Source: Synechococcus elongatus PCC 11801 | GTDB lineage: Bacteria > Cyanobacteriota > Cyanobacteriia > Synechococcales > Synechococcaceae | Length of the DNA stretch: 64,000 bases | NCBI RefSeq assembly: GCF_003846445.2 | Contig: NZ_CP030139.2 | Span: 1,240,001 to 1,304,000 of the forward strand | Direction: 5' to 3' | Shown here: positions 1 to 64,000 of the stretch, in pieces | How the letters are laid out: each line of letters opens with the position of its first letter | Numbering within the stretch: the stretch's first letter is position 1 | The notes under the pieces: generated by a model | The model's database searches: none | Told to the model about the DNA's origin: nothing | What the model saw: only the letters and a program-made list of their open reading frames with translations | Program-made: the position numbers and the translations under genes

Positions 1-1147
1 TTCTCACCATTCAAGCCGGTGGGCTGACCAAATAGATTTTTGCCGAGTTGTGATTGAGAATTAACCGCGATCGCACCACCTTGAAATACCCCACCAATTC
101 CACCATCATCGACTGGCATGGCATCTCCACTTCCACCTTGCCCGACAGGTTTTCCTAAATTCACTTGAGCGAGCTGATCCAGAATAGCTTCGCTAATAAT
201 ATTGACGATTTTTCCCTGCATTTCTGGGTCTGGAATCTTGATAGCAGATCCTGTAGCAGTACCTTCAACTGGTGTTCCGTACGTCTCAGTTAGTCTTACA
301 ACAGCGTGAGCATAAGCACCATATCCTCCTAAAACTGCGCCTGCTGCAAGTAAAAGAGGTGCGGATACTCCAGCTAATGCAGCTACACCTGCTGCCGCTC
401 CAAGGCCAGTAGCAGCAACCATTACATCGTTAGCAAAATCTTTGACGAACTGAGTTTCCTGAGGATCGTAATCTATTGCGATAAGACTAGCTTTATTAAA
501 GTCTTCAAGTGTTTTAACTCCTGCACTAGCTGACGTACCTAGTAGCCCACTGACGCCATTGTTTTGAAAAACATCCATGGGATTGCTGCTAATGGGTGAT
601 TTTCCACCTGCTGTTGCTACTACTCCAAGAGCTGAGGAACCTCCTGAGGAAGTACCAATTGAACCTGCATAACTAGGATTTGCATCAGTAGATACTGATA
701 CAAATTTTGGTAAATTAGCAAAGCCTTGATTAAATTCAGGAGAATTGATAATCCTTGTCAAATTCTCTAAAGAGACACCTGTTTTGGTGGCAACTTCTTC
801 TAGCACAGATTGCCAAATATTTGCACCTGTTTCTTTGCCAAAGAGTGCTTCAAAAAGCTCTCAACAGTGAATCCAGTGCCAAAAATAGTTCCATTGTTTT
901 TCTGTCCACCGGGTGTGGTTTGAATGGCTCCCTCGATATCTTTGGTCGGTGCTTTGAAGTCAGGGATTGGGCCCGCAAATCCAGAAGGTGGGTTGAGCTT
1001 ATTCGTATATTCTGGCGTAACTGCAATCTGAGCAGCAGCTTGTTCCTTAACAGACTCAGGAATGGCTTGGCTAACGGTCGTTTTTTGAGTGATTTGAAGG
1101 GAGTCGTTTAGGAGAGTCATGAGCTGTTCTTCTGAGAACACTTTCAC
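1..1147 (-). pseudogene. Large Gly/Ser/Ala-rich, probably secreted protein, 5' part, frameshifted
   Basis: A reading frame starts at 1147 (MKVFSEEQLMTLLND) and runs to a stop at 800. From about 856 down to the window edge a different frame on the same strand is open and codes for a coherent protein (FEALFGKETGANIWQSV and onwards, with a glycine/alanine-rich hydrophobic stretch around 330-430). Inserting one T in the T5 run (AAAAA on the plus strand, 852-856) joins both frames as ESFFEALFGKE. The gene is therefore interrupted by a 1-nt deletion or carries a sequencing error; its 3' end lies outside the window. No signal peptide is seen at the N-terminus, which would fit type I secretion, but that is inference and I do not recognise the family. 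Confidence 0.6.
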
Positions 1148-1497
1148 TCTCCTCCGATCGCTGATTTGGAGCTTTGTAGCAGCTCACAAGCAACTGTGAG
1201 ATTGATCACACGCAGCAGCTTTACTCTGGTTCAGCTCGTTTCCATATCCGATCGCCTGCAAATCAGGTCACAATTCAGCAGTACTGATCACCAGCGATCG
1301 CTTGCGTTGTCGTCTGCTTCTGGGTAATCAAACAACAGTCCTCTGTCTCACGCTGGGTTTGAGGTGATTGGAAACCATCCATGAGGATGACGCACTCTCA
1401 CAATGAGGCAGTTCTCCTGCTTGCACCAAGCAGACAGAAGGTAGAGGGTGAAAGAGACTAAGGTCTCAACAGTGCCTGCATCGTTCTTGCTGTTCTG
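1148..1497. other. Gene-free stretch
   Basis: About 350 bases separate the divergent frameshifted gene and the DUF1853 gene. They contain a GCGATCGC octamer near 1295 and presumably both promoters. I see no RNA gene, repeat array or clear terminator here. Confidence 0.6.
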
Positions 1498-2427
1498 ATG
1501 GCTGCTCAGTCTCTCACTTGGCCGCGTGAGTTGGCAGATGTGCTGTGGCTATTGCAAAGTCCAGCATTGATTCGCCGCGATCGCTATCCCTTGGTGGGGG
1601 ATGCTCGACTACACCTTGCAGGACAACAGTTACAAGCCCAATGGCAAGACCAAGATCGCGATCGCCTTGCGGCCGAAGCCGCAGAGTGGGTGACGGCACA
1701 GCCCCGTACCTACAAGTTGGGGATCCGTGCGGAAGCATTGCTGGTCTGGGCACTCCGGCAGCTTCCACGCTTTCGACTGTTAGCCTCTCAGCTTCAACTC
1801 CGCGATGGCTCGACCTGCTTAGGAGAATTGGATTTCCTGATTGAGGATCGCGTTTTGCAACGCTACGAGCATTGGGAACTCGCACTCAAGTTTTTTGGCT
1901 GGAGCGGTGCTGCTTGGGTTGGCCCAGATAGCAAGGATCTGCTGACTCAAAAACTGCAGCGTATGCAAGGACGACAGTTGGCCCTGAGTCAAACAAACGC
2001 TTTTCAAGATTGGCTCGAGCAACAGGCTCCCGAAGCCAAGCGATCGCCTTGGCAACGCCGTCTTCTCTCTCGCGGATTTGCCTTTGTACCTTGGGGAAAA
2101 GCACTGCCTACCGATCAAGCAGAAGTTTCACGCCACGCACAACAAGGCTGGCTTCTCCATCGAGATCGCCTGCCCTCCGCTGCGGAGTTCCCGTCCATTC
2201 ATCGTTGGGCGAGTTTGCCCCGTGATCTCTGGATGTCGCGCTACGTCCACGATCGCGATCGGGCAGGGATTGTGGCGGAAGCCCGTAGCTTGCTGGAACT
2301 TGCAGCGATCGCCCCCCAAGATACTGCCCAATTCGTGGTGGGTTGCAATGCTCAGGGTATAGAAATCAGTCGGGGCTTTTTGGTCCATCCAGACTGGCCA
2401 CAAATGGCGAACCACCCCCCCACTTAA
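1498..2427 (+). CDS. DUF1853 family protein
   Basis: A 309-residue soluble protein. The block GELDFL (109-114), followed by HWELALKF (125-132) and a WVGPDSKD segment with KLQRM near 152-156, is the signature arrangement of DUF1853. Conserved acidic and lysine residues (E110, D112, E127, K131) resemble a PD-(D/E)XK-like nuclease fold, but no activity is established for the family as far as I know. The gene converges on the GGDEF gene, with only 9 bases between the stops. Codon usage and HIP1 density match the core genome. Confidence 0.75.
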   Translation: MAAQSLTWPRELADVLWLLQSPALIRRDRYPLVGDARLHLAGQQLQAQWQDQDRDRLAAEAAEWVTAQPRTYKLGIRAEALLVWALRQLPRFRLLASQLQLRDGSTCLGELDFLIEDRVLQRYEHWELALKFFGWSGAAWVGPDSKDLLTQKLQRMQGRQLALSQTNAFQDWLEQQAPEAKRSPWQRRLLSRGFAFVPWGKALPTDQAEVSRHAQQGWLLHRDRLPSAAEFPSIHRWASLPRDLWMSRYVHDRDRAGIVAEARSLLELAAIAPQDTAQFVVGCNAQGIEISRGFLVHPDWPQMANHPPT

Positions 2428-2436
2428 GCGATCGCT

Positions 2437-2994
2437 TCAAGAAGTTGCGAGAGACGGAATCTCTGCCAAACAGACGCGATCACGACCTGACTCCTTGGCA
2501 CGATACAAAGCTTGATCAGCGGCAGCAACCAAGAGATCTGGTGACTGCTGAGGATCGGGAATCCAGGCAGTGGCTCCCAAACTTAGACTGACCCAAGGGC
2601 GAACTCGCGAGCCTTGATGGGGTATTTTCAATTGCTCAACGGCAGAACGCATGGCTTCCGCCAGATGCAAGACCCCTTGAGCGGGCGTATTGGGTAGAAG
2701 CGCAACAAATTCTTCTCCGCCATAGCGAGCAATCAAGTCTGCTGGACGCGCAACAACCTTCTGAAGTGCTGTCGCCACTGCCTTGAGGCAGTCATCGCCA
2801 GCTTGGTGGCCATAGGTATCGTTAAATTGCTTAAAAAAGTCTACGTCAATCAGGATTAAACCCAAGGCTTGTTGATCGCGGAGTGCACGGTTCCACTCTG
2901 TCACCAAGGACTGATCAAAACAGCGGCGATTCGCTAACCCGGTTAAACCATCCGACTGAGCAAGGCGCAAGAGCTGTTGATTGGCTGCTGCCAA
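2437..2994 (-). CDS. GGDEF diguanylate cyclase domain (C-terminal part of a split gene)
   Basis: A 185-residue stretch with a complete GGDEF domain: SDGLTGLANRR at the start, the active-site loop RYGGEEF, and an RPAD inhibitory I-site exactly five residues before GGEEF. Such domains make cyclic di-GMP from GTP. It lies in the same frame as the upstream CBS-GAF gene. The only break is a TAG at 3013-3015, after which the frame reads AHLYAQLAAANQQ, the normal helical linker between a GAF and a GGDEF domain. The annotated ATG at 2994 lies inside this linker and has no clear ribosome binding site, so independent translation is doubtful. It is either a nonsense-mutated C-terminal half, a readthrough product or a newly independent cyclase. 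Confidence 0.75.
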   Translation of the reverse strand: MAAANQQLLRLAQSDGLTGLANRRCFDQSLVTEWNRALRDQQALGLILIDVDFFKQFNDTYGHQAGDDCLKAVATALQKVVARPADLIARYGGEEFVALLPNTPAQGVLHLAEAMRSAVEQLKIPHQGSRVRPWVSLSLGATAWIPDPQQSPDLLVAAADQALYRAKESGRDRVCLAEIPSLATS

Positions 2995-3012
2995 TTGAGC
3001 ATAGAGATGGGC

Positions 3013-4431
3013 CTATTGAATGGCAATTCCCACTTGGGTTGCTAACTGCTTAAGCAGATCAATTTCTAGCTTTTCCCAACGGCGCGGCTCTGAATTTTGA
3101 CCAACAATGAGGAGTCCCCAGAGGATATCTTGAGCAAAAATGGGGGCAACAAGGCTGGCGCGTAATTGTAAGCGTTTGAGAAGAAGCACATTGGGAATTT
3201 CGATTCCCTCGGCTTGTAAATCAGGAATCGAGTGAATGCGGTCGCGAGAGTAAAAAGTTGGATCAATGGCTTGCAAAATTCCTTCAAGGGCAGAATTACC
3301 TTGGATTGAGGCTTGATTAATATCCGTAGACTCTGCAGCGATCGCGCCAACCTGTTCCGGTTGAAATTGATAAATGAGAACCCGTTCAGCTTTTAGAAAC
3401 TGCCGAACCTCCGAAACCGTCGTCGCTAGAATCTCATCGAGCTGCAGCGACTCACGAATTCGCTGAGCCGTGCGATTGACCAATCGTTCCCGATAGATTT
3501 GCTGTTGAAGCGCCGCTTTCGCCCGCTTACGTTCAAGGGCTTTACGCTCAAGCTTTTCATTGGCAGCATCAAGGGCTTCTGTTCGCTCACCAACCATCTG
3601 CTGCAAGGTTTCAATGGTCAGTGTTGCCTCAAAGGGATCAATCATTTGAATCAGGCTGGTCTGCGTGAGCAGGCCAATCATGATGCCCCGATCATCAACC
3701 ACTAGCAAGCGCCGAATTTGTCGGCTACGCATGCGTTGATTAGCTTGCCAAAGCGTGTCATCAGCTTGGATGCAGACAGGCGGAGCTCCCATAAAATCGG
3801 CAGCGGTTGTCTGATGTAAATCAGCTCTCTGAACTTGTAGATGCAAGATATCGCGCTCGGTCACCAATCCAATAGGTTTTGGATAGCCTGACCGATCCTG
3901 TTCCGTGATCACAACACAACTAATTTGGCGATCGTTCATCAACTTCGCTAAAGCTAAAGCTGATTGATAGCGATCAGCACAGATCACCGACCGTACCATC
4001 ACCTCCGACACGCGCCGAAGTCGCAACAAATCAATCGGTTTCAGCAGTCGTCGAATGCCCTCATAGGTCATCACACCAGCAACTTGACCTGTTGCTGTAA
4101 CCACAGGTAGATGTCGAACGTTGTATTGCCGAAACAGATTCAGCGTGCTGATTACATCGTTCGTTCCCGCTTCGGAAATCGTGAGCACGGAAGAGGTTGC
4201 CACATCAGCAATACAGGTTGAGGCGAGCGCTCTTTTAGCAGCAGTGAGACGGACTACATCTCGCTCCGTAAAGATACCCACCAGTTTTTGGGGTGGTTCC
4301 ACTAGCAGCACATATGTCGATCGCTGCTGCTCCATCAGAGCCAAAGCATCGGCAATGGGCAGAGTTGGCAAAACCGTGAGTGGTTGCCGATCGATGGCTT
4401 TTTCAATCGCGAACATCGAGACCGTTGCCAT
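3013..4431 (-). CDS. Four-CBS-domain plus GAF sensor protein (N-terminal part of a split gene)
   Basis: A 472-residue protein. Two Bateman modules (four CBS repeats) span roughly residues 10-270 and would bind adenine nucleotides. A charged coiled coil (about 280-320) follows, then a GAF domain of the phytochrome-associated type to the C-terminus (IYQFQPEQVGAIAAES ... ATQVGIAIQ). No bilin-binding cysteine is obvious. The protein ends in TAG directly before an in-frame linker and GGDEF domain, so the ancestral product was CBS4-GAF-GGDEF of about 660 residues, a common cyanobacterial architecture that couples energy or light sensing to cyclic di-GMP synthesis. As it stands the sensor is cut off from its output domain. 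Confidence 0.8.
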   Translation of the reverse strand: MATVSMFAIEKAIDRQPLTVLPTLPIADALALMEQQRSTYVLLVEPPQKLVGIFTERDVVRLTAAKRALASTCIADVATSSVLTISEAGTNDVISTLNLFRQYNVRHLPVVTATGQVAGVMTYEGIRRLLKPIDLLRLRRVSEVMVRSVICADRYQSALALAKLMNDRQISCVVITEQDRSGYPKPIGLVTERDILHLQVQRADLHQTTAADFMGAPPVCIQADDTLWQANQRMRSRQIRRLLVVDDRGIMIGLLTQTSLIQMIDPFEATLTIETLQQMVGERTEALDAANEKLERKALERKRAKAALQQQIYRERLVNRTAQRIRESLQLDEILATTVSEVRQFLKAERVLIYQFQPEQVGAIAAESTDINQASIQGNSALEGILQAIDPTFYSRDRIHSIPDLQAEGIEIPNVLLLKRLQLRASLVAPIFAQDILWGLLIVGQNSEPRRWEKLEIDLLKQLATQVGIAIQ

Positions 4432-4666
4432 CTAATGATTCCTCAACCCAAATACCGTTTACTGGAGACTGAGATAGATCGATGAGTTACAAAAGCGATT
4501 TCTCTAATTTTCACTATTTTACTCGCGAATTATTTTTAATGATAAATTCACAGAAAATTTCGATGAGTTTTAATGAGAGTAGAAGCTGAGACTAAATAAA
4601 ATTCATATCCAGGTCAGAATTGAATTCAAGCATCCACTCGGCAACTGCTAATGGTGCGGATAAAAC

Positions 4667-5065
4667 CTACAAACGAGTTGTGTTTACGCTATCGGTGCGA
4701 TCGCAGGGGACATCTTGGCGATCGCCCACTTTCACAAAGAAGGTGGGATGGTCAGGATCGCTGAGACTCCAAAACCATTTATTGTCACTGTAGCTAGGAG
4801 CCCCTTCGATATTGGTGCGCGGCAGCTGTAAATTCAGATCCCGCCAGCGCAAAACTACGAAAGCGCCGGGTAAGGTTCCTGCTAGCTGATTGTTCACCCG
4901 CGGATCATCGACCGGCCCGTTGTCATACAGCGCTACGAGAGGTGCATCGGCGCAAACATAGGTCACTTCTGTTCTGGCTGCTTGAGCCACTGACGGCAAG
5001 CCCAGCCCAGCGGCTAGGGCGATCGCGATCGCAGTCAGCCCAAGAATCAATCGATAAATCATCAA
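4667..5065 (-). CDS. Small exported protein of unknown function
   Basis: 132 residues. The N-terminus has a basic start, a hydrophobic core (LILGLTAIAIALAAGLGL) and an SVAQAA signal-peptidase site near residue 30. The mature part has two cysteines, a VTYVCADAP strand and an SYSDNKWFWSL segment. The pattern Y-x-C ... FW recalls small beta-barrel lysozyme inhibitors of the MliC type, but the match is weak and I leave it unnamed. It is monocistronic, followed downstream by the opposite end of the sensor gene region. Confidence 0.6.
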   Translation of the reverse strand: MMIYRLILGLTAIAIALAAGLGLPSVAQAARTEVTYVCADAPLVALYDNGPVDDPRVNNQLAGTLPGAFVVLRWRDLNLQLPRTNIEGAPSYSDNKWFWSLSDPDHPTFFVKVGDRQDVPCDRTDSVNTTRL

Positions 5066-5280
5066 AACACTTCTTCTGCGCTGTTGGTGATCCTAGCGAG
5101 AGCAAGTACGACCGAGCGGCCCCGTAACTAGACAGTGCGCAACCCAAAATGAATGGCACTCAGGGAATGTCCAATCGGACCCTACTGAATGCCATGACTA
5201 GGACTGTTGTGCAGTCGAGTACGCAGTGGTCGTTGCTGGAAACGCGCGATCGCACCACCATCACGATTGAGAGAGGCTGA

Positions 5281-5682
5281 TTACCCCATCAAGATCACGC
5301 GATTGAGAACATGGACAATGCCGTTATCACAGGCAATATCCGCCGAGAGAACCGTTGCATTTTTGATTTCAAAGGGTTCTGCCCGACCAATGGGGATAGG
5401 TGCGCCTTCCAAGGAATCCACAGACGGTCGATCGATCAGATCAGACTTGGAGAGCGCTCCAGCCGTCACGTGAAATTTCAAGATCCGAGCGAGTTGGGGC
5501 GGATTCTGAACCAGCGTCGTGACGGTGCCAGGGGGCAGCGCGGCAAACGCTTCATCCGTCGGCGCAAAAACGGTAAAAGGGCCGTCGCTGTTAAGTGCAT
5601 CAACTAAACCGGCAACTTCAACAGCCGTCAGCAACGTCTGAAAGCAGCCCGCCTCGCGGGCAACCTCAAGGATTTTGGCCAT
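5281..5682 (-). CDS. cupS: CupS, fasciclin-fold subunit of NDH-1MS
   Basis: 133 residues forming one FAS1 (fasciclin) domain: [16 protein letters not shown], then [16 protein letters not shown] and [13 protein letters not shown]. There is no signal peptide. It is the last gene of ndhF3-ndhD3-cupA-cupS; a 133-residue ORF at this place is the classical orf133/CupS, a peripheral subunit of the inducible CO2-uptake NDH-1MS complex with a fasciclin-like structure. A GAGG ribosome binding site precedes ATG 5682, and the gap to cupA is 46 bases. Its role in CO2 hydration is known only as structural or accessory. Confidence 0.85.
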
Positions 5683-5728
5683 CGTGCAAGCCTCAGAAGT
5701 TTAAGGAGCAAAACAGATGAGAACAGGG

Positions 5729-7021
5729 TTAGCGATAGTCCTGACTTTGGACATCACGCAACCGTGCTTCGGGACGCAGGAATCGATTGATTTGTGCTTC
5801 GAAGAAAGCCCGATTGGCTTGCAGATGGACCGGATCGGTGTCATCGAGGGGATAGAGCAAGGCAGCCCGCAGCGCTTGAATCACCGCCGAAGTGACGTTG
5901 TACATCGATCGCTGGAAGCTAATGCCCAACTGAATCAGCATGTCGTCTTCCCCGCGACAGTGTTGCTGATACTCCTCTACCAAGTAGGGCGGCAGGAAGT
6001 GCAGCATGTCCTGCATTAGCAGCGTCGGTGGAATGCCAGCGGAGCCGACAGGGAAGACATCGGCGTAGAGAATGCCGTAGTGGAAGTCTGCCTGCTGATC
6101 CGGCACTTGGAGTGCCTGAGCGTTGTAGGACTTGGTGCCTCGGAAGGGCGCCGTTCGGTAAAACACTGCTTCCACGTAGGGCAGCGCCGCTTCATAGAGC
6201 CAAGTAAAGCCCATCGACTTGGGAATAATTTCGTAGCACTCGCCATCGATGAAGACATGGTGATAGATCGGGCGACCTGCGACCGCGAAAATGCCGTTGA
6301 CGAGGAAGTTCATTGCATCTGGCACGCCCTTGAAACCGCCTTCGTCGTAGATGTCGCTCATCTCGAAGAAGACCGGCGCCATCACCTCCCAGAACAGCCC
6401 GAGGTTGGCAGTGTAGGAGAGCATCCGCACCTGCTCGAGGAACATCTCGGGGAAGAGCTTGTACAGCCCCAACATCAGCGGGTTGCCTTTGAAGTAGGCC
6501 CGAATGGCGCGATCGGCGTTCTGGCGATACTCCTCGCTTTCCAGGTAGTCATTGAAGCGACCGCCCATGCCTTGGTGCCAGAGCATGGCGTCCATGCAGG
6601 CTTCGGCAAACTCCATGTTGATGCGATCGTGCCAGAGGTGATGCAAGACCTTCGGCAGCTTGCGCTTCAACTCGCCCCGCTGCATAAATTCCAGTAGCTC
6701 GGGGTGCGCTGTTGCCTCGCCTCGCCAAATCCGGAGGTCGGCGCTGTCACCGGCGTAGGAGTTAGGGCGATCGAGATACTCCTGCGAGGGGAAGTACTTG
6801 AAAGCCGGCAGGGGATTCAGAAACACTTGCTCGGCAATATAAAGCAGGTCCCGCCAGTAGAAATCCATCGGCACGGCATAGGCCTTATAAATGCCGATGA
6901 TCTGCTTCAAGTTGTCGGGGGTGTCGGGCAGCATCGAGCCCCCAGCTTCCAGCCGATGAATGACCTCAGCAAAGGGATGCTGGGACGGGGGTAGTTGGGG
7001 CGGACGGGTCGTGACAGTCAT
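5729..7021 (-). CDS. cupA: CO2 hydration protein CupA (ChpY)
   Basis: 430 residues, the length expected for the ChpX/ChpY (Cup) family, seen only in cyanobacteria as the subunit that converts CO2 to bicarbonate on specialised NDH-1 complexes at the thylakoid. Conserved stretches include FYWRDLLYIAEQVFLNPLP, LRIWRGEATAHPELL and IMQRGELKRKLPKVLHHLWHD-like histidine-rich segments; a metal site of carbonic-anhydrase type has been proposed for the family. I assign cupA rather than cupB because it sits between ndhD3 and cupS, the order of the low-CO2-inducible NDH-1MS operon. It is soluble by composition and docks on NdhF3/NdhD3. Confidence 0.88.
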   Translation of the reverse strand: MTVTTRPPQLPPSQHPFAEVIHRLEAGGSMLPDTPDNLKQIIGIYKAYAVPMDFYWRDLLYIAEQVFLNPLPAFKYFPSQEYLDRPNSYAGDSADLRIWRGEATAHPELLEFMQRGELKRKLPKVLHHLWHDRINMEFAEACMDAMLWHQGMGGRFNDYLESEEYRQNADRAIRAYFKGNPLMLGLYKLFPEMFLEQVRMLSYTANLGLFWEVMAPVFFEMSDIYDEGGFKGVPDAMNFLVNGIFAVAGRPIYHHVFIDGECYEIIPKSMGFTWLYEAALPYVEAVFYRTAPFRGTKSYNAQALQVPDQQADFHYGILYADVFPVGSAGIPPTLLMQDMLHFLPPYLVEEYQQHCRGEDDMLIQLGISFQRSMYNVTSAVIQALRAALLYPLDDTDPVHLQANRAFFEAQINRFLRPEARLRDVQSQDYR

Positions 7022-7069
7022 GGCAGCAGGCCTCGCAAGATCAAGAGCGGTGAACTGGGAAAGAGTGCG

Positions 7070-8611
7070 TTACTGCAGGACAGCAGAGAGCGATGGGGTA
7101 GGGAACACCGGCGTCGATCGCGATCGCCCTTCCGCGATCGTGGACTGGAGCGGTTGTGGTAGATGCGCCGCGATCGCCAAACTGCTGCCTTCGCTCCAGC
7201 GCACCAAAGCCTGGGGTGCAATACCCAGCGCCATCACCGTCAAGGCGAGAACAACAGCGGGCCAGCGCTCGCTAGCCGTGACAGACCGCCAACGGGCTTC
7301 TTGGTTATCGAGTTTGCCAAAGCAGGCTCGGTTGATCAGGCTGACAAAGTAGACCGCGGTCAGACCCGAAGCGGCGATACAGCCGACCGTAGCCCAAGGG
7401 AAGATAGCGAAGCTTCCTTGGAAGATCAGGAATTCCGCGATAAAGCCAACGAGTCCCGGAATCCCAGCGCTGGCCATGGCAGCCATGAGCAGCAGACCCG
7501 CGGTCAGGGGCAGTCCCCGAATTGGATTGAGTAGACCCGAGAGTTGATCGCGATCGCGCCGACCGGTAACCCGCTCGATCGTGCCAATCAGTTGGAACAA
7601 CAGCGCCAGAATCAAGCCGTGGGCGACCATTTGGGCGATCGCGCCCTGCAGAGCGAGCGGGGTTCCTGCTGCCAAAGCCAGCAGCAAAGTTCCCATGTGC
7701 CCCATCGAGCTAAAAGCGACCAGTCGCTGCAAATCAGTTTGCCGCAGGGCATTGAGGGTGCCGTAGAGAGCGGTGATCGCCGCGAGAACCGCCAAACTGG
7801 GTGCAATCAAAGACCAAGCTTCGGGGAAGAGACTGCAGCAAAACCGAAAGAGACCGTAGCCACCCAATTTGGAGATCGCGCCTCCCAAGAGCATGGCGAT
7901 CGCCGGTGAGGCTTGACCATAGGCTGCGGGCTGCCAGCTGTGAAACGGCACCAAAGGTAGTTTGATCGCGAAGGCAGCCACAAACAGCAACAGCAAGGGC
8001 AGTTGCAGCGCAAGGGGCAGATCAACAGTCTGGAGCTGATCCAGAGAGAAGCTAAAGGGCTGGCTGCTGAGGATAGCAGTGGCGATCGCACCGAGCAGCA
8101 GCAGGATTCCCGAGATCGCCGTGAAGATCAAGAAGCGAGTGGCAGCGGCACCTCGCTGTTCCCCGCCCCAAATCGAGATCAGCAGGTAGACCGGAATCAG
8201 CTCCAGCTCGTAGCCGAGCACAAACAGCATGAGGTCGCGCGAAAGCAAGGAGATGACCATGCCCGCCGCAGCCAAAAAGATCAGGCTGTAGTAGAGGCGG
8301 GGGCGCGACTGATCGGCTGGGCTAGAGGCGATCGCCAGCAAGGTCAGCAAGCTAGCCAACAGCAACAGCGGCAGCGACAGGCCATCCAAGCCTAAGCTGA
8401 AGTGAATCCCTAGGGCGGGTAGCCAGTCCCAATCGATCGCCAGTTGGGGCGTAGCGATCGCCGGATCAAAGCCCGTGAGGAGACTAACCGCGAGCAGGAG
8501 GATGCCGCCTGCAGCCGCGATCGCCCAGCGCCGGAGTTTGGCGCTGTCATCGCCGCCGACAGAGAAGAGAAGAGCAGACCCTAAGGCCGCTGCAATCAAA
8601 GCAACTAACAT
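7070..8611 (-). CDS. ndhD3: NAD(P)H-quinone oxidoreductase subunit NdhD3
   Basis: 513 residues, about 14 membrane helices, with the antiporter-like (Mrp/NuoM) core: FVLGYELELIPVYLLISIWGG with the conserved glutamate, and KLPLVPFHSWQPAAYGQA with the lysine and histidine of the proton path. It is a proton-pumping arm subunit of the thylakoid NDH-1MS complex. ATG at 8611 has a strong AGGAGG site about 9 bases upstream, and only 13 bases separate it from ndhF3. The isoform (D3) is assigned from the operon order with cupA and cupS. Confidence 0.88.
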   Translation of the reverse strand: MLVALIAAALGSALLFSVGGDDSAKLRRWAIAAAGGILLLAVSLLTGFDPAIATPQLAIDWDWLPALGIHFSLGLDGLSLPLLLLASLLTLLAIASSPADQSRPRLYYSLIFLAAAGMVISLLSRDLMLFVLGYELELIPVYLLISIWGGEQRGAAATRFLIFTAISGILLLLGAIATAILSSQPFSFSLDQLQTVDLPLALQLPLLLLFVAAFAIKLPLVPFHSWQPAAYGQASPAIAMLLGGAISKLGGYGLFRFCCSLFPEAWSLIAPSLAVLAAITALYGTLNALRQTDLQRLVAFSSMGHMGTLLLALAAGTPLALQGAIAQMVAHGLILALLFQLIGTIERVTGRRDRDQLSGLLNPIRGLPLTAGLLLMAAMASAGIPGLVGFIAEFLIFQGSFAIFPWATVGCIAASGLTAVYFVSLINRACFGKLDNQEARWRSVTASERWPAVVLALTVMALGIAPQALVRWSEGSSLAIAAHLPQPLQSTIAEGRSRSTPVFPTPSLSAVLQ

Positions 8612-8624
8612 CGTCCAATTCCTC

Positions 8625-10463
8625 CTAGAGCAGACCGAGTACGGAAGACTGCCGTAGGAACGGCATCAGGAAGAAGACACTGCCCACTGCGATCGCCAAC
8701 AACATCGTCAAGGCATAGCCTTGGGCTCGCCCCGAGACGTTGTAGCGCAGGCTCTGACCACTACCGAGCGCAATCAGCCCCATCAGGGTGGCAGTACCAT
8801 CGACGATCGTGCGATCGAGGAATTGCAAGACCGTCGCCACAGCGCTCACGCTGGCCACAATCGTGCGTCGGTAGAGGATGGGTGTGTAGAAATCCTGGGC
8901 GAAGAAGTTCTGCAAGCCTTGCCAGGGTAGACGAACCGGCTGATTGCGAGCCGGCCCAAAGTAGACAGCCGCACCTGTCGCGACGCCAACCACACTGGCC
9001 CACACCAAGGGAATAGCCAGATTATTCAACTGGGGTAACAGTCCGACGCGGTACATCACAATCGGCAAGTGGAGGGTCACACCCGCCAAGACCAGCATGG
9101 GCAGCACCATCAGCCAGAGCACCTCAGCCGATCGCGTTGACATTTCCTTGGTCGGGCCACCCCAGATGCGGGCAAAGACGCGGGTCAGGCCAAAGCCAAC
9201 AGCTGCCAGCACAAAGACCAAGACAATCACTAACCAAGGCGATACCGGCCACAGTCCTTCGGCCAAGCCCAACCAGGCCCAGAAGCCACCGAAGGGCGGC
9301 ATGGACAACAGCGATAGGCCACCCAAGGCAAACGCAAGGGCCGGCAGCGGGCGTCGCGACCAGAGGCCACCCAACTGGGTGATGTCTTGAGTGATATTGC
9401 GGATCACAATCGTGCCGACGCTCATCATCATCAGCGCCATCGAGAGGCTGTAGACCAGCAACAGCCGTTCGGCAGCGACGGTTTGACCAGCACCGACAGC
9501 GATAAAGACCAAGCCCATCCAGGTGCTGACCAAGTAGGACAGCGCCCGTTTGACATCCACCTGCGCGATCGCAATCAGGCTGGCGCAGATAGCAGTGACG
9601 GTCCCGACGCCAATCAGCAGGGTTTCAGCCAGCGGCACCGCGGCAATGATTGGCTGCAGTCGGATCAGAACCCAAGCACCGGAGACGACAACGATCGCGT
9701 TCCGCAGGATCGTCGAGGGTAGCGGCCCCTCCATCGCCTCATCCAGCCAGAGGTGGAAGGGGAATTGAGCGCACTTGCCCAACGGACCGGCAATCAAAGC
9801 GATCGCGATCGCCGTCAATGCTAGAGACGGTTTAGCCGTAGATGCCCATTCCGCCAGTTGATCAAAGTTCCAAGTCCCGGCCAGCGGCAGCAGACCCAAC
9901 ACCCCGATCAGCAGAATCAAGTCCCCAATACGTTTCGTCAAGAAAGCATCGCGGGCACCGGTCAGTACCAGCGGCTGGTTGTACCAGTAACCGACGATGA
10001 GGTAGGTCCCCAGCGTCAGCATCTCAAGAATGACGTAGCTGAAGAACAGCGAGTCACAGAGAACCAAACCACTCAGCCCTGCTTCAAACAGGCTGAGATA
10101 GCCAAAGAAGCGCGCCCAGCCCCAATCTCGTTCGAGGTAGCCGATCGCATAAATTTGGGCAAACCAGGTCAGGCCACTGATCACGGTTAAGGCGACCAGT
10201 CCCGCCGTGGTGGTGGACCAGTCAAAACACAGCTCGAAGCCCACCGTGCTGAGCCAGCGAAAGGAGCCTTGTGCGGGTTGCATTGCCCAGAGCGCCAGCA
10301 GGGAATGCAGGAACGCCAAGCCGCTGGCAACGACATTGACATAGCCAGAGGGCCGCGGCCCTGTAAGGCGAACCAGCCCGGGAGACCACAGCAAGGAAGC
10401 GATCGCACTGAATAGCGAGTAGCCGGGAATCAGCCAGACGCTCTGGCTGGCAGCAGAAAGCAT
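8625..10463 (-). CDS. ndhF3: NAD(P)H-quinone oxidoreductase subunit NdhF3
   Basis: 612 residues with about 15 membrane helices and the long C-terminal lateral helix region of NdhF/NuoL. The GPLGKCAQFPFHLWLDEAMEGP segment (split here as GKCAQFPFHLWLDEAMEG) carries the conserved lysine and histidine. The open frame could start at TTG 10475, but that codon overlaps the Shine-Dalgarno GGAGG that lies five bases before ATG 10463, so I use 10463. It is first in the ndhF3-ndhD3-cupA-cupS operon for inducible high-affinity CO2 uptake. A 30-bp dyad about 95-120 bases upstream may be a control site. Confidence 0.88.
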   Translation of the reverse strand: MLSAASQSVWLIPGYSLFSAIASLLWSPGLVRLTGPRPSGYVNVVASGLAFLHSLLALWAMQPAQGSFRWLSTVGFELCFDWSTTTAGLVALTVISGLTWFAQIYAIGYLERDWGWARFFGYLSLFEAGLSGLVLCDSLFFSYVILEMLTLGTYLIVGYWYNQPLVLTGARDAFLTKRIGDLILLIGVLGLLPLAGTWNFDQLAEWASTAKPSLALTAIAIALIAGPLGKCAQFPFHLWLDEAMEGPLPSTILRNAIVVVSGAWVLIRLQPIIAAVPLAETLLIGVGTVTAICASLIAIAQVDVKRALSYLVSTWMGLVFIAVGAGQTVAAERLLLVYSLSMALMMMSVGTIVIRNITQDITQLGGLWSRRPLPALAFALGGLSLLSMPPFGGFWAWLGLAEGLWPVSPWLVIVLVFVLAAVGFGLTRVFARIWGGPTKEMSTRSAEVLWLMVLPMLVLAGVTLHLPIVMYRVGLLPQLNNLAIPLVWASVVGVATGAAVYFGPARNQPVRLPWQGLQNFFAQDFYTPILYRRTIVASVSAVATVLQFLDRTIVDGTATLMGLIALGSGQSLRYNVSGRAQGYALTMLLAIAVGSVFFLMPFLRQSSVLGLL

Positions 10464-10555
10464 CACAACCTCCAAGGTGCGGAATAAGACCCCTCTGCCG
10501 AAGCCAGAGGTGAGGAGCAGTAGGTTTTAAGAAAATCTATGGTTTCTGAAAATAC

Positions 10556-10585
10556 TAGGGGATAAATTTATAGGTTGATCCCCTA
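10556..10585. promoter_or_regulatory. Perfect 8-bp dyad upstream of ndhF3
   Basis: TAGGGGAT at 10556-10563 and ATCCCCTA at 10578-10585 form a perfect inverted repeat with a 14-base AT-rich spacer. It lies between the hom stop and the ndhF3 start, in the leader of the CO2-uptake operon. In other cyanobacteria this operon is controlled by LysR-type regulators (CcmR/NdhR, CmpR), so it is a candidate operator. A leader hairpin is the alternative. Confidence 0.45.
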
Positions 10586-10714
10586 AGACCCGCAGAAATT
10601 TTCAATCGACACCCCAAGCGAAACTTATCGATGCCGATGTTTGAGCTGGACACAGTCTGTGCGTTTTGGGCTGAGTCCAGGAACTCCTCAGTAGTTGGAC
10701 AGTGCAATCAGCCA

Positions 10715-12052
10715 CTAGAGCACATGCAAGAGATTAGCGATCGCCTGCACCAGTGGTAAGGCTTCCAGCTCAGCGATCGCTCGTCGCATGATACCTTCCT
10801 GCACCTCGTGGGTAATCACCACTAACTCAGCCGTCTCGCCACTGACGTCAGTCTGCACGATCGACTCCAGACTAATGCCTTGCTCACCAAAGATCGTGCC
10901 GACTTTGCCAATCACGCCGGGACTATCTTGAACAACGATGCGCAAGTAGAAACGAGCTGCTGTTTCAGCCGGTGGTGCCAGCTCCACTGTTTGCAAATAG
11001 CGACAAGCCAGCAGCGGATCGAGGTGATCACGATCGCCGCCTGCACTCAGCACCGCCGCAATGTTGAGGATGTCGGCCACAACAGCACTGGCCGTCGGTC
11101 CTGCCCCTGCACCCGGTCCAAAGAACATCACCTGCCCAACCGGTTCACCCTCAACCAAGATGGCGTTGTAAACATCATTGACGCTGGCGAGCGGATGACT
11201 AAGGGGGACCAAAGTCGGATAGACGCTGGCTTCCAGTCGCCAAGTGTCGCCTTGGTTTTGCCGCTTGGCTTTTGCCAGCAGCTTAATCGTGAAACCGAGC
11301 CGTTCAGCGTAGGCAATATCGCTTGCTGTGATTGCGCGGATACCTTCGCAGGTAATTTGCGATCGCTCGACTCTGCCGCCAAACGCTAGCGACGCCAAAA
11401 TGGCAATCTTGTCAGCCGCATCCCAGCCATCGACATCAGCCGTGGGATCGGCTTCGGCATAGCCTAGTCGCTGCGCATCCTCCAAGATCGGTCCAAAGTC
11501 TCCGCCTTCGCGCTGCATCCGCGTCAGGATGTAGTTGGTCGTGCCGTTAACAATGCCCAAAATGCCCTGAATACGATTGGCACAGAGGGACTGTTTCAGC
11601 GGCTCGATCACAGGAATCCCGCCACCGACCGCTGCTTCCAGAAGAACGTACACGCCAGCATCCGCCGCTGCCGCAAAAATTTCTTCGCCGTAGCGGGCTA
11701 TCACCGCTTTATTGGCGGTCACCACATGCTTGCCGTGGGCGATCGCCGTCAAAATCAGGCTGCGGGCTGGCTCGAGTCCACCCAGCAACTCAACAACAAT
11801 TTCTACGGCTGGATCGCGGACGATACTTTCTAAATCCGTCGTGAGGCAATCGCGAGGGACTTCGACACTGCGAGCCTTCTCGAGGTTACGCACCCCGACC
11901 CGATACAGCTCGAGTTCTTGCAGCAGGGGTTGCCGATCTGTAGGGTCTAGCAAAATCTCTGCAGTGCCGGTGCCCACGGTTCCCAGCCCCAACAGTCCAA
12001 CCTTAAATGTCACAAGTCGTTCCCAATCATCGACCGATACGGCTTGCACCAT
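10715..12052 (-). CDS. hom: Homoserine dehydrogenase
   Basis: 445 residues. An NAD(P)-binding Rossmann fold (VGLLGLGTVGTGTAEIL near residue 18-34), the homoserine dehydrogenase catalytic domain (GIVNGTTNYILT, AEADPTADVDGWDAADK) and a C-terminal ACT domain for feedback control (VVQDSPGVIGKVGTIFGEQGISLESI). It reduces aspartate semialdehyde to homoserine for threonine and methionine. The ORF starts at ATG 12052, giving 13 residues before the usual start; GTG at 12013 (VTFKVGLLG) is the alternative. It is transcribed in the same direction as the downstream CO2-uptake operon but is separated from it by 250 bases with its own dyad. Confidence 0.92.
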   Translation of the reverse strand: MVQAVSVDDWERLVTFKVGLLGLGTVGTGTAEILLDPTDRQPLLQELELYRVGVRNLEKARSVEVPRDCLTTDLESIVRDPAVEIVVELLGGLEPARSLILTAIAHGKHVVTANKAVIARYGEEIFAAAADAGVYVLLEAAVGGGIPVIEPLKQSLCANRIQGILGIVNGTTNYILTRMQREGGDFGPILEDAQRLGYAEADPTADVDGWDAADKIAILASLAFGGRVERSQITCEGIRAITASDIAYAERLGFTIKLLAKAKRQNQGDTWRLEASVYPTLVPLSHPLASVNDVYNAILVEGEPVGQVMFFGPGAGAGPTASAVVADILNIAAVLSAGGDRDHLDPLLACRYLQTVELAPPAETAARFYLRIVVQDSPGVIGKVGTIFGEQGISLESIVQTDVSGETAELVVITHEVQEGIMRRAIAELEALPLVQAIANLLHVL

Positions 12053-12218
12053 TGTTGCGTACCCTTGGGCGATCGCTGCGATCGCCAGTCAGATGATGAC
12101 GGCTCATCTCTGATTCATAGACAGGCAGCAGAGCAGGAGAGCCGCTATTGTGGACAGCAGCGACGCCACACAGAGACACTGTGGGTGTTCCGTCCCTTGG
12201 TGAGTACAGAACAGCACT

Positions 12219-13133
12219 ATGGTGCGCAAACGTCCGACTCCTTGGCTGCATCGTTGGTCGCGGCCCATCATCCTCTTCCTCGCCACCATTGGCTTGCTGG
12301 ATACGGGCTACATCACTCTTGAGAAGTTCGGCATCATTGAACAAACGGTCTGTCCGCTCTTTGGCGGAGGCTGCTCCCAAGTTCTCAACAGTCCCTATGC
12401 AGTGCTGTTTGGACTGCCCCTCTCGCTGTTTGGGGCGATCGCTTATTTGAGTGCCGGTATTTTGGCTGCTCTACCGTTGTTTGTCAAAACAGAGCAAGCG
12501 AAAAGCCTGCGATTAAAGCTTGAGAAGAGCACCTGGTTGTTGCTCTTTCTACTCTCAACGGCAATGGTTGTCTTCAGTGGCTATCTGATCTATTTGATGG
12601 CCTATGAGATCAAAGCCTTCTGTTTCTTCTGTATTGGCTCGGCTATCCTCTCATTGGGAATTTTGCTCGTGTCACTTTTCGGTCATGACTGGGAAGACCT
12701 CGGTCAAGTGTTGTTTGGTGGCTTCATCACTGCGATCGCCGTTTTGGTGACCCTGTTGGGAATTTATGCAGGGGGGAGTGAGAACCCAGCCCTTGCAGAT
12801 CAAGGACAAGTAGGCCCACCCATTGTCAACGTCTCGAAACCCGCAGCCGTGTCCTTGGCTGAATACCTCACCAAGACGGGCGCCAAGATGTATAGCGCTT
12901 ACTGGTGTCCGCACTGCCACGATCAGAAAGAACTGTTTGGCCAAGAAGCCGTGAAAAAGCTGGATGTTGTTGAATGCGACCCTCAAGGTCGTGATGCGCG
13001 TCCGCAACTCTGTCAACAAGCGGGTATCCAGGGCTTCCCCACCTGGGAAATTAATGGCAAGCAGTACTCGGGTACGCGACCGCTCCAAGAGCTGGCAAAT
13101 TTGTCAGGCTACACAGGGCCGCAGAATTTCTAG
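12219..13133 (+). CDS. Vitamin K epoxide reductase-thioredoxin fusion (VKOR/LTO1-like)
   Basis: 304 residues. A four- or five-helix VKOR domain (about 15-185) contains the loop cysteines C45 and C52 and the quinone-site pair CFFC (135-138). A periplasmic or lumenal thioredoxin-like domain follows with YWCPHC (C230, C233). Such fusions oxidise protein thiols in the periplasm or thylakoid lumen and pass electrons to quinone, replacing DsbA/DsbB in cyanobacteria. The GTG/ATG start at 12219 follows an unremarkable leader. A hairpin terminator lies just after the stop. Confidence 0.92.
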   Translation: MVRKRPTPWLHRWSRPIILFLATIGLLDTGYITLEKFGIIEQTVCPLFGGGCSQVLNSPYAVLFGLPLSLFGAIAYLSAGILAALPLFVKTEQAKSLRLKLEKSTWLLLFLLSTAMVVFSGYLIYLMAYEIKAFCFFCIGSAILSLGILLVSLFGHDWEDLGQVLFGGFITAIAVLVTLLGIYAGGSENPALADQGQVGPPIVNVSKPAAVSLAEYLTKTGAKMYSAYWCPHCHDQKELFGQEAVKKLDVVECDPQGRDARPQLCQQAGIQGFPTWEINGKQYSGTRPLQELANLSGYTGPQNF

Positions 13134-13152
13134 CAACATTGGATAAAAGGAC

Positions 13153-13180
13153 AAGGGCCGACAGCGATCGGCCCTTTGTT
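13153..13180. terminator. Intrinsic terminator after the VKOR gene
   Basis: AAGGGCCGA (13153-13161) pairs with TCGGCCCTT (13168-13176) around a six-base loop and is followed by TGTT. The stem is GC-rich and sits 20 bases beyond the VKOR stop; the T-tract is short. On the other strand it could also serve transcripts coming the opposite way. Confidence 0.65.
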
Positions 13181-13255
13181 ATAGCTGGGAAGTAGGTAAA
13201 CCTAAGCGATCGCAATGAGCCAGGCCAGACCTGTTGCAAATCTTAATGACCTGAT

Positions 13256-14326
13256 TTACAAACCGGCAAACTCAAAAGGTTTTGCAGGTTTGAATGAGCT
13301 AAGAGCATCACCTGCGTAGACTTCATTATTGGAAACCAACAGTCGTTTGACTGACTGATCTTGACTGAAATTAACCTTCTTAAGATCAACCCAAAAAGTG
13401 TTTGGTGTCAGAGCAGTCTCAAAGTAATAGACCAAGTTTTTTTGGTCGGATAAGGAGCGCCAGCGAGTTGAGGAAATATTCGGCTCCTCTTCGGAGGAAA
13501 TCCCAAAGGGAACCGAAGCATTCCGAATCACACTGAAGACACTTGCAACAGCAACTCTGGTATCAGTAGTCTTGGGAATGGCATCAATATAAAAAGAGGC
13601 TCTGACAAAGCGATCCGCTGCACGGTTAGTCCCTGGCAGCATGTTGAGTCCTCCCACCTGTTGCCAGTAACCATCCAAAGCAAGCTGCTTCTCAAAGGTT
13701 GGGGAGTTTGTCATAACTGTGTACGACATACTGTGATGGATAACTAGCTTGCCGTCAATGTATTCGAAGATTGCATTGTCTCCTTTCGCATCTGAAATTG
13801 ATAGATGGAGCGTTGCAAAGCGATCGGTTCCTGGAATATTTGCCGAAACAACAACAAAAGGTTCTGAACGTAATGCAGTAACGGCTTCTTCGACTGTAGC
13901 GAAGTTATCTAAGACGTACTGTACCCAAGCAGCGACTGAAAGCCCTTGCTGATTAGGCGTATATTCGGGGTATTGAGATTCTGCCAACCATAGTAAATTA
14001 GCAACAAGACCCTTCTCGTTCATGCCATCGGTGCTGGCGATATCAAAAGCACTGGCGACAACACTGCCGTATTTTGAGGTCCAGGTCACCGAATTAGGAC
14101 CAACTGCCCCGTTGCGTTGCATGCCTCTTGGGAATAACCAGAGGTTGGCTGGAATTTCATCCTTCCAATCCATCGATCGCCCCGTGATAGTCATTCCTTC
14201 TGGGCCTTGGTAGACCGCTCTTGTGCAAGCTTGCACAGGTGTTGCGATTAGTAGGAAACAGGCGCAGACAAGGATTAAGAATCCTATCTTGGTTTGCATT
14301 GATGACCTCATGGTTTTGACCATCAT
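13256..14326 (-). CDS. Exported linear amide C-N hydrolase (choloylglycine hydrolase family)
   Basis: 356 residues. The N-terminal signal sequence (hydrophobic core FLILVCACFLLIATPV) is cut after VQA, leaving Cys34 at the mature N-terminus as the nucleophile of an Ntn-hydrolase. The following CTRAVYQGPEGMTITGRSMD, with the R-x-M-D motif, is typical of penicillin V acylase and bile-salt hydrolase relatives. In free-living bacteria such enzymes act on linear amides such as acyl-homoserine lactones or penicillin V; the true substrate is unknown. There is no signal of operon structure. The gene is somewhat AT-richer than its neighbours. Confidence 0.82.
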   Translation of the reverse strand: MMVKTMRSSMQTKIGFLILVCACFLLIATPVQACTRAVYQGPEGMTITGRSMDWKDEIPANLWLFPRGMQRNGAVGPNSVTWTSKYGSVVASAFDIASTDGMNEKGLVANLLWLAESQYPEYTPNQQGLSVAAWVQYVLDNFATVEEAVTALRSEPFVVVSANIPGTDRFATLHLSISDAKGDNAIFEYIDGKLVIHHSMSYTVMTNSPTFEKQLALDGYWQQVGGLNMLPGTNRAADRFVRASFYIDAIPKTTDTRVAVASVFSVIRNASVPFGISSEEEPNISSTRWRSLSDQKNLVYYFETALTPNTFWVDLKKVNFSQDQSVKRLLVSNNEVYAGDALSSFKPAKPFEFAGL

Positions 14327-14401
14327 GCCCTATGCTTCGCTATTCTGTCTGTATTGAAGTACTCGCCGTAACCTGTGTTTGATAGCGTTTTTACGGGTTA
14401 G

Positions 14402-14896
14402 TCAGTTGAGGTACTTGAGCATTGCATTATTGTTGGCTGCCGCCTCGATATAGTAGCTACGAAGATCTTCATGCCAAGCAACTAAATATTCGATCGAATC
14501 TCCATCAGAATCATTCCAAATATCTGGATAAATCTCATTCTGTGAAAGCTGCTCAGCAGAGTATCTCAAGCGAAACTGTTCTGGAGTGATCTCACGTAGG
14601 GCCGCTGCAACAACTTTTACCTCTTCTGCAGTCAAGTAACGTGCCGGTCCATAACCAACATCATCACCGATCTCCGTCCCACCTAGAACAACATTAGCGA
14701 GAGGTGCTGCCCCTTCCCAAGCACTACCCGTCAGTAAGTAATGAATTCCATGCCATGCCTTATCAATCTCAAGATTTGTATCTTCCTCCTCATCTTCATC
14801 TTCGCGATAGATGAAGGATTCTATGCAGGATGGGTCAGCAATTAACGCTGCGAGCTGTTCAGGAGAAACTTGTAAAAAGTTTCCGATCATTGACAT
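14402..14896 (-). CDS. DUF1877 family protein
   Basis: 164 residues with the DUF1877 (YfbM-like) pattern: an MSMIGNFLQVSPEQLAAL start, DKAWHGIHYLLTGS, VGYGPARYLTAEEV and a C-terminal LRSYYIEAAANNNAML. An acidic run (EDEDEEEDTNLEIDK) occurs near residue 33. The function is unknown; members are scattered among bacteria and often sit in variable regions. Its base composition is lower in GC than the core genes, which suggests acquisition. Confidence 0.82.
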   Translation of the reverse strand: MSMIGNFLQVSPEQLAALIADPSCIESFIYREDEDEEEDTNLEIDKAWHGIHYLLTGSAWEGAAPLANVVLGGTEIGDDVGYGPARYLTAEEVKVVAAALREITPEQFRLRYSAEQLSQNEIYPDIWNDSDGDSIEYLVAWHEDLRSYYIEAAANNNAMLKYLN

Positions 14897-14962
14897 CGTT
14901 AATTTCCTTCCCTAATTTTCAGTCCTATCGTTACATGGCTGTTTGCATATTTGCCGACTTTC

Positions 14963-15256
14963 TTATTTATTTAATTGCTTTCTTTTGCCTAGACTTAAGA
15001 ATAAGAAGACGATTGGAAAAGTCAAGATAGAATGCCAAACAAAGAGAATGGCCCATACCCACCAAGCGTGAATCTCAAGCCATGCAAAACCATAGGTCAC
15101 TTCTGCTCCACTACTTGAAAGCTGTGGAAACAGCAAAGCGATAGGGATGAAAAGTAGTAGAACTGGAATGTTAAAAGGAATTAAATGACCGAGAGTGATA
15201 GCAAGACCGAGCATGCAGGAATAGATTATTGATTTCCTGACTTTCCTGCTAATCAT
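14963..15256 (-). CDS. Small membrane protein of unknown function
   Basis: 97 residues with about three hydrophobic segments (IIYSCMLGLAITLGHLI, VLLLFIPIALLFP, and WVWAILFVWHSILTFPIVF) and a basic C-terminus. I recognise no family. It lies just upstream of the DUF1877 gene on the same strand with 66 bases between them, in an AT-richer patch without HIP1 octamers, so the pair may have been gained together. Confidence 0.5.
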   Translation of the reverse strand: MISRKVRKSIIYSCMLGLAITLGHLIPFNIPVLLLFIPIALLFPQLSSSGAEVTYGFAWLEIHAWWVWAILFVWHSILTFPIVFLFLSLGKRKQLNK

Positions 15257-15316
15257 GTTTTTGATACTAATTCTTATGATATCTATACGTCAAAATTGTT
15301 GCTGAGCTCTTGTGAT

Positions 15317-16177
15317 TTAACTCAGCGATCGCTTGAGAGCGGGTTGAATTAGCAGTAGAGCAGTGACGCAAAAACCAGTCAGGATTGCTAAGCATCCACC
15401 GATCGAGATTTCACCAAAGGGTGCAGCTAGGGCAACGTCACTCCACTGCCAGCTGTTGTGGAGATAGAGGAAACGAATCGGCTCGATCGCGTAACTGAGT
15501 GGATTCAAGCTCGCGAGCCATTGCAGCCAAGTTGGCATAAAGTCCAGCGGTGCCAAGGCCGTACTAGCGAACAACAAGGGCAGGTTAGTGATAAAAATAG
15601 CGGCGATCAGTTCAATATGACCAGGCAAACTGAACGCTAAACCGAGGCTCAGAGCCGTTACGCCCAAAACGAGCAGCAGCACGATCGCGAGTACCAATAG
15701 CAATCCTGTCGCCGTGGGTAAGCCTGCGCCTAGGGCTGAACTAACTAGCAGGATGGCGATCGTTTGAATCAAGCTCAACGTTGTGATGTACAGCGCCGAG
15801 GCGACCACGATCGAAAAGCGCGAAGTCAGGGGTGCGACGAGTAAGCGGTTGAGGAAGCCAAACTCGCGATCGAACATCACGGGCAAGCCCGCATTGAGTG
15901 CGCCACTAAAAGCCGTGAAGACAATCACGCCCGCGCCCAAGAATTGCCCATAACGAACCTCGGGGCCAAAGAATCCCGTAGGAGCATTCTGGAACAACGC
16001 CCCAAATAGGACGAGCCACATCAGGGGTTGAATGACGCCGGCAATCAGCGTTGTTGGGCGACGCTGTAACTGAATAAAGAGCCGCTTGGTGAGTCCTGCC
16101 GTTTCTTGCAGAAAGGCCGAAAACTCAGAAGGCTCCGACAAATTCGACAGCTCAGACTTCGGTAGCGTTGTGGTCAT
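15317..16177 (-). CDS. ABC-2 type transporter permease
   Basis: 286 residues with six hydrophobic segments and the ABC-2 signature region (FDREFGFLNRLLVAPLTSRF) of DrrB-like exporters. With the ATPase gene 60 bases upstream it forms a two-gene exporter. The cargo is not shown by sequence; relatives move lipids, polysaccharides or drugs. The start MTTTLPKSELSNLSEPSEF is preceded by a cytoplasmic tail, as is common in this family in cyanobacteria. Confidence 0.85.
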   Translation of the reverse strand: MTTTLPKSELSNLSEPSEFSAFLQETAGLTKRLFIQLQRRPTTLIAGVIQPLMWLVLFGALFQNAPTGFFGPEVRYGQFLGAGVIVFTAFSGALNAGLPVMFDREFGFLNRLLVAPLTSRFSIVVASALYITTLSLIQTIAILLVSSALGAGLPTATGLLLVLAIVLLLVLGVTALSLGLAFSLPGHIELIAAIFITNLPLLFASTALAPLDFMPTWLQWLASLNPLSYAIEPIRFLYLHNSWQWSDVALAAPFGEISIGGCLAILTGFCVTALLLIQPALKRSLS

Positions 16178-16237
16178 GGCGGCTTATTTCAACAGGAAAG
16201 AGATGAAAGTCGGGCAATCGCTCGGGAGCTGGTTTTT

Positions 16238-17260
16238 TTAGCGCTGCATGGCGCGTTTTTTCTCCGCCTTGGGATCTCGACTCGCGATCGCAGCGAGTTC
16301 TGCATCCAACAGCGTGCGGCCTGTGGCGGCAAGGTAAACATCATCCAAACTCGGCCGCGCCTGAGCAATGCCAAAAGTCGGCAATCCTGCGGCTTGCAAG
16401 CTGGTTTGAATTGTTGCCAGCGCATCCGTCTGACCATCGACCACAAGGTTGAGCGAGTTGCCCTGAGCCGTATTGATGATCACGTCCTGCACGCAGCTCA
16501 GAGACTTCAGCAGTTCCCGTGCTTGTTCGGCTTCATCACGAGGCGAGAACTCCCGCAGGCGTAGGGTAATGCGATCGCCACCAACACGGGCTTTCAACTC
16601 CGATGGACTACCGACGGCAATCACCTGTCCGCGATCGATAATCGCCACGCGATCGGCCAAGGCATCAATTTCTTCGAGGTAGTGGCTGGTGATCAGAATG
16701 GTGATTCCTTCGGCCCGCAAGCGCCGCAGAAACTCCCAAACCACGACGCGACTTTCGATATCCAAGCCCACAGTCGGCTCATCCAGCACTAGCAGGCGCG
16801 GTTGATGCAGCAACCCTGTCGCCAAATCTAGTCGTTTACGGATGCCACCAGAGTAAGTTCCGCAGCGGCGTTCGAGCCAATCATCTAGCTCCAGCAATTG
16901 ACTGACGGCCGCAATGCGATCGGCGATCGCGGCTTTGGGTAGGTGATAGAGCGCTGCATGGAGCGCTAGCAGTTCGCGCCCCGTCAGAACCTTATCAATC
17001 GCGACTTCTTGAGCGACATAGCCGAGTCGCTGACGGGCAGCACGGGGCTGGTCGATCACTGAGATGCCATCGACCTCCACCAGCCCTGCCTCGGGACGGC
17101 TCAGTGTGCAGAGACAGCGGAGAGTCGTGGTTTTACCAGCGCCATTCGGCCCCAGTACCCCAAAAATTTCACCGGCGGTCACTTCAAAGCTGACGTCTTC
17201 GACCGCCACCACCGAACCATAGGACTTGCGCAGGTGCTCAATACGAACGGCTGGCGTCAT
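16238..17260 (-). CDS. ABC transporter ATP-binding protein, DrrA-like
   Basis: 340 residues. Walker A GPNGAGKTT (37-45), Q-loop, signature YSGGIRKRLDLA, Walker B LLVLDEPTVGLD and the switch histidine in TSHYLEE are all present. A C-terminal extension of about 90 residues (DUF4162-like) is usual for the daunorubicin-resistance subfamily. The partner permease follows downstream on the same strand. ATP hydrolysis would drive export; the substrate is unknown. Confidence 0.9.
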   Translation of the reverse strand: MTPAVRIEHLRKSYGSVVAVEDVSFEVTAGEIFGVLGPNGAGKTTTLRCLCTLSRPEAGLVEVDGISVIDQPRAARQRLGYVAQEVAIDKVLTGRELLALHAALYHLPKAAIADRIAAVSQLLELDDWLERRCGTYSGGIRKRLDLATGLLHQPRLLVLDEPTVGLDIESRVVVWEFLRRLRAEGITILITSHYLEEIDALADRVAIIDRGQVIAVGSPSELKARVGGDRITLRLREFSPRDEAEQARELLKSLSCVQDVIINTAQGNSLNLVVDGQTDALATIQTSLQAAGLPTFGIAQARPSLDDVYLAATGRTLLDAELAAIASRDPKAEKKRAMQR

Positions 17261-17356
17261 TGCAGATCCAGAAGTGATTCAGGCGTTAACCGTTCCCATT
17301 CTAGGCGGCTCCGTCAGCCTCACTCAGGCGATCGCCTGCTCACATCCCCCTAGCGT

Positions 17357-17767
17357 TCAAGTAAATAGCTGATTGATGAGCGATTCGCCTCCTGGTAGTC
17401 GATAAATCCCAAAGTCTCGTCGATCTAGCGTCACGATCTCACTCAAGCCCCACTGTCCGGCCACCCAAACCAAGGAGGCATCTGCCAAATCCATCGGGAT
17501 ATCGCTGTAACGCTCCATCAGATTGGCAATTCCCGTAATCGCAGTAGTTCCAAGTTCTTGGACTTCGAGACCGCCCAAAGCGACCCAACGCATCAATCGA
17601 TTGACCCCATAGGACGGAATCAAATGACAGACCTCAGTTAGGACTGGCCATGTCGTTAGTAGCGGGCGATCGAGATTACTGAAGAAATTGCGGCATCGAT
17701 CGTGAAAATTGTCGCTGCGATCGAACCAAGCAACGAGTGGTCCTGTATCCACCAGCAGCTTAGACAT
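17357..17767 (-). CDS. PIN-domain toxin (VapC-like)
   Basis: 136 residues from the ATG at 17767 (MSKLLVDTGPLVAWFDRSD); the frame extends to 17788, but the internal start overlaps the antitoxin stop by the usual few bases. PIN features are the first aspartate (D7), a TEVCHL glutamate and a DLADASLVW aspartate block, which together hold Mg for RNA cleavage. It is encoded directly after a ribbon-helix-helix antitoxin with an 8-base overlap (ATGTCTAA), so the pair is a type II toxin-antitoxin module. Confidence 0.85.
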   Translation of the reverse strand: MSKLLVDTGPLVAWFDRSDNFHDRCRNFFSNLDRPLLTTWPVLTEVCHLIPSYGVNRLMRWVALGGLEVQELGTTAITGIANLMERYSDIPMDLADASLVWVAGQWGLSEIVTLDRRDFGIYRLPGGESLINQLFT

Positions 17768-18050
17768 TGAACTGCTGCGACTGAGCATGCTGGAGGGCTA
17801 GCTTATCTTTCAAGTGCTGAGCATGATGTTGTCCTAAGTCACCGACTCCACTCTCAAAACAGCCCACGAGTCCTAACTGCTCAGCAAGAGCAGCGGGAGA
17901 GTTCACGGGATCAGTCAACTTTTGAATTCCCGCTTTGATTGCTTCTGTCTGGGTCACACCCGTGCGTTGGCAATATGCCTGCAATGCAGCATCGGTTTGC
18001 TCATCAAGGCGAACAGAGATCAGCCGACTAGTGCGGGAAGGAACACCCAT
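17760..18050 (-). CDS. Ribbon-helix-helix antitoxin
   Basis: 96 residues from ATG 18050 (MGVPSRTSRLISVRLDEQT); an upstream start at 18074 is possible. The RLISVRLDEQTDAALQAYC strand-helix, followed by GVTQTEAIKAGI, is a CopG/RHH DNA-binding fold, expected to repress its own operon. The C-terminal part (SGVGDLGQHHAQHLKDKL) would bind the toxin. It overlaps the start of the PIN toxin gene. Confidence 0.82.
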   Translation of the reverse strand: MGVPSRTSRLISVRLDEQTDAALQAYCQRTGVTQTEAIKAGIQKLTDPVNSPAALAEQLGLVGCFESGVGDLGQHHAQHLKDKLALQHAQSQQFNV

Positions 18051-18161
18051 AACTTCCACCCTAAAGTAATACAAGTCATATTACAAATTTTCGCCTTAGC
18101 CCCAGCAGATGACGGCGATCGTGGCAACGGGCGATGATGCCAACAGTGCTCTGCGGTTTCT

Positions 18162-19049
18162 ATGGCTTCGACGTTGCGTGTCGCTCTGGCTCAACTGGCA
18201 TTTAGCGATCAGCCTGCGATCGATCGCGATCGCGTGACGGCAGCGATTCGGGAAGCCGCAGCAGCTGGGGCAGAGCTGATTGTGCTGCCCGAGATCCACG
18301 GCGGCTACTACTTTTGCCAGACCGAAGATACTGCTCAGTTTGATCGCGCCGAGCCGATTCCAGGGCCAAGTACGGACTATTACAGCGCGATCGCCCGAGA
18401 ACTCTCCGTTGTTCTCATCCTTTCCCTGTTTGAACGGCGGGCGGCGGGGCTCTATCACAACACCGCGGTCGTGATCGAACGGGATGGAACGATCGCCGGT
18501 CGCTATCGCAAGATGCACATCCCTGACGATCCGGCTTACTACGAGAAGTTCTACTTCACGCCGGGCGACTTGGGGTTTGAACCGATTCAGACTTCGGTTG
18601 GCAAGTTAGGGGTGCTGGTCTGCTGGGATCAGTGGTATCCCGAAGCGGCACGGTTAATGGCGCTGGCTGGGGCAGATCTGCTGATCTATCCGACCGCAAT
18701 CGGCTGGGATCCACTAGATATCGCGGAGGAACAACAGCGGCAGCGAGAGGCTTGGCAAACGGTGCAGCGTGGCCATGCGATCGCCAATGGAATTCCTTTG
18801 CTGAGCGTGAATCGGGTTGGCTTTGAACCCTCGCCCGATCCGGCTGCTGCGGGCAGTCAATTCTGGGGCAGCAGTTTCATTGCTGGGCCGCAGGGGGAAT
18901 GGTTAGCAAAGGCTGGCGATCGCGAGCCGGAACTGCTGATTGCTGACCTCGATCGCGATCGCAGCGAACAGGTACGCCGGATTTGGCCCTTCCTGCGCGA
19001 TCGCCGCATCGATGCCTACGGCGATTTAGTTCGGCGCTATCGAGACTAA
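18162..19049 (+). CDS. aguB: N-carbamoylputrescine amidase
   Basis: 295 residues of the nitrilase superfamily with the full triad E44 (LPEIHGG), K117 (RKMHIPD) and C154 (VLVCWDQWYPE). The HIPDDPAYYEKFYFTPGD and CWDQWYPEAAR blocks are specific to N-carbamoylputrescine amidase, which releases putrescine, CO2 and ammonia in the arginine-agmatine route of polyamine synthesis. Agmatine deiminase is not in the window. The nuclease gene follows after 5 bases, so they are probably cotranscribed. Confidence 0.9.
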   Translation: MASTLRVALAQLAFSDQPAIDRDRVTAAIREAAAAGAELIVLPEIHGGYYFCQTEDTAQFDRAEPIPGPSTDYYSAIARELSVVLILSLFERRAAGLYHNTAVVIERDGTIAGRYRKMHIPDDPAYYEKFYFTPGDLGFEPIQTSVGKLGVLVCWDQWYPEAARLMALAGADLLIYPTAIGWDPLDIAEEQQRQREAWQTVQRGHAIANGIPLLSVNRVGFEPSPDPAAAGSQFWGSSFIAGPQGEWLAKAGDREPELLIADLDRDRSEQVRRIWPFLRDRRIDAYGDLVRRYRD

Positions 19050-19054
19050 CCCCG

Positions 19055-19543
19055 ATGATCAAACCCCTGTCCGCGATCGCTCTACTGTTCTTGCTAGGCA
19101 TCAGTGGTTGCCAATCGCCGGGTCCACCAGGTGAAGTCAGCCAGATTAGTGACGGCGATACCCTGACTGTGCAGCAAGACGGGGCGGCGATCAAAATCCG
19201 CTTGGCCTGTATCGATGCACCAGAACTGGGACAGAAACCTTGGGGTGAGCGAGCGCGTGGAGTATTAGGCGTGTTGGCTCCAGTGGGTAGTGAGGTGACG
19301 GTCGAGTCCTTTGAACGCGATCGCTACGGACGCACGGTGGCGACGGTTTGGCGCGAAGGGCAATCGGTCAATCTGGAAATGGTGCGGCGCGGTTGGGCCA
19401 TGGTTTACCGGCAACACCTTCGCAACTGTGATGCCAGTGCTTACTTTGCAGCGGAAACAGCAGCACGGCGCGATCGCATTGGCTACTGGCAAGCAGGTCG
19501 TAACCCTCAGCCCCCTTGGGAATGGCGTCGCCGCCAGCGCTAA
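19055..19543 (+). CDS. Staphylococcal-nuclease-like lipoprotein
   Basis: 162 residues from ATG 19055; the open frame begins further up, inside aguB. The N-terminus is a lipoprotein signal (LLFLLGISGC, lipobox cysteine 19). The SNase domain follows: ISDGDTLTV, the ACIDAPE motif with catalytic Asp/Glu, ERDRYGRTVATVW with the arginines, and NLEMVRRGWAMVY. It would be a Ca-dependent, membrane-anchored extracytoplasmic nuclease for nutrient scavenging or DNA processing. It is coupled to aguB only by position. Confidence 0.88.
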   Translation: MIKPLSAIALLFLLGISGCQSPGPPGEVSQISDGDTLTVQQDGAAIKIRLACIDAPELGQKPWGERARGVLGVLAPVGSEVTVESFERDRYGRTVATVWREGQSVNLEMVRRGWAMVYRQHLRNCDASAYFAAETAARRDRIGYWQAGRNPQPPWEWRRRQR

Positions 19544-19561
19544 CTAAGAAGCATTAGCCAC

Positions 19562-19591
19562 AAAAAAGTCTCGGCAGTGCTGCCGAGACTT
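19562..19591 (-). terminator. Intrinsic terminator of trpB
   Basis: AAGTCTCGGCAG (19566-19577) and CTGCCGAGACTT (19580-19591) form a perfect 12-bp stem. On the minus strand it is followed by TTTTTT (A6 at 19562-19567 on plus), so it ends transcripts coming from trpB. On the plus strand there is no T-tract, though the stem could still stop the nuclease transcript. Confidence 0.85.
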
Positions 19592-19687
19592 GCCAATGAC
19601 CCAGGGTAATTCGCTGTATCCATGCTGGGTCTGTTTTAGGCGATCGCAGGCAGATGCTTCTGCCATGCAAGCTACAAATTTACGCTG

Positions 19688-20950
19688 TTAAAACTGGAGT
19701 CTTTGCGCCACGGTTTGCACGTCTTTATCACCGCGACCCGAGCAGTTGATCACCAAGTTGGGATTGCCGCTCAAGGTCGGACAAAGCTTCTCAAGGTGCG
19801 CAAAGGCATGGGCCGTTTCCAAGGCTGGAATGATCCCTTCCAGTCGTGAAATCCGTTGGAACGCTTCCAGCGCCTCGTCATCGGTGACGCTGTAGTACTC
19901 AGCGCGCCCCGCATCCATCAAGTAGCTGTGCTCAGGCCCCACACCGGGATAGTCCAAACCCGCACTGATCGAATGGGCTTCGATCACCTGCCCATCGTCA
20001 TCCTGAAGCAGGTAGCTCATCGCGCCATGCAGGACACCCACACGACCTTTGGTCAGTGTGGCAGCATGTTCCGGCGTATCCACGCCACGACCCGCCGCTT
20101 CTACGCCGATCAAACGCACGGTGGGCTCATTGACGAACTCGTTGAACATGCCCATGGCATTGGAGCCACCGCCCACGCAGGCCAGCAGAATATCCGGCAG
20201 TCCGCCCCAGAGCGCCTGGGCTTGCTGACGGACTTCCCGACCAATCATGCTGTGGAATTCCCGCACAATCATCGGGTAGGGATGTGGGCCTGCAACGGAA
20301 CCGAGGATGTAGTGAGTGTCTTCGACGTTAGTCACCCAGTCGCGGATGGCTTCTGAAGTGGCATCTTTGAGCGTGCCAGAACCCGCCGCCACGCCGCGCA
20401 CTTCTGCACCCATCAGGCGCATCCGGAAGACGTTGAGGGCTTGGCGTTCCATATCGTGGACGCCCATGTAAATCACGCATTCCAGACCGAAGCGAGCACA
20501 GACCGTTGCAGTGGCCACACCATGCTGACCCGCGCCCGTTTCAGCGATGATCCGTTTTTTGCCCATGCGCTTGGCCATCAAAGCCTGACCCAGGGCGTTA
20601 TTAATCTTGTGCGCGCCGGTGTGGTTAAGGTCTTCCCGCTTCAGGTAGATGTTGGGGCCTTGACCATCGGGACGGCGATAGTACTCCGTCAGGCGCTCAG
20701 CAAAGTAGAGGGGGTTGGGGCGACCGACGTAGTCGCGCAGCAGTCCTTCAAATTCCGCTTGAAATTCAGGATCGCGGCTATAGCGAGCAAAGGCCTGTTC
20801 CAGCTCTGCTAAGGCAGGCATCAGGGTTTCGGGAACGTATTGCCCGCCAAAGCGACCGAAGCGCCCCAGTGGATCGGGCCGTTCGCCCAAGTTCGCGATC
20901 GCAGTGGCCCACGCGTTGGTGGTAGATGGATTGACCGGCGTTTGTGTCAC
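19688..20950 (-). CDS. trpB: Tryptophan synthase beta chain
   Basis: 420 residues. The PLP-binding lysine is K115 in [29 protein letters not shown] and the phosphate loop [10 protein letters not shown] are intact. It joins indole and serine into tryptophan with TrpA, which is not in the window; trp genes are dispersed, as in other cyanobacteria (trpD is near 45 kb). It is transcribed divergently from yciH with a roughly 100-base intergenic region. Confidence 0.95.
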
Positions 20951-21054
20951 GATCGGCTCTGAACCCCAGGCAGAACGTCAGTTGCTTCCATTGTGCCACT
21001 GGTCAGAGAAGCCCAGAAACAGGACGGGAAACGGACGCACGGAGAACTCATCCC

Positions 21055-21390
21055 TTGGCTCAAAAGAAAAATAGCGATCGCGTCGTCTGGCGCGAATTTG
21101 GCAGTCAGGATGCCGCATTGGAGCGGGGTCAGCCCGATCGCCCACCCGCCCAGCATGATCTCCGCATCCAGTGCAGCCGTAAGGGGCGCGGAGGCAAAAC
21201 CGTGACGATCGTCACGGGCTTCCAGCATCGGCCAGAAACATTGGCGAGCCTGTGCAAAAAACTGAAGGCGCGTTGCGGTAGTGGCGGCACCGTTAAGGAC
21301 GACACGATCGAGATTCAGGGTGACCATCGTCAAACCCTGTTGGATGCGCTGAAGGGCTTGGGCTATGGTGCGAAACTGAGCGGCGGTTGA
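21055..21390 (+). CDS. yciH: SUI1/YciH-family translation factor
   Basis: 111 residues from a TTG at 21055 with GGAGA about ten bases upstream. The frame is open back to 20944, but that part overlaps the trpB start and codes for unlikely protein. The eIF1/SUI1 domain is clear: KGRGGKTVTIVTGF, LKKLKARCGSGGTVK-like block and the C-terminal LKGLGYGAKLSGG. YciH proteins influence start-codon fidelity. The last 28 bases overlap the convergent SPFH-like gene on the other strand. Confidence 0.85.
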   Translation: MAQKKNSDRVVWREFGSQDAALERGQPDRPPAQHDLRIQCSRKGRGGKTVTIVTGFQHRPETLASLCKKLKARCGSGGTVKDDTIEIQGDHRQTLLDALKGLGYGAKLSGG

Positions 21391-21827
21391 AGTTCAGTGG
21401 TCGTTTTTTCCTGTAGGAGTCGGCCCGCTTCCAGAGCTGGGAGCGGGATTCCCTTCTCGGTGGGGATGTAGATCACGGTGCGATCGCTTTGGTTTTGGCT
21501 CTCAGCGACACTCGTAATCCAAAGCCACTGCAGATAGACCTCATTCTCTTTCAGGGAATTGCCAATGATTTGGTTGGACTGGGCTAAACCCCGAGCCCGT
21601 TCAACTTCGGCTTGGGCTTGCAGTTTGGCGCTATCCAGTTTGGCTTGCGCTTCAAGGACAGCGATGCGGCGAGTGTATTCCGCTTCCTTGAGCTGGGCTT
21701 CACCACGCAGCTTCTGCACATAAATCCCGTACTGCGGCCCCAGTCCGAGCCAAAGACCAATCAGTAGAACAAGGGACAAGGCGATCGCGAGAATCGGACG
21801 CCAGGATGACGAAGTGTTTTCAGTCAT
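21363..21827 (-). CDS. Membrane-anchored protein resembling the tail of SPFH/prohibitin proteins
   Basis: 154 residues. One transmembrane helix (ILAIALSLVLLIGLWLGLG, about 12-30) is followed by a long Ala/Glu/Lys coiled coil (KLRGEAQLKEAEYTRRIAV ... AEVERARGLAQ). The end, NQIIGNSLKENEVYLQWLW plus VIYIPTEKGIPLP, matches the C-terminal part of stomatin/prohibitin-type proteins, but there is no SPFH core domain. It may be a short scaffold-like family of its own; the function is unknown. Its 3' end overlaps yciH in the convergent direction. Confidence 0.65.
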   Translation of the reverse strand: MTENTSSSWRPILAIALSLVLLIGLWLGLGPQYGIYVQKLRGEAQLKEAEYTRRIAVLEAQAKLDSAKLQAQAEVERARGLAQSNQIIGNSLKENEVYLQWLWITSVAESQNQSDRTVIYIPTEKGIPLPALEAGRLLQEKTTTELQPPLSFAP

Positions 21828-21911
21828 TGCTCTAACTGCAACCGCAGCAAAACTGCCCCTGTTGTAGCTGATTTAGGCTCGAAGAGAGATTAGCTCGCTA
21901 TGTCATTCATT

Positions 21912-22709
21912 TCACAACTCATCTGCATGAGTGCTCGAAGCAGTGCGCTCTAGAAACTGTTTGCCGCAATCCTTACATAGATAGCGTTGCTTGTTGTAGC
22001 GATGCCCATTCTTCGACAAGCGGTCAGACTGACAGTAATGACATTTCATTACTTTTGCCACTTTTTCATCCATTGACCTTGGCCCAATATGGGGTACCAG
22101 ATAGGCGACGAGCAATGCCTTGAGTTCTGCGTAGCGCGATCGCCGTTGATGCTCCTCTCCCCGTAACGCTTGCAGCAGTAGGGCGTTGTAGCACTGATGA
22201 ACCGTTTCAGCGAGGCGCTCACTCTTCTCAATCGGCAATGCCGGATTCCACTGCCGCAAGAAGTTTGCATATTGCTCAATCAACTGACGATTGAACGTCT
22301 CGTCAAACAGCACAAATAGCTGAGGCGCCACAAAGTACTGGACATAGACCACCTGGGGAATCGGGTCTTGAAAGTAGGCGACATGCGCTTCTACCAGGCG
22401 ATCGACAAACTCCGCAAAGGGTCGCTTCAGATCCGCAGACTGCAGGAGTTCCCGGTTGAGGGCCGTCACGTTTTCCATGTGGCGGGCTTCTAAAGCGTGA
22501 AAAATGGCGAGTTTATCGGGAAAAAACTGGTAGAGCGAGCCGATCGCCGTTTTTGCCCTGGCAGCAATCATGTGGGTGGTGGCGGCTTCGTAGCCGACTT
22601 CTACAAACACCTCGGCTGCCGATCGCAAAATTTGCTCAACCCTCTGTTGGCTGCGCTGCTGCTTGGGCTGTCGTCTCAGGGGCGTCGGGCTCGGTTGAGA
22701 TTTGACCAT
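21912..22709 (-). CDS. TetR-family repressor with a C-terminal transposase-type zinc ribbon
   Basis: 265 residues from ATG 22709. The open frame reaches 22766, but that would place the 24-bp palindrome 22737-22760 inside the gene, so the internal start is preferred. An N-terminal TetR helix-turn-helix (ILRSAAEVFVEVGYEAATTH ... GSLYQFFPDKLAIF) precedes a ligand-binding helical domain to about residue 215. The last 45 residues (KCHYCQSD ... YLCKDCGKQF, cysteines 223, 226, 245, 248) are an InsA-like zinc ribbon normally found at the start of IS1-type transposases. This seems to be a fusion created by an IS insertion. It probably represses itself and the divergent Rieske gene. Confidence 0.8.
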   Translation of the reverse strand: MVKSQPSPTPLRRQPKQQRSQQRVEQILRSAAEVFVEVGYEAATTHMIAARAKTAIGSLYQFFPDKLAIFHALEARHMENVTALNRELLQSADLKRPFAEFVDRLVEAHVAYFQDPIPQVVYVQYFVAPQLFVLFDETFNRQLIEQYANFLRQWNPALPIEKSERLAETVHQCYNALLLQALRGEEHQRRSRYAELKALLVAYLVPHIGPRSMDEKVAKVMKCHYCQSDRLSKNGHRYNKQRYLCKDCGKQFLERTASSTHADEL

Positions 22710-22736
22710 CGGTGACTGAAAGACCTTCTTGACAAA

Positions 22737-22760
22737 GATGAATAATCTGTCGTATTCATC
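22737..22760. promoter_or_regulatory. Perfect palindromic operator between TetR and Rieske genes
   Basis: GATGAATA (22737-22744) and TATTCATC (22753-22760) are exact inverted repeats around an 8-base spacer. The site lies between the divergent starts at 22709 and 22790, at the size and place expected for a TetR dimer controlling both genes. Confidence 0.7.
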
Positions 22761-22789
22761 AAACATGAGAGTTTCGTCACAATTTTACT

Positions 22790-23743
22790 ATGTCACCCAT
22801 TCTCCCGGGCGCACCGTGGCTGGTTGCTCATCGCTCAATGTTGGGCATTAACCAGCCCTACAAAATTTCCTTGAATGGCCAGGACTACGTCCTCTGGCAG
22901 AATTCGCAGGGCGAGGTCTTTGCCCTCAATAATGTGTGTCCCCACATGCAGGCTCCGCTCTCAGACGGCTGGGTTTGTCAGGAGCGAAATACCATTACTT
23001 GTCCGTTTCATGCGCTGGAGTTTGATGGACAAGGACGGCTGCATCAAGCTGGAAAAGTGGGAGCGCAGCCGCTCATCGCTCCGCTGGAACTTGTGATTCA
23101 GGGCGATTTCATCTGGACGTACGGCGGTATGGATGCCAAAATTCCGGTTCCTGACTTGATTGAACGAGTGAGTCAGGGCATGACTTTTGTGGGCGTTGCC
23201 GGAGAAAAGAGCATCGAGGGTCCCTTTCTACACAATCTGTTGATCAACTATGACTACAACCATCAGAACGGGACTCACCGAGAGCTATTTGCCATCAAAG
23301 CTAATCGCATTCCTGTCTTTGAAAAAGAGGGTTACTGGGCAAAGGTTGTGCAGGAACTTGATCGCAGTGATCCGACCTTCGCAGACATTTGCCGCAACCC
23401 GGTGATTCTCTCGGCACCCAAGACCTACACGAGTACGCTGGAATATGCGTTTCCAGCAATGACGACCTTTAAAACTCGCTTTGCATTGGGCGAGATTTTG
23501 CAGGTACACGTGCTGTATCCAGAAACTGCAACTCGTACTAAAGCCTTTGTCCTGGCTTTTGCCAAATTCAATCATCCCATCTTGAAACCGCTGTTCAAGC
23601 GATCGATGTTGAGTGCGGTGGCAACGGTTGTGGAACAGGATGCACGATCGATCGAAACGTTGTATCCGCGTCAGGCTGCGAAGATTCGCTTACCCAATGA
23701 GGAGATCATGGTTCATGCGGAAAAACTCTACCGGGAATGGTGA
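22790..23743 (+). CDS. Rieske non-heme iron oxygenase
   Basis: 317 residues. The Rieske [2Fe-2S] site is C50-x-H52 (CPHM) and C71-x2-H74 (CPFH). The catalytic mononuclear iron motif D155-x2-H158-x4-H163 fits the D-x2-H-x4-H pattern of Rieske oxygenases such as the PaO/chlorophyllide-oxygenase type; no C-terminal membrane helix is obvious. It hydroxylates or demethylates an unknown small molecule, with electrons from a ferredoxin. Its gene is divergent from the TetR regulator across a shared palindrome, so its expression is probably substrate-inducible. Confidence 0.85.
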   Translation: MSPILPGAPWLVAHRSMLGINQPYKISLNGQDYVLWQNSQGEVFALNNVCPHMQAPLSDGWVCQERNTITCPFHALEFDGQGRLHQAGKVGAQPLIAPLELVIQGDFIWTYGGMDAKIPVPDLIERVSQGMTFVGVAGEKSIEGPFLHNLLINYDYNHQNGTHRELFAIKANRIPVFEKEGYWAKVVQELDRSDPTFADICRNPVILSAPKTYTSTLEYAFPAMTTFKTRFALGEILQVHVLYPETATRTKAFVLAFAKFNHPILKPLFKRSMLSAVATVVEQDARSIETLYPRQAAKIRLPNEEIMVHAEKLYREW

Positions 23744-23930
23744 GGGTGAGCAGTGATTAAAGCCTAGGCAATCTGCTCAAAATCGGAATAAGACTAATAA
23801 CCGCTATATGGGTTAATGCACTACTCTGAAAGACTATCCAAAAGTGCAGCTAGCTAATGTTCTGCTGCACTCGCTGCTGTGGACCCTCGGACTCAACCGA
23901 CTAACTTCGTGTAGTTAGTCTGCAAGCAGG

Positions 23931-24560
23931 TTATTCGCTGGCTGGTGTGTACTTATTATTAGGCACAAGACCGTAATTTCCTGCAGACTCTAGCGTGATA
24001 TCTGGAAGGTTGCGGAGCATATCATCCCAAGTGGCCTGTGATTGCAAAGCTTCTACAATCATTTGAAGTGGCTCAGAAAAAATTGCATGAAAATCGGCCT
24101 CTTCAGGAAACTGAATCTTAAATGCCAACTGTTCTTGGGGAGGAGAAAATTGAGCATCAACTCCTTCTTTGTTGCCTCTTGCATCAACGCGATACCAACC
24201 AATTTCCGGTAAATGAATGGCATTGAAACCATGTAGGCAGTACGGTGCACCTTGATCGTCAATACTTAATCGCTGATAACAAAGTCCTGCAGGAATCTTA
24301 TTTGCTCGGAGTAGTGCTGCCAGTAAATGGCTCTTAGCATAGCAATAACCTGTTTTGTACCTAAGTACATCAGAAGCCCGACAGGTTACGGGATTCATCT
24401 GGTAATCAAAACTATGACAAATTTCATCTCTTACCCACTCGAAGCACGCTTTTGCGATCGCTGTTGGTGTTTCATGGCTTGATGCAATTTGTTTGGCAAT
24501 CTCGATAATTGTGGGATGTTGCCAATCAATAACTTCACTGGCTTTTAAGTATTCTTCCAT
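23931..24560 (-). CDS. Transglutaminase-like cysteine protease-fold protein
   Basis: 209 residues with the transglutaminase core: C73 in TGYCYAKSHLLAALLRA, H110 in YCLHGFNAIHL and D126 in WYRVDARGN, the catalytic triad. Bacterial members are mostly peptidases or amidases rather than cross-linking enzymes. No signal peptide or membrane segment is present, so it acts in the cytoplasm. It lies in the accessory stretch between the Rieske gene and the deaminase, with AT-richer composition than the core genome. Confidence 0.82.
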   Translation of the reverse strand: MEEYLKASEVIDWQHPTIIEIAKQIASSHETPTAIAKACFEWVRDEICHSFDYQMNPVTCRASDVLRYKTGYCYAKSHLLAALLRANKIPAGLCYQRLSIDDQGAPYCLHGFNAIHLPEIGWYRVDARGNKEGVDAQFSPPQEQLAFKIQFPEEADFHAIFSEPLQMIVEALQSQATWDDMLRNLPDITLESAGNYGLVPNNKYTPASE

Positions 24561-24745
24561 GTGAACTACTACAAAGCTTATAAGCTAATTCTAAGCGACT
24601 CACTGACAGCTTAAAAGTGCTAAAAGTGCCGTAGATTCATTTCATCAACTTACCGCTTGTAATAAGCTCAGGAAGTCTGAGTTTTTTTCAGGATGCATTG
24701 TCATTGAAGCTCAGTCCCGCACTTGGATCTTTGACAGATCAGAGC

Positions 24746-24791
24746 GATCGCAAACATCGTTTAGTTGCACAGGTCAGTGCTGCTTGAAACT
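24746..24791. repeat. 46-bp direct repeat, copy 1
   Basis: This segment (core CATCGTTTAGTTGCA, ending GCTGCTTGAAACT) matches 26947-26992 at 43 of 46 positions in the same orientation. The two copies flank the block with the deaminase, GNAT and GST genes. It has no coding potential that I can see. Confidence 0.8.
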
Positions 24792-24818
24792 TCTGTTCGA
24801 CGTCACTTAGGCTACGGA

Positions 24819-25271
24819 TCACTCCTTAAATGCTTTCGCCCAGTAGTACGGCTGGACTTCCCCAAGCGTCTTGGCGATCCACCTAGAAGCATCTTGAGCG
24901 GTGGGCGTGGCGACCTCTACGCTCTCTCCCCAGTGAAATAGGCGTTCCTGACAGATTCCGCACGGGGTCAGGATCACAATTGGGCTATCGCCCGACAACC
25001 GCGAGACGCACACCAAAGCCGTGATCCGTTTGTCTAACTTCACTGCTTCACAGATGGCGCCCGTTTCAGCACATAAGCCGCCCCCGCCCCATTCGGGCTC
25101 GAAGACGACACTCGTTAGGATCTGGCCGTCGTCCGTGTAAGCAGCCGCTGCGATTCCTTCTGCCCTTGGAAAGCGTTGTTCCAAGAGAGCAATGGCCGCG
25201 TCGACTAGCGCTTGGTCAAGCTTCATCGCTATTTCCTCATTCTGTTGCATTGCCGCCTCTCGGCAGTTCAA
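24819..25271 (-). CDS. Cytidine/blasticidin-S deaminase-like protein
   Basis: 150 residues from ATG 25271; M8 or M16 (MKLDQALVDAA) are possible starts. The zinc site is C67-A68-E69 and PCGIC with C104 and C107, as in cytidine deaminases that use three cysteines. The overall length and spacing recall blasticidin-S deaminase-type members, often found on mobile DNA. It may salvage cytidine or inactivate a nucleoside antibiotic; sequence alone cannot decide. It is flanked by the GNAT gene upstream and by a 46-bp repeat downstream. Confidence 0.78.
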   Translation of the reverse strand: MNCREAAMQQNEEIAMKLDQALVDAAIALLEQRFPRAEGIAAAAYTDDGQILTSVVFEPEWGGGGLCAETGAICEAVKLDKRITALVCVSRLSGDSPIVILTPCGICQERLFHWGESVEVATPTAQDASRWIAKTLGEVQPYYWAKAFKE

Positions 25272-25347
25272 CGTTCTGCTTTAGCCGCTGCAACGCTCTC
25301 TCACTCCCAACCGATGACCTTGATACGGTCTGCGCACAAGCGGATTG

Positions 25348-25905
25348 TTATGCCGTCGTTGCCACAGCGCGACTCATTACGTAAACTGCATGGGTTTTAT
25401 TGCCAAATTGTCGAGGTTCTGTCTTACGGAGCATCTCAAATCCCAAACCTTTCCAGAACTGTAAACCTGGATCATTGGCTTCAATCACGCTCAGCGACAT
25501 CTGCTTGAGTCCTTGTTCTGCCACCCAATTCTCAAACGCCCGATAGAACTCCTTACCCAATCCTTGACCTCGGTGTTCAGGGCTTAACATCATCAATCCT
25601 AGCCACCAAGTCTGATCATCTGGATAGTAGCGAATTGACTCAATCATGCCGATTAAGTCATCCTGTGGAGCAAACAATCCAAAAATATATTTATCCTGTG
25701 TCGTTTTTCCACCTGGCACGACATCGAATTCTTCACGCGCTGCTGTTAGTGCAGGAGGTTGACCATCAGTTAGAAGCGCAAACTCTGTGCATTGCTCATA
25801 CAGCCTTTGCAGCACCCCTGCATCCTCTAGATTGAGAAGCTTTGCTAAGTAACCAGGACGATTTAGAGCAAAACTTACGGGATTAGTCATCTCTCCGATC
25901 AACAA
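25348..25905 (-). CDS. GNAT-family N-acetyltransferase
   Basis: 185 residues with the acetyl-CoA loop PEHRGQGLGKEFYRAF (Q/RxxGxG/A) and the C-terminal ANDPGLQFWKGLGFEMLRKT typical of GNAT enzymes. The substrate is unknown; small stand-alone GNATs in accessory DNA often modify antibiotics, toxins or amino acids. The stop codon lies within GGCATAACAA at 25345-25354, a sequence like the left end of integron attC sites. It is in the same orientation as the deaminase and GST genes. Confidence 0.85.
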   Translation of the reverse strand: MLIGEMTNPVSFALNRPGYLAKLLNLEDAGVLQRLYEQCTEFALLTDGQPPALTAAREEFDVVPGGKTTQDKYIFGLFAPQDDLIGMIESIRYYPDDQTWWLGLMMLSPEHRGQGLGKEFYRAFENWVAEQGLKQMSLSVIEANDPGLQFWKGLGFEMLRKTEPRQFGNKTHAVYVMSRAVATTA

Positions 25906-25983
25906 TAATTACGATTGCCTTCAACTTAACATTAATAGCCTTGCCAGTCGTTTCAAAATTTTGTCCCACTGGTCGGTTTAACT

Positions 25984-26760
25984 TTAACTTGATCTCGAAT
26001 ACTTACAAACAGCTTTCAATCTACTGCCACAACCCGAAGCGTAGACGGCATAACGTTTCGCTTCACCCGCCGTTAGTAACTTTTCGGATTCAACAGAGAG
26101 ACTCAGTGCGGTCGGTTTGAAAGCGGATTTGTATGCGTTTTCTCTCGCCATTTTTACGTATCCAGGAATGCTCTCAAAATCTTGGAACCATCGCTGAATA
26201 TTTGTGTACTCTGACAAATCAAAGCCACCCTCATGGGCGACATGCGTGTATGCATACAAACTGATATCAGCAATGGATGCATTCTCACCAAGAAAAAATC
26301 TATTGTCAGCTAAATGTTGTTCCATCACTGCAAGAGCCTTATGCCCACCAGTTTGCTTGGCGTGATATTCAGCTTCCCGCTCTTTGGGTAATCCTAAGTA
26401 CTTATTGATGTATCTTGCTGTTGCGATGTATGGCTCGTGACTATATTGTTCAAAAAACTGCCACTGTAATACTTTAGCCCTTTCATACTTTTCTTGTGGC
26501 AAGAATTCAGTCCCTTCTGCGAAGTAATTCAGGATCGCATTAGACTCCCACAGATAGTTGCCATCATCCAACTCGACGACTGGTATTCTTGCATTTGGAT
26601 TCATCTGCTTAAATTCTTCGGTATGAGTTTCGCTAGCCAGTATGTCAACATGAACCCATTGATGGGAAATACCAATAAACTGCATCAGCAATTTGATCTT
26701 GTAGCAATTCCCAGACAACATATCTCCAAAAATTTTATACATGTGTTTTCTCACCCTCAA
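25984..26760 (-). CDS. Glutathione S-transferase with C-terminal extension
   Basis: 258 residues. The thioredoxin-fold N-terminal domain (MYKIFGDMLSGNCYKIKLL, NPNARIPVVELDDG, LWESNAILNYFAE with the glutathione-binding E-S pair) and the helical C-terminal domain (FLGENASIADISLYAYTHV) are complete by about residue 210. The last 45-50 residues do not look like GST and run through a GTTATGCC-containing repeat-like sequence, so the original stop seems lost. The start may be M7 (MYKIFGD). It probably conjugates or reduces electrophiles. Confidence 0.8.
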   Translation of the reverse strand: MRVRKHMYKIFGDMLSGNCYKIKLLMQFIGISHQWVHVDILASETHTEEFKQMNPNARIPVVELDDGNYLWESNAILNYFAEGTEFLPQEKYERAKVLQWQFFEQYSHEPYIATARYINKYLGLPKEREAEYHAKQTGGHKALAVMEQHLADNRFFLGENASIADISLYAYTHVAHEGGFDLSEYTNIQRWFQDFESIPGYVKMARENAYKSAFKPTALSLSVESEKLLTAGEAKRYAVYASGCGSRLKAVCKYSRSS

Positions 26761-26946
26761 TTCACATATTGTTCAAGGTCAACTGCAATTAGCCCCTGTA
26801 ATTTATCTTGCAACTTTTCTCATTCGCGTAAGATATATATATCTGGTTAATAGCTGGATATCCATTGGTATATCTAGAGATAAAATTATCGCTGACTTTC
26901 CTGCACTGACAGAAGCTGATACCAGATTTGTTTGAAGTTCGCAGGT

Positions 26947-26992
26947 GATCGCGAACATCGTTTAGTTGCATAGTTCAGTGCTGCTTGAAACT
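26947..26992. repeat. 46-bp direct repeat, copy 2
   Basis: Matches 24746-24791 at 43 of 46 positions in direct orientation (differences at three single bases). It lies upstream of the GST gene and marks the other edge of the deaminase-GNAT-GST block. Confidence 0.8.
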
Positions 26993-27259
26993 ACTCTTTA
27001 ACCAAGACCTTACCAATATTATTGCCAAGAGGATAGGTACTAGTGGACACTCATCTATTCTTTTTGTTCTAAACAAGACTTAGAGAGAGAACTCATTGGT
27101 TTGCTAGGGTTTCGTTTGTGCGACCAGCGATGGTAAGTCCAAAGCAGTCGATTGCAGGAGTAAATCGTCTGGTACTTACTCGTAATGTGGAGCCATTGAG
27201 CTTTCGTCAGATATGCACGGTCTGCTGAATTTGATGATGGAGATAAATCATCGTGCTAT

Positions 27260-27445
27260 TCAAGGTAACTCAGCAATCCAAAGTTTCATCGAGCAATAGA
27301 GCCAAAAATGAATAAACTCTCTATCTAATCTTACAAATAAGAAAATTACTGCTTTGTTGCTATTCCACTTATTGCAAAGTGCAATCTTAGATTTTTTAAC
27401 TACTGGAAATCCACAACGTGGACACCAAATCATAAAGACTTTCAC
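27260..27445 (-). pseudogene. Degraded InsA-like transposase zinc-ribbon fragment
   Basis: A 61-residue frame begins MKVFMIWCPRCGFPVVKKS, a CxxC zinc-ribbon start like IS1-type InsA proteins. The second CxxC half is lost in this frame, but a neighbouring frame reads NGIATKQ, FSYL and D with stops between, followed in the first frame by DREFIHFWLYC. Combined, this resembles a decayed SKNG...KQ..YLCKDC.REFI block, the same motif as in the TetR fusion at 21.9-22.05 kb. I take it as the relic of an insertion sequence. Confidence 0.45.
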
Positions 27446-27637
27446 TGTACCGCTGCAGTAGCTTCAACTTAAGCATTTAAAGACAATCATCCAGCTACTA
27501 TCCCACTAAGTACTCAAGGCAGCTAACATTCTGGTTGATCGGCTATCTATAACCTTTCTATAACCTTTGCAGCAACATCGATCGACCTTACAAGCCCACT
27601 CCAACTGGATTGTTGTACTTCGGGACACGCAAGAACT

Positions 27638-28423
27638 TTATTTGCCACGCACGGGAAAGTAAACAAGAAAAAAAGAAATAATTCCTAAGACTGTTCCAAT
27701 AATGCTTACGACTTGTATAAAAGTGCTATTAAAGCCAAGAACGAAGGTTGCTGCAAGCGTAACACTCACAAATATAACAGTGCCAATTATTGAAGCTAAT
27801 AAGGGAGTTGTCTTGATCAAAATTGACTGGCCACTTTTTTTGAAGATCTCTGTCTCGATCAAATTAACGTATTTGTATCCCTCATTTTTAGCTAAATCGT
27901 GGATAAGAATTTCCCAAGGTTTTTCATAATTGGGTGCAAAAATTAACTCAAACGTGCAGAGGTTATTGATATTTTCAAGTAGCGAACATGCAAAAATATC
28001 ACCTATATAAACCTTGGAAACTGATGTCACATCAAGAATTACATTTTTCCTTTTCCCAAGATTAGAGATGAAGCTTCTCAGCTGTGAGTACTCGACTCTA
28101 TCTACTGACCAAGAAATACTATCTGTTAGGCATAATGCGTATTTTGCCTTTAGTTCTGCAAGATCTGAAGCGTTATATATTGCTTCTAATTCAATTTCTT
28201 TTTCTGTTGAGTCCCCAGTGTAATATTTATAGATCCCATTTGAGAGACTCTGAAGCAAGCTGTAAACATTTGTTTGCAATGAATTCAGTCTAACTTCCTT
28301 TATCCGATCATCTTTAACTTGGATAAATACTATCTTCCTCACGCCTTGTTCAATACAATGCACAATTGGATTGAGATACTGATCCGGTCTGTCAGTCGTG
28401 ACAAATATATATAGATCTTTCAA
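27638..28423 (-). CDS. CARF-like nucleotide sensor with two C-terminal membrane helices (defence effector)
   Basis: 261 residues. The N-terminal half (about 1-180) is a Rossmann-like alpha/beta domain: DLYIFVTTDRPDQYLNPIV as the first strand-loop, KIVFIQVKDD as the second, and NVILDVTSVSK (D131, T133, K137) as the D-x-T-x3-K motif of CARF-type sensors that bind cyclic nucleotides. Two membrane helices follow (about 206-229 and 235-256), then a short basic tail. The start is TTG 28423, only two bases after the mCpol stop, with GGAG about 10 bases upstream inside the mCpol gene, so the two are translationally coupled. By analogy with mCpol systems it would permeabilise the membrane when the signal changes; this is inference. 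Confidence 0.75.
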   Translation of the reverse strand: MKDLYIFVTTDRPDQYLNPIVHCIEQGVRKIVFIQVKDDRIKEVRLNSLQTNVYSLLQSLSNGIYKYYTGDSTEKEIELEAIYNASDLAELKAKYALCLTDSISWSVDRVEYSQLRSFISNLGKRKNVILDVTSVSKVYIGDIFACSLLENINNLCTFELIFAPNYEKPWEILIHDLAKNEGYKYVNLIETEIFKKSGQSILIKTTPLLASIIGTVIFVSVTLAATFVLGFNSTFIQVVSIIGTVLGIISFFLVYFPVRGK

Positions 28424-28425
28424 CT

Positions 28426-28806
28426 TTAATTATCTCCAAAAGCTACGACACGTCCCTTTCCTGAAACCTTTGCTGTTCTTAGAGAGATTAATGCCTCAAC
28501 TGATGTTTTTCCAACGCCAAATGACATTGTCTTTCCAGTTTTATCGAAAAAGTATTTGGAATAAGATGTCAAGATGTCTTCAATGCCTAGATCATCTGAA
28601 GTGATAAAACATATATCGTCACCAGCAACATATACTAATGAAGCCTTGATTTCATCCTTGGCAAGGGTCGCTATATCTTCAAGGGCTGATTTGACTTGAA
28701 AGGAGAATTTACTGGCTTCTTCGAGATTCCCTGAGAGCAAGTGGAGATCAATAACGTCACCTATATTATCACCATCACCGATACAGATTAGTCTGTTATT
28801 AGACAT
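28426..28806 (-). CDS. Minimal CRISPR polymerase (mCpol) domain protein
   Basis: 126 residues, a single palm domain related to GGDEF and Cas10. The first metal-binding motif is CIGDGDNIGD (D11, D13), the second YVAGDDICF (D63, D64), and the C-terminus has SFGVGKTSVEALISLRTAK followed by GKGRVV, matching the SxGIG and AKxxGKN block of Cas10 and mCpol. It has no sensor domain and no CRISPR genes nearby, which is characteristic of mCpol. The predicted activity is synthesis of a cyclic oligonucleotide. ATG 28806 has a good AGGAG site. It forms an operon with the CARF-like membrane protein. Confidence 0.82.
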   Translation of the reverse strand: MSNNRLICIGDGDNIGDVIDLHLLSGNLEEASKFSFQVKSALEDIATLAKDEIKASLVYVAGDDICFITSDDLGIEDILTSYSKYFFDKTGKTMSFGVGKTSVEALISLRTAKVSGKGRVVAFGDN

Positions 28807-28910
28807 ACTCTCTCCTAAACATCCCCAAGTAAGCCCAAAACACTATTCTAATCAATAACTGATAGCTATTTAAATTTTGGAGGCTCACAGATAAGCTTCA
28901 AAAACTGCCC

Positions 28911-28988
28911 TCACCCAAAAAACTCGGATGCATACAGCTCTGGTTGCGCGGCTGCCAATAGCCTTTGCAATTCAGTAAGATTTTCCAT
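28911..28988 (-). pseudogene. Truncated ACT-domain-like protein start
   Basis: ATG 28988 opens a 25-codon frame (MENLTELQRLLAAAQPELY then ASEFFG and TGA). The opening resembles the first residues of small ACT-domain proteins common in bacteria, which continue with a GEFVFCTV-like strand that is missing here. It is too short to work and is probably a leftover of a cassette. Confidence 0.35.
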
Positions 28989-28989
28989 C

Positions 28990-29260
28990 AGTCCGCTCTA
29001 GGCGAATTGTTATATGGTTGTCATAGAGCTTTACCCTATTTGCTTACTCTAGAATAGCCTTCTCATTTATAGTTGCTTCTGCATCATTTTTAATCCATAC
29101 TGTGTCATATTCTTTTCCATCTAAAGCTAAGACAGATTTTTATAGCCTAATAAAGCCTTATTTGTTCTTCGACTACTCTTCAGCAAACTCTTCCATACCG
29201 TCCGACACCTGTACACACTTTTGCAACTACTTTAAAGCTCTGCGGGCGAGTACCACTATA
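28990..29260 (-). pseudogene. Decayed reading frame with several in-frame stops
   Basis: One minus-strand frame reads coherent peptide pieces (DIVVLARRALK, LQKCVQVSDGMEEFAEE, then SVLALDGKEYDTVWIKND and AEATINEKAILE) separated by TAG or TAA stops, all in the same frame. This suggests a gene inactivated by point mutations. I do not recognise the family. Confidence 0.3.
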
Positions 29261-29433
29261 TCTTTGGTTAGATCTTTTTCCTGATAGGCCTAGGAATTTT
29301 TGAAACGAGTATCTACTTTCAGTAACAAGTAAATTTTGGGCTTATGGTTTCCATTTAGATGTACTTCATAGCACTAAATATATGTCATGCCTAGATTGTC
29401 TCTTGTTTTTCTAGTACTTAATGAGCAAGAAAA

Positions 29434-29457
29434 AAGGATGCTGATATCAGCATCCTT
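29434..29457 (-). terminator. Intrinsic terminator of chlH
   Basis: AAGGATGCTGAT and ATCAGCATCCTT form a perfect 24-base palindrome. On the minus strand it is followed by TTTTTTCTT, and it lies about 30 bases past the chlH stop, so it is a strong rho-independent terminator. Confidence 0.88.
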
Positions 29458-29488
29458 CCAAGGATTTGATTGAATCCGCTCGTTTTAT

Positions 29489-32400
29489 CTACTCGACGCC
29501 TTCAATCCGGTCTTCGACCTCTTGATAGAGCTCTTGCAGACGCTGGATATTTTCGTCACTGGTTTCCCAGTAGCCGCGACCCGCAACCTCCAGCAGCGTT
29601 CCCACCATGCGGCGGAAGCTGTGGGGGTTGAGATCCATCAGGCGTTTCTGCATTTCAGGGTCAGAAATGAAGGTCGTATTCGCCTCTTCATAGACCCAGT
29701 TATCCACCGCACCCGCCGTTGCCGACCAGCCCGAGGTGTAGTTCAAGCGCTTGGCAATTTCCCGCACACCTTCGTAACCGCTGTTCAGCATCCCTTCGTA
29801 CCACTTGGGATTGAGCAGCTTCGTCCGCGAATCCAGCCGCACCGTTTCGTTCAGCGTCCGCACTTGGGCATTCGCCGTCGTCGTGTCAGCAATAAAGCTG
29901 GCTGGCTTCTTGCCGTCTTCCCGCAGGCTCGCCACCAACTTGGTGGGATCGCTGTCGAAGTAGTGGCTCACATCCGTCAGCGAAATTTCCGACGAATCCA
30001 AGTTCTGGAAGGTCACATCCGCCGTCTTCAGCGATTCCCGGAACAGCTCCTGATTTTGGTTCATCATGCCGGGGTTGTCGCTGTCAAAAGCGAAGGACTT
30101 GCGTTCCAGATACATGTTCTGGAGTTCGCTTTCCTCTTCCCAGCTGCTGTTTTCCACCGCCAAGTTGACGTTGCTGCTGTAGCTGCCCGAAGCGTTGGAG
30201 AAAACGCGGCTCGCAGCTTGGCGCAGCTCAATGTTCAGCTTCTTCGCTTGCTCCAGCGAGTGCTTGCGCACATAGTTCATCTCCAGTGGCTCATCGGCTT
30301 CAGCGGCCATTTTCACCGCTTGGTCGATCAACGCCATTTGGTTGATGAACAGGTCGCGGAACACACCCGAGCAGTTGACCACCACGTCGACACGGGGACG
30401 ACCCAGCTCTTCCAGCGGAATCAGCTCCAGCTTGTTGACGCGACCCAGACTGTCCGGCTTCGGCTTGACGCCCACAAACCAGAGGATTTGCGCCAGCGAC
30501 TCACCGTAGGTCTTGATGTTGTCCGTGCCCCAGAGGACGCAGGCGATCGTTTCTGGCCAGTTGCCGTCATTTTCGGCCCGCTGGCGATCGAGCAGGCGAT
30601 CGACCACCACTTTGGCCGATTGCACCGCTGCTGTTGTCGGAATCGACTGGGGATCCAGCGCGTGAATGTTGCGACCGGAAGGCAGCACATTGGGGTTACG
30701 AATCGGGTCGCCACCGGGGGCGGGCATCACATATTCGCCATCCAGCGCCTTGACGAGGTTCTGCATTTCCAAGTCAGCGCAGACTTGCTCCAAGCAGAAC
30801 TGCAGGTAGTCGAACAGGACTTTCAGCGCTTCTTCGTCAACCTTGTAGCCCTTGGCTTCCAAGGCGCGTTGGTAGGCCGGTTTCAGTTTGATGTTGAAGA
30901 AGGCCAGCAGCTTCTCGATCCAAGCAAAGCGCTTGACCAGCGAGACACGGCCATCATTACCGGTGACTTCCCGCACCATGGCTGCCACCGAAGCCCGAAC
31001 GGCCTCCGTGATCGACTGGTTGAGGTTGACGTCATCCAGCACGCCCAAGTCAGCGCTGCGGAAGATCTCTTCCATCTCGCGGCCAAGGCTACGAGCAATC
31101 AGGGTCGGTAGGCCGGTGATCCCTTCTTCGTCGCGATCGAGGCTCGCAATATTGACGAGGGTGGCGATCGCCTCTTCAGCGGTTGGCGGTTTGCCAATCA
31201 CGTGCAGACCGCAGGGCAGCAGACGGCTCTCGATCTCCATCAGCTTGCGGTAGACGTTGCCCACCAAGCGATCGCGATCGTCGGCGCTCAGCTCTGCCGC
31301 ATCAACGTCCGGTAGTTCCACGTCTTGGTCAAGGTTGACCTGACGGCAGGTTTCCACGATTGAGTTGCAGATGGCGACGCCACGGCCACTTTCCCGCAGA
31401 GTTTGGTAGCTGCCCACCAGTTCGCTCAGCTCTTTCAGCCCTTTGTAGAGGCCAGCATTTTCAGCGGGCGGCGTCAGGTAGCTGATCGTCTCGGCATAGC
31501 CCCGTCGCTTCGCGATCGTCGCTTCCGAGGGGTTGTTGGCGGCGTAGTAGTAGAGGTTGGGGATCGTGCCGATCAGGTTGTCGGGGTAGCAAGCGCCGCT
31601 CATGCCCATTTGCTTACCGGGCATGAATTCCAGCGAGCCGTGGGTGCCAAAGTGCAGGACCGCGTTCGCACCCCAAATGTGGTTGAGGTAGGTGTAGTAG
31701 GCGGCGAAGCCGTGGTGCGGGCTAGCGCTACGGCTGTAGAGCAACATCATCGGGTCACCTTCATAGCCGAAGGTCGGTTGCACACCGATGAAGACGTTGC
31801 CAAACTGCTTGCCGAAGATCAGCAGGTTTTCACCATCGCTGTTCAGTTGCCCCGGAGGTGGTCCCCAGTTTTCTTCAAGGCGATCGGCGTAGGGGGTCAG
31901 GCGCTGGTATTCGCTCACCGACATGCGGTAGGCGATGTTCAGCTCCGGCGAGGCGTATTGCGCTTGGGCATCGTGGATGACTTCCTCCATCAACGCCTTC
32001 GCGGTCTTCGGCATGCCTTCCACGGAGTAGCCCGCCGCTTTCAGCTCTTCCATGACGCGATGGATCGAGCCGAACACGTCTAGATAGGCGGCCGTACCGA
32101 CGTTGCCCTTATCCGGCGGGAAGCTAAAGACGGTGATCGCCAGTTTCTTGGTTGCCCGAGGAGTGCGGCGCAGGTTGGCCCAGCGGATCGATCGCTCCGC
32201 GATCATCTCGACCCGATCTTGCAGGGTGTGAGCTTTGCCGGTGGCGCTATCGCGGCCAGACATGATGATCGGTTCAATCGCCCCATCCAACTCCGGAATG
32301 GCGATTTGCAGCGCCACTTGCACGGGGTGCAGACCGAGGTCACTTTCTTCCCACTCTTCGGTGGTTTGGAAGACCAGCGGCAACGCCACCATGTAGGGGC

Positions 32401-33478
32401 GATTCAGCTTTTTGAGGGTTTCGATCGCCTTAGGATGGTCTTGGCGAGCGGGGCCACCCACCAGTGCAAAGCCGGTTAGCGAGACAGTTGCGTCGATGAT
32501 CGGCGTCTCAGGATCGAGCGGATCGAAGAAGTACTGCTGCACCGGCTTCGAGAAGTCGAGGCCGCCATTGAAGATGGGGATGACTTTAGCGCCGCGATAT
32601 TCCATTTCGGAAACGACTGCGACGTAGTGCGCATCATCGCCGGTGACCAAGTGGCTGCGCTGCAGCACGAGGCCAATCGTTGGGCCGTCTTGCTTGGGCA
32701 GGTCTTGGCGCGACTGATACCAGTTGAGGTATTCCTTGAGGTCCTCAAACATCTGCGGGGCCAGCGGGTGCCAGATGCCTTGGTCGGGGTAAACGACCGG
32801 CTCCTCGAAGCTGACGTTGACGTCGCTGTCGGTTTTAAAGACGTAGCGATCGGCGATCATCAACAGGAAGTTTTCCAGGTTCTCCGGCGAACCGCCCAGC
32901 CAGTACTGGAAGCTGAGCATGAAGTTGCGAGCGTCCTGTGCCTTTTCAACTGGCAGGTATTTGAGGACGGTCGGCAGGGTGCGCAGCAGCTTGAGCATCG
33001 CGTCTTGGAAACCTGCGCCGCCGGCTTCCTTGCGCTTCTTCATGAAGCTGGCGATCACGCTCTTGCTTTGGCCCAGCTGCGCCATCGAGAAGGAGCCGAG
33101 CTTGTTGAGGCGCATCACCTCGGGCATCGAGGGGAAGACGATCGAAGCCTTCAGGCGATCGCGGACCGGTTGCACGGCGCTGACGACTTTTTCAGCCAGG
33201 TCTTCGATGAAGATCAGCGAGCCGATGAAGATATCGGCATCTTGCAGATCCGCTTTAAAGGCGTCGTAGTTCTCGGGGTCGCGCAGTTCCTCGATCAGGT
33301 AGCCGCTCAGTTCGACAGCGACTTGGTGGGAACCGGCATTGATCGACCGGACAGCAGCCGAAAGCGCGCTTTGATACTGGGCTTCCAAGACGACGTAGAC
33401 CACTTTCAGCCGCGATCGCCCGTTAAGGTCCTCGGGCACGATGCGACGGATTGCGGACTTGACCTGGGTGAACATGCG
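29489..33478 (-). CDS. chlH: Magnesium chelatase subunit H
   Basis: 1329 residues from ATG 33478 ([17 protein letters not shown]), the usual length of cyanobacterial ChlH. The frame can be extended to a TTG at 33562, but GGAGG lies about 11 bases before 33478 and related proteins begin there. It is the large cobaltochelatase/CobN-type subunit that binds protoporphyrin IX and inserts Mg with ChlI and ChlD, the first step of chlorophyll synthesis. Conserved blocks include [19 protein letters not shown] with the metal-chelating histidines and [15 protein letters not shown]. It is divergent from dapB. Confidence 0.95.
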
Positions 33479-33764
33479 CTTTGCAGCCTCCGGCGTGTTC
33501 TCGAGATGCGGGCGATCGGGTACAGGGTCGGCAAAAATACCCAATCGTGACAAATCACTCAAGATTGAGTTCTAACAGAAAATCCAGACTGGATGGGGCC
33601 TCCCGGCGATCGCAGATACAATTTGCAATCCCTTTTGACAAGTAACTTCACAAAACTTGACAGAATGGCGATCGCTCCTTTTTGTGCTGTGGCTAGGTCA
33701 GTTTCGACCGCGACCTGCCATTTCAGGAAACAATGGCAACAGTGCAAGATTCTGTGACTGGTTT

Positions 33765-34586
33765 ATGGCTCACCCGATCCCCGTGGTTGTCAATGGCGCG
33801 ACTGGCAAGATGGGGCGCGAAACGATCAAGGCGATCGCGGCAGCAGATGATCTGACCTTGGTGGGTGCGATCGCCCGCAGTGCTGATGTGCAAGGGCAAG
33901 ACATCGGCGAGATCGTCGGGATTGGGCCGCTGGAAGTGCCGGTCACCAATGACCTCGAAGGGATGCTTTGCCTCGCTTCGCAGGAGCGGGAAGTGCCAGT
34001 CGTCGTCGATTTCACCCACCCTGATTGCATCTACGACAATGTGCGCAAGGCGATCGCCTACGGTGTGCGGCCAGTCGTGGGCACCACCGGCTTAACGAAC
34101 GAGCAATTGCAAGAGTTGGCGGAATTTGCCGATAAAGCCAGCGTCGGCTGCCTTGTAATCCCCAACTTCTCAATCGGCATGGTGTTGCTGATGCAGGCTG
34201 CCATTCAAGCCAGCCGCTTCTACGACCACGTCGAGATTTTGGAGCTGCACCACGACCAGAAGGCCGATGCCCCCAGCGGCACGGCGATTAAAACCGCTCA
34301 GATGTTGGCGGAATTGGGCAAAACCTTTAATCCACCCAAGGTGACTGAGAAAGAGACAATGCCGGGTGCTCGCGGGGCATTGGGGCCCGAGAACATCCGC
34401 ATCCACAGCGTCCGTCTGCCGGGTCTGATTGCCCACGAAGAAGTGATTTTTGGTGCGCCGGGTGAAATTTTGACGCTGCGCCACGACACGATGGACCGCA
34501 GTTGCTACATGCCGGGTGTGCTCCTTGCGGTGCGGAAGGTGCGGCAACTGACGGGGCTGATCTACGGCCTCGATCGCATTCTTTAA
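33765..34586 (+). CDS. dapB: 4-hydroxy-tetrahydrodipicolinate reductase
   Basis: 273 residues from ATG 33765 ([19 protein letters not shown]); the upstream frame to 33657 overlaps the chlH promoter and is unlike the family. The nucleotide-binding GATGKMG, the VDFTHPD loop, VGTTGL, and the catalytic [16 protein letters not shown] (His-His, Lys, PSGTA) are complete. It makes tetrahydrodipicolinate for lysine and peptidoglycan. A conserved cyanobacterial membrane protein gene follows after 9 bases. Confidence 0.95.
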
Positions 34587-34595
34587 GCCAAGGCC

Positions 34596-35276
34596 ATGTT
34601 GATTCCCATCACCGAAGCCAGCACTCGGCAACTGATTCCCGCGATCGCCACGGGGCCGCAATACCGCTACTGCTGGGGCAAGCCCCAGGACTTTTTGCGG
34701 CGGCTGCTGATCTCCGTGATCATGGCTGTGGGTGCATTACTGGCCGAAACCCTCGCGGGTGTTTCTGGTGAGATTGCCCTCGTTGTCGGTATTTTGGGCG
34801 GTCTCTATTGGTGGTGGGGACCAATTGCGCGGGCAGCGCAGCGCAACTACCGCCTACGCCGCTATCGCTATGCGGCTTTTTGGGAAGGAGAAATCGTCGA
34901 TCTCTATCGCAGCCAAGCGCGGATTGGGACTGAAGAAACGGTGAATGCCCAAGGTCGCTTGGTGCTGATTGATAAGGTGGAAACCCGCGTCAACATTGAG
35001 GTCGTTGACGAGAACGACTTTGAGCTGCGACTGCAGGTCCCGATCAAAAACGACTACAAAAAGCTGCGGCGTGGGCAACTGGTGCAATTGCTCTTGTTCT
35101 CCAACGATCCGCAGCTGGCCAAACTGGAAGCCTACAGCGACGCCTACGTGCCAGCGCTCGATCTCTGGGTCAGTGACTACCCTTACCTCAGCCGAGATGC
35201 TTTCAAGTTCACTAGTGCTCGTTTGATTTCCGAAACGGAGGCGGCTCGCTATGATGACCGGGGTCGCCGCCGCTAG
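34596..35276 (+). CDS. Conserved cyanobacterial membrane protein
   Basis: 226 residues. Two close membrane helices (LLISVIMAVGALLAETLAG and IALVVGILGGLYWWWGPIA) lie near residues 35-80. A basic YRLRRYRYAAFWEGEIVDLYRS stretch and a soluble C-terminal domain follow, including LWVSDYPYLSRDAFKF. Homologues are widespread in cyanobacteria and sometimes labelled as phosphate transport permease without evidence. The function is unknown. It starts 9 bases after dapB and is probably cotranscribed. Confidence 0.75.
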   Translation: MLIPITEASTRQLIPAIATGPQYRYCWGKPQDFLRRLLISVIMAVGALLAETLAGVSGEIALVVGILGGLYWWWGPIARAAQRNYRLRRYRYAAFWEGEIVDLYRSQARIGTEETVNAQGRLVLIDKVETRVNIEVVDENDFELRLQVPIKNDYKKLRRGQLVQLLLFSNDPQLAKLEAYSDAYVPALDLWVSDYPYLSRDAFKFTSARLISETEAARYDDRGRRR

Positions 35277-35340
35277 GGAACTGAACCTTCGCGCAGCGCA
35301 TCATGGCCTTTGATAACTGTTCTCAATAGGAGAGAGAGGC

Positions 35341-36393
35341 GTGAACAAACGCTGGCCAGCTCGGAGCGCTGCTGTGGCGATCGCCTGTCTACCGGCTCTG
35401 ATCAGCTTCGAAGCGCTACAGGCTCAGCCCGCGATCGCTCAGACAGCCAGTAATCGGCTCAAAAGCCTCGAGGTGACTGCCGAGGGTCAACTATTGCTCC
35501 GCACTGACCAACCGGTTCAGTTCGACTGGCGACCGGACATTGGTGGCAATTATCAGCTGATTCTGTTCAATACTCAGCTGCCCCTCAACTTCCGCACCCT
35601 TCCCCCTCCATTGACGCTGTTGCGCTTGGATGTCAATCGCCAAGGCAATGATGTGGTGATCAATCTGCGGACGCGATCGGGGAGTCGCCTCGAGACGCCA
35701 GTGATTACACCAGAAGGACTCTTGAGCCTGACGCTCCCCAAGCTAGCCAGCGTCCCGACACTCTCCACAGCGCCCCCATCATTCCTTTCAATTACGCCTA
35801 GTTTCGGCGCTGCTTCTCAGCCCGCTCAGACGGGACTGCCGCCCCTGAGTCGACCAGCAGTGATCGTGATCGATCCGGGTCATGGCGGCCGAGATCCAGG
35901 CGCGATCGGCATCGGTGGTATTCGCGAGACCGATATCGTGCTCGATATCTCCACCCAAGTCACCCGCCTGCTGCAAGCCCAGGGGGCACAGGTCGTGATG
36001 ACGCGCCAAGACGATCGCGAGGTTGATTTAGCCCCGCGAGTGGCGATCGCTCAACGGGCGCGAGCCACAGTGTTCGTCAGCATTCATGCCAACGCTCTCA
36101 GCATGAGTCGGCCCGATGTTAACGGACTGGAAACCTACTTCTTCACAGCTGCAAGTCGACCGCTGGCACAGGCTATCCAAGACCGGATGATGCAATCTTT
36201 CCCCGACATGCGCAATCGCGGGGTCAAGCAGGCGCGCTTCTACGTGATTCGCCAAACCAGCATGCCCTCCAGCTTGGTAGAAGTTGGCTTTGTGACCGGC
36301 GCTCAAGATGCGGCCCGCCTTGCGGATCCCACCTTCCGATCGCAGATGGCACAGGCGATCGCCGCCGGGATTCTCGACTTCCTCAACCGCTAG
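35341..36393 (+). CDS. N-acetylmuramoyl-L-alanine amidase with AMIN domain
   Basis: 350 residues from GTG 35341 with GAGAGAG upstream. A signal peptide (AVAIACLPALISFEALQA, cut near AIAQ) leads to an AMIN domain (about 38-135) that binds the wall, a Pro/Ser linker, and an Amidase_3 domain from about 172. Zinc ligands are H181 (IDPGHGG), E196 (IRET) and H249 (SIHAN); the catalytic E314 is in SLVEVGF. It cleaves the stem peptide from muramic acid and acts in cell separation or nanopore formation in cyanobacteria. Confidence 0.92.
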   Translation: MNKRWPARSAAVAIACLPALISFEALQAQPAIAQTASNRLKSLEVTAEGQLLLRTDQPVQFDWRPDIGGNYQLILFNTQLPLNFRTLPPPLTLLRLDVNRQGNDVVINLRTRSGSRLETPVITPEGLLSLTLPKLASVPTLSTAPPSFLSITPSFGAASQPAQTGLPPLSRPAVIVIDPGHGGRDPGAIGIGGIRETDIVLDISTQVTRLLQAQGAQVVMTRQDDREVDLAPRVAIAQRARATVFVSIHANALSMSRPDVNGLETYFFTAASRPLAQAIQDRMMQSFPDMRNRGVKQARFYVIRQTSMPSSLVEVGFVTGAQDAARLADPTFRSQMAQAIAAGILDFLNR

Positions 36394-36543
36394 GCAGTGG
36401 CTCCTCTCAATCTGTCAGCCGCGATCAGGCGCTAAGTCTGGGAGGCAGATCGGAGAATAAAGACAGGCTCCCAGTCCTGAATCAGCCCTGCCTACCCAGA
36501 GCTGGAAGTCATCTGTTCCCCACTCATCTGCCCTGTACTAACC

Positions 36544-37095
36544 ATGATCTCGCCGCTACTCTGGGCTTCGCTGGTGCCCTGGGATCTGATGTTTTCAACC
36601 CAGGGAATCATGATTGGGCTATTGGCAGCCTATGCCGGTGCTCTGTGGCTATTCCTGAGCAGCACGCCGAAGGTGCATACGGTGCTGGTGTCAGATCTTG
36701 CTCAAGCGCAGATTTTCTACGAGCGGGTGCTGGGCTTGGCGGCGGCGGATGTGCCGCTGAACTACTACTACAACACTGAACAGGGGCTCGCTGGTCTGGG
36801 CTATGACGGGGCCCTGGGGATTGCGCCACCCTCACGCCTGGGTCGCGATCGCCTTCAAGATGGGCTCTGGTATCGGCTCAAGCGCAAAACCCAACTGCAT
36901 GTGGTTGCGGGTGCCAATCCGGGCGATCGCCAGCGGTTGCGGCAGGTCTCTTTCGATCGCGATGGCCTGCAGCAAATCCTCAGTCGCATTCAAGCGCAAG
37001 GCTTACCTTTCAAGCTCAAACGACAACTACCCCTCCTGTTTCTGGTCAAAGACTGGGAAGGGCAGGTGATCGAGTTTGAAGAGCTGGAGGTTTAG
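36544..37095 (+). CDS. Glyoxalase/VOC-family protein with N-terminal membrane segment
   Basis: 183 residues. A hydrophobic segment near residues 20-38 (IMIGLLAAYAGALWLFL) precedes a single VOC module (VHTVLVSDLAQAQIFYERVL ... LFLVKDWEGQVIEFEELEV). The metal ligands are not certain: H45 and a terminal glutamate fit. Such proteins include glyoxalase I-like and dioxygenase-like enzymes; the substrate cannot be read from sequence. It converges on glmM. Confidence 0.75.
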   Translation: MISPLLWASLVPWDLMFSTQGIMIGLLAAYAGALWLFLSSTPKVHTVLVSDLAQAQIFYERVLGLAAADVPLNYYYNTEQGLAGLGYDGALGIAPPSRLGRDRLQDGLWYRLKRKTQLHVVAGANPGDRQRLRQVSFDRDGLQQILSRIQAQGLPFKLKRQLPLLFLVKDWEGQVIEFEELEV

Positions 37096-37114
37096 TGGGT
37101 GATAGCCCTGCGGT

Positions 37115-38542
37115 CTACAGCAGCTGGGATTCCGCGACTTGAACTAGATGCGTGGTCCAGTGCTCAACCTGCTGGGCTTCTTCTGCTTCCACCATGATTC
37201 GCAGCAGCGGTTCAGTACCGGACGCCCGAACCAAGACACGACCGCGATCGCCCATATCCGCTTCGGCTGCTGCGATCGCCTGGGTCAAGGCAGTGCAATC
37301 TTGCCAATTGCAGCGGCGATCGCGATCTTCAACCCGCACATTGCGCAGAAGTTGCGGATAGGGACGGAAACTCTGATCAACGAGATCAGCGAGGGAGACA
37401 CCGCTCGCTTGCACGAGGGCTGCAATGTGAGCTGCCGTCAGGGTGCCATCCCCAGTCAGAGCATAGTGGCGGCAGAGGATGTGGCCGGACTGTTCGCCAC
37501 CCAGCATCGCGCCGCGTGCTTGCATTTCCGCTTGGACATATTGATCGCCGACAGCGGTGCGAACAAATTCGCCACCCACCGCTTGCCAAGCTCGCTCAAA
37601 GCCCAGATTGGCCATCACGGTCGTCACGATCGCCTGACCCGGAAGCTGTTGCTGCCGCTGTAGTTCCCGCCCCCAGAGGAAGAGGATGTGGTCTCCATCA
37701 ACACTACGACCACGCTGATCAACGGCCAAAACGCGATCGGCGTCCCCATCAAAGGCAAAGCCCATGTCTGCACCCTGTTCGAGCACAGTGGCTTGGAGCC
37801 GTGCCAGATGGGTGGAGCCGCAGTTGACATTGATGCGATTGCCATCGGGCAGGTCATGTAGGGCTATGACCTCAGCCCCCAGCTCTCGGAAGAGCCGCGG
37901 GGCAAGCAGTGCAGCGGCCCCCCATGCTAAGTCGAGGACAATTTTGAGACCCTGTAGGTTGGTGCGGTGTCCCAAAGATTGGGCGATCGCAGCTTGGTAG
38001 TGATCGGCGAGTTGGGGTTGGTAGTAATGCTGCCCCCACGTCGTTGCAGGTAGGCTGGGCTGCTGACCCCGCAGTCCGGCTTCGATCGCCGCTTGGAGCT
38101 GGCGATCGAGCTTGCTGCCATCTGCGCCAAAGACTTTGATGCCGTTGTCACCCGGGGGATTGTGGCTGGCAGAAATCATCACGCCGCCGATGGCTTCGCT
38201 GTGATGCGTAAGGTAAGCCACCCCCGGCGTGGGACAAAGACCGAGATGCAAGACTTCGACCCCGGCAGCGGCCAGCCCCGAAGAGAGCGCCATCGCCAGC
38301 ATATTGCTGGAATTTCGGGAGTCTTGTCCAACGACAACTGGTCCTTGATCGCCCACTGCTTGCCGCAGCACTTGTCCCGTCCAAAAGCCAACTTGCTGGG
38401 CCAGCGGTGCGGTGAGATGCTCACCGACGCGACCGCGAATGCCATCAGTGCCAAACAAAGGTCCCTGGCTAGCGATCGCTGCAATCCAAGGAGCTGCTTC
38501 GACTGCTGTTTCCCAACGTGCCGCTGAGACCATTCCACACAC
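37115..38542 (-). CDS. glmM: Phosphoglucosamine mutase
   Basis: 475 residues. The phosphoserine is S125 in [18 protein letters not shown]. The metal loop FAFDGDADR and the sugar loop [10 protein letters not shown] are present, and the phosphate-binding end has [14 protein letters not shown]. It converts glucosamine-6-phosphate to glucosamine-1-phosphate for UDP-GlcNAc and the cell wall. The N-terminal 20-25 residues before [11 protein letters not shown] are longer than in many relatives; M4 is an alternative start. The 59-residue membrane protein gene lies upstream on the same strand. Confidence 0.93.
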
Positions 38543-38596
38543 CTTCGCAGTTGGACAAAAGACGAATAGACACTGAGGACGCGCTTTCAGCCTGGA

Positions 38597-38776
38597 TTAA
38601 CGCCAGCGTCGCGGGGCGTAGAGGGCTTGCAATCCAAGAACTGCAGAGACCAGTAAGAGTAGCCAGAGGATAGCGCTTGGCAAGAAACCTAGCCAGCCCA
38701 GACCTCGCACAATCCAGACCACAGCCGTCACGGCCAAGCTGATTCCAAACCAACGATAGCGACGACGGTTGAACAT
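38597..38776 (-). CDS. 59-residue conserved membrane protein
   Basis: A short gene from ATG 38776 to TAA 38597: starts MFNRRRYRWFGISLAV, has two hydrophobic helices (about 10-27 and 30-50, with GWLGFLPSAILWLLLLV) and ends APRRWR. A basic N-terminus, a central glycine/proline turn and two helices suggest a small inner-membrane or thylakoid protein. I have seen similar small proteins in other cyanobacteria but know no function. It precedes glmM by 54 bases. Confidence 0.7.
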   Translation of the reverse strand: MFNRRRYRWFGISLAVTAVVWIVRGLGWLGFLPSAILWLLLLVSAVLGLQALYAPRRWR

Positions 38777-38834
38777 AGACCGGGTAAATAGAACCCGCAG
38801 AAGATTCTAACGGTTGCAGTGTTACCCTAGGCCG

Positions 38835-40907
38835 ATGTCTGCTCCTTCTCCCTCTACAGAATCCCCAAATCGCACCCCAACCCGATCGCTCTGGCGACGG
38901 CGGCGCACTTGGTTTCTTCTCAGCAGTGGCAGTCTTGGAGCAGCAGCACTCGTCGTCCTGCTAGGCATTTGGTGGCGATCGCCCACCCCCGAGACAGCGA
39001 TCGCCCTGCGTCAGTCTGATTTTGCTGAGCTGCGCTGGCAATCGCGCTTCGCGATGGATGCTGCTACGCGTCAGCGGGCCCGTTTTCTCTATGCCCAAGC
39101 GATCGCCGCTGATCAACCACAAGCTGCCCTGCAAGCCATTCAAGGACTAGAGCGCTCCTATCCGCTCCTGGGGCCTTACATTCTCAAGCTACGGGCTCAA
39201 CTGCAGACGCAGCTCGGACAAGACCCACAGGAAACTTGGCGGCAACTGCTCAGCAGCTATCCTGAGAGCCCCGTTCAAGCGGAAGCAGTTCTGGCACTTG
39301 AACAATGGGATGCAGCCGCGGCCGCGATTCAGCGCTGGCCCCGCTATCCAGCCAGCAATGAGTTGGCTCGCCAGCTCGCTCAGCAGCGTCCGACCGAGGC
39401 CAAGCGCTGGCTATTGCACATTGCCCAGTTTGGTCGCTATCGCTTTGATATTGATGCCGTTTTAGCTGAACTCCAAGCACAGCCCAATCTCACGGCCAGC
39501 GATCGCCAACAGATTGCCGATGCCTATTGGCAGCGAGACGACTATGCGACAGCCGCGGATCTGTACGCGCGATCGCCCCAAACCGATGAAACCCTCTATC
39601 GGCAGGCACGTAGTCGAGACCTCAGCAATCAACCTGAGCTAGCGCGATCGCTCTATCAACAGCTACTGCAGCGATTTCCCCAGTCCTCTGAACGGGAGCG
39701 GGCATTCGTTCACCTCGTCCGACTAGATCCAGCCAATCGCGATCGCTACCTGCAACTACTAGAACAGCAGTTTGCGCGCACCTTACCGGAAGCGTTGGGC
39801 TTGGCTGCAGCGACGGAACCGCGCTATCAACAAATCCTGCTGCAGCGCTTCCCCAATTCCCCAGAAGCTGCCGCCCTCCGCTGGCGACAAGCCTGGCAAC
39901 AAGCAGAAGCGGGGAATCTGCCCCAAGCGATCGCTCTCGTCACCCAGACCCGCGATCGCAGCCCTGCCACAGAAGCTGCTGCCCAAGCGGGCTTTTGGCT
40001 GGGTCGTTGGCAATCTCAGCTTGGACAAACTGCCGCCGCGCAAGAGGCTTGGCAAACCGTGCTGCGGCAGCAGCCGGACTCCTACTATGCTTGGCGATCG
40101 GCGGCGGCACTTGGCTGGCCGGTCGGAGACTTTCTAACGCTGCAGGCGCAGCAACCTGCGTGGCCGCAAGCCCCATCACCCCAAGCGCTACCCGCAGGAT
40201 CAGAGGTTCTCAAGGAGCTGTACATTCTCGGGCAAACGGAAGATGCTTGGCGGCTCTGGCAACAAGAAGGCCCTAGTGCTGATGCCAGTCCCAGCGATCG
40301 CTACATCTCTGCCCTGCTCGAAGCCAGCATCGCCCGCTACGATCTCGCCGCCAGTCTGCTGAAAAGCCTGCCGGTGGAGAGTCCGCTGCGCCAGCGGCCC
40401 GATTTTGTCAGCACTCTCTATCCGGTTGTCTTTGCTGAGGAAATTACAGCAGCGACTCAGCGCGATCGCCTCAACCCACTTTTAGTCTTGGGACTGATTC
40501 GGCAAGAGTCGCGCTTTCTGCCTGGTGCCACCTCCGTGGTCGGAGCCCGAGGCTTGATGCAATTGATGCCGGAAACAGCAGCAGAAGTTGCTACCGAACT
40601 GGGACTGCAGCAATATGATCTCGGCGATCCACAGACCAATATTCAGCTGGGCAGTCGCTACCTTCGCAACGTGCTGAACTATTGGCGCAATGACAGCTTG
40701 CTAGCGATCGCAAGCTACAACGCCGGGCCGGGCAATGTCGAGAATTGGGTACAGCGCTTTGGCCGTGATGACCGCGATCGCTGGATTGAGCAAATTCCCT
40801 TCCCTGAAACGCGAGACTATGTGGAAAAAGTCTTGGGTAACTATTGGAATTATCTGCGCCAAAGCGATCGCACTTTGAATCAGCGTATTCAGGAGTTAGG
40901 CCAATAG
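38835..40907 (+). CDS. slt: Soluble lytic murein transglycosylase
   Basis: 690 residues from ATG 38835; the frame extends 7 codons further up. One N-terminal membrane anchor (about 30-50) is followed by a long helical TPR-like domain rich in Ala, Gln and Leu, and a C-terminal SLT domain. The catalytic glutamate is in LIRQESRFLP, followed by GARGLMQLMPETA, LGSRYLRNVLNYW and SYNAGPGNVENW. It cleaves peptidoglycan to 1,6-anhydro products. The domain order matches Slt70 with a membrane anchor added. Confidence 0.9.
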   Translation: MSAPSPSTESPNRTPTRSLWRRRRTWFLLSSGSLGAAALVVLLGIWWRSPTPETAIALRQSDFAELRWQSRFAMDAATRQRARFLYAQAIAADQPQAALQAIQGLERSYPLLGPYILKLRAQLQTQLGQDPQETWRQLLSSYPESPVQAEAVLALEQWDAAAAAIQRWPRYPASNELARQLAQQRPTEAKRWLLHIAQFGRYRFDIDAVLAELQAQPNLTASDRQQIADAYWQRDDYATAADLYARSPQTDETLYRQARSRDLSNQPELARSLYQQLLQRFPQSSERERAFVHLVRLDPANRDRYLQLLEQQFARTLPEALGLAAATEPRYQQILLQRFPNSPEAAALRWRQAWQQAEAGNLPQAIALVTQTRDRSPATEAAAQAGFWLGRWQSQLGQTAAAQEAWQTVLRQQPDSYYAWRSAAALGWPVGDFLTLQAQQPAWPQAPSPQALPAGSEVLKELYILGQTEDAWRLWQQEGPSADASPSDRYISALLEASIARYDLAASLLKSLPVESPLRQRPDFVSTLYPVVFAEEITAATQRDRLNPLLVLGLIRQESRFLPGATSVVGARGLMQLMPETAAEVATELGLQQYDLGDPQTNIQLGSRYLRNVLNYWRNDSLLAIASYNAGPGNVENWVQRFGRDDRDRWIEQIPFPETRDYVEKVLGNYWNYLRQSDRTLNQRIQELGQ

Positions 40908-40931
40908 TCTGCGATTAAACAACGATTACTT

Positions 40932-41501
40932 TTAAGTCAGCTCAAACATTGAGCTGAGCGGGTGGTCGAGAGCAGCCGTTTGACTGATAAAAAGCTGAAT
41001 CATTGGCGATCGTGCCAAAGTTATCGCATCGGTCTGATGCCAATGATGAGCTGTAATTCCGAGTCCACTACCAATCAGGGCTGCAATCAAGAGAGATAAC
41101 CACGATCGCACCGTAGAATAGGCGCGAATCTGCAAATCAAGACGAGCGATCGCAATGACAGTACCAAGGATTAATAACGTAGCTAGTGCATTAATGTGAG
41201 TCAAGATCAAAACTGAGAGAACACTCGCAAAGATTACGAAGATAAAGGAGAATAGACTGGAGTCAAACCAACTTAAAAAGCGTGAGTTAATTAAGCTGCG
41301 AGGCACTGTACAAAGACTGATAATGAATAGATTCACAATAAGAATAAACGGCCAAAAGAGAATTGGCAGATGCCGAAAAAAAGGCATGCTATCAATCATT
41401 TCAAAGAGGCTGTGCCAATACCAGCCAAACGTCATGTAGGTAAATAGCACTAACCACCACGACGGAAGGAGAATCGAAGGCCTGCGCGTTGTAGTTGCCA
41501 T
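40932..41501 (-). CDS. Multi-helix membrane protein of unknown function
   Basis: 189 residues from ATG 41501 (MATTTRRPSILLPSWWLV); the frame runs on to 41678, but that part lies inside the ferredoxin gene. Five hydrophobic segments (LPSWWLVLFTYMTFGWYW, LPILFWPFILIVNLFIISL, FSFIFVIFASVLSVLIL, ALATLLILGTVIAIARL and WLSLLIAALIGSGLGI) are visible. I recognise no family. It follows the NIL-ferredoxin gene by 7 bases and is probably cotranscribed with it. Confidence 0.6.
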   Translation of the reverse strand: MATTTRRPSILLPSWWLVLFTYMTFGWYWHSLFEMIDSMPFFRHLPILFWPFILIVNLFIISLCTVPRSLINSRFLSWFDSSLFSFIFVIFASVLSVLILTHINALATLLILGTVIAIARLDLQIRAYSTVRSWLSLLIAALIGSGLGITAHHWHQTDAITLARSPMIQLFISQTAALDHPLSSMFELT

Positions 41502-41508
41502 GGTTAGA

Positions 41509-41913
41509 TTACAAATTCGTTGCGATCGCTTGAACAGGACAAGCAGGAATACATTGTTCGCAAACGCTACAGCGCGGACGATCAAACTGCAGCTGGAAGG
41601 TTTTGGGATCGAGTCGGAGGGCTCCTGTTGGACAGACTCCCGTACAAAGACCACAGTCCACACAGCGATCGCGATCAATCACAATTTCAGCCGTCGTCAG
41701 CGAAACACTAATATCCTGTGATCCCATCCAGTCGATCGCGGCTTCAAGCGCATCAATATCTCCCGACAGTTCCACCACCAATTTGCCGCTTTGATTGGGG
41801 GTAATTTGAGCGCGAATAATGTTTGCAGCGACATTGAACTCTGTTGCCAACCGATAGGTAATTGGCATCTGGACAATTCGCCGTGGAAAAGTGAGGGTGA
41901 CGCGCTTCTTCAT
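41509..41913 (-). CDS. NIL-domain 4Fe-4S ferredoxin
   Basis: 134 residues. An N-terminal NIL domain (about 1-75), named from methionine-transporter ATPases and thought to sense substrates, is fused to a two-cluster ferredoxin domain: CVDCGLCTGVCP and CSVCEQCIPACP. Such NIL-ferredoxins in cyanobacteria and other bacteria are linked to sulphur metabolism or homocysteine formation. The electron partner is not shown here. Confidence 0.88.
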   Translation of the reverse strand: MKKRVTLTFPRRIVQMPITYRLATEFNVAANIIRAQITPNQSGKLVVELSGDIDALEAAIDWMGSQDISVSLTTAEIVIDRDRCVDCGLCTGVCPTGALRLDPKTFQLQFDRPRCSVCEQCIPACPVQAIATNL

Positions 41914-41985
41914 AACTGTGGGGACTGTGCCCCAAGCGACTGGGCTTCGATAAACTGAGACTGTCCCGGCAATTCTAGAGTAAGT

Positions 41986-42561
41986 ATGACTGCGGATAAT
42001 TCTCTGCCTAGCCGTCTTCGCAATGTCTTGGTGCTTGCCGCAGCTCTTATTCTCACCATCCTAGTGCTGCTCGGTTCTCGTCAGCCTTCAGCAGCTGCAT
42101 CCCTAGCAACTCTTGCTCAGTCCTCGACACCCTACGAAGTAGCGATCGCTAACGATCGCCCAATGCTGCTGGAGTTTTATGCCGACTGGTGTACCAGCTG
42201 TCAGGCCATGGCGGGTCGCCTTGCTGCCTTGAAACAGGACTATGGCGATCGCCTCGACTTTGTCATGCTCAACATCGACAACGACAAATGGCTGCCAGAA
42301 GTCTTGGACTACAACGTTGATGGAATTCCCCAGTTTGTCTATCTTGACGGTCAAGGCCAACCCCAAGGCATCAGTATTGGCGAGCTGCCTCGCTCCATCT
42401 TGGCGGCGAACCTCGACGCACTGATCGAGTCCCAACCTTTGCCTTACACCAATGCTCGGGGCAACCTTTCTGAGTTTTCAGCAGGCCTACAGCCCAGTCG
42501 TTCGAGCCAAAGCGACCCACGCAGCCACAGCAGTCAAGTTCAAGATAGCGTCCTGGATTAG
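41986..42561 (+). CDS. txlA: Thioredoxin-like protein TxlA
   Basis: 191 residues, the same length as TxlA described from Synechococcus elongatus. One N-terminal membrane helix (VLVLAAALILTILVLLG, 14-30) anchors a thioredoxin fold with the active site C69-T-S-C72 in FYADWCTSCQAMAGRL. TxlA is the cyanobacterial HCF164-type lumen or periplasmic thiol reductant; mutants have altered photosystem and phycobilisome levels. The C-terminus after residue 150 is a Ser/Gln-rich tail. It is divergent from the ferredoxin gene. Confidence 0.9.
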   Translation: MTADNSLPSRLRNVLVLAAALILTILVLLGSRQPSAAASLATLAQSSTPYEVAIANDRPMLLEFYADWCTSCQAMAGRLAALKQDYGDRLDFVMLNIDNDKWLPEVLDYNVDGIPQFVYLDGQGQPQGISIGELPRSILAANLDALIESQPLPYTNARGNLSEFSAGLQPSRSSQSDPRSHSSQVQDSVLD

Positions 42562-42822
42562 CCGCAATGCGGCAGGGAATCTGCCTGCCATCAATCCAAT
42601 TGCATGAATAAAAGACCTAAACTGCATCTAGCGATCGCCGTAGATAGCTTGCTCCAGCGATCGCAAATTGCTGGCTTGAGTCGCTAATGCTTATTCACTT
42701 TTTAGATTGAATTGCCAGCGATCGCTCTCAGCGCAATCGCGATTATAGTGGCCGGATCTGCCCGGAAGCACAGCACTCATCGCTGGGTCGACAACGCCTC
42801 GCGGGCAAGCCACACCCATGTC

Positions 42823-43002
42823 TTAGCTACCTTGGCGAATCATGCCTTTGAAGATGTTCTCGTGCGCCATCTTCTGGCGAACGACCTCGATGAACAGATC
42901 TTCTAAGGCTTCCCGCGAGATATTGCGGACCTGTTGGCGATACTTTTGCAGATCAAACTGCTGTTCCACGCTTAAAGAAAAATCAGGGAGAGGGGGGAGC
43001 AT
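42823..43002 (-). CDS. nblA: Phycobilisome degradation protein NblA
   Basis: 59 residues from ATG 43002 (MLPPLPDFSLSVEQQFDLQ), the standard NblA length; the frame can be extended by seven residues. The helix-turn-helix hairpin includes QKYRQQVRNISREALEDLF and IEVVRQKMAHENIFKGMIR. NblA dimers bind phycobiliproteins and recruit ClpC during nitrogen or sulphur starvation. The 350-base upstream gap has several dyads. From memory the protein differs from that of PCC 7942 at a few residues, such as N and A in the RNISREAL stretch. Confidence 0.92.
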   Translation of the reverse strand: MLPPLPDFSLSVEQQFDLQKYRQQVRNISREALEDLFIEVVRQKMAHENIFKGMIRQGS

Positions 43003-43351
43003 AAACGCCTCCTGCACTAACAAGGGACGGACTGTCTGGGACAGCGACTATTTCAGAATCTTTCTGAATTGTTACACAAAGTAACCAAGTCTTGACTAAG
43101 CGTCAATACTGCTATCTCAGATCTTATCTGTGTAGTGATTATTTACAATTTCGCGATCGCCACTGCTACCAGCGCTACAGAATTGCTGGAGCTGCGACAT
43201 GGAGGTGGGTGATCCTGAGAAACGCTGCTGTCTTCCTGAGAGGCCGATCCCTTTTCAGGACGCTTGAGGAACAGCCACAGGCTGATGGAAGTCATTCGCT
43301 GCTGCCACTCAGAATGAAAGTGAGGCAGCAGCATTGGAGTGTGGGCCGACT
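43003..43351. promoter_or_regulatory. nblA control region with two short dyads
   Basis: The space between the divergent nblA and secreted-protein genes holds TTCAGAA-TCT-TTCTGAA (43052-43068) and GTTAC-ACAAA-GTAAC (43071-43085), perfect inverted repeats side by side. nblA in related strains is switched by NblR, NtcA and other regulators, so these are candidate sites; neither fits the strict GTA-N8-TAC NtcA rule. Confidence 0.5.
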
Positions 43352-43756
43352 ATGCGTTACATCTTCTGGTCTCTCCTGGCGATCGCGGCAATCCTGCCTT
43401 TCTCGGCAGCACAGGCAGGGTCAGCTCGTATCGATCAGTCCCCCAACTTGCAAATGTCGGGCGTCTCAGGCGGTAACCGCGCCAGCGATTGTGGCTACAT
43501 TAGCGATCGTCCCAACGAGCAAGTCACCATCAGCCCGCAGTATGTGGAGCAATCCGGCTATTTGCGGATCAGTGTGTCGGCGGCGGGCAACCCCACTCTG
43601 CTGATTGAAGGCCCCTCAGGCCGACTCTGTTCCATGGGGCAAGGGGGGCGTAGCCCTCAGCATGTCGGCGTTTGGCCAGCGGGGGTCTACAACATCTACG
43701 TGGGCGATCGCCAAGGTCAAAGCCATCCTTACCAGCTCATGCTGTCAGGGCGTTAG
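43352..43756 (+). CDS. Small exported protein
   Basis: 134 residues from ATG 43352 ([19 protein letters not shown]), with a signal peptide cut after AQA near residue 20. The mature protein has two cysteines (ASDCGYIS and GRLCSMG) and beta-rich segments (GYLRISVSAAGNPTLLIEGP, GVYNIYVGDRQGQSHPYQL). The end is reminiscent of small beta-sandwich domains that follow a protease (PPC-like), where the G-x-Y-x-I-Y-V-G motif is typical; the role is unknown. It converges on the zinc-ribbon membrane protein gene, overlapping by 4 bases. Confidence 0.65.
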   Translation: MRYIFWSLLAIAAILPFSAAQAGSARIDQSPNLQMSGVSGGNRASDCGYISDRPNEQVTISPQYVEQSGYLRISVSAAGNPTLLIEGPSGRLCSMGQGGRSPQHVGVWPAGVYNIYVGDRQGQSHPYQLMLSGR

Positions 43757-44220
43757 TCTTCGCTCAGATCTTGAACTTCGACGGCTTGCACGTCGAGGGT
43801 CCCCGGTGGTGTCAGTCGCACCAGTTGGCGATCCTTGACCTGGAGCACTTCGCCGCAGCCAGGACACTGCAGCTGAGACTGACCAAGACCGCTGACGGTT
43901 GTACCGCAAACGGGACAGGGTGCATTGACCAAGTTGCGGTTAATCCACCAGCGCAGGCCGAGGATTCCCAGAATTGGCAACAGAATCAGTAGCCCAACGA
44001 GACCAAATAAGGCATCCCGCAGCCAATTGGGCAAAAGGGATAACACCAGCACGATGACCGCGATTGTGGCCAGACTGCGCCACGGTGATGGGCTGGGACC
44101 ATAGCCAAAGTTCACAGGGACCTCCTCGAGCGGTCGTTGTTTCCAGCTTGCCACTTGCTTGTTCCCCCGTACGCCGCGATCACCGATCGCAAGCTGGCGG
44201 AGTACCCTGCTTGACGCCAT
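43753..44220 (-). CDS. Zinc-ribbon membrane protein
   Basis: 155 residues from ATG 44220; the longer frame would run into the divergent deacetylase gene. Two membrane helices (LATIAVIVLVLSLLPNWL and ALFGLVGLLILLPILGIL) precede a C-terminal zinc ribbon: CPVCGTTVSG and CPGCGEVLQV. The family is seen in cyanobacteria and in plant chloroplast-like proteins; the function is unknown. Confidence 0.7.
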   Translation of the reverse strand: MASSRVLRQLAIGDRGVRGNKQVASWKQRPLEEVPVNFGYGPSPSPWRSLATIAVIVLVLSLLPNWLRDALFGLVGLLILLPILGILGLRWWINRNLVNAPCPVCGTTVSGLGQSQLQCPGCGEVLQVKDRQLVRLTPPGTLDVQAVEVQDLSED

Positions 44221-44274
44221 CGTTATGCCGGCGAGTAACTCGCTAGACTCGCGGAAGAACAACAGCGGTTGGCT

Positions 44275-45213
44275 ATGGTTTCTGATCGAGTCCCTGTTAT
44301 TTACAGCGATCGCTTTCTGGCGCATGAAACAGGGGCAGGGCATCCCGAACGGCCGGAACGCTTGACCGCAACAGTGGCTCACCTGCGATCGCAGCCTTGG
44401 AGAAACCAACTCGATTGGCGATCACCGACAACCTTGGAGGAGCGATCGCCGTTGCCTTGGATCGTGGCCTGTCACTCGCATCACTATCTGGAGACTGTCT
44501 ATCAGTTGTCTGAACGGGGCGGGGGCTTGCTCGATCCTGATACCCCCTGCTCCCCAGCGAGCTATGACGTAGCCTTACTGGCGGTCAATGCTTGGCTGGA
44601 TGGCATTGACCTCTTGCTCCAGCAGGAAGTCAGTGCTGCCTTTGCGCTGACGCGACCACCAGGTCATCACGCCTTAGCGACTCATGGCATGGGGTTTTGC
44701 CTGTTTGGCAATGCTGCGATCGCAGCGCGTTATGCCCTTGCGCAAGGTCTGACCAAAGTGGCGATCGTCGATTGGGATGTTCACCATGGCAATGGCACCC
44801 AAGCGCTGATTGATCATCAGCCAGCGATCGCCTACGTCTCGTTGCACCAAAGTCCGGCCTATCCCGGGACTGGGTCAGTGACAGAAACCGGCCTGTACGA
44901 CAACGTTTGCAATTTGCCCCTGCCTCCCGGCAGCGATGGACAGGACTATCGCCAGTGCTTTAAGCAGTCGGTCTTGCCATTCCTGCAGTCTTGGCAGCCG
45001 CAGCTCCTGATTGTCAGTGCGGGCTACGACGCAGCAGCAGCTGATCCGCTCGCGAATATGCGCTTGCAACCAGCTGACTATGGCGATTTGACGCGCCAGT
45101 TGCGATCGCTGCAGGTACCGATTCTGTTTGGCTTGGAGGGCGGATACGACCTCACGGCCTTGGCCGCTTCGGTTGCTGAAACGATCGCCGCTTGTCTAGA
45201 ACCCCTGCCGTAG
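44275..45213 (+). CDS. Histone deacetylase-family amidohydrolase
   Basis: 312 residues from ATG 44275; a TTG two codons earlier is unlikely. The class II HDAC/acetoin-utilisation fold is clear: HPERPERLTA, RPPGHHALATHGMGFCLFG with the active-site His pair, VDWDVHHGNGTQ with the zinc Asp and His, and SAGYDAAAADPL. It probably deacetylates polyamines or lysine residues. Its promoter faces the zinc-ribbon gene. Confidence 0.92.
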   Translation: MVSDRVPVIYSDRFLAHETGAGHPERPERLTATVAHLRSQPWRNQLDWRSPTTLEERSPLPWIVACHSHHYLETVYQLSERGGGLLDPDTPCSPASYDVALLAVNAWLDGIDLLLQQEVSAAFALTRPPGHHALATHGMGFCLFGNAAIAARYALAQGLTKVAIVDWDVHHGNGTQALIDHQPAIAYVSLHQSPAYPGTGSVTETGLYDNVCNLPLPPGSDGQDYRQCFKQSVLPFLQSWQPQLLIVSAGYDAAAADPLANMRLQPADYGDLTRQLRSLQVPILFGLEGGYDLTALAASVAETIAACLEPLP

Positions 45214-45321
45214 TTGCCCTTATGGCTATGGCGATGCGAGGGGTGGAACCCGAACCATGGCGTTGAGCCAGCCTCGGTCGCGATCGGTTCTAAAATCGAG
45301 CCAATTGCCTGAACTGTTGCC

Positions 45322-46368
45322 ATGATCGTTGCACCGCCTGCCTTCGCCGAAGCTCAAGTCCTGCTGCAACGTCTGTTGACCCAAGAGTCGCTGGGGGCAG
45401 TGCAGTCTCGGGAATTGATGCAGCAGTGGCTTTCAGGAGCGCTGCCGGAGGCCCTGGCTGGTGCCCTTTTAGCTGCCTTGCAAAGTAAAGGGGTCGACGC
45501 CCAAGAGCTGGCGGCGATGGCACAAGTGCTGCAAGAACAGGCCGTCACGGTTGACAGCCGCGATCGCACAGAACCTTTGGTGGATACCTGCGGAACGGGC
45601 GGTGACGGTGCCGAAACCTTCAATATTTCTACGGCAGTGGCGTTTGTCACTGCTGCCGCTGGCGTCAAGGTGGCTAAACACGGCAATCGTTCAGCTTCTG
45701 GCCGAGTGGGCTCCGCAGACGTGCTCGAAGCCTTGGGGCTCAACCTCGCGGCCCCAAGCGATCGCATTCATGCGGCGGTGGATGAAGTTGGCATAACCTT
45801 CCTGTTTGCCCCAGGCTGGCATCCGGCCATGAAAGCAGTAGCCCCGCTGCGCAAAATTCTGGGGGTGCGCACCGTTTTTAATCTGCTGGGTCCTTTGGTC
45901 AATCCGCTACGCCCCACTGGACAAGTTATTGGCGTCTACAACCCCGGGCTGCTGCCGACCATCTCCGGTGCGCTCGCAGAGCTGGGCGTGCGCCGAGCGA
46001 TCGTGCTGCATGGGCGGGAAGGGCTGGATGAGGCTGGCCTTGCTGACTGTACTGATCTGGCGATCGTGCGCGAGGGGCAACTCAGTCAACAGGTTGTTGA
46101 TCCCCGTGATCTGGGGCTCACCCACGCCCCCACAACTGCGCTCAAAGGCGGCAGTGTGGAAGAAAATGCCGACATTCTCAAAGCCGTTTTGCAGGGCAAA
46201 GGCACGCGGGCTCAACAGGATGCCGTGCTACTGAATGCTGCTCTAGCGCTGGAGGTTGGCGAGCAAGTCGATCGCCTCGATCAAGGGGTGGAATTGGCGC
46301 GCTCGGTTTTGGCTAGCGGTGCTGCTTGGCAAAAGCTAACGGAGTTGGCTGCGTTTCTGCGCGACTGA
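45322..46368 (+). CDS. trpD: Anthranilate phosphoribosyltransferase
   Basis: 348 residues with the PRPP and metal motifs [38 protein letters not shown] and [13 protein letters not shown]. It transfers phosphoribose to anthranilate in tryptophan synthesis. No other trp gene is adjacent, matching the dispersed cyanobacterial arrangement. carA follows after 87 bases in the same direction. Confidence 0.94.
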
Positions 46369-46455
46369 GTGTGACTGGCGCACTGCTAGTCAGAAATCTG
46401 CCTGCGATCGCGAGCCAGTGCGATAATGGTTCGGATCTCGGGCTTTTGCTGCGTT

Positions 46456-47601
46456 ATGTCCCTTGCTGAACGCCAAGCGGCGATTCTCGTCTTGGCCGAC
46501 GGGTCGGTTTTCCAGGGTTATGCCTGCGGTGCATCCGGCACCGTCATCGGTGAAGTGGTGTTTAACACCGGCATGACTGGCTACCAAGAAGTATTGACCG
46601 ATCCCAGCTACTGCGGCCAGATTGTCAGCTTCACCTATCCAGAACTCGGAAATACTGGGGTGAATCCTGAGGATGAGGAGTCGGCACGCCCCCAAGTCAG
46701 TGGCCTGATTGCCCGCAATATTGCTCGCTTACATAGCAACTGGCGTGCTGAGAAATCGTTGCCAGACTACTTAAGTCAGCACAACATCGTCGGCATCTAT
46801 GGCCTCGACACCCGAGCGCTGACTCAGCACCTGCGATCGACGGGGGCTATGAACGGCGGCATCTCTACGACCATCCTGGATCCAGCGCAGCTCTGGGAAG
46901 AAGTGAAAGCGGCTCCCTCAATGGAAGGGCTGAACCTGGTGGGGCAAGTCACAACCGATCGCCCTTACGAGTGGCAAACCCCTACGAGCCAAACCTGGGA
47001 ATTTATTGAGGCGCCAACAGCAGAATCGCTGACTGTTGTGGCGATCGACTTTGGCGTCAAGCGCAATATTCTGCGCCGCTTGGCCAGCTATGGCTGCCGT
47101 GTGATTGTCGTCCCTGCTGACACCCCCATCGAAGAGATCCTGCGACATCAGCCCGATGGTGTGTTTCTGTCTAATGGTCCTGGCGACCCATCGACGGTTC
47201 GCAGCGGGATTGAAACGACTCAAGCCCTTTTGAAGACAGGATTGCCACTGTTTGGAATCTGTTTGGGACACCAAATTCTTGGATTGGCCTTGGGTGCCCA
47301 AACGTTCAAGCTCAAGTTTGGCCATCGCGGCCTCAACCATCCCTGTGGCTTATCTCAGCAAGTAGAAATCACTAGCCAAAACCACGGCTTTGCGATCGCG
47401 GCAGATTCTTTAGGCCCTGAGATTGAGGTAACCCACCTCAATCTCAACGATCGTACGGTTGCTGGTTTGCGCCATCGGCAGTTGCCGGTCTTTTCCGTGC
47501 AATATCATCCCGAAGCAAGCCCAGGCCCGCACGATTCTGACTATCTCTTCCAGCAATTTGTGACCTTGATGCGCGATCGCCAACTCACTCCAGTGGGTTA
47601 G
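46456..47601 (+). CDS. carA: Carbamoyl-phosphate synthase small subunit
   Basis: 381 residues from ATG 46456 ([16 protein letters not shown]); the frame is open from 46426. The N-terminal domain ([19 protein letters not shown]) and class I glutaminase domain are intact: nucleophile in LFGICLGHQ and the His-Glu pair in [11 protein letters not shown]. It supplies ammonia from glutamine to CarB for arginine and pyrimidines. Confidence 0.95.
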
Positions 47602-47651
47602 ACCAGTTGCAGCTCTGGCTACCCTACCCCTATACTTGAGCGTCTGCTGAG

Positions 47652-48044
47652 ATGACAAAGCTGGAGGATACGGCCATTCGCGAAACACTCGCCCTGACGG
47701 TTAGTTTGCGAGGAACCGTAGAAGTCAGGGACGATTACCAATTGTTCCGTCTCACGGGTCAGCTCGATGCTTTCTCGGAGCCAGCCTTCCGCAAGGTTCT
47801 TGGCAAGAGCCTAGAAGATGGGCCTAAGCATGCTATCTTAGATCTTTCGAAGATCGATTTTATCGATAGCTCTGGCCTCGGTGCTTTGGTTCAACTTGCA
47901 AAGCAAGCCCAAACCAACAAAGGAAGTTTACAGATTGTCACGAATCCCCGCGTCACTCAGACGGTGAAGCTCGTGCGACTTGAAAACTTCTTGGCGCTTC
48001 AGCCATCGGTGGACGCTGCGCTGTCCAATATCAGCGTGTCTTGA
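47652..48044 (+). CDS. STAS-domain anti-sigma factor antagonist
   Basis: 130 residues. The STAS fold is marked by DDYQLFRLTGQLDAFSEPAF and the phosphorylation loop DLSKIDFIDSSGLGALVQL, where a serine in DSSG would be the target of a partner kinase. The N-terminus has 20 extra residues. It may take part in a PP2C/HPK partner-switching circuit, but no kinase or phosphatase lies next to it. Its stop overlaps the next start (TTGA). Confidence 0.9.
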   Translation: MTKLEDTAIRETLALTVSLRGTVEVRDDYQLFRLTGQLDAFSEPAFRKVLGKSLEDGPKHAILDLSKIDFIDSSGLGALVQLAKQAQTNKGSLQIVTNPRVTQTVKLVRLENFLALQPSVDAALSNISVS

Positions 48045-48463
48045 GTTTGTTCGTTCCCGAGTCAGACCCCCTCCGCGGCGATCGCCGCTTGAGTCCTGCG
48101 GCAGCTAAGCAACTGTCGCCCCAGGCACTAGCCTACCTAGGAGATGCCCTCTACGAATTCTATGTGCGCCTGCGATTGTTACTGCCGGCGCAACGTTCTC
48201 ATCAGTTTCATCAGTCTGTGGTCGCTGCAGTGCGAGCCGAACGCCAAGCTGAACTGTTGATGAGCCTTCTACCGCTGTTGACAGCGGAAGAACTTGAGAT
48301 TGTCCGTCGAGGCCGCAATGCGGCTGGACGAGTGCCACGCCGCCTGACTGCGGAATGCTATCAGCAGGCAACAGGGTTAGAGACCCTGCTGGGCTATCTC
48401 TATCTGTGTGATCCTCAGCGCTTGCAAGCGCTGCTCCAACTGCTGCCCGTCACTGAACATTGA
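48041..48463 (+). CDS. mrnC: Mini-ribonuclease III
   Basis: 140 residues from a TTG that overlaps the preceding stop by four bases. The RNase III catalytic core without an RNA-binding domain is visible: [18 protein letters not shown] and [13 protein letters not shown]. Mini-III matures the ends of 23S rRNA in Firmicutes and cyanobacteria. It lies directly before an rRNA methyltransferase gene, which fits a role in rRNA processing. Confidence 0.9.
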
Positions 48464-48504
48464 CGCCAGCCCTTCTGAATTTTTCTTCACGCGCGAGCTT
48501 TTTC

Positions 48505-50064
48505 ATGTCTGACTATTCGGATCGTTCTGACTTTTCTGAACGTCAAGATCGTTCGGGTGACGATCGCCCTAATTTTCGTCGTTTTGACCGCGATCGCCCG
48601 AGTGGGGGTCGCCGTTTCGAAGGCCGTTCTGAGGGCGGTTACCGCGGTCGGGATGACCGGGGAAGCGGTGGCGGCTATCGCCAAAATCGCGATGACCGCG
48701 GTGGATTCCGCGGTCGGGATGATCGAGGCGGTTATCGGGGTGGCGATCGTGATCGTCCGAGCGAAGGTCGTCGTTTCGAAGGCCGCTCTGAAGGTGGTTA
48801 CCGCGGTCGGGATGACCGGGGAAGCGGTGGCGGCTATCGCCAAAATCGCGATGACCGTGGTGGATTCCGTGGTCGGGATGATCGAGGCGGTTATCGGGGT
48901 AGCGATCGCGATCGTCCGAGCGAAGGTCGTCGTTTCGAAGGTCGCTCGGAAGGCGGTTACCGCGGTCGAGATGACCGGGGAAGCGGTGGCGGCGGCTATC
49001 GTCAAAATCGCGATGACCGTGGTGGATTCCGCAGCGATCGCCGCGATGATCGGGGTGGTTTCCGGGGTCGGGATGACCGCGGCGGCTACCGTCAAAACCG
49101 TGATGAGCGGGGTGGATTCCGCAGCGATCGTCGCGATGATCGCGATAGCTTCCGTCCCAGCCGCGATCGTGAGCTAAATCGAGAAGTCAATACCAGTCCT
49201 GCTGGCGACCAAGAAGCAACGGATCATGAATTGATCTATGGCCGTCATGCGGTGCTGGCCGCGCTGCAAGGCAATCGCACCCTCAATCGCATCTGGGTAA
49301 CGCCGCGTCTGCGTTACGAATCAACTTTCCTGGAGCTGATTGACGCCGCCAAAGCGAATGGTGCGGTCGTGGATGAAGTACCTGTTGAGCGGATTCGTCA
49401 GCTGACTGATGGTGCTGTTCACCAAGGGATTGCCGCTCAAGTTGCGCCTTACCCTTACCAAGAGCTCGGCGATCTCATCGCTCAAGCAAAAGCGACTACC
49501 ACTGATCCCGTGATTGTTGTGGCGGACGGGATCACCGATCCCCATAACTTGGGTGCCATCATCCGTACGGCAGAAGCCTTGGGTGCTCATGGTTTAGTGA
49601 TCCCGCAGCGACGAGCTGTCGGCGTCACTGCAGCAGTGGCCAAAGTGGCAGCAGGCGCTTTGGAAAGCTTCCCTGTGGCGCGGGTGGTTAACCTCAATCG
49701 CGCTCTCGAAGAATTGAAGGATGCAGGCTTCTGGATCTATGGCGCAGCTGGCGAAGCGCGCCAATCGATCCATGAGACCAGCTTCAGTGGTCCAGTGGTG
49801 CTGGTTGTGGGCTCCGAAGACGAAGGCCTCAGCTTGCTGACACGGGAGCGCTGCGATCATCTGATTTCCATCCCACTGCGCGGCAAAACCAATAGCCTCA
49901 ATGCTTCGGTTGCTGCTGGGATGGTGCTCTACGAAGTGAGTCGGCAACGGCAACAACTGACCCATCATCTCGAGGGGATCGCTGGCAGCAGCGCCACAGC
50001 GTTGACAACAGCAGCAGTTGAATTTGCTGGAGCAGCAGCTGGCCTTGGGGAACTAGGGCTCTAA
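48505..50064 (+). CDS. rlmB: SpoU-type 23S rRNA methyltransferase (RlmB-like) with RG-rich repeat domain
   Basis: 519 residues from ATG 48505 ([18 protein letters not shown]). Residues about 28-215 are a low-complexity Arg/Gly/Asp region built from tandem 53-residue units ([20 protein letters not shown] and onwards), probably disordered and RNA-binding. The catalytic part follows: substrate-binding [20 protein letters not shown], then the SPOUT knot motifs [23 protein letters not shown] and [17 protein letters not shown]. RlmB methylates the 2'-OH of a guanosine in 23S rRNA. The repeat arm is unusually long and regular. Confidence 0.9.
48586..49066 (+). repeat. Three tandem 159-bp repeats inside the SpoU gene
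   Basis: Units begin at 48586, 48745 and 48904, each 159 bases (53 codons); the third is modified at its end by one extra Gly codon and an inserted [11 protein letters not shown] segment. Copies one and two are almost identical at DNA level, so they arose by recent duplication and could expand or shrink. Confidence 0.9.
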
Positions 50065-50179
50065 GCGCCTACCAGTGAATTGAAAAATCGAGAGGCTCGG
50101 AGTATAACCATGCCTAAGTGCGACCCGCCTCTCGGTTGCCCTTCATTTTCTCCTGATCTTACGCGAGGTCTCGGCATCG

Positions 50180-50467
50180 ATGATTAATCTCGCCCATGCG
50201 ATCGCTGCAAACCTAGGTCTGGCTATCTGGGTTGAGATTCAAACGGATAGCCCAGTCTGCACCTATTACTTTGGGCCGTTTCTGTCCCGAGCATCGGCAG
50301 AAGCTGCAGTTGAAGGGTACAAGGAAGACCTACTGCAAGAAGGGGCTCAGAATATTCGCGTCAAGATCCAGCGTTCTAAGGAACCGGAAGTCTTGACAGT
50401 GACCGAGGATTGGGGCTCTTATCCTCGATCCTCTTCTCCCACGCCGATTTTTAGCGGCCAGCTATAG
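50180..50467 (+). CDS. DUF1816 protein
   Basis: 95 residues with the DUF1816 pattern WVEIQTDSPVCTYYFGPFLS, AVEGYKEDLLQEGAQNIRV and a variable tail. The family is confined mainly to cyanobacteria and is loosely linked to phycobilisome-related proteins; the molecular function is unknown. A hairpin follows the stop. Confidence 0.82.
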   Translation: MINLAHAIAANLGLAIWVEIQTDSPVCTYYFGPFLSRASAEAAVEGYKEDLLQEGAQNIRVKIQRSKEPEVLTVTEDWGSYPRSSSPTPIFSGQL

Positions 50468-50473
50468 ACAGGG

Positions 50474-50499
50474 TCGGAGAGGGTCGATCTCCTCTCCGA
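50474..50499 (+). terminator. Hairpin after the DUF1816 gene
   Basis: TCGGAGAGG (50474-50482) pairs with CCTCTCCGA (50491-50499) around an 8-base loop. No T-tract follows, so it may be a weak terminator or mRNA 3'-end stabiliser. Confidence 0.4.
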
Positions 50500-50567
50500 G
50501 ATGTTAGGAGCCGCCGCCCCGGCTTCTATACTGAAGAGTGACTTTTTCAGGAGTGCTGGGGCGCTAC

Positions 50568-52007
50568 ATGGCTTCAATTCGGGAACTGCACAGCCAACTA
50601 GTTCGCAAGGAGCGCAGTGCAGTCGAAATTGCTGAAGCAGCGCTACAGCGCATCACTACCCTTGAGCCACAGCTCAAAAGTTTTTTGCATGTCACCGCTG
50701 AGCAAGCGGTCGCCCAAGCCAAGGCAGTCGATCAACGCCTTGCTGCCGGTGAAGAGATTGGCCTCCTAGCAGGCATTCCGATCGGCATCAAGGACAACCT
50801 CTGCACTCGTGGTATTCCGACTACCTGCGCTTCCAAGATTTTGCAGGGATTTGTGCCCCCCTATGAGTCCACTGTGACCCAGCGCCTCGCGGCAGCGGGA
50901 GCTGTGGCGGTTGGCAAGACGAACTTGGATGAGTTTGCCATGGGCAGCTCAACTGAGAACTCTGCCTATCAAACAACGGCTAACCCTTGGGATTTGACCC
51001 GTGTTCCGGGCGGCTCGTCTGGTGGTTCGGCAGCAGCAGTGGCAGCTGATGAATGCGTGGTCGCTTTGGGCTCAGATACGGGCGGCTCAATTCGTCAACC
51101 AGCAGCTTTTTGTGGTGTCGTGGGCCTGAAACCGACCTATGGATTGGTTTCTCGCTATGGCTTGGTGGCCTACGCTTCTTCACTCGACCAGATCGGGCCC
51201 TTTAGTCGCAGTGTTGAAGACACAGCAATTCTGCTGGGTGCGATCGCCGGTCATGATCCAAAGGATGCCACTAGCCTCAAAGTCGAGGTACCGGACTATA
51301 CCCAATTTCTCCAGCCCAGCTTGGCAGGTCTCAAAGTTGGGGTGATTGCCGAAACGGTAACCGACTCACCAGCAGGACAAGCCGTGCAAGCAGCCTTGGA
51401 AGTTCTCAAAGGGCTTGGGGCTGAAATCCGAGAAATCTCCTGTCCTCGTTTTGCCTACGGACTACCGGCCTACTACATCATTGCGCCCTCGGAAGCCTCA
51501 GCCAACCTCGCGCGCTACGACGGGGTCAAGTATGGCTATCGCGCTGAAGATGCCGAAACGCTCCTTGAGATGTACTGCCGGACACGGGCCGAAGGCTTTG
51601 GCAGCGAGGTCAAGCGCCGGATCATGATTGGAACCTATGCGCTGTCAGCGGGCTACTACGATGCCTACTACCTCAAAGCTCAGAAAGTTCGCACGTTGAT
51701 CAAGCAGGATTTTGAAGCGGCCTTTGCAGAAGTCGATGTTTTGGTCTCGCCCACGACGCCGACAACCGCCTTCAAAGCAGGCGAAAAAACGGCAGATCCG
51801 CTGAGTATGTATCTCTCAGATTTGATGACGATTCCGGTGAACTTGGCGGGCTTACCTGGACTGAGCTTGCCCTGTGGCTTTGACGACGCCGGCCTGCCCT
51901 ACGGTTTGCAGGTCATCGGTAACGTCTTGCGAGAAGATCAAGTGCTGCATGTCGCCTATGCCTATGAGCAGGCTACAGAGTGGCATTTGCGGCAACCTGC
52001 TCTCTAG
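50568..52007 (+). CDS. gatA: Glutamyl-tRNA(Gln) amidotransferase subunit A
   Basis: 479 residues from ATG 50568 ([20 protein letters not shown]); the frame reaches back to GTG 50538. The amidase-signature triad is present: lysine in GIKDNLCT, serines in [13 protein letters not shown] and [14 protein letters not shown]. With GatB and GatC it forms Gln-tRNA from Glu-tRNA. gatB and gatC are not in the window. Confidence 0.95.
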
Positions 52008-52011
52008 CCTG

Positions 52012-52869
52012 ATGCTGCGATCGCTCCTACTGATCCTGTTGGGGCTAGGCATTGCAGTGCTGCTCCTGCTAGCTGGCATTTGGATCGGGCAGTCTCGGCT
52101 GATTTTTCGGCCTGCCAAGGATGAGCCCTTACCCAAAGCCCTGTTGGAATATCAACCTGAAGAGGTCTGGATGGCCTTGCAGCCCCAAGCTGCGCGATCG
52201 CCTCGCCTTCAAGCCTGGTGGTTTCCCAATCAAGGCGCGACACCCTGGACGGTTTTGTACTTGCATGGTGTGCGAGGACGCTGGGCTGACACAGAAGATC
52301 GACTCCTACAGCTGCTGTCTTTGGGGCTGTCAGTGTTGGTCTTGCAGTATCGCGGCTATGGTCGTAGCCCCGGGCCTTTCCCCAATGAACGGCGCGTCTA
52401 TGCCGATGCAGAAGCCGCAGTTACCTACCTTGCGCAAGAGCGAGCCATCCCTAGCGATCGCTTGCTGGTCTGTGGCCATTCGCTCGGTGGTGCGATCGCA
52501 GCCGAGTTGGCAAACCGTCAGCCTAAGCTGGCGGGCTTAATTCTGGAAGGATCCTTCAGCTCAATGCGGGCAATGACTCAATATCGCCGTCGTTTTGCTT
52601 GGATTCCAAACTGGCTACTCCACCAACGCTTTGATACCCTCGCCAAGTTGCGTCAGTCCTCGGTTCCAGTGTTAATTTTGCACGGCGAAGCGGATACCGA
52701 GGTTCCCGCTTTGATGAGCGAAGCACTCTTTTTGGCAGCGGCGGGACCGAAACAACTCTGTCAGATTCCTGAGGCCGGTCACAACGATTTACCCAAGCTG
52801 GCGGGCGATCGCTATCGGCAGGCTATCCAACGCTTCCTTGATCTCGTTGCAGCTCGCCCACGCACTTAA
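52012..52869 (+). CDS. Membrane-anchored alpha/beta hydrolase
   Basis: 285 residues from ATG 52012, 4 bases after the gatA stop. A hydrophobic N-terminal anchor (LLLILLGLGIAVLLLLAGIW) precedes an alpha/beta hydrolase fold: YLHGVRGRW oxyanion region, nucleophile in CGHSLGGAIA, aspartate in HGEADTEVP and histidine in EAGHNDLP. The type resembles BEM46/ABHD13-like serine hydrolases; the substrate is unknown. Confidence 0.85.
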   Translation: MLRSLLLILLGLGIAVLLLLAGIWIGQSRLIFRPAKDEPLPKALLEYQPEEVWMALQPQAARSPRLQAWWFPNQGATPWTVLYLHGVRGRWADTEDRLLQLLSLGLSVLVLQYRGYGRSPGPFPNERRVYADAEAAVTYLAQERAIPSDRLLVCGHSLGGAIAAELANRQPKLAGLILEGSFSSMRAMTQYRRRFAWIPNWLLHQRFDTLAKLRQSSVPVLILHGEADTEVPALMSEALFLAAAGPKQLCQIPEAGHNDLPKLAGDRYRQAIQRFLDLVAARPRT

Positions 52870-53016
52870 CAAGCCCCGTTAGCGTTTCCAAACGCACTAG
52901 TGGTCACATTCCTCTTAACTGGTCAGATCGTTGCCACTTCGTCACCACTGGGCATGCTAGGGCAGGTCAATTTCCAGATGCGAGATTGATCTCTGTACGG
53001 CTGCTGGAGATCGAGG

Positions 53017-53871
53017 ATGACGAGTGCCCGCTATGCGATTCGCCCAATGACGCGATCGGATTTGGATGTGGCGATCGCTTGGGCAGCGGCAGAAGGCTGG
53101 AATCCTGGACTCGATGATGCAGACAGCTTCTATGCGGCTGATCCCACAGGTTTCTGGATGGGGTGGCTAGGGGATCAACCAATCGCAAGTCTTTCTACGG
53201 TCAAATATGGCGATCGCTTTGGGTTTGTCGGCTTTTATATTGTTGTGCCCCAGTATCGAGGCCAGGGCTATGGCTGGGCGATCTGGCAGGCTGGACTTGC
53301 AAGTTTGGGCGATCGCCTAATTGGTCTGGATGGGGTTGTTGCCCAGCAGGACAACTATCAGCGATCGGGCTTTCAATTGGCCTACCGAAACCAGCGCTAT
53401 AGCGGCCCGAGTCATGCACTCGAGTCAGCCTTACCCGCTGCGATTCGTCCGGTAGAACCAACAGATTTTCCCGCACTCCTCACCTACGATCGCCAGCTTT
53501 TTCCTGAAGATCGCCGCCCATTCCTCGAAAAATGGCTGACTCAACCGCGAGCGATCGCCCTAGGCTATTTCACACCTCAAGGCTTGCAGGGCTATGGCCA
53601 GATTCGACCGAGTCATACTGGCTATCGCATCGGTCCCCTGTTTGCGGATCATCCTGAGATTGCAGAGCAACTCTTTGCCGCGCTGCAGAGTCGGATTCCA
53701 ATCGGTCAGTCCATTTTTTGGGACATTCCCACAGTCAATACCGCGGCGATCGCGATCGCGACAGCCCAGGGCTTCACACCGATGTTCGACACTGCTCGCA
53801 TGTATCGAGGCACCGCACCGGCGGTTTCCCTCGATCGCCTCTATGGGGTCACCAGTCTGGAGCTGGGATGA
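53017..53871 (+). CDS. Double GNAT-domain acetyltransferase
   Basis: 284 residues with an N-terminal GNAT module (FVGFYIVVPQYRGQGYGWAIW, acetyl-CoA loop) and a C-terminal acetyltransferase-like half (YGQIRPSHTGYRIGPLFAD, then AIAIATAQGFTPMFDTARMYRG). The architecture is shared with many bacterial proteins of unknown substrate. A terminator hairpin follows. Confidence 0.85.
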   Translation: MTSARYAIRPMTRSDLDVAIAWAAAEGWNPGLDDADSFYAADPTGFWMGWLGDQPIASLSTVKYGDRFGFVGFYIVVPQYRGQGYGWAIWQAGLASLGDRLIGLDGVVAQQDNYQRSGFQLAYRNQRYSGPSHALESALPAAIRPVEPTDFPALLTYDRQLFPEDRRPFLEKWLTQPRAIALGYFTPQGLQGYGQIRPSHTGYRIGPLFADHPEIAEQLFAALQSRIPIGQSIFWDIPTVNTAAIAIATAQGFTPMFDTARMYRGTAPAVSLDRLYGVTSLELG

Positions 53872-53910
53872 CTCGCTGGATGGCTGCGCGATCGCCAACT
53901 AAAACAAAAG

Positions 53911-53946
53911 CCCTACTCAAATCTGAGTAGAGCCTTGATTTTTTGA
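53911..53946 (+). terminator. Terminator after the GNAT gene
   Basis: CTACTCA (53913-53919) and TGAGTAG (53924-53930) form the stem with a 4-base loop, flanked by GC bases, and are followed by TTGATTTTTTG. It ends the GNAT transcript before the convergent tRNA gene. Confidence 0.75.
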
Positions 53947-53975
53947 AAGACTTTATACCAAGTCTTTCTTTTTAA

Positions 53976-54048
53976 TACCCCCAAGGGGATTCGAACCCCT
54001 GTCGCCTCCGTGAAAGGGAGGTGTCCTAGGCCTCTAGACGATGGGGGC
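53976..54048 (-). tRNA. trnE: tRNA-Glu (anticodon TTC)
   Basis: 73 bases that fold into a full cloverleaf. On the minus strand it starts GCCCCCATCGTCTAG, has the anticodon loop CTTTCAC between CCTCC and GGAGG (anticodon TTC, 54012-54014), a T-arm with GGTTCGAATCC, and ends GGGGGTA without an encoded CCA. In cyanobacteria Glu-tRNA(Glu) also feeds 5-aminolevulinate synthesis for heme, chlorophyll and bilins. Confidence 0.96.
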
Positions 54049-54140
54049 AAGTCGCATCGACAATTAAGAAACTATCGAATTTCGAAAGCCGTGTCAAGCC
54101 TTTACAGCCAAGAATTTGAGCGATGCTCCTTCAACGGGCA

Positions 54141-55304
54141 TTAGCAAGGCTGCGTATAGCGATAGACCGGCATTGTGAAGTGAAAGGTGCTGCCCTGGCC
54201 GAGCTCCGAATCTGCCCAGATGCGACCAAAGTGTGATTGGACAATGCGTTGGCAGACCGAGAGCCCAATGCCATAGCCCTCTTGGTTGCTATCGCGGGAG
54301 AGCCGGACGAGGTTTTTGAAAATCACGCTGAGCTGGTCGCGGGGAATGCCAGGGCCAGTATCGCTAACGCTGATCTGGACTTTCTGGCTGGTGCGGTGGA
54401 GGGCCGCGATCGTGATTGTGCCGCCGACAGGGGTGTACTTGATGGCGTTGTCGAGCAGATTGACTAAAACTTGTCGGAGTCGGTCAGGATCAGCGTAGAG
54501 CGTCGGCAGATCGCCGGGGACGTCTGTTTTGAGCTGCTGTTGCTTACTGTGCCAGCGATCGTGGAGTTGTTCGAGCACTTGCTGCAGGAGTGGCTCAAAT
54601 ACGACTTCGCGCGGGTTGATCTGGAGGGTTTCGCCCGAATCACGAGTCGCTTCCAAGATTTCAGCGACCATGCGCTCAATTTCGCGCAGTTGCGATCGCG
54701 CTTGATCAAAGAGGCTGCAGAGCCCCTGCATTTCCTTGGCGGCGGCGGCGGAAAAAGACTGACTGCGGATTTGGATCGTATCGATCGCCAACATCGCAGC
54801 TGTCAGGGGATTGCGGAGATCATGGGCTACCAGAGCAATCACCTGCTCTAGGAATTTGGTGCGCTCCGAGAGATCGGCGTACTGCTGTTGCAGTTGAAAA
54901 AAAGCATCTGCTTGCTGCAGAGCTGGGGTTTCTGGCTGCCCCAGTTCCGTGAAAGGAATATTGGAATTTGGTGAATCACGATCGGCAAAAAAGGCTTCTT
55001 GCTGAATGAGCCACTGCGGCAATTGAGTCGCGAGTTGCTCGGTCAGATGAATGCCACTCAGGACTTGGCGAGAGCCAGGACCGATCTTCACCAGCGCAGG
55101 GGTAACCACCAACCGGTAGTACTCCACCAGTTGCGGCTGATCAGCCACGTTGATCACTTGCAAACTGATCGGGACACTGGCTTCGACGGAAGCCAAAATC
55201 TTCTCTACTCGCCGAACCGTGTTCTGCGAGAGAGGACGCGTATCCACAAACAGTTGCAACAGCAACGGTTGAGCCAGTGCTTGGGGTGACAGAGACTCTC
55301 CCAT
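54141..55304 (-). CDS. sasA: Circadian output histidine kinase SasA
   Basis: 387 residues from ATG 55304 (MGESLSPQALAQPLLLQLF), exactly the known SasA length; the frame has ten more codons upstream. An N-terminal KaiB-like thioredoxin-fold sensor (about 15-100) binds KaiC. Then come the dimerisation helix with phospho-acceptor H161 in ALVAHDLRNPLTA, the N box NLLDNAIKYTP, G1 DTGPGIP and G2 GYGIGLSV of the ATPase domain. It passes KaiC timing to the response regulator RpaA. From memory the sequence differs from PCC 7942 at scattered positions in the sensor domain. Confidence 0.95.
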   Translation of the reverse strand: MGESLSPQALAQPLLLQLFVDTRPLSQNTVRRVEKILASVEASVPISLQVINVADQPQLVEYYRLVVTPALVKIGPGSRQVLSGIHLTEQLATQLPQWLIQQEAFFADRDSPNSNIPFTELGQPETPALQQADAFFQLQQQYADLSERTKFLEQVIALVAHDLRNPLTAAMLAIDTIQIRSQSFSAAAAKEMQGLCSLFDQARSQLREIERMVAEILEATRDSGETLQINPREVVFEPLLQQVLEQLHDRWHSKQQQLKTDVPGDLPTLYADPDRLRQVLVNLLDNAIKYTPVGGTITIAALHRTSQKVQISVSDTGPGIPRDQLSVIFKNLVRLSRDSNQEGYGIGLSVCQRIVQSHFGRIWADSELGQGSTFHFTMPVYRYTQPC

Positions 55305-55401
55305 TAACGTGCGATCGCGGGATGAGGGCAGCAACTCACCAGCAGGTGAGTATTCCCAACAGTCTACCGAAGCGATTGGCGATCCGTCGGAGGGTCAGCC
55401 C

Positions 55402-56397
55402 CTAGCGGAACATACTACTAACGGAACTCTCTTCGTGAATCCGCCAAATCGTTTCGCCCAGTAGGTTAGCCACCGACAAAATGGTCAACTGCGGGAAACG
55501 ATTTTCCTCGGGGATCGGGATGGTATTAGTCACGATCACTTCTTCGAACAAGCCACTGGCAGAGAGCCGTTCGATCGCAGGTGGTGAGAAAACTGCGTGG
55601 GTAGCACAGGCGTAGACTTGGCTAGCACCTTGCTTCCGTAGGAGGCGTGCCCCTTCGCAAATGGTGCCAGCAGTATCGATCATGTCGTCCACTAGCACCG
55701 CGGTCTTACCCTGAACGTCACCAATGACGTTGAGAACTTCAGCAACGTTGTGAGCTTGTCGACGCTTATCAATAATTGCCAAAGGCGCATCATCGAGCTT
55801 TTTGGCAAAAGCACGTGCCCGAGCCACACCACCAACATCTGGCGAGACCACGACTAAATCTGCGAGATTCTTGCTGCGCAGATAGTCGATCAGGACAGGC
55901 GAGCCGTAAACGTGGTCGAAGGGAATGTCGAAATAGCCTTGGATCTGTGCCGAGTGCAAGTCCATCGCCAAGACGCGATTGGCTCCGGCTTGGGTGATCA
56001 GGTTGGCAACGAGTTTTGCAGTAATCGACTCGCGGCCAGCAGTTTTGCGATCGGCACGAGCGTAGCCGTAGTAGGGCAGGACGGCTGTGACTTGGCGAGC
56101 TGAAGCACGTCGACAAGCGTCGATCATGATCAGCAATTCCATCAAGTGGTCGTTGACCGGCCAACAGGTCGGCTGCATCAAGTAGACATCACAGCCGCGG
56201 ATTGATTCTTGGATTTGAACGTACAACTCACCGTCCGCAAACCGTTTGCGGATCATTGGCCCGAGGTCGATCCCGAGATAGCGGGAAACCTCTTGGGAAA
56301 GGGCGGAATTGGACGAACCAGAAAATAGCCGTAGGCGATGATTGTCCGGGAGTGAGGGCAGTGCAGACGCGAAGGGCAGGGTGGCAGAACGGATCAC
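55402..56397 (-). CDS. prs: Ribose-phosphate pyrophosphokinase
   Basis: 331 residues. Class I PRPP synthetase motifs are complete: LRLFSGSSNSALSQEV start, LPYYGYARADRK, the DLHSAQIQGYFDIPFDH regulatory flexible loop, and the PRPP-binding VLVDDMIDTAGT. It makes PRPP from ribose-5-phosphate and ATP for nucleotides, histidine and tryptophan. M1 may be internal; the first 15 residues are variable among relatives. Confidence 0.95.
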   Translation of the reverse strand: MIRSATLPFASALPSLPDNHRLRLFSGSSNSALSQEVSRYLGIDLGPMIRKRFADGELYVQIQESIRGCDVYLMQPTCWPVNDHLMELLIMIDACRRASARQVTAVLPYYGYARADRKTAGRESITAKLVANLITQAGANRVLAMDLHSAQIQGYFDIPFDHVYGSPVLIDYLRSKNLADLVVVSPDVGGVARARAFAKKLDDAPLAIIDKRRQAHNVAEVLNVIGDVQGKTAVLVDDMIDTAGTICEGARLLRKQGASQVYACATHAVFSPPAIERLSASGLFEEVIVTNTIPIPEENRFPQLTILSVANLLGETIWRIHEESSVSSMFR

Positions 56398-56625
56398 AGC
56401 AGACCCCGGAGCATAACCAACGAAATCTTATCATCCCTGCCTAGGCGTCGACCGTGGCACCAGCAAGCTAAAAGGCATGACTACTGGGCAGTTCGCCCGT
56501 TTTTGATCCCGAGCGATCGCCTTCAACAAGTTTTCGTTTCGGTTGGCAGCAGTGATCTCCCGTGCGCGTCGTCTCCCACAAACTTCCCGTTAGGCTGAAG
56601 ACGCTCCTTTGCTGCTTCTTTCGTT

Positions 56626-57168
56626 ATGCGTCTGCTGATCAGCAGTACTTCTTCTGGTGCTGGCAAAACCGCGATCGCCCAAGCACTCCAGGCCTACCAA
56701 GCTTGGCGGCGGCAACCGGTTTGGCCCTGTCAAGACTGGCTTTCGCCGGAGCAGTCTTTGGCGGAACGCTGGCAGTCATTGCAGCAGAGTGAAGCCTGTT
56801 TTCTAGAAGCACCTGGTTGCTTAGGAACGCTGGTTGCACCAGAACTGACCGTTGCTGACCTCGCACAGGCTTGGCGCTTGCCGGTGCTGTTGGTGGCTTC
56901 AGCTCAAATGGATTGGCCCGGACAGGCGATCGCGATGGCGGCGCTGGCTCAACAGCGACAGCTACCCCTCTTAGGGGTGATCCTCAATCAAGTCACGACA
57001 GCGGATCGGGTGGCGCAGGAATCCTTTCAACTGCTGACCGGCATTCCCGTCCTCGGAACCTTCCCCGCGGGGGCTGCTCAAGCGGCGATCGCGGAGCAAG
57101 CTGCGATCGTCCGCAACTGGGAGCTGGAACATCTGCCGGGATTTCTACCGGCGATCGCGACTATCTAA
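56626..57168 (+). CDS. Short dethiobiotin synthase-like ATPase
   Basis: 180 residues with a BioD-type P-loop, ISSTSSGAGKTAIAQAL (residues 5-21), and a following EAPGCLGTLVAPELTV, which matches the E-G-A-G-G-L region of dethiobiotin synthetase. The family member is shorter than the usual 220-240 residues because the loops between strands are reduced. It may be the biotin enzyme or a related cobyric-acid-type ATPase; no other bio genes are near. It converges on the ROK gene. Confidence 0.65.
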   Translation: MRLLISSTSSGAGKTAIAQALQAYQAWRRQPVWPCQDWLSPEQSLAERWQSLQQSEACFLEAPGCLGTLVAPELTVADLAQAWRLPVLLVASAQMDWPGQAIAMAALAQQRQLPLLGVILNQVTTADRVAQESFQLLTGIPVLGTFPAGAAQAAIAEQAAIVRNWELEHLPGFLPAIATI

Positions 57169-57184
57169 GGCTTAGAGGTCTGAT

Positions 57185-58093
57185 TTAGACCTGACCCAGC
57201 GCTTCTAGCTTCGACCAAGCCAAGCGGGCAGCCCCTACTCGACCCGCTTCGTTGCCAAGGGCAGCGATCTGAATTTGTAGCCCTTCCCGAGAAGTGGGCA
57301 AAACACGGCGATGCAGCTCCTCCGTCAGCGCTGGCAAGAAGAAGGCTGCGCTGCCACTGATGCCGCCGCCCAGAATAATCACCTCCGGCGTCAGGACGTA
57401 GACCAAACTGGCGAGACCGGCTGCGAGGGTCTTTCCGTACTCCTGCCAAGCTGCGATCGCTTCGGGATCGCCTTGGACAGCGCGATCGCCTAGGTCTTTG
57501 GGATCGCAACCAAAGCGCCGCTGAACGGCCCCGATCGAGGCGTATTGCTCCAATGATCCTTGGTTGCCGCTATTGCAGGGGGGGCCAGCCGGATCGAGCG
57601 TGATCAGCCCCAATTCAGCCGCCGTCCCAGTACGGCCAACAAACAGCTCACCGTTGAGAATGATCGCGCCGCCGACACCGGTCCCAAGGGTCAGCACAAT
57701 TGCATCGCGATAGCCTTGACCAGCCCCTAGCCAAACTTCACCTAAGCCAGCACAGTTGGCATCATTCGCCAAAATCACCGGCTGCTGTAAATCCGCTTCT
57801 AGCCAGTCAGCGAGGGGAACTTCAACCCAGCCATCGAGGTTAATGGCAACCCGTGCGACTCGACCGGCTGCATCTGCAGGTCCGGGGGTGCCAATGCCAA
57901 TTGCCAGCGCCTCGGCCTCGGGATCGAGTTGACGAATCGCCTCAACCAAGGCCACCCGCACGTTACTCGGGGTACTGGGCGTCGGTGTCGGGACGGTTAA
58001 TTCCTGCTGACACTGCCCATCGATCGTGTAGCGGCCCAATTTCATGGCGGTTCCGCCTAAATCGACGCCAATGACGGTCGCAGGGTGCGTCAT
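57185..58093 (-). CDS. ROK-family glucokinase-like sugar kinase
   Basis: 302 residues from ATG 58093 with AGGA upstream; a GTG at 58111 is an alternative. ATP site GVDLGGTAMKLG, catalytic aspartate in ILANDANCAGLGE, GTGVGGAII and the ROK zinc cluster (CNSGNQGSLEQYAS, with a reduced set of cysteines). It phosphorylates glucose or a related sugar. Its 5' end overlaps the spurious upstream frame of fmt. Confidence 0.88.
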   Translation of the reverse strand: MTHPATVIGVDLGGTAMKLGRYTIDGQCQQELTVPTPTPSTPSNVRVALVEAIRQLDPEAEALAIGIGTPGPADAAGRVARVAINLDGWVEVPLADWLEADLQQPVILANDANCAGLGEVWLGAGQGYRDAIVLTLGTGVGGAIILNGELFVGRTGTAAELGLITLDPAGPPCNSGNQGSLEQYASIGAVQRRFGCDPKDLGDRAVQGDPEAIAAWQEYGKTLAAGLASLVYVLTPEVIILGGGISGSAAFFLPALTEELHRRVLPTSREGLQIQIAALGNEAGRVGAARLAWSKLEALGQV

Positions 58094-58213
58094 AGGGGTT
58101 GTCCTAGCCACAGTCGCAAGAGCTTCGCAATCCTAGCAAGCCGCGATCGCCCCAGCGAGCTTGACATGCCACGATCGCCAATAGCCCTGCTGTTGGAAAC
58201 GAGGAGTCGTACC

Positions 58214-59194
58214 GTGCGCGTCGTCTTTTTTGGAACCCCTCAATTTGCGGTTCCGACTTTGCAGCAGCTGCTCGATGCGCCCGATGTTGAGGTGGTGGCG
58301 GTGGTCAGCCAGCCCGATCGCCGTCGTGGGCGTGGTAGTCAGGTCAGCGCCTCGCCGGTTAAAGCCCTCGCGATCGCCCATGATTTGTCAGTCTGGCAAC
58401 CGGAACGCCTGCGCCGCGATCCAGAAGTCTTGAGTCAGTTGCAGCAAACGAACGCTGATGCATTTGTTGTGGTTGCCTATGGCCAGTTGTTACCAGCGGA
58501 GGTGCTGGCGATGCCGCGACTGGGCTGCATTAATGTTCATGGTTCGCTGCTGCCCGCCTATCGCGGTGCGGCCCCGATTCAGTGGAGCTTGATCAACGGC
58601 GATCGCGAAACGGGGATCGTGACCATGCAAATGGATGTCGGCATGGATACGGGGCCGATGCTGTTGCGCTGGACGACACCGATCGCCTTGGACGATAACA
58701 GTCAAATCTTGGGCGATCGTTTGGCGACCGCTGGAGCCGAATTGTTACTGCAAACCCTGCGGCAGCTCGATCAGGGGCAATTGGCGGCTACACCTCAGGA
58801 TGAGGCAGCAGCAACCTATGCGCGCCTCCTGCAAAAGGAAGATTTTCAACTGACTTGGGATCAGTCCGCTCTAGAACTCCACAACCGGATTCGCGGCCTC
58901 TATCCCGGTGCGAGCTTGCCCGTCCAAGGCGATCGCCTCAAAGTTTTGGCCAGTCTGCCCTTGGGACTGGGTCTGCCCCTACCGGCGGACTATGCAGCTT
59001 GGCAAGATTGGCAGCCCGAACCCGACAAACCAGGAACCGTACTGGCGATCGCCAAATCCGAGGGACCGATTGTGGCGACTCGCGAGGGAGCGTTACTGCT
59101 GCTACAGGTGCAACCGGCAGGCCGCAAGCCTTTGAGTGGCTGGGATTGGGCCAACGGCTTGCGCTTGCAAGAAGGAATCTGCTTAGCTGAGTAG
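58214..59194 (+). CDS. fmt: Methionyl-tRNA formyltransferase
   Basis: 326 residues from GTG 58214 (VRVVFFGTPQFAVPTLQQ) with GAGGAG seven bases upstream; the frame is open to 58085, but that is longer than the family. Catalytic HGSLLPAYRGAAPIQW (SLLPxYRG) and the C-terminal tRNA-binding domain are present. It formylates the initiator Met-tRNA. Its 3' end meets the convergent ABC exporter gene directly. Confidence 0.94.
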   Translation: MRVVFFGTPQFAVPTLQQLLDAPDVEVVAVVSQPDRRRGRGSQVSASPVKALAIAHDLSVWQPERLRRDPEVLSQLQQTNADAFVVVAYGQLLPAEVLAMPRLGCINVHGSLLPAYRGAAPIQWSLINGDRETGIVTMQMDVGMDTGPMLLRWTTPIALDDNSQILGDRLATAGAELLLQTLRQLDQGQLAATPQDEAAATYARLLQKEDFQLTWDQSALELHNRIRGLYPGASLPVQGDRLKVLASLPLGLGLPLPADYAAWQDWQPEPDKPGTVLAIAKSEGPIVATREGALLLLQVQPAGRKPLSGWDWANGLRLQEGICLAE

Positions 59195-60970
59195 CTAAAC
59201 GCGATCGCTCAAACGTTCACCGGTCTGCACCTTCCAGAGGTTGGCATAGAGGCCATCCAAGGCAAGGAGTTCGTCGTGGTGTCCGGCTTCGACCAAGCGA
59301 CCCTGATCCATGACGTAGATGCAGTCGGCGTGGCGAATCGTCGAGAGGCGGTGGGCGATCGCCAAGGTGGTGCGATCGCGGGTGATCTGTTCGAGCGATC
59401 GCTGAATCGCGGCTTCAGTCTCGTTATCGACTGCCGAGGTTGCTTCATCAAGGATCAGGATTGGCGGATCCTTGAGGATGGCTCGTGCGATCGCGAGGCG
59501 CTGCCGCTGTCCACCGGACAGTTTCTGGCCCCGCTCGCCCACGATCGTGTCGTAGCCCTGGGGTAAATCCATGATGAATTCATGGGCTTCGGCGAGCTTG
59601 GCCGCTTGCTCAATTTCAGTCTGGGTGGCATCAAAACTGCCGTAGGCGATGTTCTCGGCAACACTGCCATGGAAGAGGAAAACATCCTGACTAACGAAGC
59701 CGATCGCCTGCCGTAAATCCTTCAGCTTTAAGTCACGTAAATCAATCCCATCCAGCAGGATGCGACCGGTTTGTGGCTCATAGAAACGCAGCAGCAGTTT
59801 GACCAAAGTGCTTTTGCCAGAACCGGTGGCCCCGACGATCGCGATTGTTTGGCCTGCAGGGATTTCCAAGTTGAGATCAATAAGGCTGGGCTCGCGATCG
59901 CGGTAAGCAAAGGTGATGCCTTCAAACTGAACAGCTCCTTGCACTTGCCCGATCGGTAAGGATTGGCGACCGCTGGGAATTTGCACTGGGATCGCGAGCA
60001 AATCCATGACCCGCTGGGTCGAAGCCATCGCCCGTTGGTAGTCATCCAGTACTCGCCCCAAGCTGGTCAACGGCCAGAGAAGACGCTGGGTAATGAACAC
60101 CAAAAAGCTATAGGTACCGACATCGAGCCGTCCGTTAATTGTTTCCATCCCGCCGACATAAAGAATGGCGATGAAGGCAAACAGAATCGCGAAACGGATC
60201 AACGGCACAAATGCCGAACTGAGAGCGATCGCGCGGCGATTTGCTTGGCGATAGGCATCACTGTCTTCGGCGACCCGCCCTTTTTCAAAGGCCTCAGCAG
60301 TGAAGCTTTTGATCGTGGCAATGCCACCCAAATTATTGGCTAGTCGCGCGCTGATCAGACCCGCTTGTTCACGCACGCGGGCATAGCGCGGTGCAAGGCG
60401 GCGTTGAAAGCGCAGCGATCCCCAGAGGATGACGGGGATTGGCAGAATCGCCAGCCCTGCCACTGTTGGCGAGAGATAAGCCATTGCCCCACCCACCGCT
60501 AGCACGGTGGTCGTGACCTGCAAAATCTCATTGGCCCCGTGGTCGAGGAAGCGTTCGAGCTGGTTGATGTCGTCGTTGAGGACGCTGAGCAGCTGACCGG
60601 TACTGCGCTCCTCAAAAAAGCTCAGCTCTAGTTCTTGCAAATGACCGTAGGCATCCAAGCGCAACTCATGTTGCAGTGTTTGCGCCAGCGTGCGCCACTG
60701 CCAAGCGTAGAGATACTCGAACAGCGATTCGAGGCTCCAAATCACAAACGAAAACAGCACCAACAGCCCTAACTGCTGTTCAACCGGCACAATCCCCCAC
60801 TTGGCGAGCCAAGAATCCTGCCGCTGGACAACCACATCCACCGCCATACCAATTAGGACGGGTGGGGCCAGATCAAAGATTTTGTTGAGGATTGAACAAG
60901 CGATCGCACTCAGCACCTGCCGTTGATGGGGGGCGCTGTAGCGATACAACCGCACAAGGGGATGGGGCAT
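59195..60970 (-). CDS. ABC exporter, fused membrane and ATPase domains
   Basis: 591 residues. Six membrane helices (about 15-320) form a type I exporter domain. The ATPase has Walker [10 protein letters not shown], signature [12 protein letters not shown], Walker [13 protein letters not shown] and H-loop [11 protein letters not shown]. It resembles MsbA or multidrug half-transporters and would work as a homodimer. The cargo cannot be inferred; no accessory gene is adjacent. Confidence 0.92.
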
Positions 60971-61060
60971 GGTTCTCGCAATCAGCCAGCTCTATCCAGC
61001 ATGGCAGGCGATCGCCCGCGTCATCTTCTGCACTGCTGGACTGGCGATCGCAGTCTCTCC

Positions 61061-61429
61061 CTAGAGAGGCTGGTAGCGAACGGAGTAGTTCGGGCCGAGT
61101 TCCAGCCTCAAGGCTTGTAGAGCAGCCTGTGCTGCGACTTCAAACTGGTCTGACTCCTCAGCTGTCCAAGGGCTTGGGCCCGCTGGATCATCCCAATCTA
61201 AAGCGGTGTCATGCCAGAGAGATAGTTGCTCTAATTGCTGCCGCAAACTTGGCGACAGTGGCAATTGATCTTCAATTGCACCAACATCAAAGCGATCGCG
61301 ACTCGCCGCATCATCCGCCCAGAGAACACCGCCACCCCACTCAAAGCTCAGACGAATCGCATAGGAAACCTGAGAGGAAGAATGATTATCGCAATCGTCC
61401 CTAGAGTCCTTGATACTGTCGAGATTCAT
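61061..61429 (-). CDS. Conserved hypothetical protein
   Basis: 122 residues, acidic, with no membrane segment. It has FEWGGGVLWADDAASRDRF near residue 30 and the end LRLELGPNYSVRYQPL. I recognise no domain. It is encoded between the ABC exporter and cynS, on the opposite strand to cynS. Codon use and HIP1 content are like the core genome. Confidence 0.6.
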   Translation of the reverse strand: MNLDSIKDSRDDCDNHSSSQVSYAIRLSFEWGGGVLWADDAASRDRFDVGAIEDQLPLSPSLRQQLEQLSLWHDTALDWDDPAGPSPWTAEESDQFEVAAQAALQALRLELGPNYSVRYQPL

Positions 61430-61782
61430 TGCGATCGCTAACCTCTAGTCACGCGGTTTTTGGGTTGGCTTCTTGATTTTAAAAAACAGTTGATGAACTT
61501 ACAAATCTTTAGTCAATAGCTTTGCAATGAAAATTTCATTGTGTGGAATTGCATCAATGAGTGGCGATCGCCACTCAAGTCTGCCAGCCCCGAGATCAAA
61601 GCCCTAGCCATCCCTACTTGTAACGACAGCTACATTTTGACCTTGGACTTACCTCTACTATTCGCCCTTGGCAAAGAACAATTCCATAGTTTCTCTGCTG
61701 CAACTTGAGATGACATTGAAGTGTCATTGATCGGGAATGAGCTACTGATTTGATCGCACTCACTATCGCACTCACTAGCAAT

Positions 61783-61799
61783 TTAATGATGATCATTAA
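61783..61799. promoter_or_regulatory. Palindrome 1 upstream of cynS
   Basis: TTAATGAT-G-ATCATTAA is a perfect 17-base palindrome one base away from a second palindrome and about 95 bases before the cynS start. It is a candidate operator. Confidence 0.55.
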
Positions 61800-61800
61800 T

Positions 61801-61817
61801 GGTTAGGGACACTAACC
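61801..61817. promoter_or_regulatory. Palindrome 2 upstream of cynS
   Basis: GGTTAG-GGACA-CTAACC is a perfect 6-bp inverted repeat with a 5-base spacer, directly next to palindrome 1. The tandem placement suggests two dimers or two regulators. It does not match GTA-N8-TAC for NtcA. Confidence 0.5.
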
Positions 61818-61892
61818 TACGGTGAGTTTGAAAGAGCTGCTGTCCGATGGGGTTCGTGTAGCTGGAGAAGCAAGTAATTTAGGAGAGTTTCA

Positions 61893-62333
61893 ATGACCCA
61901 AGCGATTACTGAGCAACTCTTGAAAGCGAAAAAGGCAAAGGGAATAACCTTTACTGATCTTGAGCAATTACTGGGACGAGATGAAGTTTGGATCGCTAGC
62001 CTGTTCTACCGGCAGTCAACAGCTTCTCCAGAAGAAGCTGAGAAGTTACTGACAGCGCTAGGACTAGACTTTTCCCTTGTGGACGAGCTAACGACACCGC
62101 CAGTGAAAGGATGCTTAGATCCTGTAATCCCGACTGATCCCTTGATCTATCGTTTCTACGAAATCATGCAGGTCTATGGCTTACCACTCAAGGATGTTAT
62201 TCAAGAGAAATTTGGTGATGGCATCATGAGTGCGATCGATTTCACCTTAGATGTCGACAAGGTTGAAGATCCTAAAGGCGATCGCGTCAAAGTGACGATG
62301 TGTGGCAAGTTCCTGTCTTATAAAAAATGGTAG
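61893..62333 (+). CDS. cynS: Cyanate hydratase (cyanase)
   Basis: 146 residues, the normal cyanase length. Catalytic residues R87 and E90 in [10 protein letters not shown] and S113 in [13 protein letters not shown] are present. It converts cyanate and bicarbonate to ammonia and CO2. The start has AGGAG seven bases upstream. In the PCC 7942 lineage, as I recall, cynS ends a cynABD transporter operon; here no transporter genes are adjacent and cynS has its own leader and terminator. Confidence 0.94.
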
Positions 62334-62369
62334 TTTGTCGACAATATTGAAGTGTAAGCTTGATGTATT

Positions 62370-62400
62370 AGAGGGAGAGCATTGTTCTCCCTCTTTTTTG
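62370..62400 (+). terminator. Terminator of cynS
   Basis: AGAGGGAGA (62370-62378) and TCTCCCTCT (62386-62394) form a 9-bp stem with a seven-base loop and are followed by a T5-T6 run. It is a typical intrinsic terminator about 40 bases after the cynS stop. Confidence 0.9.
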
Positions 62401-62606
62401 GCTCAAACAAGGTTCACTAGAATTTATCTGTCAAACTTTTGACTGACAGTTAGAGTCGGTTTTTAAAAGTATTTTGTTTTTTGAAATACGTTCAATAATA
62501 ATTTTGCTGTTGAATAGATTGCAGCAAATGAGAGCATTCTGGTGGTAGTCATTTGAAAAGCAGTTGGTTAGGCTTTGAATAACAATCGCTGCTCTGATTC
62601 CCCACC

Positions 62607-63011
62607 ATGCCTTTGATTTCGGTGACGCGGCTGAAGCTTAGAAATGTCTTTTATCTGCCTCGACTGATCCCCTTTTCCCTGCGATCGACCTGGCAAGCTC
62701 AACGAGCAGAAGGAAATCTGGGCGTTAAGCTTTTGCAAGATCGCAATCTCGCTTTCTGGACTTGCACAGCTTGGACAGATGAAGCGACTATGCGTCAGTT
62801 CATGAGAGCTGCTGCCCATGGTCAGGCGATGACTAAGTTGGCAGACTGGTGTAGCGAAGCCTCAGTGGTTCATTGGCACCAAGATCAGCCTGAGCTCCCT
62901 AATTGGCAGGAAGCTCACCGCCGCATGATCAACGAAGGACGACCGTCCAAAGTTCGCTACCCTTCGGCTGCGCATCAAGCATTTCAGGTCGATCCGCCTC
63001 GCAAGGCGTAG
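62607..63011 (+). CDS. DUF3291-like protein (dimeric alpha-beta barrel)
   Basis: 134 residues. MPLISVTRLKLRNVFYLPRL, NLAFWTCTAWTDEATMRQFM and the H-rich ALAHGQAM-like helix (AAAHGQAMTKLADWC) recall DUF3291 and the spheroidene-monooxygenase-related ABM fold. The function is unknown; heme or small-molecule chemistry is possible. It converges on the ferredoxin gene. Confidence 0.65.
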   Translation: MPLISVTRLKLRNVFYLPRLIPFSLRSTWQAQRAEGNLGVKLLQDRNLAFWTCTAWTDEATMRQFMRAAAHGQAMTKLADWCSEASVVHWHQDQPELPNWQEAHRRMINEGRPSKVRYPSAAHQAFQVDPPRKA

Positions 63012-63046
63012 CTTCCCACGCCATTTCTGGATTGTAGAAATGCCCA

Positions 63047-63286
63047 CTACCAACCTGGATCGCTAGCGCAGTCCACGGTCACCTTGCCAGTGGCTGAATC
63101 AGGAATGGCTGTGATGCAGCCACAGACAGGTTCGCCATCCAGATCTACTTCACAGGCATGGCAAGACCCCATCAAGCAGCCCGTCGGAATCCGTAAACCG
63201 GCTCGTTCTGCGACGGTCAGCAGCGGTTCACCTACTTCGGCAGTCACCCGCACATCATCCGGCAAAAAATGCACAGTAATGGTCAT
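63047..63286 (-). CDS. Plant-type [2Fe-2S] ferredoxin-like protein
   Basis: 79 residues. The cluster ligands are C-x4-C-x2-C in TGCLMGSCHACEVDL with a fourth cysteine in VCGCITAIP, the spacing of small plant-type ferredoxins. It is shorter than photosynthetic PetF and lacks some surface loops, so it is a specialised electron carrier. It ends 10 bases from the rmlA gene stop region and lies downstream of it on the same strand. Confidence 0.85.
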   Translation of the reverse strand: MTITVHFLPDDVRVTAEVGEPLLTVAERAGLRIPTGCLMGSCHACEVDLDGEPVCGCITAIPDSATGKVTVDCASDPGW

Positions 63287-63297
63287 TTCACGATCGC

Positions 63298-64000
63298 CTA
63301 GAGAGGGTTTTGCAAGAGGTCAAGCAGATACTGACCATAGCCATTTTTACGGAGCGGTTCCGCTACCTGTTTGAGTTGTTCAGCCGTAATCCAGCCCTGA
63401 CGGAAGGCAATTTCTTCTGGGCAAGCAATCTTGAGCCCCTGGCGTTTTTCAAGGGTATGGATAAAACTGGCAGCATCGAGCAGGCTGTCATGGGTGCCGG
63501 TGTCGAGCCAAGCCATCCCGCGTCCGAGGAGCTCGACCCGCAGTTGACCTTGCTGAAGGTAAGCATTGTTGAGATCCGTAATCTCTAGCTCGCCTCGGGC
63601 AGAGGGCCGGACCTGTTTTGCAAGTTCGACAACCTGCTGATCATAGAAATAGAGGCCGGTAACGGCGTAGCGCGATCGCGGTTGTTTCGGCTTTTCTTCA
63701 ATTGAAAGCACTCGCTGCTGGTCGTCAAATTCCACAACCCCGTAGCGTTCAGGATCCGCCACGCTGTAGGCAAAAACAGTCGCTCCCTCCGATCGCAAAC
63801 TGGCTTGCTGGAGTTGGACTGCTAGATCATCACCATGGAAAAGGTTATCGCCCAGAATCAGTGCGGCTGGAGCCCCAGACAAGAAAGATTCGCCAATCAA
63901 AAAGGCTTGTACCAGACCTTCAGGAGCGGGCTGAACGGCATAGCTCAGCGACAGCCCCCAGCGATCGCCATCGCCCAAAAGCTGAGCAAAGCGATCGGTG
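63298..64000 (-). CDS. rmlA: Glucose-1-phosphate thymidylyltransferase (5' end outside window)
   Basis: The frame is open to the window edge (TDRFAQLLGDGDRWG near 63990), so the start and the N-terminal GGxGTRL loop are missing. The visible part has LILGDNLFHGDDL, VVEFDDQQRVLSIEEKPK, GELEITDLNNAYL and WLDTGTHDSLLDA, all typical of RmlA. It makes dTDP-glucose for rhamnose and surface polysaccharides. Other rml genes probably lie further on. Confidence 0.92.
   Translation of the reverse strand, partial: TDRFAQLLGDGDRWGLSLSYAVQPAPEGLVQAFLIGESFLSGAPAALILGDNLFHGDDLAVQLQQASLRSEGATVFAYSVADPERYGVVEFDDQQRVLSIEEKPKQPRSRYAVTGLYFYDQQVVELAKQVRPSARGELEITDLNNAYLQQGQLRVELLGRGMAWLDTGTHDSLLDAASFIHTLEKRQGLKIACPEEIAFRQGWITAEQLKQVAEPLRKNGYGQYLLDLLQNPL

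Follow-up and report, generated by a model that had tools for sequence, protein, structure and literature searches.

The locus described here lies in a 64 000-nt stretch of the Synechococcus elongatus PCC 11801 genome (the window) and carries two divergent genes with a shared promoter region. The gene on the (−) strand (positions 21912..22709; 265 aa from the likely start, an ATG at 22709) codes for a TetR repressor with a C-terminal InsA-type zinc ribbon. The longest ORF of this gene, 21912–22766 (−), has Pfam matches to the DNA-binding domain TetR_N (47.4 bits, cutoff 24) and to the TetR-type C-terminal ligand/dimer domain TetR_C_15 (68.6 bits, cutoff 26.8). The AlphaFold2 model of the protein has a mean pLDDT of 85, and the best Foldseek matches to it are TetR-type regulators by title. 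Translation probably starts at the internal ATG at 22709: alignments with relatives set in at around residue 20 of the long ORF, and upstream of this ATG there are conserved promoter sites, over which the longer ORF would run.

TetR repressors have two domains as a rule. The initial annotation described a TetR protein of normal length continued by a tail with the cysteine pairs CHYC and CKDC, and this description holds on ORF 21912–22766 (−). The zinc ribbon tail occupies 21945..22055 (−), i.e. residues 238–274 of the long ORF, with cysteines at 242, 245, 264 and 267. In a search with the whole protein the tail scores above the cutoff for the NCBIfam model NF050000, IS1_IS1595_Zn (45.5 versus 28 bits, E-value 7.9e-12), and is thus an IS1-type four-cysteine ribbon, as had been proposed; its score with the Pfam InsA model (PF03811) is below cutoff (12.1 versus 26.1). 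AlphaFold2 models the tail as a three-strand ribbon (mean pLDDT 85–91, model residues 221–250) behind a disordered linker (pLDDT <50, model residues 212–219). The codon of Met240 (22047–22049, (−) strand) aligns with the first methionine of IS1 InsA proteins.

The window protein ends behind the ribbon, with no HTH or transposase reading downstream; the DDE catalytic part is absent from the window TetR, whose ORF stops after the ribbon. A remnant of an IS around the tail was considered and rejected, as no HTH or transposase reading was found behind the ribbon in the window, and in the family rows without an InsA-type HTH the 300 bases downstream gave no HTH match better than E 0.27. A protein search of the same genome with the tail returns the tail alone at E ≤ 1. 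The degraded second copy of the ribbon that had been placed at 27260–27445 could not be upheld: this segment has one CxxC and no second, reaches the cutoff of no Pfam model, is matched by no NCBIfam model, and inspection of the six frames around it reveals no IS reading. Part of it, 27347–27441, has a counterpart in the sister genome G001 (81% over 95 bp), which follows closely on the same neighbour gene; the ORFs listed for that place are all shorter than 40 aa.

The divergent gene, 22790..23743 on the (+) strand, encodes a Rieske [2Fe-2S] oxygenase and is the presumed target of the regulator; its product has Pfam matches to Rieske (69.1 bits, cutoff 20.3) and VanA_C (30.3 bits, cutoff 23.5). 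The pairing is conserved. Scanning a genome collection gave at least 569 relatives of the TetR protein, and among the best 80, which were kept, 75 loci contain a relative of the Rieske gene, in 73 cases as the immediate divergent neighbour (in L034 and L044 the Rieske relative was matched in part only). Three of the five loci without one (L030, L052 and L079) begin at most 300 bases from the start of the available sequence. In genome G069 a cytochrome P450 gene (L187 1788–3218, contig C110; Pfam p450, E-value 1e-75) lies between the Rieske gene and a TetR gene whose product carries a winged-helix-like tail, which hints at a shared oxidation pathway.

Two operator-like sites were found in the shared promoter region, both on the (−) strand. 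Site e2 (22729..22753) overlaps a TTGACA-N18-TATTCA arrangement, recognized by eye, that would serve the Rieske gene; site e1 (22761..22784) is similar to e2, has the same direction, lies 27 bp apart from it and has one mismatch to its pattern. With the consensus AAAATAYGACAGAnnnTTCAYnTTYGTCAAG, e2 is present with at most two mismatches to the pattern in all 83 distinct upstream regions of family members that have a Rieske relative in the locus, and it is exact in 81 of them versus 0 in shuffles. Site e1 is present in 80 of the 83 (at most three mismatches) and matches the exact pattern in 75, versus 0.05 in shuffles. Both patterns derive from the very sequences that were counted, and the exact e1 pattern was written after the first count, so the shuffles demonstrate the rarity of the patterns rather than an independent discovery. 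The spacing between e1 and e2 varies from 26 to 40 bp. The three regions without e1 by the pattern used belong to tailed members (L040, L041 and L066); the tailless members L022 and L092 retain both sites. A palindrome first spotted by eye in the promoter, GATGAATA-N8-TATTCATC, was discarded, as it is not kept in the relatives, whose conserved sites lie differently.

In 77 of the 83 promoters e2 extends across a TTGACn-N18-TAnnnT arrangement oriented toward the Rieske gene; the window's promoter, with TATTCA as its second hexamer, is not among them, and a sigma-70 scan gave no site in it. Overlap with a promoter is a common position for a repressor site. A search of the window genome for e2-like sites with up to three mismatches finds a single one, and for this reason the regulator looks local. 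The site was also sought from the side of the Rieske gene: matches to this gene occur in 25 of 386 genomes, and 23 loci were tested for e2. It is present in seven Rieske loci with a family TetR, all of them regions counted above or duplicates of such regions, and absent in all 16 without a family TetR found nearby. Of these 16, L164 and L171 gave a weak TetR match in the vicinity, and L178 ends before the TetR gene is reached and has the site further on. The Rieske relatives in L163–L167 and L181 have 55–60% identity and neither a family TetR nor e2 within their 1.5 kb flanks.

How widespread is the tail? Among the best 80 of at least 569 relatives, 79 are labelled as cyanobacterial and one comes from a MAG labelled Gracilibacteria, perhaps through a binning error. 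The ribbon is present in 77 of these 80 and absent in L022, L039 and L044. Since one of the six patterns used in this search lay in the tail, the search was repeated with a tail-free query against 386 cyanobacterial genomes (E ≤ 1e-20). It gave 40 places in 30 genomes, with a gap between E-values 6.8e-47 and 1.4e-33. Fifteen of the places, in 14 genomes, rank above this gap and make up the family proper, and 13 of them carry the ribbon; of the other two, L092 has no tail and L097 has a different one. Below the gap there are 25 places with weaker paralogues, and none of the 22 that were classified (L104, L106 and L122 were left out) has the tail; no Rieske relative adjoins these 22 within the available flanks, mostly 1.5 kb. 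One weaker paralogue (L011/L088/L117) shares its locus with a tailed TetR, whose Rieske gene is 1.8 kb away. In a phylogenetic tree the 89 distinct family rows stand apart from 20 tailless paralogues (support 100/99).

The initial annotation suggested that this repressor had captured an IS fragment, and it held that tails in all distant cyanobacterial orthologues would instead mark an old domain architecture. The latter is essentially what we find: because distant cyanobacteria carry the tail, both among the best relatives and in the tail-free search, the sequence data identify it as an old architecture of a cyanobacterial TetR subfamily and not as an acquisition of this one repressor.

The conservation of the tail is high. 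Its four cysteines are invariant in all 84 tailed members, N253, G254, R256, Q260 and Q270 are conserved at 100% and Met240 at 97% in the same set. Mean column identity in these 84 proteins is highest in the TetR HTH (0.86), followed by the ribbon (0.79) and the ligand domain (0.62). Mean dN/dS was 0.026/0.613 for the tail versus 0.078/0.688 for the body, as computed from 78 of 276 sequence pairs, the remaining 198 being excluded because their dS was high or undefined; by this estimate the tail is under purifying selection. In the closest pair of the window sequence (with L085) the values are 0.044/0.526 for the tail versus 0.020/0.315 for the body, so here the tail is not more constrained.

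The source of the tail is indicated by 14 family members in which the ribbon is followed by an HTH. One of them, L029, matches positions 1–82 of the 199 positions of the IS1 transposase model NF033558 (E-value 2.1e-25) with 89.9 bits versus a whole-protein cutoff of 100, a shortfall expected for a part of a protein, and its structure model has the ribbon plus three helices. This match makes the origin from an IS1-type insA gene the best reading. A composite of the ribbon plus HTH module is 50–62% identical to the eight nearest cyanobacterial IS1 InsA proteins, and seven of the eight InsA proteins compared (the exception is L130) have a methionine at the place of Met240; in L127 the open frame opens with this methionine. 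It is as if insA had been joined to the TetR gene from the first codon of insA. In L034, which also has the ribbon plus HTH, 17 extra residues stand between VMI and the ribbon's VMKCP, possibly a duplication at the junction.

In a small-sample tree (77 columns; the eight nearest IS1 loci of 30, L125–L132; L142 and L147 dropped) the 14 ribbon plus HTH tails form one clade versus the eight IS1 InsA sequences (96/98). When L142 (a wrong ORF) and L147 (a more distant IS) are added, a long IS row falls inside the TetR clade; a tree in which the clade is held together is not rejected (p-AU 0.30). The HTH-bearing members are scattered over the TetR tree, which takes six changes, and no relic of the HTH was detected within 300 bases downstream in the 83 family rows without an InsA-type HTH, duplicates included (best E-value 0.27). 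The simplest reading of these results is a single capture, with the HTH then lost in several lineages; tails may also have been transferred within the family. The direction of the capture was probably from the IS to the TetR gene, given the tailless paralogues and the many IS copies.

A few members of the family depart from this pattern. In L044 and L097 the ribbon is replaced by winged-helix-like tails related to each other (44% identity), of which the L044 tail scores just above the HxlR cutoff (20.9 versus 20.8) and the L097 tail has no Pfam match. The TetR bodies of these two proteins are not sisters (p-AU 0.00018; 41 of 109 rows), and both members retain e2 in their promoters. A search of 291 genomes with the L044 tail gave a match in G069 alone, and there the matching tail belongs to this TetR. 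Ribbon and HTH are both missing from L022, L039 and L092, and inspection of the few hundred bases downstream of their genes revealed neither.

Horizontal transfer of the TetR and Rieske genes together, as one unit, is the most likely history of the locus. We base this on two comparisons. With 17 kb of genome G028, from another family, the window shares 89.6% DNA identity over 21927–23748, that is, over the two genes only, with the last few TetR codons (21912–21926) outside the shared DNA. With 19 kb of G001, from the same genus, homology ends at 21901, just behind the TetR gene, the next collinear stretch starts from 24743, and G001 has no TetR match at E ≤ 1e-10. Relatives also occur in four plasmid records, three of them matched into the tail; in one, L016 of Calothrix NIES-4101, a Rieske gene lies alongside. 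No match to the DNA of the two-gene cassette was found in the phage collection, and two short peptide patterns, searched for in viral contigs, gave no confirmed match.

The whole segment 21902–29489 differs from G001, with the cassette, a transglutaminase-like gene and an mCpol unit among rearranged shared pieces, and its GC content drops from about 0.58 to 0.37. The mCpol unit, 27638–28806 on the (−) strand, has two genes, one for an mCpol protein (28426–28806, (−) strand; Pfam mCpol, E-value 9.2e-29; match to Panoptes OptS, 9mnr, E-value 9.4e-05) and one for a CARF-TM protein (27638–28423, (−) strand; PADLOC CARF_m9--CARF_TM, E-value 1e-62). By these matches it looks like a Panoptes-type anti-phage system.

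For the locus as a whole we lean, with a confidence only a little beyond the midpoint, toward an old two-gene cassette in which an autoregulated local repressor controls the divergent Rieske oxygenase gene, its InsA-derived tail having been captured once, the HTH having later been lost in most lineages and the ribbon acting as an accessory contact. The architecture stands in an otherwise ordinary regulator family, whose members here would bind operator DNA, presumably at the conserved sites, and be released by a ligand. A TetR dimer would bind the two tandem operators in the shared promoter and repress both genes: bound to e2 it would occlude the promoter of the Rieske gene, and bound to e1 that of the regulator gene itself. 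A small molecule tied to the oxygenase substrate would bind the regulator and release it from the operators. The tail would derive from the N-terminal DNA-binding module (zinc ribbon and HTH) of an IS1-type InsA/transposase, fused at about the first methionine of InsA in an early member of the cyanobacterial subfamily; most lineages, that of the window included, would then have lost the HTH and kept the ribbon. Folded around Zn, the ribbon would add a contact, either with operator DNA or from dimer to dimer, and so strengthen the binding. A DNA- or metal-binding role of the tail, which the initial annotation had raised, is plausible.

The role of the ribbon is where the readings diverge. In InsA of IS1 the zinc finger and the HTH are required for binding of terminal-repeat DNA, as stated in an excerpt of PMC12428005. 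This requirement, the HTH in 14 members and the likeness of the substitute tail to DNA-binding modules make an accessory DNA contact the first choice, though without its HTH the ribbon may have a protein-binding or structural role only. Also against this choice, the tailless L022 and L092 keep both promoter sites, so that conservation of the sites does not depend on the ribbon, and the variable distance between e1 and e2 argues against a rigid bridge. The ribbon could instead have a sensory role, as a zinc or thiol-redox switch through which metal or oxidative state would set the expression of the Fe-S oxygenase; this would befit four invariant cysteines and a Rieske Fe-S target, and the tailless members that keep both promoter sites agree with it. 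We regard this as improbable, given the 14 members that keep the ribbon plus HTH, the match of L029 to the InsA part of the IS1 model and the two members that keep e2 with a winged-helix-like tail in place of the ribbon. About equally doubtful is a protein–protein module, in which dimer–dimer or RNA polymerase contacts of the ribbon would allow two TetR dimers to cooperate at e1 and e2. The two sites in 80 of 83 promoters and the flexible linker would suit such a module, whereas the spacing of 26 to 40 bp and the three tailed members without e1 by the pattern used speak against it.

That the tail is a recent, local and functionless capture, i.e. the decayed end of an IS1 read through by the repressor gene, is scarcely credible. 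The tail does score as an IS1-type domain, but its distribution across the family already refutes this reading, and it is opposed as well by the purifying selection on the tail, by the failure to see an HTH or transposase remnant downstream and by the single copy found in the genome. A further extension of the accessory-contact proposal, which we put forward tentatively and would sooner doubt than accept, is that the C terminus of these repressors is a slot for a second DNA-binding module, filled either by the InsA module from an IS1-type transposon or, in two separate lineages, by the same winged-helix-like tail. The promoter would then be read by two different DNA-binding domains per subunit. 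If so, a transposon end-recognition domain would have become an accessory reader for a metabolic repressor.

In the open-licence PMC literature, as far as titles and the starts of abstracts go, no title concerns this TetR, its tail or its pairing with the Rieske gene; in the part of the FurA paper PMC4788461 that was covered, 'tetr' appears only within 'tetrapyrrole'. The findings describe a widespread TetR subfamily with a transposon-type third module and link a predicted regulator and operator with a cyanobacterial Rieske oxygenase that is so far uncharacterised. The members with ribbon plus HTH, without a tail or with an exchanged tail, together with the two-site promoter, offer a ready series for studying the effects of an added DNA-binding or zinc module.

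The cassette resembles known TetR/AcrR repressors (the nearest solved folds are BkaR 6yj2, 2oer and 3bni) in the TetR_N HTH, the all-helical ligand/dimer domain, the divergent neighbour and the sites in a shared promoter; it differs in the C-terminal zinc ribbon that the window protein adds on a linker. Among the PDB sequence matches listed (60 of 115) no best stretch goes past profile position 209 of 259, and in the 50 Foldseek matches listed per model the alignments cover ∼183–223 columns, the length of a TetR body. The tetR/tetA pair of Tn10 is likewise divergent, with two operators in the shared region; there the target is a resistance pump and the repressor has no tail. With the IS1 InsA/transposase N-terminal module (NF050000, NF033558) the tail shares the CxxC...CxxC ribbon and, in 14 relatives, the HTH. 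The window's copy, in contrast, has neither HTH nor catalytic part, and no second copy of it was found; the TetR tail is fused to a regulator and conserved over long times. The same ribbon family is also found outside transposases, in cyanobacterial NYN-domain proteins of about 430 aa, where the ribbon is N-terminal and the partner domain is different (L140, above the Pfam NYN cutoff; L144, below it; L141, assigned by its likeness to L140), and in L143, a Glu-rich protein with the ribbon near its C terminus. Thus, the ribbon seems to have been reused repeatedly in cyanobacterial proteins.
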